Origin: an uncultured Lachnospiraceae bacterium
Lineage (GTDB): Bacteria > Bacillota_A > Clostridia > Lachnospirales > Lachnospiraceae
Direction: 5' to 3'
NCBI GenBank assembly: GCA_902780985.1
Contig: CACZHN010000015.1
Coordinates: forward strand, 1-25,163
Length of the DNA: 25,163 nt
Shown: piece after piece, positions 1 to 25,163 of the stretch
Layout of the letters: the number at the start of each line of letters is the position of its first letter
Position numbering within the stretch: position 1 is the stretch's first letter
Translations under genes and position numbers: made by a program
The notes under the pieces: model-generated
Seen by the model: only the letters and a program-made list of their open reading frames with translations
What the model was told of the DNA's origin: nothing
Databases searched by the model: none

Positions 1-20
1 CTGATCCTTTCATAAATGTG

Positions 21-49
21 CTGTATCTAAGTCATTATTTAAGATACAG
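21..49. repeat. 8-bp inverted repeat at the 3' end of the tetR-like gene
   Basis: CTGTATCT (21-28) and AGATACAG (42-49) are perfectly complementary across a 13-base loop. The repeat spans the stop codon of the TetR gene, which reads leftward. It could be a weak 3' hairpin for that transcript, but no T-run follows on the minus strand, so I do not call it an intrinsic terminator. Nothing else is visible in bases 1-34. Confidence 0.3.
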
Positions 50-640
50 AGATTTCCAGAATTCTATGATCTCCTTATAATCCTTGATTATCTTATCCAC
101 ATCGATATCGTCCATCTGCTGCATCCTCCACATATAACCTTCGGATGCAAGATACATATCCTGATACATAAGTCTGAGATCGATGCCTTCCTTGAATTTC
201 GACAGATCTAAATTTGCGATCGTCGGATTGGACTTCATCTCAGTGTAAGGGGAGATGATCTCGCGCACCTCATTTACCACATCGGGATCTTTCTCGTAAT
301 ACGCTTTGATGGAGAAGTTACTCATATCCGGATAAGCTTTCATCATGGTGGCCTTTGCCAGCAGACCGTTATACATCATGTCGAATATATCATCGCATTT
401 GCTGACTGCAGCCTTCATCAGGGTTTCCTTAGTAAGTTCCTCAACCTTTTTAAGAAGGAATATGTATAGGTCCTTCTTGTTCTTAAAGTAGAAGAAGAGC
501 AGCGACTTACTGATGCCGGCTTCGAGAGCAATCTCGTTGACCGGGCTCTTCTTGTAAGAGTTTTGGGCAAATACTTTGAAACCCGCATTTATAATTCTGT
601 TCTGCTTTTCCTCCGGGAGAGCATAAAATTTTTCATTCAT
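35..640 (-). CDS. TetR/AcrR-family transcriptional regulator
   Basis: A 201-residue one-component repressor, the usual TetR length. The N-terminal helix-turn-helix covers about residues 10-55, with the typical order of a helix containing RIINAG, then VNEIALEAGISKSLLFFYF and KNKKDLY. The rest is an all-helical ligand and dimer domain with no recognisable ligand signature. The frame is open up to 757, but the ATG at 640 is preferred because a GGAGG lies 8 bases upstream; the extra residues would be low-complexity Lys/Phe sequence. It is divergent from the CPBP protease gene, and a palindrome (659-677) lies just upstream of its start. It may therefore repress itself and perhaps the neighbouring membrane locus. 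Family call sure; target inferred. Confidence 0.9.
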   Translation of the reverse strand: MNEKFYALPEEKQNRIINAGFKVFAQNSYKKSPVNEIALEAGISKSLLFFYFKNKKDLYIFLLKKVEELTKETLMKAAVSKCDDIFDMMYNGLLAKATMMKAYPDMSNFSIKAYYEKDPDVVNEVREIISPYTEMKSNPTIANLDLSKFKEGIDLRLMYQDMYLASEGYMWRMQQMDDIDVDKIIKDYKEIIEFWKSLYLK

Positions 641-658
641 AGGAAGTACCTCCATATC

Positions 659-698
659 ATTGACCGATTCGGTTAATTTAATTATATTCCATTGACCG
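659..698. promoter_or_regulatory. Candidate TetR operator: 19-bp imperfect palindrome plus a half-site
   Basis: ATTGACCGATTCGGTTAAT (659-677) is an odd-centred palindrome with 8 of 9 arm positions matched. An extra half-site ATTGACCG recurs at 691-698. A minus-strand TATAAT-like hexamer lies between them. The layout next to a TetR gene suggests autoregulation. The binding protein is inferred. Confidence 0.4.
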
Positions 699-732
699 TT
701 TTTGAGAAGACCCCTTTGAAAAAATTTTTTTG

Positions 733-760
733 TGCATCTTGCGAAGGGAAAATGCATCTT
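733..760. repeat. Direct repeat TGCATCTT, 20 bp apart
   Basis: TGCATCTT occurs at 733-740 and again at 753-760, exactly 20 bp from start to start, in the TetR/CPBP intergenic region. About two helical turns of spacing would place both copies on the same face of the DNA, as expected for a dimeric activator site such as that of a LytTR protein. The repeats do not match the known LytTR consensus, so this is only a candidate. Confidence 0.25.
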
Positions 761-833
761 ACAGGCCGCTTTATTGTAAAGGGATTCGGGGCGGTATATA
801 GTCGCATTAACAAAAGAAAAGGAGACAAGTGAT

Positions 834-1577
834 ATGAATAAAATTTATAAGAAAAATGAAGTCACCTTCGCAATCATCTGCATAGTGATCTATGTTGTGG
901 GAACCAGTGCAGCGGAAGCCTTGGCAGAGAGCATGGATATAGTAAAGCTTCCTTCCATGATATTTCACTTAGTATTTACAGCAGTTCTTCTCGTATGGCT
1001 TAAGAAGAACGGGCTCTTTGAAAAGTACGGATTGACATTTCCGAGATACAGCCTTAAGACAGCATGGTTTTTCATCCCGCTGGCACTTATCGGTTTCGCA
1101 AGCATTTACTTCGGAGTTACTCTTAAGTATCCGGTTCCGGAGACTGTATATTATATCGTGAGCATGCTGTGCGTGGGATTCCTTGAGGAGATAATCTTCA
1201 GAGGATTCTTATTCCTGGGAATGGCTAAGGTAAATCTTAAGAGAGCTGTAATCGTTTCGTCCGTAACCTTCGGAATCGGACATATAGTTAATCTGCTGAA
1301 CGGACAGCCGGTTCTCGAAACCCTGCTTCAGATAGTTTTCGCTGCTGCTGTAGGTTTTGCGCTGGTAGCGCTTTTCTATAGAGGAAAGAGCCTTATTCCT
1401 TGCATCGTATTCCACGGCATCAATAATGCAGTCAGCGCCATCAGTGATGAAGAAGCTTCGCTTAAGGTATTCGGAAGCGTTGAGAAAGAACTCTTTATCA
1501 CGGTTACTATTGCTATAGTTATTGCAGCGGTTTACAGCATAGCAATGTGGAAGAATTTAAGAACTGAAGAGCGTTAA
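834..1577 (+). CDS. CPBP-family intramembrane glutamic endopeptidase (ABI/Rce1-like)
   Basis: A 247-residue polytopic membrane protein with about seven hydrophobic segments. All three family motifs are present: EExxxR as E118-E119-IIF-R123, FxxxH as F146-H150, and HxxxN as H194-N198. These residues form the active site inside the bilayer in the Rce1/CPBP family. In bacteria many members mature or degrade peptides or give bacteriocin self-immunity. ATG 834 has AAGGAGA 8 bases upstream. It is divergent from the TetR gene and followed by the LytTR/DUF3021 pair and an ABC exporter, which suggests a role in peptide export, processing or immunity. That role is inferred from context; the family call is firm. 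Confidence 0.92.
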   Translation: MNKIYKKNEVTFAIICIVIYVVGTSAAEALAESMDIVKLPSMIFHLVFTAVLLVWLKKNGLFEKYGLTFPRYSLKTAWFFIPLALIGFASIYFGVTLKYPVPETVYYIVSMLCVGFLEEIIFRGFLFLGMAKVNLKRAVIVSSVTFGIGHIVNLLNGQPVLETLLQIVFAAAVGFALVALFYRGKSLIPCIVFHGINNAVSAISDEEASLKVFGSVEKELFITVTIAIVIAAVYSIAMWKNLRTEER

Positions 1578-1584
1578 ATACATT

Positions 1585-1613
1585 TTGTAAATTCCGGGCT
1601 CGCTTGTTATACT
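1585..1613 (+). promoter_or_regulatory. Sigma-70-type promoter for the LytTR-DUF3021 pair
   Basis: TTGTAA (1585-1590), a 17-base spacer and TATACT (1608-1613) lie just after the CPBP stop codon and upstream of the LytTR gene. Spacing is ideal and each hexamer is close to consensus. Confidence 0.5.
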
Positions 1614-1634
1614 TATTAGGTACTAAATAAGTAT
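1609..1634. repeat. 9-bp perfect inverted repeat overlapping the LytTR -10 element
   Basis: ATACTTATT (1609-1617) pairs perfectly with AATAAGTAT (1626-1634) around an 8-base loop. The left arm covers most of the -10 hexamer and the right arm reaches the upstream ATG of the LytTR gene. It could be an operator, or a hairpin at the very 5' end of the mRNA. It also makes ATG 1633 an unlikely start. Confidence 0.5.
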
Positions 1635-1650
1635 GAGAAGAGAGCTCGAT

Positions 1651-2118
1651 ATGGAATTAAAGGTAAAGAAAGTACCGATAGAACAACCTGAAATATTGGA
1701 GATCCGCTGTCATAAAGTAACCGATGATGTGCAGGAGATAATCACATTTGTGAAGTCCAGACAGGGACAGCTCAGTGCCCGAAAGGACGGAAGAGATATC
1801 GAAATCCCGGTGATAGATGTCTTCTATGCGGAGTCGGTGGATAACAGGGTATTTATCTATACCGCTAAAGATAGCTTTGAGATCAGAGGCAAGCTTTATG
1901 AGCTGGAGGATATGCTGAAGGGAAGATCCTTTATCAGAGTACAGAAGGGTATGATTCTGAACCTGATGAAGATCAAGTCCATAAAGCCTGCGCTCAGCGG
2001 AAGATACGGAGCACTTCTGAAGAACGGTGAGGAGATAGTCATTTCCAGAAAGTATGTTTCGGAACTGAAATCCGCACTTATGAAAGGCGAATCCCGAACA
2101 GGGGGTGAAGATCGATGA
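1651..2118 (+). CDS. LytTR DNA-binding domain protein (stand-alone, partner of DUF3021)
   Basis: A 155-residue protein with no receiver domain. The LytTR fold covers about residues 45-145. Family landmarks are FYAESVDNRVFIYT, FIRVQKGMILNLMKI, and LKNGEEIVISRKYVSELK near the end. Such stand-alone LytTR proteins are DNA-binding regulators whose genes usually sit beside a DUF3021 membrane protein that is thought to control them. ATG 1651 is chosen over the in-frame ATG at 1633: AGAGAG lies in front of it, and 1633 sits inside an inverted repeat. The stop overlaps the next ATG by four bases (ATGA), so the two proteins should be translationally coupled. The target genes are not shown; the adjacent ABC operon is a natural guess. 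Confidence 0.88.
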   Translation: MELKVKKVPIEQPEILEIRCHKVTDDVQEIITFVKSRQGQLSARKDGRDIEIPVIDVFYAESVDNRVFIYTAKDSFEIRGKLYELEDMLKGRSFIRVQKGMILNLMKIKSIKPALSGRYGALLKNGEEIVISRKYVSELKSALMKGESRTGGEDR

Positions 2119-2546
2119 AGATAAAAGAAAAGCTGTATGAGGCATTCAGACTGTATTTTATTCTTGTGACCCTCATTTCCGTACTGCTCATGATACTGGG
2201 ATTATGGCTGGACAGTGACAGGGTGCTGGGATATGAGGTATTCCTGTCACCGCTTATATATGCGGCAATAGGCGTTATCCCGGTATTCTTCTTCGGGAAC
2301 GATAAAGAGATTAGTATGAAGAAGCTTCTGGTGCAGAGGATTGTTACTCTGGCCTTTATCGAAGCAGCGATAATGATACTTGCATTTAATGCAGACGGCA
2401 TTCCGACGGAAAGAAGATCGGTGGTAATAGCAATAGCAGTAGGAATTGCTGTAGTTTACATAATGACGATCATAATTGAATATATATTTGAACTAAATGA
2501 ATCAAAAGTCCTTAATGAGGCACTGCAAAAGTACCAGAAGGAATGA
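2115..2546 (+). CDS. DUF3021 family four-TM membrane protein
   Basis: A 143-residue integral membrane protein with four predicted helices (about residues 13-33, 43-60, 73-92 and 102-124) and a charged C-terminal tail, the layout of the DUF3021 family. Its start overlaps the LytTR stop (ATGA at 2115-2118), the standard pairing for this family, in which the membrane protein is thought to hold or silence the LytTR regulator. No enzymatic residues are evident. Five bases after its stop a large hairpin-forming palindrome begins, which could end this transcript. The family name rests on size, topology and the LytTR pairing rather than on a search. Confidence 0.75.
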   Translation: MKIKEKLYEAFRLYFILVTLISVLLMILGLWLDSDRVLGYEVFLSPLIYAAIGVIPVFFFGNDKEISMKKLLVQRIVTLAFIEAAIMILAFNADGIPTERRSVVIAIAVGIAVVYIMTIIIEYIFELNESKVLNEALQKYQKE

Positions 2547-2550
2547 GACT

Positions 2551-2599
2551 CGGGGACGGAGGTCAAGTATTCAAAATGAATACTTGACCTCCGTCCCCG
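2551..2599. repeat. Perfect 23-bp inverted repeat with 3-base loop (REP/BIME-like palindrome)
   Basis: The arms 2551-2573 and 2577-2599 are perfect reverse complements around AAA. The left arm begins CGGGGACGGAGGTCAAG. The GGGGACGG head resembles dispersed palindromes that in many clostridial genomes are associated with IS200-like REP-associated tyrosine transposases; that resemblance is from memory. It sits between the DUF3021 stop and the ABC operon. A T-rich run follows the right arm, so it may also work as a terminator in both directions. I see no second copy in the window. Confidence 0.8.
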
Positions 2600-2700
2600 T
2601 TTCCCATTTTTCTGATTTAAGAAATTCTTTAATATTTCGATTTATAGTGGTATCAGTGAAAAACGAAACGGCGTTTCCGAGATATAGAAGGAGAATAAAA

Positions 2701-3618
2701 ATGTCAGAGAATATTGTGGAAGTAAGGAATCTCAGTAAGCAGTTCGGGAAGCAGATGGCACTGGACGGAGTGTCTTTCAATATCAAAAAGGGAAGTATCG
2801 TGGGACTTATCGGACCTAACGGAGCAGGTAAGACTACGATCATGAAGATCATGGGAGGTCTGTCTTTTCCTACAGGCGGAGAACTGGAAATGTTCGGCGC
2901 AACGGATGAGAAGGGGCTCAATCATGCAAGAAGCCGTATGAGCTTTATGATCGAAACTCCTTATGCAAAGGGAAATCTCAGTGCCAGGGAAAATCTTGAG
3001 AAGCAGAGACTGCAGAAGGGAATCCCGGATAAGAAGAGAATAGATGAAGTGCTTGAGATCGTGAATCTTCAGGATACGGGAAAGAAAAGCGCAAAGAACT
3101 TTTCTCTCGGAATGAAGCAGAGACTGGGACTTGCAAATGCACTTCTGGGAAAGCCGGAATTAATGGTACTGGATGAACCGATAAACGGACTCGATCCGGA
3201 AGGAATAGTGGAGATAAGAGAGCTGTTCCGTAAGTTGAATAAGGAAAATGATATCACCATAGTCATATCATCACATATCTTAAGCGAGCTGTCCCTGCTC
3301 TGTACGGATTACATATTCATAAATCACGGAAAGATAAGGGGTACATTTACGGCAGAGGAGCTGAAGGCAGCCTGCAGTGAGTATTATCACATAGATACGG
3401 ACAACAACGAGAAGGCAAGCGCGATCCTTACGAAGAATCTGGGAATAGATAAGATAGAAGTGCTTGAGGACTCAAGCATCAGGATTTATGAAGGCTTGGA
3501 TGATCTGAAGAAGATTTCAAAAGCACTTTATGATAACGGAGTAATTCCGACAATGCTTTCAAGGAATGAGGTTAACCTTGAGGACTATTACATGCGTATG
3601 GTACAAGACGCGCAATAG
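2701..3618 (+). CDS. ABC transporter ATP-binding protein (BcrA/LanF type)
   Basis: A 305-residue cytoplasmic ATPase subunit. Walker A is GPNGAGKTT (38-46), the signature is FSLGMKQRLG (134-143), Walker B is LMVLDEP (154-160), and the switch histidine is H192 in SSHILSEL. The segment before the signature, FMIETPY, is typical of the bacitracin/lantibiotic-immunity branch. A C-terminal extension of about 85 residues follows the core. The frame stays open further upstream, but ATG 2701 has GAAGGAGA close by and starts the normal N-terminus. Two permease genes follow, so this should energise an exporter of a hydrophobic or peptide substrate. The substrate is unknown. Its promoter is unclear: the 100 bases after the palindrome hold no convincing -35/-10 pair. 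Confidence 0.93.
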   Translation: MSENIVEVRNLSKQFGKQMALDGVSFNIKKGSIVGLIGPNGAGKTTIMKIMGGLSFPTGGELEMFGATDEKGLNHARSRMSFMIETPYAKGNLSARENLEKQRLQKGIPDKKRIDEVLEIVNLQDTGKKSAKNFSLGMKQRLGLANALLGKPELMVLDEPINGLDPEGIVEIRELFRKLNKENDITIVISSHILSELSLLCTDYIFINHGKIRGTFTAEELKAACSEYYHIDTDNNEKASAILTKNLGIDKIEVLEDSSIRIYEGLDDLKKISKALYDNGVIPTMLSRNEVNLEDYYMRMVQDAQ

Positions 3619-3646
3619 AAACTCAAAACATAACAGAGGTGACGAA

Positions 3647-4444
3647 ATGATAAATATTATCAAATCAGTTAATTACAGTACGAAAAGAGATATAGCGGTC
3701 CTTATAACGATTATCTCCGCAGTGGCAATCCCGGTATTTGTAATAATGGATATTATCAACAGCGGTGCGGCATTTCGTGATATAACTCCGAGTTTCCTTT
3801 ACGGTAATACGTATTTCGGAGAAATATATGCGGTTTATTCAATTGTAGTTCTTATCCTGACATGCAAGGCCGTTGGCGGAGATGCGGGAGATAAGACAAT
3901 AAATTATGAAATCATGTCGGGACACGGAAGAGGCAAGTCTTTCGCGGCCAGATCTGTAAGCGGATTTTTATGGGGCTCGGTAATTACGGCAATAGTACTT
4001 TATCTTCCTATGTTCTATATAGGACTTGTGAACGGATGGGGTCTTGAGACGAATATGAAAGACGTTATATTACGATCCGTTCTGACTGTATTTCCGTTGA
4101 TCAGAATGACTGCATTTTTCATAATGCTTACAAGCGTTATGAGAAGTTCCGGAAAGGGAATTGCTGTCGGATATGTGATAAGTATGGCAATCTTCTTAGT
4201 GAAAGCAATCCTTGAGGAAGCAGAGATAAAATTTGCGGATTATATAAGCGGAATGTCCAATGGGGCAATGCTTCTGACTCCCGACAACTATAGGGAGAAG
4301 ATTATAGACGGTGTGAAAGTGAAGATATTCGATACAGCACTTTCGGGAGATGTGATTATAAAGACTATCCTCATATCAGTCACAGCGACTGCCGTATATC
4401 TGACCGTTGCTTATATGGAATATAAGAAAAACGACCGTGATTAG
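3647..4444 (+). CDS. ABC-2 type permease, first of two paralogues (LanE/BcrB-like)
   Basis: A 265-residue membrane protein with six hydrophobic segments, the size and layout of lantibiotic-immunity and bacitracin-type permeases. It shares with the next gene the pattern DKTxNYExMSGHxR (here GDKTINYEIMSGHGR). It also shares a second block of the type GWGxxxxxxDVIxRxxLxxFPxxRxxAF, so the two subunits are paralogues that probably form a heterodimer. The frame is open to 3566 inside the ATPase gene, but ATG 3647 has GAGGTG just upstream and starts a normal permease N-terminus (MINIIKSVNY, compare MKNIIKSLCY in the next gene). It lies 28 bases after the ATPase stop. Confidence 0.88.
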   Translation: MINIIKSVNYSTKRDIAVLITIISAVAIPVFVIMDIINSGAAFRDITPSFLYGNTYFGEIYAVYSIVVLILTCKAVGGDAGDKTINYEIMSGHGRGKSFAARSVSGFLWGSVITAIVLYLPMFYIGLVNGWGLETNMKDVILRSVLTVFPLIRMTAFFIMLTSVMRSSGKGIAVGYVISMAIFLVKAILEEAEIKFADYISGMSNGAMLLTPDNYREKIIDGVKVKIFDTALSGDVIIKTILISVTATAVYLTVAYMEYKKNDRD

Positions 4445-4455
4445 GGAGACAAAAG

Positions 4456-5451
4456 ATGAAAAACATTATTAAATCACTCTGCTACGATGTAGTCAGATCT
4501 AAAAGTTTTATAAGAATAGTGGCCTTCTTTATGATCTTAATGGGGCTGTTAACATTTTTGAATATAAATCTCGACGGAGATGTTCCGGGGACAAGCGGAA
4601 TGATCGTATCCAATGCGGACTTAACATTTCTTATGGGAATTATGTTTGTCGGAATACTGATAGCAATGCTCACGGGAGAGGGATTCGCGGATAAAACATC
4701 AAACTATGAAGTGATGAGCGGCCACTCGAGAATATCCGTAATCATGGCAAGAGGAGCTTTCGGGGCGGTAGTATCGGCGCTGATCTTAACAGCTGCGTCA
4801 TTTATTCCGATCATTGTCGGAAATGTATTCTACGGATGGGGGGATGCGCTTCGGCTCGGTGATGTGATCATAAGACAGCTGCTCTTTTTCTTCCCGTTTC
4901 TCAGGCTTTCGGCATTTGTTGTAAGTATGCTTTATATAATCAGAAACCAATATGTAATAATGGCACTGGGGAATGCACTGTTATTGTTTGTTAATCTGGT
5001 GCCGCATTTTCAAAAATCATACTTTTCGAGTATATCAAATCTGGAACTTCTGACAGCTTATGAGGGATGGAGTATTTACAATCTGGATCCGGCTAAAGGG
5101 GTAGTTGAATATGTGGCATATGACAGCAGTATCGATTCGAAGATGGTGATCGGAACGATAGCAGTGTCGATGGTTATGACTGCATTTTACCTGATTTATC
5201 TCCGTAAGTCTGTCAAAAAAATATGCATCCGCCAAATGGAGACTTCTGTATACGCTGCCAATCATAATTGCGGTGATATTCGTATATATGGATGGGATCA
5301 CAAAAGAGGCGGCCGGTATTGCGGCGGGAGCGGTATTTGTCGGAACCGGTTTCTTTGTATCAAAGGCGATGTGGAAAAGGATCATTCCGGTCATTTCGTG
5401 CTGGATGATCATGGTATCTCTTGTGGCTGTTCTTGTGTCGCCGGATTATAA
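4456..5451 (+). CDS. ABC-2 type permease, second paralogue, with a probable frameshift at its C-terminus
   Basis: The first 255 residues form a six-helix permease like its neighbour, with the shared ADKTSNYEVMSGHSR motif, ending in TM6 and LIYLRKSVKK. After an A7 run at 5215-5221 the open frame reads on for about 76 residues. These are rich in Cys, Gly, His and Arg and hold no membrane segment, unlike anything in this family. Over the same bases the frame one nucleotide ahead encodes clean transmembrane helices leading into the S41 peptidase. So either one A too many breaks a permease-peptidase fusion of about 831 residues, or a stop/start junction has been lost. ATG 4456 has GGGAGA upstream. 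The permease call is firm; the true end is not. Confidence 0.8.
   Translation: MKNIIKSLCYDVVRSKSFIRIVAFFMILMGLLTFLNINLDGDVPGTSGMIVSNADLTFLMGIMFVGILIAMLTGEGFADKTSNYEVMSGHSRISVIMARGAFGAVVSALILTAASFIPIIVGNVFYGWGDALRLGDVIIRQLLFFFPFLRLSAFVVSMLYIIRNQYVIMALGNALLLFVNLVPHFQKSYFSSISNLELLTAYEGWSIYNLDPAKGVVEYVAYDSSIDSKMVIGTIAVSMVMTAFYLIYLRKSVKKICIRQMETSVYAANHNCGDIRIYGWDHKRGGRYCGGSGICRNRFLCIKGDVEKDHSGHFVLDDHGISCGCSCVAGL
5215..5221 (+). other. A7 run at the permease/S41 junction (candidate frameshift or slippage site)
   Basis: Seven consecutive A follow GTC. Reading through with six A would join LIYLRKSVKK directly to YASAKWRLLYTLP and place the permease and the peptidase in one frame. Runs of this length are prone to polymerase slippage and to sequencing indels. 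Confidence 0.6.
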
Positions 5452-6952
5452 GAGAAAGAGTTATGCGGAAGATTTCGATACTATATTTACAACGATCCGA
5501 GACCACTATGTACTTACGGAAGAAAAAGGCCTGGACTTGGAAGAGCTTTATGCGGAGTATGCGCCTCATTTCAAAGAAGTTGATAAGAGTCAGGATTATG
5601 TTGAAAACTATAAGCTGTGGCTGAGATTTCTGAATAATTTCCATGACGGACATGTCAGCTATCATGTAAAGGATGATGAGGATGCGAAAAAAGCCGTATG
5701 TGAAATCTTCGGCAATGACTACGGCCTCTCTCTTATAAAACTTTCGACAGGAGAGTATGTTGCGGTAAATGTAGAGGGCTGCGGAATGTCTTACTCGATC
5801 ACGGAAGACGGATACGATGAACTGGGAATGAGAGAAATCGTGAAAAAGTACGCACCGTCAAATGCGGAGGCAAACCGACTTACCCTTGCAAATGCGGGAA
5901 TCCATAACGGTACGGTTATAACAAAGTGGAACGGAAAGCCGATAGATGAATATTTCGATGAGATTGATTACTATATGGACCAGTTTCCGGTAAAAGAAAA
6001 CGAAGAGTTTTACAGACCTATATATGTTGCGGGTATCGGAAGAGATTTAAACTACGGAGAAACCGTGATCCCGGATGCTATGAAGGAATCTTGCAAGAAG
6101 ACGGTAGATAATGTATCAGCTGAAAATGCATCGGTTGACATAACATTTATCAACGATATGGGTGAGGAAGAAACCGTAAAGGCTCCGAATCTGGGAAGTT
6201 ACTTCAGAAGACTGTATGAAACAGAGGGAATGCTGAGCGACGGAATACTGGCGGATAATCTCAGCTGGCAGAGACTCAGTGATGATACGGCTGTTCTCAG
6301 AATCTACTCCATGAGCTATGATTCCAAGACATATAACGGCGCCGACTATACGGAAATGACAGCTGAACTGAGAGAAGAACTCCTGGGCCTGAAGCAGGAA
6401 GGAGTAAAGAATATAATCATAGATCTCAGATCCAATACGGGAGGCAGCCCTTACTTCGTTGAAGGAGTAGCACAGCTCTTTGCACCGGAAGGAGAGCAAC
6501 TCACATATTACAATGCGGTGATAAATGAAAAAACGGCATCCTACGAACGAGGTGCCGATGGAAAATATACCATGGGAGTTCCGAGTACATTTCAGGGTGA
6601 AGACATATGGCATGACGGAAATGTGATCCTTCTTGTAAATGCCATGACAGTCAGTGCAGGAGATGACATGACCTATATAATGGGTGATTATCCGAACGTA
6701 AAGGTTATGGGAATCACAAGAACCAACAGCTCATGTCAGGCAGTTACACAATATTCGGGAAAAGCAGGAGTAGTATTTTTCTCGGCTGTACCGAATCTTT
6801 TCCCGGACGGAACCATCGCCATCGATACCTTCGCCGACCGCATCGGCCGCACCCCGTTCGACGAACGCATCCCAATAGATAAAGAAGCTGTGACGGCGAT
6901 CTTCGATAGAGGAGAAGATTACATATTGCAGTACGCAATTGATAGTTTTTAA
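5273..6952 (+). CDS. Membrane-anchored S41-family (C-terminal processing/tricorn-like) peptidase
   Basis: 559 residues if read from GTG 5273. Hydrophobic helices lie at about residues 12-30 and 38-55, and the frame encodes another TM upstream (LLYTLPIIIAVIFVYM). The peptidase region follows, with LRFLNNFHDGHVSYHV (116-131), the core IIIDLRSNTGGSPYFVEG (381-398), and the nucleophile block NAMTVSAGDD (456-465), where S461 is the likely catalytic serine. Topology suggests an extracytoplasmic protease domain. The start is doubtful: GTG 5273 lies inside a TM helix and has no ribosome site, and no ATG, GTG or TTG exists upstream in frame before the stop at 5192. Expression probably needs fusion with, or coupling to, the preceding permease. 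Its stop overlaps the convergent LysR stop by four bases. Confidence 0.82.
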   Translation: MIFVYMDGITKEAAGIAAGAVFVGTGFFVSKAMWKRIIPVISCWMIMVSLVAVLVSPDYKRKSYAEDFDTIFTTIRDHYVLTEEKGLDLEELYAEYAPHFKEVDKSQDYVENYKLWLRFLNNFHDGHVSYHVKDDEDAKKAVCEIFGNDYGLSLIKLSTGEYVAVNVEGCGMSYSITEDGYDELGMREIVKKYAPSNAEANRLTLANAGIHNGTVITKWNGKPIDEYFDEIDYYMDQFPVKENEEFYRPIYVAGIGRDLNYGETVIPDAMKESCKKTVDNVSAENASVDITFINDMGEEETVKAPNLGSYFRRLYETEGMLSDGILADNLSWQRLSDDTAVLRIYSMSYDSKTYNGADYTEMTAELREELLGLKQEGVKNIIIDLRSNTGGSPYFVEGVAQLFAPEGEQLTYYNAVINEKTASYERGADGKYTMGVPSTFQGEDIWHDGNVILLVNAMTVSAGDDMTYIMGDYPNVKVMGITRTNSSCQAVTQYSGKAGVVFFSAVPNLFPDGTIAIDTFADRIGRTPFDERIPIDKEAVTAIFDRGEDYILQYAIDSF

Positions 6953-7845
6953 ACCATAGATTTCAGGATTTCGATATACGCCGTCGTCAGCTTCGAAGGA
7001 TTTATGGCGTTCGGCACTATATACCCAATCTCCATATAATCATCCACCTTCAGCGGCCTTGCCACGATATTCGGTCCGTTCAGCGTCTCGTTGATCACGC
7101 CGCTGCAGATGGTATAACCGTCCATACCCACTAAAAGATTGAACAGCGTTGCACGGTCACGGACTATCAGCTCTTTATCGCAGTCCAGTGTACTGAGAAT
7201 CTCCTCCGAGAAGTAGAAGGAATTATGACTTCCCTGCTCGTAGGAGAGACGCGGGTACGGTTTCAGATCCTTCAGTGATATGGACTTCTTCGAAGCAAGT
7301 GGTGAATCCTTTCCTACGAAGACATGAGGCTTTGCCTTGAAGAGCGGAGTGAAAGATAAGTTGTTATCCTTAAGAGTCTTCAGGATTACCGTTTCATTGA
7401 ACTTATTCAGATAAAGGATTCCCAGTTCGCTGCGGAGAGTTGCCACGTCATTTATGATGTCGTAGGTTTCGGTTTCCCTCATATGAAATTCGTATTTATC
7501 GCCGCCGTACTGCTTCAGAAGCTTTACGAAAGCTTCGACTGCGAAAGAATAGTGCTGTGAAGATACACAGAATCGCATCTTACCGGTCTGGATACCGTTG
7601 TATCTTTCATTTATCAGGTTGGCCTGCTCCAGGACCTGTCTTGCATATCCCAGAAATTCGTCACCTTCCTTGGTGATCTCGATTCCGGTTTTCTTTCTCA
7701 AAAAGATAGTAATGCCGTATTCCTTTTCCAGTTCCTGAATAGCCGATGTAAGGCTCGGCTGAGCTATATATAATTTCCTTGCGGCTTCTGTTATATTTCC
7801 CGTTTCAGATACGGTAACCGCGTAATGTAACTGCTTGAGAGTCAT
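6949..7845 (-). CDS. LysR-type transcriptional regulator, divergent from metE
   Basis: A 298-residue LTTR. The winged helix-turn-helix covers residues 1-60 (LKQLHYAVTVSETGNITEAA, then QPSLTSAIQELEKEYG, then FLRK). The rest is a two-lobed effector-binding domain. ATG 7845 has GGAGGT 7 bases upstream. It is transcribed away from metE across a 160-bp gap that contains a T-N11-A palindrome, the usual LTTR arrangement for autoregulation and control of the divergent gene. A MetR-like role in methionine control is therefore likely, but the effector (homocysteine in enterobacterial MetR) cannot be read from sequence. The 3' end is convergent with the S41 gene, and the stop codons overlap (6949-6952) with no terminator between them. 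Confidence 0.92.
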   Translation of the reverse strand: MTLKQLHYAVTVSETGNITEAARKLYIAQPSLTSAIQELEKEYGITIFLRKKTGIEITKEGDEFLGYARQVLEQANLINERYNGIQTGKMRFCVSSQHYSFAVEAFVKLLKQYGGDKYEFHMRETETYDIINDVATLRSELGILYLNKFNETVILKTLKDNNLSFTPLFKAKPHVFVGKDSPLASKKSISLKDLKPYPRLSYEQGSHNSFYFSEEILSTLDCDKELIVRDRATLFNLLVGMDGYTICSGVINETLNGPNIVARPLKVDDYMEIGYIVPNAINPSKLTTAYIEILKSMV

Positions 7846-7866
7846 ATAAACCTCCGAATGTCAAAA

Positions 7867-7911
7867 TAGATTTCTAAGAGATAATAACACAATGCATAGA
7901 AAAAATCTATG
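7867..7911. promoter_or_regulatory. LysR-type operator with T-N11-A palindrome and a second short palindrome
   Basis: CATAGA (7895-7900) and TCTATG (7906-7911) are perfect inverted repeats around five A; T7897 and A7909 give the T-N11-A pattern of LTTR boxes. A related short palindrome TAGATTTCTA lies at 7867-7876. They lie 18 to 50 bases upstream of the LysR start codon, and the main palindrome ends 23 bp before the metE -35 element, which is right for activation of metE. Confidence 0.65.
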
Positions 7912-7933
7912 AAAAGACAAATGTTTTAAATAT

Positions 7934-7962
7934 TTTACCTATAAAAGCGATGGGTATATACT
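7934..7962 (+). promoter_or_regulatory. metE promoter
   Basis: TTTACC (7934-7939), a 17-base spacer and TATACT (7957-7962) give a good -10 and a weak -35, as expected of an activated promoter. The implied leader is only about 36 bases, too short for a SAM riboswitch or T-box. Confidence 0.55.
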
Positions 7963-8005
7963 CGGTTCAATTGATACAGACGCATTACGAACGGAGGAAT
8001 ACACA

Positions 8006-10288
8006 ATGAATACATCGGTTATAGGATTTCCGAGAATTGGAAAGAACAGAGAACTTAAGTTTGCTTCCGAGAAGTTCTTCAAGGGAGAGATAAGCGAGAA
8101 GGAACTGAGAGACGAAGCGGCTGCTATAAGAGCTTACGGTTGGAAGCAGCAGCAGGACGCAGGAGTGAAGTTCATATCATCAAATGATTTTTCATTCTAC
8201 GATAACGTGCTGGATACAGCGGTTCTTTTCAACATAGTTCCGAAGAGATACAGAGACCTGGGGCTTACGGACCTTGAAACCTATTTTGCAATGGCCAGAG
8301 GTTATCAGGGAGATCAGGGAAATGTAAAGGCCCTTGCTATGAAGAAGTGGTTCAACACAAACTATCATTACCTCGTGACAGAGATAGATGACGATGCGGA
8401 TGTAAAGCTTGTGGGTACAAAGCCTTTCGATGAGTTTGAAGAAGCAAAGGCACAGGGCGTGGATACAAAGGTAAGCCTTGTCGGACCTTTTACATTTCTT
8501 AAGCTTGCAAAGTTCACAGGCAGCAAGAAAATAAATGATTTCAAGGGTGCTCTTACACAGGCTTATATCGAGGTTATACAGACTCTGGGCAGCAAGGGTG
8601 CCGGATGGGTAGAGCTGGATGAAGCATATCTTGTACGCGACCTTTCAGCTGAAGATATAGCTCTTTTCAAAGAGATATATAACAGCCTCCTGGACAGCAA
8701 GGGTAGCGTAAAGATCCTGCTTCAGACATACTTCGGAGATGTAAGAGACGCATATAAGGAGATTACGGCTCTCGCATTTGACGGAATCGGTCTTGACTTC
8801 AGCGAAGGAAGACTTACGGCAGAACTTGTGAAGGAGAACGGATTCCCTGAGGATAAGCTCCTTTTTGCAGGACTTGTAAACGGCAAGAACATCTGGAAGA
8901 ATAATTACGCAAAGACTCTGGATAAGCTTAAAGAGCTTAAGGCCGAGCTTGGCGCAAATGTAATCCTCAATACATCATGCTCACTGCTTCATGTGCCTTA
9001 TACTCTTGAAAGCGAGACAAAGCTTACAGCGGATTATACACAGCACCTCGCATTTGCGGAGGAGAAGTTGAGAGAGTTAAAGGAACTCTCGGTGCTTTCG
9101 GATATTGCGGATAAGGGAAATGTAGCGGCACAGGATGCATTTAAGAATAATCAGAAGCTTTTCTTCGGACGAGTTAACAGCGAGGATAAAGCGGTTCAGG
9201 AAAGAGTTGCCGGAATCAAGGATTCGGATTACACAAGACTTCCTGCTTTCGAAGAAAGAGAGAAGATACAGAAGGAAAGACTGGCACTGCCTATCTTCCC
9301 TACAACTACCATCGGTTCATTCCCTCAGACAGCTGAGGTAAGACGCAACAGACAGGAGTTCCGTAAAGGACTTATAACAGAAGAGCAGTATGACGACTTC
9401 AATAAGAAGAAGATTGCAGAGTGCATAGCTCTTCAGGAAGAGATAGGACTTGATGTCATCGTTCACGGTGAGTTTGAGCGTAACGACATGGTTGAGTATT
9501 TCGGTGAGAACCTTGCGGGATATATCTTTACCGAGAAGGCATGGGTTCAGTCCTACGGTACAAGGTGCGTTAAGCCGCCTATCATCTGGGGTGACGTATC
9601 ACGTAAGCATTCCATCACGGTTAAGTGGTCAAAGTTCGCAAAGAGCTGTACCGATAAGCCGGTAAAGGGTATGCTTACAGGTCCCGTAACCATTCTCAAC
9701 TGGTCCTTCCCGAGAGAAGACATTTCCATCAAGGAAAGCACTCTTCAGATAGCACTTGCTATCCGTGATGAAGTTCTTGACCTTGAAGCCAACGGAATCG
9801 ATATCATTCAGATCGACGAGGCTGCTCTTAGAGAGAAGCTTCCTCTCAGACGTTCGGACTGGTATTCGGAATATCTTGACTGGGCTATCCCGGCATTCCG
9901 CCTTGTAGCCAGCGGAGTCCGTCCTGAGACACAGATCCACACACATATGTGCTACAGTGAGTTTACGGATATCATCCCTGCAATCGATGCGATGGATGCG
10001 GATGTTATCACATTTGAGGCTTCACGTTCGGACCTTCAGATCCTTGATTCTCTTAAGGAGAACAACTTCAAGACCGAAGTAGGCCCGGGAGTATACGATA
10101 TCCACAGCCCGAGAGTTCCTTCAGTAGAGGAGATTCTCGATGCCCTGCAGAAAATGCGCGGCAGAGTAGAGGATAAGAAGCTCTGGGTCAACCCTGACTG
10201 CGGTCTCAAGACAAGAGGAGATGTTGAGACAAAGGCAAGTCTCATCAATCTCGTTAAAGCGGCAAAGTCTCTCAGAGAGAGTTTGTAA
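8006..10288 (+). CDS. metE: Cobalamin-independent methionine synthase (5-methyltetrahydropteroyltriglutamate-homocysteine methyltransferase)
   Basis: A 760-residue enzyme of full family length that transfers a methyl group from 5-methyltetrahydrofolate polyglutamate to homocysteine, the last step of methionine synthesis, in the cytoplasm. The N-terminal half begins [20 protein letters not shown]. The C-terminal barrel has [12 protein letters not shown] and [10 protein letters not shown]. The zinc ligands are H647, C649 (HTHMCYSEF), E671 (FEAS) and C732 (NPDCGLKTR), each six residues offset from those of the E. coli enzyme (H641, C643, E665, C726). ATG 8006 has GGAGG 9 bases upstream. It is a single-gene unit ended by a strong terminator and probably controlled by the divergent LysR protein. 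No anomalies. Confidence 0.98.
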
Positions 10289-10310
10289 TTTAAAATCCAG
10301 TAATGTGCTG

Positions 10311-10364
10311 AAAAAGTCCCTCGGATTTCTATAAAACTATTATAGATTTCTGTGGGACTTTTTC
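10311..10364. terminator. Intrinsic terminator after metE (symmetric, may be bidirectional)
   Basis: AAAAAGTCCC (10311-10320) pairs perfectly with GGGACTTTTT (10354-10363). An inner stem TCTATAA/TTATAGA extends the hairpin. The T-run lies within and after the right arm. The matching A-run on the left would serve transcripts from the other strand. Confidence 0.88.
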
Positions 10365-10375
10365 CCATTTTAGTG

Positions 10376-10381
10376 TATAAT
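10376..10381 (+). promoter_or_regulatory. Candidate -10 element for the c-di-GMP/surE/GH9 unit
   Basis: A perfect TATAAT, with TG directly before it, lies 62 bases upstream of the start codon of the large response regulator gene. No good -35 hexamer is seen at the right distance; that position falls in the terminator stem. Confidence 0.35.
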
Positions 10382-10442
10382 TTTGAAGTGTGGGAGTTTT
10401 TTTAGGGGGAACATAGATATAGGAACGTGGGGAGAATAAACA

Positions 10443-12830
10443 ATGGCTGATTGGATCGTAGTTGTAGATGATGATTCGACTAACCTTAAAATGGCGGGAC
10501 ATATCCTGAGTAAGCACAACAAGCGCGTGACGGCACTTAAGTCCGGACAGGCACTGCTTGACTATGTAAAGGTGAATACACCTGATATTGTGCTGCTCGA
10601 TATTAAGATGCCGGGGATGGACGGTTTTGAAACTCTGGAGAAGCTCCGTGAGCTTGAGAAAGAGATGAATCTTGAAGAGATTCCCGTTATATTCCTTACT
10701 GCAGACGAAGATATAAGTACAGAGAGCCGCGGTTTCAAGATGGGTGTTTCCGATTATATCAGAAAGCCTTTTGACCCGGAGATTCTCGTAAGAAGAATAG
10801 ATAACATTCTTGATAAGCAGGAAATGATCCAGCATTATCAGGAAGAAGCTACCCGTGATAAACTGACGGGACTTTTCAATAAGGCGGCAATCCATGAAAA
10901 ACTGGGTTATATCTGCCGCAGAACTTCAGGTTATTTCCTTATGATCGACCTGGACAGCTTTAAGCTGGTAAATGACCTGCACGGTCATGATATGGGCGAT
11001 AAAATCCTCATAGCCTTTGCCGAAACCATCAGAGAAGCAGCCGATCAGGACGCTGTTATCGGAAGAATCGGTGGTGATGAGTTCGTCCTCTTTTCAGAAA
11101 AGATAAATTCCGAAGATGACATACGAATAATTACAGAGAATATAAATGTGAACTTCCTGAAGAGAGCCAAGGCTCTTATCGGAGAGGAAATGGATATCCC
11201 TCTGGGTGCATCCGTAGGTGCCATGTACGTATCCGGTGCAGGTTCCGAGTTCACGGACATTTTCAATGCTGCCGACAAGGCGCTCTATAAGGTAAAACAG
11301 AACGGAAAGCACGGCTATGCTCTTTACAATTATGAGGATTTCGAAGAGGTTGAAGATACACAGCTTATGAACCTCAAGACTATCAGCATGATCCTTTCCG
11401 AGAGAAATATATCCAACACAGCGCTTCAGCTGGGACAGGATTCCTTCGTACATGTATACAGATTCGTCATGCGTTATATCATGAGATATCACAGAAATGC
11501 ATGTAAGCTTCTTTTTACGCTGCAGCCTATCGGTGAGCAGTCCGAGAGTGAGTTTGCGGCAAACTGTGACAGATTCTGTGCTCATGCCAGCGGCGTGCTT
11601 CGTAAGAGCGATCTGGTAATGCAGTGCAGAAAGAATCAGATATTTGTATTACTGACAGACATCAAGGAAGAAGCCATCAAGCAGGTTGTGGGAAATATCA
11701 TCAGAACCTGGAGCAGAGACGAGGGTGATATACTGACGGTTTCCTACGAAGTTGAATTCATGGAATCCGACGACCTTATGCATGCCAGCGATGAACAGCC
11801 TTGGGTAGCGGTGGTTGATGACGATGTTGCCAATCTTAAGCTTGCGGGTCATGTTCTCAGCAAGAACAACATGCGTGTAACGGCACTTAAGTCGGGAAGA
11901 GCACTTCTGGATTTCCTGAAGGAAAGCAGACCGAATCTTATACTTCTGGATGTTAAGATGCCGGATATGGACGGATTCGAGACCATGTCCAAGCTTATGG
12001 CCATGGAAGAAGATGTAGCCGAGATCCCGGTTATCTTCCTTACGGCAAATGATGAAGTGGAGTCGGAGAAGAAGGGACTTGCCCTTGGGGCTACGGACTT
12101 TATCAGAAAGCCTTTCGTACCGGAAGTTCTGGTAATGAGAGTAAGACAGATCATCAACATGATCAGACTCCAGAGAAATCTGGCTCAGGAAGTTGCAAAG
12201 AAGACAAAAGAGAACGAAGAACTGTTCCTGGATGTGGTTAAGTCTCTTGCAGAGGCTATCGATGCAAAGGATACATATACAAACGGTCATTCCGACAGAG
12301 TAGGTCAGTATTCCAGAGAGATAGCAAAGAGATACGGCTATAATACCAAAGAACAGTCTGATATATACATGATGGGACTTCTTCATGATGTAGGTAAGAT
12401 CGGTGTGCCTGATACGGTAATCAATAAGCCGGGCAAGCTTACGGAAGAAGAGTTCGAAGAGATAAAGAGACATCCGGTTGTGGGACACCAGATCCTGAAG
12501 AATATCAAGGAGATGCCGAGTCTGGCTACAGGTGCGCGCTGGCATCATGAAAGATATGACGGAACCGGTTACCCTGACGGACTGGCAGGTGAGCAGATCC
12601 CTGAAGCCGCAAGGATCATCGCGGTGGCGGATGCCTATGATGCCATGACCAGCTACAGAAGTTACAGAGATGTACTTCCTCAGGATAAGGTCAGAAGCGA
12701 GCTGGTGGAAGGAAGCGGAACCCAGTTCGATCCTAAGTTTGCAAAGATCATGGTGGATATGATCGATGAAGATATTAACTATGATATGAAAGAGGTAAAG
12801 TCTTCCCACGAAGATTACCTGAATATATAA
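10443..12830 (+). CDS. Hybrid c-di-GMP protein: REC-GGDEF-degenerate GGDEF-REC-HD-GYP
   Basis: A 795-residue cytoplasmic protein with five modules. REC1 (4-122) has acidic D9-D11, phospho-acceptor D53, T86 and K108. The diguanylate cyclase domain (135-297) has an intact GGDEF at 210-214; the RxxD inhibitory site is replaced by DQDA. Residues 325-440 look like a second GGDEF fold without the catalytic motif (LRKSDLVMQCRKNQIFVLL stands where it should be). REC2 (453-572) has D503. HD-GYP (590-775) has H648-D649 and GYP at 709-711, so c-di-GMP hydrolysis should be possible. REC1 and REC2 share long identical stretches (TALKSG, ALLD, DGFET), so an internal duplication is likely. ATG 10443 has GGGGAGA upstream. 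surE follows 19 bases later, probably in one transcript. Confidence 0.92.
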   Translation: MADWIVVVDDDSTNLKMAGHILSKHNKRVTALKSGQALLDYVKVNTPDIVLLDIKMPGMDGFETLEKLRELEKEMNLEEIPVIFLTADEDISTESRGFKMGVSDYIRKPFDPEILVRRIDNILDKQEMIQHYQEEATRDKLTGLFNKAAIHEKLGYICRRTSGYFLMIDLDSFKLVNDLHGHDMGDKILIAFAETIREAADQDAVIGRIGGDEFVLFSEKINSEDDIRIITENINVNFLKRAKALIGEEMDIPLGASVGAMYVSGAGSEFTDIFNAADKALYKVKQNGKHGYALYNYEDFEEVEDTQLMNLKTISMILSERNISNTALQLGQDSFVHVYRFVMRYIMRYHRNACKLLFTLQPIGEQSESEFAANCDRFCAHASGVLRKSDLVMQCRKNQIFVLLTDIKEEAIKQVVGNIIRTWSRDEGDILTVSYEVEFMESDDLMHASDEQPWVAVVDDDVANLKLAGHVLSKNNMRVTALKSGRALLDFLKESRPNLILLDVKMPDMDGFETMSKLMAMEEDVAEIPVIFLTANDEVESEKKGLALGATDFIRKPFVPEVLVMRVRQIINMIRLQRNLAQEVAKKTKENEELFLDVVKSLAEAIDAKDTYTNGHSDRVGQYSREIAKRYGYNTKEQSDIYMMGLLHDVGKIGVPDTVINKPGKLTEEEFEEIKRHPVVGHQILKNIKEMPSLATGARWHHERYDGTGYPDGLAGEQIPEAARIIAVADAYDAMTSYRSYRDVLPQDKVRSELVEGSGTQFDPKFAKIMVDMIDEDINYDMKEVKSSHEDYLNI

Positions 12831-12849
12831 GAAACCAGAGGATGATCAT

Positions 12850-13563
12850 TTGAGAAAAATTTTACTTATAAACGATGACGGAATCGAAGCAGACGGTCTG
12901 AGAAGACTGGCGGCAGAAGCCGTTAATTTCGGTGAGGTGTGGATCGTGGCACCGAGAAATCAAATGAGTGCCTGTTCCCACAGCATAACTTTAAGAGAAT
13001 ATATTGATATCTATCCCTATGATTTCGGGATAGAAGGAGTGAAAGCTTATTCCTGCAGCGGCACTCCGGGTGACTGCGTAAGAGTGGGATCTCTTGCGGT
13101 CATGCCTTATAAGCCGGATGTGGTCATATCGGGAATAAACAACGGATTCAATACCGCAACGGATATCCAGTATTCAGCCACGGCGGGTGGTGCTTTCGAG
13201 GCTGCATTTCAGGGATATTCCGCAATTGCCATATCCGAAGGATTGGGAGATCATTCCGTAACGGATAAGTATCTGCATCAGCTTCTTGAAGAGTATATAG
13301 ATGTCAGACATTCAAAGAACGAGATACTCAATATAAATATTCCGGCCTGTCCGATAGAGGAGTTTAAAGGAATACTCCGTGACAGAAAGGTTTCACAGGG
13401 AATGTTCTACGAAGACGGATATAAAGTTGTGGAAGAACTTCCCGGAGGCGGTATGAGATATGCGGTTGACGGCAAGCTGGTGAAAGTATCCGAAGAGGGT
13501 ACGGATCTCAGGGCTGTGACCGAGAATTATATAAGTGTAGGAATTGTAAAAAATATAAGTTAA
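12850..13563 (+). CDS. surE: 5'/3'-nucleotidase SurE
   Basis: A 237-residue metal-dependent phosphatase of the SurE family, which removes phosphate from nucleoside monophosphates in the cytoplasm. Diagnostic motifs are ILLINDDG near the N-terminus (N8, D9, D10 as metal ligands), VAPRNQMSACSHSIT, GTPGDCV and VISGINNG. The start is TTG at 12850, with GAGG 8 bases upstream; no ATG fits the conserved N-terminus. It lies 19 bases after the c-di-GMP gene and 29 bases before the GH9 lipoprotein gene, so the three may be co-transcribed. A nucleotidase behind a c-di-GMP phosphodiesterase domain could in principle act on its mononucleotide product; that link is speculation. Confidence 0.95.
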   Translation: MRKILLINDDGIEADGLRRLAAEAVNFGEVWIVAPRNQMSACSHSITLREYIDIYPYDFGIEGVKAYSCSGTPGDCVRVGSLAVMPYKPDVVISGINNGFNTATDIQYSATAGGAFEAAFQGYSAIAISEGLGDHSVTDKYLHQLLEEYIDVRHSKNEILNINIPACPIEEFKGILRDRKVSQGMFYEDGYKVVEELPGGGMRYAVDGKLVKVSEEGTDLRAVTENYISVGIVKNIS

Positions 13564-13592
13564 TTAATTGGTTGGGTTTAAGGAGAAGAGAA

Positions 13593-15911
13593 ATGTTCAA
13601 GAGAAAATTTAAAGCTGTTTCCATGGGGATCTGTATGGCAATGGTGGCTGCAGGCTGCGGTTCGCAGACTGCAACACCTACGACTACAGCAGCAACTGAG
13701 GCAACAACAGCAGCCACAACAGAGGATGCTACGGAAGCGACCTCCGGTGATGCGGGTGCGGCAACAGAAGCTGTCCTTAAGGGAGAAGGCCCTGCAACTC
13801 TCGAGGATCTGGTGGATAATTCCGAGCAGGAAAGCGGTATCAGTGACGGAGATGTGGTGGTTGATATCAACTTTGATGACGGCGATACCACAGGATTCGG
13901 CTCATTCGTAAACGGCGGAGATTATGTGCTTTCGGCCGAGAACGGACAGCTTGTTTGTGACATTTCCAAGTGCGGAGATCTGGACTATGCAAACCAGGTA
14001 TTCTTCGACGGCCTTGAACTTAGTCACGGATGCGTATATACATACAGCTTCGATATTTCATCGGATATAGACAGAAAGGTGGAGTACAGACTCCAGCTTA
14101 ACGGCGGTGATTATCATGCGTATGTAAGTGACTACATTGAAGTCGGCACTGAAGTGCGGAATATCTCGGTGGATTTTGAAATGGCCGATGCTTCAGACCC
14201 TGCACCGCGACTCTGCTTCAATATGGGTAAGATGGACAATATGGATGCGGATCCGGGACAGCATAAGGTATATATCGATAACATAAAGCTGGTGGTTAAG
14301 GATGCTTCCCAGGCTCAGGCAATATCGGGATTGCCTAACTATGTAGGCGTTTCGGTAAATCAGCTTGGTTACAAGCCTGAAGATAAGAAATATGCGGTTG
14401 TAAAGAGCGACAAGATCACATCAGACAGTTTTATCGTATGTGATGCCGCTACAAATGAGACGGTTTATGAAGGAACCCTCGGTGCCGATATCTACGATGA
14501 AGGTGCCGACATGGACGTTAAGATAGCTGATTTCTCGGATCTTAAGGATGCGGGACAGTACTATGTGGTTACCGACGGCGGAGCAAGTTATCCTTTCGCG
14601 GTGTCCGATAATCCTTACGGTGACGCATATAAGGATGTTGTGCTCATGCTTTACAGACAGCGCTGCGGTATGGCAATCGACGGCGACTTCGCACATCCTG
14701 AGTGCCATATGGATAAGGCAGTCGTATATGGAAATGAATCGGTTACCAAGGACGTTACCGGCGGATGGCATGATGCCGGCGACTACGGACGTTATGTGGT
14801 ATCAGGTGCGGAAGCCGTTGCTGATATCATGATGGCTTACGAAGATTTCAAGATCTCCGATGATGACTGGGGAATCCCTGAAAGCGGAAACGGAATCCCT
14901 GATATTCTGGATGAGGCACGCTATGAGCTCGACTGGATGCTGAAAATGCAGGATGAAGCTACAGGCGGTGTATACCATAAGGTAACAGGCCTCGCATTTC
15001 CGGGTACTGTAAATCCGGATGAAGAGACAGAGACCATGTATCTTATGCCGATCTCATTTACGGCTACCGGAGATTTTGCTGCTGTTATGGCAAAGGCATC
15101 GGTGCTTTACAAGGATTTCGATCCTGAATTCTCGGCAAAGGCATATGCTGCTGCAGAGAAGGCATGGAATTATATAGCTGACGAAGTTGATCTTGCGGGA
15201 TACAAGAATCCTGAAGATTGTGATACGGGAGAATATCCTGACAGAAATACAAAGGACGAGAAGTATTGGGCAGCCGCAGAACTTTACATTGCGGGAAGAG
15301 AAGACCTTGAGCCGGTTGTTAAGGAACTCCGTGCGGACGGAAGAGTATTCCCCGGTCTCGGATGGCTGGAACTGACTTACTATGCGGATTACGATCTGGC
15401 TAAGTACCTTCCGGGTACAGACATGGGAGACCAGGCAAGAGAGCTCCTTATCGCAGATGCGGATGAAGTGGTTGAGGCTTCACAGGCCAGCGGTTACTTT
15501 ACAGGTATGGCAAAATACCCATGGGGAAGTAATATGACCGTTGCAAACCATGCGGAACTTCTTCTTATGGCTCATAATCTGACAGGAGACGATAAGTACA
15601 GAGAGACTGCAAAGAGACAGCTTGATTATATATTCGGAATAAATCCGCTGGGTTACTGCTATGTATCTGGTTACGGAACACTGTTCCCGACACAGCCTCA
15701 CCACAGACCTTCACAGGTTGCGGGAAAGGCTGTTCCGGGTATGCTGGCGGGAGGACCTAACGGCGGTCTTGACGATCCGTTCGCAAAGACAGTGCTTGAC
15801 GGACAGAGCCAGGCAATGTGCTATGTGGACAACATGCAGAGCTATGCTACAAACGAAGTGGCGATTTACTGGAATTCACCGCTTATTTACGCTATGTCGG
15901 GCCTCAGATAA
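13593..15911 (+). CDS. Lipoprotein endoglucanase, glycoside hydrolase family 9 with CBM4/9-like module
   Basis: 772 residues, exported and probably lipid-anchored to hydrolyse beta-1,4-glucan at the cell surface. The signal peptide ends MVAAGC, with C22 the lipidation cysteine. A Thr/Ala/Glu linker (23-65) follows, then a CBM4/9-like jelly-roll (about 85-236), an Ig-like CelD_N domain (248-338) and the GH9 catalytic domain (340-772). GH9 landmarks are GGWHDAGDYGRYV (390-402) with the catalytic aspartates, PHHRPS (702-707), and NEVAIYWNSPL (754-764) with E755 as acid. ATG 13593 has AAGGAG 7 bases upstream; a TTG at 13572 is in frame but is followed by an unlikely start. No clear terminator follows before the next promoter. 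Not a cellulosomal enzyme: no dockerin is seen. Confidence 0.94.
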   Translation: MFKRKFKAVSMGICMAMVAAGCGSQTATPTTTAATEATTAATTEDATEATSGDAGAATEAVLKGEGPATLEDLVDNSEQESGISDGDVVVDINFDDGDTTGFGSFVNGGDYVLSAENGQLVCDISKCGDLDYANQVFFDGLELSHGCVYTYSFDISSDIDRKVEYRLQLNGGDYHAYVSDYIEVGTEVRNISVDFEMADASDPAPRLCFNMGKMDNMDADPGQHKVYIDNIKLVVKDASQAQAISGLPNYVGVSVNQLGYKPEDKKYAVVKSDKITSDSFIVCDAATNETVYEGTLGADIYDEGADMDVKIADFSDLKDAGQYYVVTDGGASYPFAVSDNPYGDAYKDVVLMLYRQRCGMAIDGDFAHPECHMDKAVVYGNESVTKDVTGGWHDAGDYGRYVVSGAEAVADIMMAYEDFKISDDDWGIPESGNGIPDILDEARYELDWMLKMQDEATGGVYHKVTGLAFPGTVNPDEETETMYLMPISFTATGDFAAVMAKASVLYKDFDPEFSAKAYAAAEKAWNYIADEVDLAGYKNPEDCDTGEYPDRNTKDEKYWAAAELYIAGREDLEPVVKELRADGRVFPGLGWLELTYYADYDLAKYLPGTDMGDQARELLIADADEVVEASQASGYFTGMAKYPWGSNMTVANHAELLLMAHNLTGDDKYRETAKRQLDYIFGINPLGYCYVSGYGTLFPTQPHHRPSQVAGKAVPGMLAGGPNGGLDDPFAKTVLDGQSQAMCYVDNMQSYATNEVAIYWNSPLIYAMSGLR

Positions 15912-15916
15912 AAATT

Positions 15917-15945
15917 TTGGCATCGACAGCGGTATGTGGTAAAAT
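15917..15945 (+). promoter_or_regulatory. Promoter of the diguanylate cyclase-AAA-AKR-RyR operon
   Basis: TTGGCA (15917-15922), a 17-base spacer and TAAAAT (15940-15945) start six bases after the GH9 stop. The predicted transcript starts near 15952 and has a leader of about 57 bases. Confidence 0.6.
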
Positions 15946-15950
15946 AGGAA

Positions 15951-15993
15951 TTGGTGAAAGCTAGCATTTCAACCGAATTATGAATTTCGAATT
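15951..15993 (+). promoter_or_regulatory. Leader hairpin and GAATT period-7 tandem repeat
   Basis: TTGGTGAAA (15951-15959) pairs with TTTCA-A-CC plus flanking bases (15967-15976), giving a bulged hairpin at the predicted 5' end of the mRNA. Three GAATT units follow at 15975, 15982 and 15989, each 7 bases apart, just before the ribosome site. It is too short to be a c-di-GMP riboswitch. Confidence 0.35.
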
Positions 15994-16008
15994 TGGTGGG
16001 TGTTTGTT

Positions 16009-17079
16009 ATGGGGATTTATAACTTTATAACAAAGGATATTTCAGCGGAAAATGAAACCAAGAGGGTTATAGTGTCGATAAGGATTCTGTACATTATAGC
16101 CTTCTTCGCCTACGTCCTTGATACGGCGTGGGCCGGACTTAGTGCGGCAAAAATGTTTCCGTACCGCACTATAGCGATCCCGATATTCATTATCGCACTT
16201 TTCATACATACATACTTATCAAAGACTCGTCCTGTGGTCATGCTTTTCATGACATTTATCTTCGTATGGATATTCTTTATGATACCCGTATACGGATGGA
16301 GCGCAGGTATGCAGAACTACTTCATCTTAACTCTTATGATGTGCTTTTTCGCATCTCACGGAAGACTCCTTTATAAGTTTCTTTATGCGGGATTTATTCT
16401 TGTGATAAGAATCCTTACTATCGGAATATTCGGCGGCATGAAGTCTCAGGCGGGGGTATCCGCTCTTGAAGACAAGGTGCTCCAGATCACCAATATCACA
16501 GCTGTTTTTACGGCTATTATTTTCATATCATATTATTACAGCCAGAGAGAAAACGAAGCCGAAAGCAAACTTATGAGATATAACGATCAGCTGAAGGCGG
16601 AGGCCAGTACGGATCAGCTTACGGGACTTTTCAACAGACGTAAAGCCAAGGAGTATCTTGCCGAGCTCAAAGTTGCCGACGCAGAGAACGGTATCAGTGT
16701 TGCTATAGGAGATATCGACTTTTTCAAGAAAGTTAATGATACATACGGTCATGATGCGGGGGATGAGGTTCTGAAATTTATCGCGAACCTTATGAGAGCG
16801 GAATGCAGAAGCGATTCCTTTATAGCCAGATGGGGCGGTGAGGAATTCCTTTTGGTGTTCCCGGACTGCAACGGCGACAATGCTTATGTGGCATTGGAAG
16901 GACTTCGTAATGTCATAAGAAAATCCGTAATAAAGGTAAAAGATCAGGAAATAAAGATTACCATGACCTTCGGATTGGCTGAAATCGGATATGACAAGGA
17001 CGAACATGCCGCTATAAAAGAAGCGGACGAAAAGCTTTACATAGGAAAGCAGAACGGAAGGAATCAGGTTGTTTTCTAG
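16009..17079 (+). CDS. Membrane-bound diguanylate cyclase (GGDEF)
   Basis: 356 residues. Five to six transmembrane helices cover about residues 20-176 with no recognised extracellular sensor domain. A short linker helix leads into a GGDEF domain (200-356) that makes c-di-GMP from two GTP. The active site is intact as GGEEF (276-280), with GDIDFFKKVNDTYGHDAGD (234-252) for substrate and metal binding. The RxxD inhibitory site is not in the standard register (RSDS). ATG 16009 has GGTGGG 8 bases upstream; a GTG at 16000 is also in frame. It is the first gene of a five-gene operon, and its stop codon directly abuts the ATG of the AAA ATPase gene. The MASE-like membrane region suggests that it senses a membrane or small-molecule signal. 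Confidence 0.92.
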   Translation: MGIYNFITKDISAENETKRVIVSIRILYIIAFFAYVLDTAWAGLSAAKMFPYRTIAIPIFIIALFIHTYLSKTRPVVMLFMTFIFVWIFFMIPVYGWSAGMQNYFILTLMMCFFASHGRLLYKFLYAGFILVIRILTIGIFGGMKSQAGVSALEDKVLQITNITAVFTAIIFISYYYSQRENEAESKLMRYNDQLKAEASTDQLTGLFNRRKAKEYLAELKVADAENGISVAIGDIDFFKKVNDTYGHDAGDEVLKFIANLMRAECRSDSFIARWGGEEFLLVFPDCNGDNAYVALEGLRNVIRKSVIKVKDQEIKITMTFGLAEIGYDKDEHAAIKEADEKLYIGKQNGRNQVVF

Positions 17080-18303
17080 ATGATTGAGAATGCTAAGATA
17101 CTTAAAACCGAAAATATAGACAATGCAAAATTCGGATCGAGAGACGGTGAAATGATTACCCGCGAAAGGGTAAGAAATCTGGAACTCTCGGTCCTCTTTG
17201 ACGATACGGGGAGAAGATATTTCCTTAGGATCACATTTCAGACTGTCCGCGGAGAGGAACAGGATGAAGATACCACGGAGATCATGCTTGATGTGAGAAA
17301 CTGCAAGGTGACTCACAGAAAGAATTCGCTGATACATGTGGTGAAGGATGACATTTCTGCCAGGGAATACATACTGGGAAGTATGTCCGAAGATGATTTT
17401 AACAGGATGGACAGTTTTCTTTCCGGCTATGTTCTTAAGAACAGGAACACGGAGACCAGAAGAAGCAAGGGACTTATGTCGGTGCTTCCTTTCAGAAAGA
17501 ATCCGTATGAAAGACTGGACAGACTTGTAGGTCTCGAGAGTATCAAGAAGGATATCAAGGATACCGCAAGCTTTGCACTGGTGCAGAAGAAGAGGAGAGA
17601 GTTCGGACTTCATAATGTTCCGGTTTCGCTGCACCTTGTGTTTACCGGCAATCCGGGAACGGGAAAGACTACTATAGCCCGTATGCTGGCGGCAATCTAT
17701 AAAGATATCGGAGTTCTTTCGAAGGGCCACCTGGTGGAAGTAGACAGATCCGCTCTTGTTGCGGGTTACGTGGGACAGACTGCCATCAAGACCCAGAAGA
17801 AGATACAGGAAGCCATGGGTGGAATACTTTTCATAGACGAAGCTTATTCCCTTGTGAGCACGGGAAATGACTTCGGACAGGAAGCTATCAATACCATCCT
17901 TAAAGCCATGGAAGATTACCGCGAGGACCTTATAGTCATCGTTGCGGGGTATCCGGAGCTTATGGAGGATTTCATCGAGAGTAATCCGGGACTTAAATCC
18001 CGTTTCAACAAATACATCAATTTCCCTGACTACAGTGCGGATGAACTGGTAAGGATATTCAGAACTTTCTGTAAGGAATACGATTATCATCTGGACAGAG
18101 ATGCGGAGAAGGAACTGAAGAGCCTCATCGAAAAGATTGAGGGAGAAAAGGAAGAAGATTTTGCAAATGCGCGAACCATCAGAAATCTGTTCGAGAAGGT
18201 GGTTACGTGCCAGGCGAGAAGAATAGCCTTCGAAAGCTCTGATAAGGATCAGCTTACATGTATTACAGCAGAAGATGTGGACGCAGGTGGAAATGATGAG
18301 TAA
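17080..18303 (+). CDS. CbbX/SpoVK-type AAA+ ATPase with novel N-terminal domain
   Basis: 407 residues. Residues 1-125 form a beta-rich domain I do not recognise. The AAA module follows (about 140-400): Walker A GNPGTGKT (190-197), pore loop AGYVGQT (228-234), Walker B GGILFIDEAYS (247-257) with D253 and E254, and the arginine finger R308 in GLKSRFNKYINFP. This is the CbbX/SpoVK/EccA-like class, whose members work as hexameric remodelling machines. The ATG immediately follows the TAG of the cyclase gene without a gap, so it is probably translated by coupling. The unknown N-terminus is likely the substrate adaptor. Neighbours suggest a membrane complex as client; the client itself is not identified. 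Confidence 0.9.
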   Translation: MIENAKILKTENIDNAKFGSRDGEMITRERVRNLELSVLFDDTGRRYFLRITFQTVRGEEQDEDTTEIMLDVRNCKVTHRKNSLIHVVKDDISAREYILGSMSEDDFNRMDSFLSGYVLKNRNTETRRSKGLMSVLPFRKNPYERLDRLVGLESIKKDIKDTASFALVQKKRREFGLHNVPVSLHLVFTGNPGTGKTTIARMLAAIYKDIGVLSKGHLVEVDRSALVAGYVGQTAIKTQKKIQEAMGGILFIDEAYSLVSTGNDFGQEAINTILKAMEDYREDLIVIVAGYPELMEDFIESNPGLKSRFNKYINFPDYSADELVRIFRTFCKEYDYHLDRDAEKELKSLIEKIEGEKEEDFANARTIRNLFEKVVTCQARRIAFESSDKDQLTCITAEDVDAGGNDE

Positions 18304-19351
18304 TGAGAATGTAACATTGAAGAAAAAGGCGCCGATACTGCAATTGGTGATAACATTGGCGTTTTTGATAGTGCTGGATATATCGAGTAAAAAAAGTAAT
18401 GCCGCATATGTGGTATCGCTGGCACTGTCTGTGCTGGTGGTTGTGTTCGGAGTGGATTTTCTGATAAAGACCCTCTGGTATGCCTGTGATAAAGAGAAAT
18501 ATGTGGTAGTAAGAAAGAGTTCCCTTGAAAACAAAACAGCGGAGAACTTTTTGAGTGAAAATAGAAAAACAGAAGAAAGATATTATGCAATAGGCGGTAT
18601 TGCAGGAACTGTGATCGCGACTGTGGGCGTGGTCTATGAAAGTTTTTACGTGTTGGATCCCGCAAAAAGAACCGGAGGCCTTGTTTTTATATTTCTGCTG
18701 ATGTATGCGGTTTGGTTTTTTATCCTGCGTATAGGGAAAAAGAAAATATCGGAAAATAGCCGGAAAATGGTAAGACTGTGCGACCCTGAGCTTATGTTCG
18801 ATGTTATGGAGCAGAAAAGAACAAGGATACATTCCTCCGTTGATACGGCATCGATCCTTTTTGTTCAGGTTCTGGCGGCATATTACATGGAAGATGAAAA
18901 GCTTATGAGAGATAAGTTTTCCAAGTTTGCCGGCATAAATAAGAATTATATCGATGAAGTTCTGGCTATAGGCTTTCTGGGATCGATGGCCATAAATAAC
19001 AGCGATCAACAGGGGTATGAAAGAGCTGTCGCAAAGCTTAAAGAAGCCGGAGAGAAGGGAGCGGCATATCCTAATGTGGCAAAAGCCTGCGATTACGTGA
19101 GAAATAAGTGGCAGGTTCAGATAGGGGTAAGAGATAATGATCCGGATGTATCCCTGGATATGGCGGCCGATACATTTGATCAGGTAAGAGATTACAGACC
19201 GATAAATATGGAATATACATATCTGATCGCAAGGGTTCAGGAGATGAAGGGACTTACGGATCTGGCGAAAAGCAACTACAGGGTGGTTGCGGATTCTGCC
19301 GGTAAACTGAAGTTCAGAGAACTTGCGGAAGAAAGACTCAGAGAGGCTTAA
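18296..19351 (+). CDS. Four-TM membrane protein with helical-repeat C-terminus, family not recognised
   Basis: 351 residues. Two N-terminal helices (about 13-30 and 38-58), a charged stretch, then two more (about 97-117 and 126-146), followed by about 200 residues of soluble, helical, TPR-like sequence (for example AVAKLKEAGEKGAAYPNVAKA and NMEYTYLIARVQEMKG). I do not recognise the family and assign no function. Candidate starts are ATG 18293 and ATG 18296, which overlap the AAA stop; 18296 is better spaced from AGGTGG. The next gene starts directly after its stop. A membrane scaffold that presents a repeat domain to the cytoplasm, perhaps to the AAA partner, would fit the context, but that is inference. 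Confidence 0.8.
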   Translation: MSNENVTLKKKAPILQLVITLAFLIVLDISSKKSNAAYVVSLALSVLVVVFGVDFLIKTLWYACDKEKYVVVRKSSLENKTAENFLSENRKTEERYYAIGGIAGTVIATVGVVYESFYVLDPAKRTGGLVFIFLLMYAVWFFILRIGKKKISENSRKMVRLCDPELMFDVMEQKRTRIHSSVDTASILFVQVLAAYYMEDEKLMRDKFSKFAGINKNYIDEVLAIGFLGSMAINNSDQQGYERAVAKLKEAGEKGAAYPNVAKACDYVRNKWQVQIGVRDNDPDVSLDMAADTFDQVRDYRPINMEYTYLIARVQEMKGLTDLAKSNYRVVADSAGKLKFRELAEERLREA

Positions 19352-20308
19352 ATGAAGAAAATTACAGACGGAGACTGCGTTCCCGTTATGCTGGGAACCT
19401 GGGCCTGGGGCGACAAGTTAAGCTTCGGCGGAGAGTATCCGGAGGAGGAACTTTCCGGTCTTTTTAACAGGGCGATGTCCGAAGGCTTTAAAATGTGGGA
19501 CACGGCCTATGTTTACGGGTACGGAAAGAGCGAACGCGTACTCGGAGGTTTTTTAAGGGAGAAGGATCCCGATGATTATATACTTTCGGATAAATTCACA
19601 CCTTATCATGCCAAGGATTTTCCCGAAGATCCCGTAAGGCTTATGGCTGAGGAAAGCTTGAAGAATCTGGGACTTCCTCACATGGATATATACTGGATCC
19701 ATAATCCCATGAAGTACCGGGAGTGGATACCGGCTCTGGCCGAATTGAAGAAGGAAGGGATCATTTCCGAGATAGGACTATCCAACTTCAGCCTTAGAGA
19801 GGTGCAGGACGCAGAAGCACTTTTAGCGGAGTGCGGGATAACTCTTTACGGAGTGCAGAATCATTACAGCCTGCTGTGCAGATCTTCGGAGACTTCGGGG
19901 ATCATAGATTACTGTAACGGCAAAGGAATACATTTCTTCAGTTATATGCTGCTGGAACAGGGGGCTCTGACGGGACGATATACCGCGGAGATGCCTTTCG
20001 AACAGGGCTCGGGAAGAGGGAAGAATTACAACAAGGTCCTCGGAAGATATGAGGAACTTAATAAGATACTGAAAGATATCGCCGACGGTTACGGGATAAG
20101 CCAAGCCTCGCTTATGACGGCCTGGGGCCTTGCAAAGGGTACGGTTCCCATAGTCGGTGTTACAAAGGAAAGATATATAGATGATATAATGTCGGCGGTC
20201 CGGGCGAAACTTCGGGAAGACGACATCCTGCAGATGGAAAGGACGGCGGAAGAGTCCGGCCTCAGAACTATCCGTGTGTGGGAGAAAGAGATGAAGAAAG
20301 ATGCTTAG
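19352..20308 (+). CDS. Aldo/keto reductase, Kv-beta-like branch
   Basis: A 318-residue NADPH-dependent TIM-barrel oxidoreductase. The catalytic tetrad is complete: D50 and Y55 (MWDTAYVYGYGKSERVLG), K81 (ILSDKF) and H117 (IYWIHNP). Further family motifs are IGLSNFSLREVQDAE and, near the C-terminus, VPIVGVTKERYIDDI for NADP binding. It reduces carbonyls in vitro in many family members; the substrate here is unknown. The ATG abuts the preceding TAA, with GAGAGG in front, and its 3' end overlaps the RyR gene by eight bases, so it is very probably co-translated with it. In animals this fold also serves as the beta subunit of Kv channels, which is notable next to a channel-like gene. Confidence 0.92.
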   Translation: MKKITDGDCVPVMLGTWAWGDKLSFGGEYPEEELSGLFNRAMSEGFKMWDTAYVYGYGKSERVLGGFLREKDPDDYILSDKFTPYHAKDFPEDPVRLMAEESLKNLGLPHMDIYWIHNPMKYREWIPALAELKKEGIISEIGLSNFSLREVQDAEALLAECGITLYGVQNHYSLLCRSSETSGIIDYCNGKGIHFFSYMLLEQGALTGRYTAEMPFEQGSGRGKNYNKVLGRYEELNKILKDIADGYGISQASLMTAWGLAKGTVPIVGVTKERYIDDIMSAVRAKLREDDILQMERTAEESGLRTIRVWEKEMKKDA

Positions 20309-21776
20309 GAAGATCGAAAAGTTAATAAAGCTGTTCTGCTGGCTTCCGTTCCTTATAGCATATATAGGTTATTATGCCATAGGAGACGGTGGGGAGACCA
20401 TGTCTGCGGCAGAGTCGGTGTATGCGGCCATTGCCATTTACTTCGTAAATCCGGTAAATGAAATGAGCAACTGGGCCATACTTACCGGTGAGCTTTTATC
20501 GGTTGTAGTTATCACATCCTTCCTTATTTCTGCGGTGATCAGGATCAAGATGTTTATCAAGTACTGGATCATAAGAAAAAAGGGCGGATCCGTTGCGGTC
20601 TATTCGGGACCTGCAGAGATTGACGATGACGATCTGGATAACGGTTCGGCCATGAGCCCTGCGGAAAGATATGTGGACGGAGATCCGAGAAGTTATATTG
20701 CGGGAGATAAGCCCGAAAAGACGGAAAATCATATCCTTATGTTTAATGATGATATTACCGCACTGGACTTCTTCCATCAGTATGCATCCGAACTGGGACA
20801 GGGCCAGGTTTATATCTGCTTCAACAGAATTGATCAGATGCTTATCGCCAACAGCATAGAAAGCGAAGAATATAAGAATGTACATTTCTGTAATCTGAAC
20901 GACCTTACGGCCAGACATTACTGGAAGAACAACAGTCTTATAGACAGCGCTTACGAAGGCAGAAATCTGAAGATCGCGGTTACGGAATGCAATGATATAG
21001 GAAAGGCTATCATAAAATATGCCTACCTTAACAATGTATTCAGCCTGAAGACAAGTGTGGAGTACCACGTCTGGGGATGTGATGTCATAACATCCGGTTT
21101 CTATAAAGAACTGGATACCATGAACGACGACAAGATCATAGTTCATGAAGGAAAACCGGAAGAGGATATCGATATCCTTGCGAAGATGGACAGAGTTATC
21201 CTTACACAGGATGCTTCGCTCAACATGCTCCAGCAGCTCATGTATATAAATGCGGATGCGGAGCTTCACTGCTACACGGAAAGTGAAGCTAACCTGGGAG
21301 GAGTATACGGCCGCAAGGGACTTATAACCTTCGGTGCGGCTAAGAACATTATAAGCAGAGATAATATAATAGATGATAAGATGTCCAAGGTGGCAAAGCT
21401 TGTGAACTACGATTATCATCTTCAGTATTCCGGCGGTACTGCCAACAGAGATACTCTTGAAGAAGATATGGAAGCACAGTGGAAGGAGCTCGGCGGATTC
21501 CTCAGAGGAAGCAATATTGCCAGAGCCGATCATCTGTGGATAGAAAAATATCTGCAGAAAAAGGGCGTTCCCGAAGAGGCTTTGATGGAACTGGAGCACG
21601 TAAGATGGTGCAGGTTCCATTTCTATAACAGATGGAAGCAGGGCGGAGAAAAGAAGGATGCCGCAAAGAAGCTTCACCCTATGCTGGTGCCTTTCGACAA
21701 GCTTCCGGAAAGCGAGAAACGCAAGGATAATGTAACGGATCCTGTCATCCGCGAAGAAATAGAAAAAATGTTATAA
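20301..21776 (+). CDS. Channel-like two-TM protein with Rossmann/TrkA-N-like region and C-terminal RyR domain
   Basis: 491 residues. TM1 (about 10-27), a pore-helix-like amphipathic stretch (36-52) and TM2 (60-82) resemble a 2TM ion channel. An acidic linker is followed by a cytosolic alpha/beta region (about 142-370) with NHILMFNDD, VYICFNRIDQMLIANSI and KIAVTECNDIGKAIIKYA, compatible with tandem Rossmann/RCK folds. The last 85 residues (405-489) are an RyR domain: MELEHVRWCRFHFYNRWKQG, KKLHPMLVPFDKLPESEKRKD. Prokaryotic RyR domains are thought to bind a nucleotide-like ligand. ATG 20301 overlaps the reductase stop. The RyR call is strong; the channel call rests on topology. It is the last gene of the operon. 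No clear terminator follows; the rpmE promoter starts within eight bases. Confidence 0.82.
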   Translation: MLRKIEKLIKLFCWLPFLIAYIGYYAIGDGGETMSAAESVYAAIAIYFVNPVNEMSNWAILTGELLSVVVITSFLISAVIRIKMFIKYWIIRKKGGSVAVYSGPAEIDDDDLDNGSAMSPAERYVDGDPRSYIAGDKPEKTENHILMFNDDITALDFFHQYASELGQGQVYICFNRIDQMLIANSIESEEYKNVHFCNLNDLTARHYWKNNSLIDSAYEGRNLKIAVTECNDIGKAIIKYAYLNNVFSLKTSVEYHVWGCDVITSGFYKELDTMNDDKIIVHEGKPEEDIDILAKMDRVILTQDASLNMLQQLMYINADAELHCYTESEANLGGVYGRKGLITFGAAKNIISRDNIIDDKMSKVAKLVNYDYHLQYSGGTANRDTLEEDMEAQWKELGGFLRGSNIARADHLWIEKYLQKKGVPEEALMELEHVRWCRFHFYNRWKQGGEKKDAAKKLHPMLVPFDKLPESEKRKDNVTDPVIREEIEKML

Positions 21777-21783
21777 AATCCTC

Positions 21784-21812
21784 TTGCATTTAATTTTTTC
21801 CTATGATATTAT
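21784..21812 (+). promoter_or_regulatory. rpmE promoter
   Basis: TTGCAT (21784-21789), a 17-base spacer and TATTAT (21807-21812) make a strong sigma-70-type promoter. The hexamers lie within a loose inverted repeat, CCTCTTGCAT (21780-21789) and ATGCAGAGG (21811-21819). Confidence 0.65.
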
Positions 21813-21839
21813 GCAGAGGTTACTGGTATGGAATCGAGG

Positions 21840-21879
21840 TATAACATAGCAGGATTTTCGGAAACCTGCTAAGGTTATA
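21840..21879 (+). ncRNA. Structured rpmE leader (candidate L31 autoregulatory element)
   Basis: A two-part stem: TATAAC (21840-21845) with GTTATA (21874-21879), then TAGCAGG (21847-21853) with CCTGCTA (21865-21871), separated by a 1x2 internal loop and capped by a U-rich/A-rich apical loop. It lies in the 5' leader, 40 bases before the L31 start codon. Ribosomal-protein leaders that bind their own product are common, and L31 leaders are known in Firmicutes; identity with that family is not tested here. Confidence 0.5.
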
Positions 21880-21919
21880 TAGTGTTTCATATACGTTAAT
21901 ATTAAAGGAGATTACAAAG

Positions 21920-22129
21920 ATGAGAGAAGGAATCCATCCGGATTACTACCAGGCAAAGGTTGTTTGCAACTGTGGTAATGAGTTCGTAACAGGATCAACA
22001 AAGGAAGATATCCACGTTGAAATTTGTTCAAAGTGCCATTCATTCTATACAGGACAGCAGAAGGCTATCCAGGCACGTGGACGTATCGATAAGTTCAACA
22101 AGAAGTATGGCGTTCAGACTGAGAACTAG
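21920..22129 (+). CDS. rpmE: 50S ribosomal protein L31, zinc-binding form
   Basis: A 69-residue protein of the large ribosomal subunit. It starts [10 protein letters not shown], and the zinc ligands are C16, C18, C36 and C39 (CNCG and CSKC), which marks the zinc-containing (C+) L31 type rather than the zinc-free YtiA/L31B type. ATG 21920 has AAGGAG 9 bases upstream. Its own promoter and a leader hairpin precede it and an intrinsic terminator follows, so it is mostly a monocistronic unit at the head of the conserved rpmE-yqhQ-prmC-prfA neighbourhood. Confidence 0.97.
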
Positions 22130-22155
22130 ATAACTTAAGTAAGAAATGTCAACAG

Positions 22156-22198
22156 AGCAGATAAGCTGTGGATTTTTTTCACGCGCTTATCTGCTTTT
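22156..22198 (+). terminator. Intrinsic terminator between rpmE and yqhQ
   Basis: AGCAGATAAGC (22156-22166) pairs perfectly with GCTTATCTGCT (22185-22195), with a further GTG/CAC pairing inside, followed by T residues and ATTT. The loop is long (about 18 bases, or 9 if the inner pairs form). Readthrough into yqhQ is possible, as no separate promoter is obvious in the 19 bases before that gene. Confidence 0.8.
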
Positions 22199-22217
22199 AA
22201 ATTTAAAGGAAAAAACT

Positions 22218-23174
22218 ATGAAAAGAGTTAGTATAGGCGGACAGGCAGTGCTGGAAGGCATCATGATGAAGGGACCGGAGTCATATGCACTTGCTGTAAG
22301 GAAACCGGACAAAGAGATCGATGTTCAGGTCACACCTTACAAATCTCTCGGAGAGAAGCATAAGCCTGCGAATCTCCCTATAGTAAGGGGAGTCATAAAT
22401 TTCATAGAATCGTTATATATCGGCATGAGTACTCTTATGAAGTCTTCGGAATACTTCGAAGATGAAGAAGAGGAGAATAAGAAGAGTAAGAAAACTAAGG
22501 AAGAAAAGCCGAAGGATAAGGAAAAGAGCAGTGCCGGAGACAAGGCGTCTCTTGTATTTACACTGTTTGTTTCACTGGCTATTGCCATCGGAATATTCAT
22601 GCTCTTTCCCGCATTTCTTGCGAAGCTGATCTTTAAAGAAGGAACCAACGAGCTTCTGATCAACCTTACGGAAGGTGTTATGAGACTTGTTATCTTCATA
22701 GTATATGTGGCTCTTATCTCCATGATGGAAGATATAAAGAGAACCTTTATGTACCACGGAGCAGAGCATAAGACCATCAACTGCCTTGAAGCCGGCGATG
22801 ATCTTACCGTAGAAAATGTAAGAAAGCATACAAGATTCCATAAGAGATGCGGAACGAGTTTTGTATTTATCGTAATGATAGTCAGCATCGTGGTATTCAT
22901 GTTCGTAAGAACGGAAACCATGTGGCTCAGACTTCTTTCGAGACTTCTTCTTATACCTGTTATCGCAGGTATCTCATATGAGTTTATAAGATATGCCGGA
23001 AAGCATAACAATGCATGTTCGACGATCCTTTCACAGCCGGGGCTCTGGGTTCAGAGGCTTACTACGAAAGAGCCGGACGACAGCATGATAGAAGTAGCTA
23101 TAAAGTCGGTCGAAGCAGTTATCGACTGGCGTGAATATGTAAAATGTGTCAGAGACGATTCCTTTGAAAAGTGA
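22218..23174 (+). CDS. yqhQ: DUF1385 family membrane protein YqhQ
   Basis: 318 residues. The conserved DUF1385 N-terminus GGQAVLEGIMMKGPE is followed by about four membrane helices between residues 108 and 265 and the family hallmark YHGAEHKTINCLEAGD with TRFHKRCGTSF. The function is unknown; the His- and Cys-rich block suggests a metal site. A highly charged Lys/Glu stretch (about 77-106) before the first helix looks like a variable linker. The frame opens at 22146, but that lies in the terminator; ATG 22218 has AAAGGA in front and begins with the conserved MKRVSIGGQ. The gene sits upstream of prmC and prfA as in other clostridia. Confidence 0.93.
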   Translation: MKRVSIGGQAVLEGIMMKGPESYALAVRKPDKEIDVQVTPYKSLGEKHKPANLPIVRGVINFIESLYIGMSTLMKSSEYFEDEEEENKKSKKTKEEKPKDKEKSSAGDKASLVFTLFVSLAIAIGIFMLFPAFLAKLIFKEGTNELLINLTEGVMRLVIFIVYVALISMMEDIKRTFMYHGAEHKTINCLEAGDDLTVENVRKHTRFHKRCGTSFVFIVMIVSIVVFMFVRTETMWLRLLSRLLLIPVIAGISYEFIRYAGKHNNACSTILSQPGLWVQRLTTKEPDDSMIEVAIKSVEAVIDWREYVKCVRDDSFEK

Positions 23175-23184
23175 GGATGACGGT

Positions 23185-24087
23185 ATGGCGGAAGATATGC
23201 GTAAGGAACAGACCATAGGGACGCTGATGCGTGAGGGCAGGAAGAAACTGGACTCCGCAGGAATAGAAAATGCAGCGGGAGAAGTCAGAGATATAATGAT
23301 GCATCTCCTGGGCATAGATTCATCGAAGCTCTTTATGGCCGAGACGGAAACTGTAAATGCAGCGATAGGAGATATGTTTTCTTCTATTATAGAAAAAAGA
23401 TGCACACATTATCCGCTTCAGTACCTTCTGGGAAGCACCTGCTTTATGGGATATGATTTCCTTTGCAGAGAAAATGTACTCATTCCGAGATTCGATACCG
23501 AGAATCTGGTAGCCGCCGCAGTAGACGCGGTTAAGGATGTAAAGACGCCTCTTAAGGTGCTGGATATGTGTACGGGATCCGGGTGTATAGGTATATCCTT
23601 CTTCCTTGAAAGAAAGAAGCTGGGAGTAGCGGACTATGTGACCGTTACGGATATATCCGAAGATGCACTGGCTCTCGCAAGAGACAATGCAAGGAAACTG
23701 GTGGGAGAAACCGTGGTTGATATCAGGCAGGGAATCTCCGTATGCAAGTCGGATCTTTTCGAAGCTCTGGAAGGGAAGAAGTATAAGGTATTCCTGACCA
23801 ATCCGCCGTATATTCCGACGGAGGTTTGTGATACGCTTATGTCCGATGTGAAGGATTACGAACCGAGACTGGCTCTTGACGGAGAAGCGGACGGCCTTGC
23901 ATTTTACAGAAGGATAATAGAAGGTATGGGCGATCATCTGGAGGACGGAGCCTATATTTTCATGGAAATAGGATACGATCAATATCCTGCGGTCAGGGAT
24001 ATCCTGGACAGTCACGGGTATATTGATATAGATGTGATTCGCGACCTGAACGGCATGGACCGTGTAGTGTCGTGCAGAAGAAGATAA
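23185..24087 (+). CDS. prmC: Peptide chain release factor N5-glutamine methyltransferase PrmC (HemK)
   Basis: A 300-residue SAM-dependent methyltransferase that methylates the glutamine of the GGQ motif in release factors. The helical N-terminal substrate domain (1-95) is followed by PRFDTE (101-106), the SAM loop LDMCTGSGCIGI (126-137), and the catalytic NPPY (206-209). ATG 23185 has GAGG 8 bases upstream; a GTG at 23146 is in frame but would overlap yqhQ and add an atypical N-terminus. Its target RF1 is encoded 12 bases downstream, the usual pairing (order reversed compared with E. coli prfA-prmC). Confidence 0.96.
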   Translation: MAEDMRKEQTIGTLMREGRKKLDSAGIENAAGEVRDIMMHLLGIDSSKLFMAETETVNAAIGDMFSSIIEKRCTHYPLQYLLGSTCFMGYDFLCRENVLIPRFDTENLVAAAVDAVKDVKTPLKVLDMCTGSGCIGISFFLERKKLGVADYVTVTDISEDALALARDNARKLVGETVVDIRQGISVCKSDLFEALEGKKYKVFLTNPPYIPTEVCDTLMSDVKDYEPRLALDGEADGLAFYRRIIEGMGDHLEDGAYIFMEIGYDQYPAVRDILDSHGYIDIDVIRDLNGMDRVVSCRRR

Positions 24088-24099
24088 AGGAGAAAAGCG

Positions 24100-25163
24100 A
24101 TGTTTGACAAGTTAGAAGAATTAGTCGCAAAGCTGGATGAGATCATGAAGGAGCTTTCCGATCCGGATGTAGTAAATGATCAGGAAAGATTCAAGAAACT
24201 CATGAAGGAGCAGAGCGATATCACTCCGGTTGTTGAGAAATATAACGAGTACAAGAGGGCTAAGCAGGATGAAGAAGACAGCCTTCTTATTCTCGATGAA
24301 GAAAAAGATGAGGAAATGCGTGAACTGGCAAAGGAGGAACTGGCTGAGGCAAAGGCTGCCATCGAAAGATGCGAGAACGAGCTCAAGGTCCTTCTTCTTC
24401 CTAAGGATGCAAACGATGACAAGAACGTTATCGTCGAGATCAGAGCCGGTGTAGGTGGAGAGGAAGCTGCACTTTTCGCAGGCGAGCTCTTCAGAATGTA
24501 CCAGCATTATGCAGATAAGAAGAGATGGCAGATTGAAATGATATCCATGGATGATACGGGTATCGGCGGAATCAAGGATGCTACATTTATGATCAAGGGT
24601 AAGGGCGCATTCTCTAAGCTTAAGTACGAGAGCGGTGTTCACCGTGTACAGCGTGTACCTGATACAGAGTCAGGCGGAAGAATCCATACATCCGCTGCAT
24701 CTGTAGCTATCATGCCTGAAGCAGAAGAAGTAGATATAAAGATCGAAGAGAAAGATATACGTATTGACGTTATGAGAGCTTCCGGAAACGGTGGACAGTG
24801 CGTAAATACAACCGACTCTGCGGTTCGTCTTACACATTACCCTACAGGTATAGTTATCTACAGCCAGACCGAGAAGTCTCAGATCCAGAATAAGGCTAAG
24901 GCTTTCGCGCTCCTGCGTACAAAACTCTATGATATGGAGCGTCAGAAGGCTCATGATGCGGAAGCATCTGCAAGAAGAAGCCAGATCGGTTCCGGAGACA
25001 GATCCGAGAAGGTCAGAACATACAATTTCCCTCAGGGAAGAGTAACAGACCATAGAATCAAACTCACTTCATACAGACTTAATGAAGTTCTTAACGGCGA
25101 TATAGATGAATTTATCGATGGGCTTACTGCAGCTGATCAGGCAGCAAAGCTGGCAGACATGGA
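24100..25163 (+). CDS. prfA: Peptide chain release factor 1 (partial, runs off the right edge)
   Basis: 354 complete codons are visible with no stop; RF1 is usually 355-360 residues, so only the last few are missing. RF1 reads UAA and UAG on the ribosome. Visible parts are the helical domain 1 (1-105), the core with [15 protein letters not shown] (116-130), the RF1-type PxT stop-recognition tripeptide as PDT (187-189) in [14 protein letters not shown], and the catalytic GGQ at 231-233 in [21 protein letters not shown] 24100 has AAAGGAG upstream, and prmC ends 12 bases before. The His after GGQ in many RF1 proteins is Cys here. The gene is complete at its 5' end. Confidence 0.96.

Follow-up and report, generated by a model that had tools for sequence, protein, structure and literature searches.

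A close described counterpart of the RyR domain considered here is RyDEP, a phage anti-defence enzyme bearing an R12 domain (PF02026), whose residues H75, W78, H100 and D117 bind cyclic ADP-ribose (cADPR) isomers, H75 and D117 forming the catalytic dyad; homologues act as sponges, and the other homologues tested are reported to be conserved, yet not to hydrolyse the signals (PMC13232231). The same text raises the question of direct cADPR-isomer binding for animal ryanodine receptors. In Thoeris and other TIR systems, the effectors named are SIR2-SLOG or macro-domain proteins (PMC11204291), and among channels GsuK is reported to be activated by ADP and NAD+ (PMC3510474). Among the matches listed in literature searches, PMC13232231 was, by titles and the opening of abstracts, the only one on a role of RyR domains in the immunity of prokaryotes or phages. 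TIR–RyR pairs may already be described in a systematic preprint on TIR proteins.

The window analysed here is a stretch of 25,163 nucleotides from an uncultured Lachnospiraceae bacterium (GCA_902780985.1, contig CACZHN010000015.1), and its RyR-domain protein carries the H-x-x-W, H and D ligand residues of RyDEP with matching spacing, but it is bacterial and membrane-bound, and has domains resembling a pore and a gating unit. In the predicted model, it shares the 2TM pore topology of GsuK and the tandem Rossmann gating unit of the RCK channels and transporters GsuK, TrkA, KtrAB and CASTOR, whereas it lacks the TVGYG motif, which is the selectivity filter of K+ channels, adds a C-terminal RyR domain and shows only about 9-13% sequence identity to them. 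Animal ryanodine receptors have a homologous R12 domain within an ion channel, and their ligand histidines and tryptophan align with the window protein, which has a single R12 copy; their size and remaining architecture are unlike it. Relatives of the window protein pair a TIR gene with a putative effector having an ADP-ribose-type ligand site, as Thoeris and other TIR systems do, although this effector is channel-like. Finally, the ATPase of the five-gene run shares its AAA and lid domains with CbbX/SpoVK and has an N-domain of its own.

Gene order and predicted products

All five open reading frames lie head to tail on the + strand exactly as the first-pass annotation had placed them, with abutting junctions between DGC and AAA (17079/17080) and between TM4 and AKR (19351/19352), and 8-bp overlaps between AAA and TM4 (18296-18303) and between AKR and RyR (20301-20308). 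The features are as follows:

15917..15945, + strand: sigma-70-like promoter with extended -10, 5′ of DGC; 10/12 matches, TG before the -10
16009..17079, + strand: membrane diguanylate cyclase (DGC), GGEEF, member of the conserved block; start taken from the G001 orthologue
17080..18303, + strand: CbbX/SpoVK-type AAA+ ATPase (AAA); AAA and lid at residues 187-400, N-domain at 1-131
18296..19351, + strand: TM4, about four TM segments and a tail; a fast-evolving orphan that overlaps AAA by 8 bp in four genomes
19352..20308, + strand: aldo/keto reductase (AKR), PF00248 by profile match; D50, Y55, K81 and H117, read off the sequence, as the catalytic tetrad
20301..21776, + strand: RyR-domain channel-like protein (RyR); TM1 and TM2 with a pore-type helix between them, then two Rossmann/RCK-like domains and the RyR domain at the C-terminus
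21597..21728, + strand: RyR ligand-residue segment; H433 (21597-21599), W436, H459 and D476 (21726-21728), positions computed from the start at 20301
21920..22129, + strand: rpmE, ribosomal protein L31 gene, conserved right-hand border; name assigned by reading

The promoter (TTGGCA-17-TAAAAT) was the top-scoring of 7 sites in the scan, a count below the shuffled mean of 12.3, and a comparable extended -10 was judged by eye to lie 5′ of DGC in G001, G449 and G421. An Rfam scan of positions 15900-22250 gave nothing above the gathering score. The five-gene run is real, yet looks composite.

The first-pass product calls (a DGC, an AAA ATPase, a four-TM protein with a tail, an AKR with its tetrad and a RyR protein) were upheld. 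The DGC carries the GG[DE]EF signature (RWGGEEF; PF00990, E 6.5e-36) and is predicted to be of the active type, and, judging by the G001 orthologue (76% identical), which begins there, ATG 16009 is a more likely start than GTG 16000. The AAA protein shows 44% identity to CbbX 3syk_B (Foldseek E 1.0e-25) and the best 50 Foldseek rows for the whole protein were, by their titles, AAA-type ATPases or assemblies containing them, while it fell short of the equivalog cut-offs for SpoVK and CbbX (302.2 vs 422.95 and 251.1 vs 459.25 bits). Its modelled N-domain (1-131) comprises seven strands and a C-terminal helix, which gives it a PH-like look, and had no match among PDB sequences at E 10. TM4 matched no Pfam family above cut-off, its protein search returned a single protein (99% identical), and a 15-row TM4 profile found no PDB chain at E 1. 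AKR proteins can serve as channel subunits (Kv-beta), and AKR matched TIGR01293 weakly (31.1 bits vs a cut-off of 365.4); a Kv-beta-like role was dropped, as AKR is present without RyR in G421 and G449. As for PADLOC, the ATPase matched only models that contain an AAA domain (IetA scoring highest, 41.7 bits), DGC, TM4, AKR and RyR matched none at E 0.1, and no specific anti-phage model fitted any of the five proteins.

Architecture and conservation of the RyR protein

The RyR domain was found at residues 426-477 with 33.0 bits against a curated cut-off of 27.4. The predicted fold consists of a 2TM pore with a pore helix, two Rossmann units and the C-terminal RyR domain, in agreement with the earlier description of a channel-like protein and with the 2TM/pore-helix/Rossmann-gating arrangement of RCK K+ channels, as far as the model goes. 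TrkA, KtrAB, CASTOR and GsuK were among the nearest folds, although some dehydrogenases scored equally; a PDB search with the RyR protein of another locus (L157) gave nothing useful. FVNPV stands at the place of the filter, and N50 and P51 are kept in all of the 22 sequences compared. In the alignment, H433, W436, H459 and D476 match RyDEP H75, W78, H100 and D117, so that both dyad residues are retained, as H433 and D476. Moreover, purifying selection on RyR was strong, with omega values of 0.04-0.08 that are rough because dS was saturated or nearly so in many of the pairs compared, dN being the safer figure.

Conservation of the block in related genomes

The order AAA–TM4–AKR was kept in four species (the window, G001, G421 and G449), which bears out part of the operon claimed by the first-pass annotation, whereas its last member failed to follow: in the congeners G449 and G421, DGC lies upstream and RyR is absent from the block. 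A helicase gene intervenes between DGC and AAA in G421, and AAA stands without DGC, TM4, AKR and RyR in G454. The 8-bp overlap of AAA and TM4 recurred in 4/4 genomes with an adjacent pair (those same four species), which is more than chance. TM4 relatives at 11 other loci had an AAA of the window type at none of them.

Of the loci examined, the window, G001 and G002 were the only ones with RyR placed between AKR and rpmE, and the AKR–RyR junction was tight in these three species. The spacing between AKR and rpmE was about 179 bp in G449 and 164 bp in G421, and the gap from RyR to rpmE measured about 143 bp in the window against 155 bp in both G001 and G002, all computed from gene coordinates. 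Furthermore, 24 RyR loci outside the window clade (L039-L058 and L121-L124, the L056 locus being cut short) had no adjoining orthologue of DGC, AAA, TM4 or AKR, and three of them (L042, L052 and L123) gave distant GGDEF or AAA domain matches only. RyR probably joined the block later. Rare adjacency in other genomes had been named beforehand as grounds for calling the operon incidental, and this is what was observed for RyR, but not for AAA and TM4. Carriage of RyR as mobile-element cargo was also considered and dropped; tRNAs alone were looked for, and none was found.

Distribution and neighbours of RyR relatives

The spread of the RyR family was patchy, appearing in 8/61 genomes of the genus and 52/397 of the family, counts that include domain-only matches of other architecture, and in 7/398 genomes of a phylum sample, where, besides G263, three had low-score domain-only pieces. 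In tblastn searches, RyR had no match in phage records at E 1e-5, and one Arcobacter record among plasmids, covering 28% of the query.

In the wider family, a TIR gene lay within 3 kb of RyR at 16/63 places against 0.289 expected, with operon-like spacing, while no TIR was found among the 21 ORFs scanned in the window. The 63 places were genus and family matches with gene pieces merged, a repeat entry counted once and the weak G427 match excluded; TIR_2 (PF13676) alone was sought, giving 92 places above cut-off, and the expectation used rounded genome sizes and related, hence non-independent, genomes. Class and TIR labels of the RyR proteins were assigned by hand, and the RyR tree was a quick one with long branches, from which proteins of other architecture were excluded. 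Other contexts of RyR were a kinase–regulator pair and a STAND NTPase. In particular, clusters c17 and c18 flanked RyR on one side in four genus relatives (G162, G403, G428 and G453), Pfam identifying them as a response regulator and a histidine kinase in G428 alone, and FtsX-type ABC clusters lay on the other side in the first three; a CorC/CBS gene was the neighbour in G209, and an AAA gene of a different kind (PF00004/PF07724) lay 21 bp ahead of RyR in G153. PADLOC matches were found among 86 neighbour ORFs, neighbours alone being scanned; these comprised 85 of the 105 listed, the remaining 20 being short, very long, from the genus clade or at contig ends, plus one second-neighbour TIR gene (L039), and a separate count of 15/86 in this set corresponds to 14/85 first neighbours and that L039 gene.

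Discussion

The reading that we favour, with slightly more confidence than doubt, is that the block is composite and that RyR is a separate, TIR-linked channel module gated by an ADP-ribose-type signal. DGC–AAA–TM4–AKR would be a genus-level chromosomal operon terminating at rpmE, in which AAA and the fast-evolving membrane protein TM4 would form a translationally coupled pair, perhaps a membrane-anchored AAA remodelling machine co-expressed with a local c-di-GMP synthase, which is a guess. The RyR gene would have been inserted between AKR and rpmE in the clade of the window. Because its relatives often adjoin TIR genes, its product makes a good candidate for a bacterial channel under the control of signals of the ADP-ribose type. 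It is a predicted 2TM channel that carries an RCK-like gating assembly; its R12 domain would bind cADPR isomers or a kindred nucleotide, altering the gating ring so that the pore opens or closes and ion balance or membrane potential shifts. In many relatives, the signal would be made by the adjoining TIR protein with its sensor repeats, whereas the window RyR would be an orphan depending on a signal produced in trans. Gene order, its conservation, the retention of the ligand residues and the TIR linkage of relatives are observed and the fold is predicted, whereas ligand binding, the gating, the ion passed and any role in phage defence we infer; the earlier idea of defence gains support for RyR by itself, through such signals, and not through c-di-GMP. 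A bolder version, in which these are true nucleotide-gated RyR channels whose 2TM/RCK pore is opened when cADPR-type signals made by TIR proteins with sensor repeats bind R12, as a bacterial counterpart to the cADPR–ryanodine receptor axis proposed in animals, the window holding an orphan now wired to a c-di-GMP/AAA operon, is tentative, and we would sooner doubt it than accept it.

That RyR arrived by accident, being driven by the promoter of the block and functionally unrelated to DGC, AAA, TM4 and AKR, is fairly probable and compatible with other readings, since the gene sits exactly between AKR and rpmE with similar flanking distances with and without it, although the junction with AKR is tight in three species. 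The joint membrane complex of fixed stoichiometry proposed by the first-pass annotation, with c-di-GMP and AAA remodelling a redox- and ligand-gated channel, finds its arguments in the abutting or overlapping genes, that same junction, the Kv-beta precedent with the weak TIGR01293 match and the AAA gene preceding RyR in G153, but it is very improbable given a block without RyR in G421 and G449, a helicase inside it in G421, an AAA alone in G454, TM4 relatives without the AAA of the window type and the 24 RyR loci without any of the partners.

Two further explanations concern RyR itself. It may be a channel of metabolic or ionic homeostasis, CASTOR/GsuK-like, reading the NAD(H)/ADP-ribose state and taking no part in immunity, in which case TIR linkage elsewhere would reflect shared islands or another use of the fold; the reported activation of GsuK by ADP and NAD+ (PMC3510474), the c17/c18, FtsX-type ABC and CorC/CBS neighbours and the strong purifying selection are consistent with this, but the excess of TIR neighbours at operon-like spacing, the PADLOC matches among the scanned neighbours and the patchy spread make it rather unlikely. 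It is improbable, moreover, that the RyR domain ends signalling by hydrolysing or sequestering ADP-ribose-type signals at the membrane, as a RyDEP-like off-switch or antidote and not an effector: the retained dyad would suit such a function, whereas the non-hydrolysing homologues reported in PMC13232231 argue against it, and an enzyme of soluble type would hardly be expected to be fused to pore-like and gating-ring-like parts.

For the window, the lesson is that compact gene order by itself failed to mark a single system. If RyR channels answer TIR-made signals, they would add ion channels, as a new effector class, to immune signalling by NAD-derived molecules, and would offer a small bacterial system in which direct binding of cADPR isomers by the R12 domains of channels could be tested.

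Organization and conservation of the block

Five head-to-tail genes had been proposed by the first-pass annotation, and these were borne out as co-directional open reading frames in the following arrangement:

13572-15911, GH9 gene, flanking the block
16009-21776, + strand, five-gene block
21920-22129, rpmE, flanking the block

The abutting or overlapping junctions were likewise confirmed, with spacings of 0, −8, 0 and −8 bp in gene order. The products also agreed with those claimed, namely a membrane GGDEF protein with GGEEF (diguanylate cyclase, DGC), a CbbX/SpoVK-type AAA ATPase, a four-TM protein (TM4) for which no Pfam family was found over the cut-off, an aldo/keto reductase (AKR) and a ryanodine-receptor-domain (RyR) membrane protein. 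None of the PADLOC models searched with the block proteins names this five-gene set. The N-domain of the AAA protein (17080-17472) was predicted to form seven strands and a C-terminal helix, appearing PH-like by eye. Moreover, the third gene upstream of DGC, in both the window (10443-12830) and Lachnospiraceae bacterium UBA2864 (G001; L125:3347-5794), encoded a protein with two response-regulator domains, GGDEF and HD, the last two bringing c-di-GMP-making and -breaking type domains together.

The gene order of the window (SurE, GH9, DGC, AAA, TM4, AKR, RyR and DUF1385) was the same in G001. In isolate RUG222, AKR, RyR and DUF1385 lay on a contig beginning inside AKR, and the remainder of the assembly yielded neither an AAA orthologue nor TM4. 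Four of the 61 genus genomes (G001, G421, G449 and G454) carried an AAA orthologue with the N-domain, and G432 had an incomplete orthologue (residues 69-400, 64%). The G449 locus presented DGC, AAA, TM4, AKR, rpmE and DUF1385 without RyR, the G421 locus was alike except that a helicase gene separated DGC from AAA, and the G454 locus had SurE, AAA, rpmE and DUF1385, the rest of the block being absent. AAA–TM4–AKR is a stable core, since it was present at four of the five loci with a full AAA (window included), with DGC usually upstream and RyR optional.

Divergence of the TM4 gene

The following TM4 genes were considered:

18296-19351, window
L125:11260-12315, G001 locus
L078:6713-7789, locus with the AAA/TM4 pair
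L080:6399-7490, locus with the AAA/TM4 pair

The 8-bp AAA/TM4 overlap was identical in all four genomes having the pair. Between the window and G001, TM4 identity was 37%, compared with 75-88% for seven other genes, and its dN of 0.62 exceeded the 0.09-0.18 of its neighbours by a factor of approximately three to seven. Such a high dN despite the fixed overlap may reflect partner coevolution or conflict. TM4 relatives were found in 14 of the 61 genus genomes, 11 of them located elsewhere, where no AAA of the block type was present within the fetched regions. In 9 of these 11 loci, a gene of cluster c5 adjoined TM4 or lay one gene off, and the single c5 member scanned had a sulfatase domain. A family-wide search (397 genomes) returned only G001 and one short match. 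TM4 is thus a fast-evolving family.

Putative RyR ligand site and linkage to TIR genes

Binding of an ADPR signal by RyR domains is reported for phage in a May 2026 preprint (PMC13232231). The A1 profile matched PDB chain 35tm_A over equal-length stretches (418-464 and 76-122), H433, W436, H459 and D476 corresponding by offset to positions 76, 79, 101 and 118, which are the published numbers of the phage protein RyDEP plus one. From this offset, 35tm_A was taken as RyDEP with one extra residue, a reading consistent with the numbering. The four residues were invariant or nearly so in 22 aligned sequences and, across 61 RyR segments of all architectures (window included), were kept in 58 (H), 59 (W), 54 (H) and 38 (D).

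TIR_2 (PF13676) matches over the cut-off were found in 39 of 57 RyR-bearing genomes. Taking 92 TIR and 63 RyR places, with the expectation given by each genome's TIR density, 13, 16 and 20 of the RyR places had a TIR within 1.5, 3 and 5 kb, versus 0.18, 0.29 and 0.44 expected, respectively; at 17 of the 20, both genes were on the same strand. The partners varied (TIR–MORN, TIR with a STAND-type domain and TPR, TIR–TPR and TIR–LRR); in G232, a TIR–Sel1/TPR gene overlapped a STAND-type gene followed by RyR. Overall, 15 of 86 RyR neighbour proteins had a TIR_2 match, and these neighbours matched 19 PADLOC models (E 1e-10; mostly one protein each, counted without a control set). By eye, a glutamate looked kept in the aligned TIR segments at the catalytic-type position. 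In the channel-type RyR tree, 10 of 45 rows were TIR-linked and the label needed seven changes (losses included), at least six forced by starred branches; it was somewhat clustered, 16 of 500 shuffles being as low. The window RyR showed at most ~40% identity to TIR-linked relatives, and G001 had four TIR matches over the cut-off, away from the block.

Other RyR contexts were also observed. A compact trio of TIR–Sel1/TPR, STAND-type NTPase and RyR channel (L039:5710-10675) makes a promising candidate for a complete system. In L057, L129 and L131, RyR proteins of two architectures formed tandem pairs (~600-680 aa with at least four hydrophobic stretches, beside ~520-545 aa with two or three), which suggests hetero-oligomers. 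A genus RyR subclade (L041, L121, L122 and L123) adjoined a response-regulator/histidine-kinase pair (Pfam on L122 only), with FtsX-type ABC genes also beside RyR in the first three. In L151, with a TIR ~4 kb from the RyR match, a neighbour (8179-10302) had a weak Castor_Poll_mid match below the cut-off, possibly representing a second channel-like gene.

Interpretation

The proposed neighbourhood held across genomes for AAA–TM4–AKR, adjacent at four of five full-AAA loci, but not for RyR, absent in G421 and G449; this optional RyR argues against the single five-part complex first envisaged. RyR occurred in 8 of 61 genus genomes (one a weak domain-only match) and, at the family level, in 52 of 397 genomes, where many matches covered the domain alone or belonged to proteins of another architecture. 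Loss of RyR in G421 and G449 would also explain its absence there; however, this patchy spread and the other RyR contexts favour gain in the window clade.

RCK channels and TIR effectors are already known, and no description of the RyR-domain/RCK-type channel/TIR combination was found in the portions of the literature searched. Most likely, the predicted 2TM pore of RyR would be gated by an ADPR-type nucleotide, the signal source acting in trans in the case of the window RyR. The evidence is for a composite block, in which a genus-specific operon is joined by an RyR-domain channel whose family is, elsewhere, recurrently paired with TIR genes.
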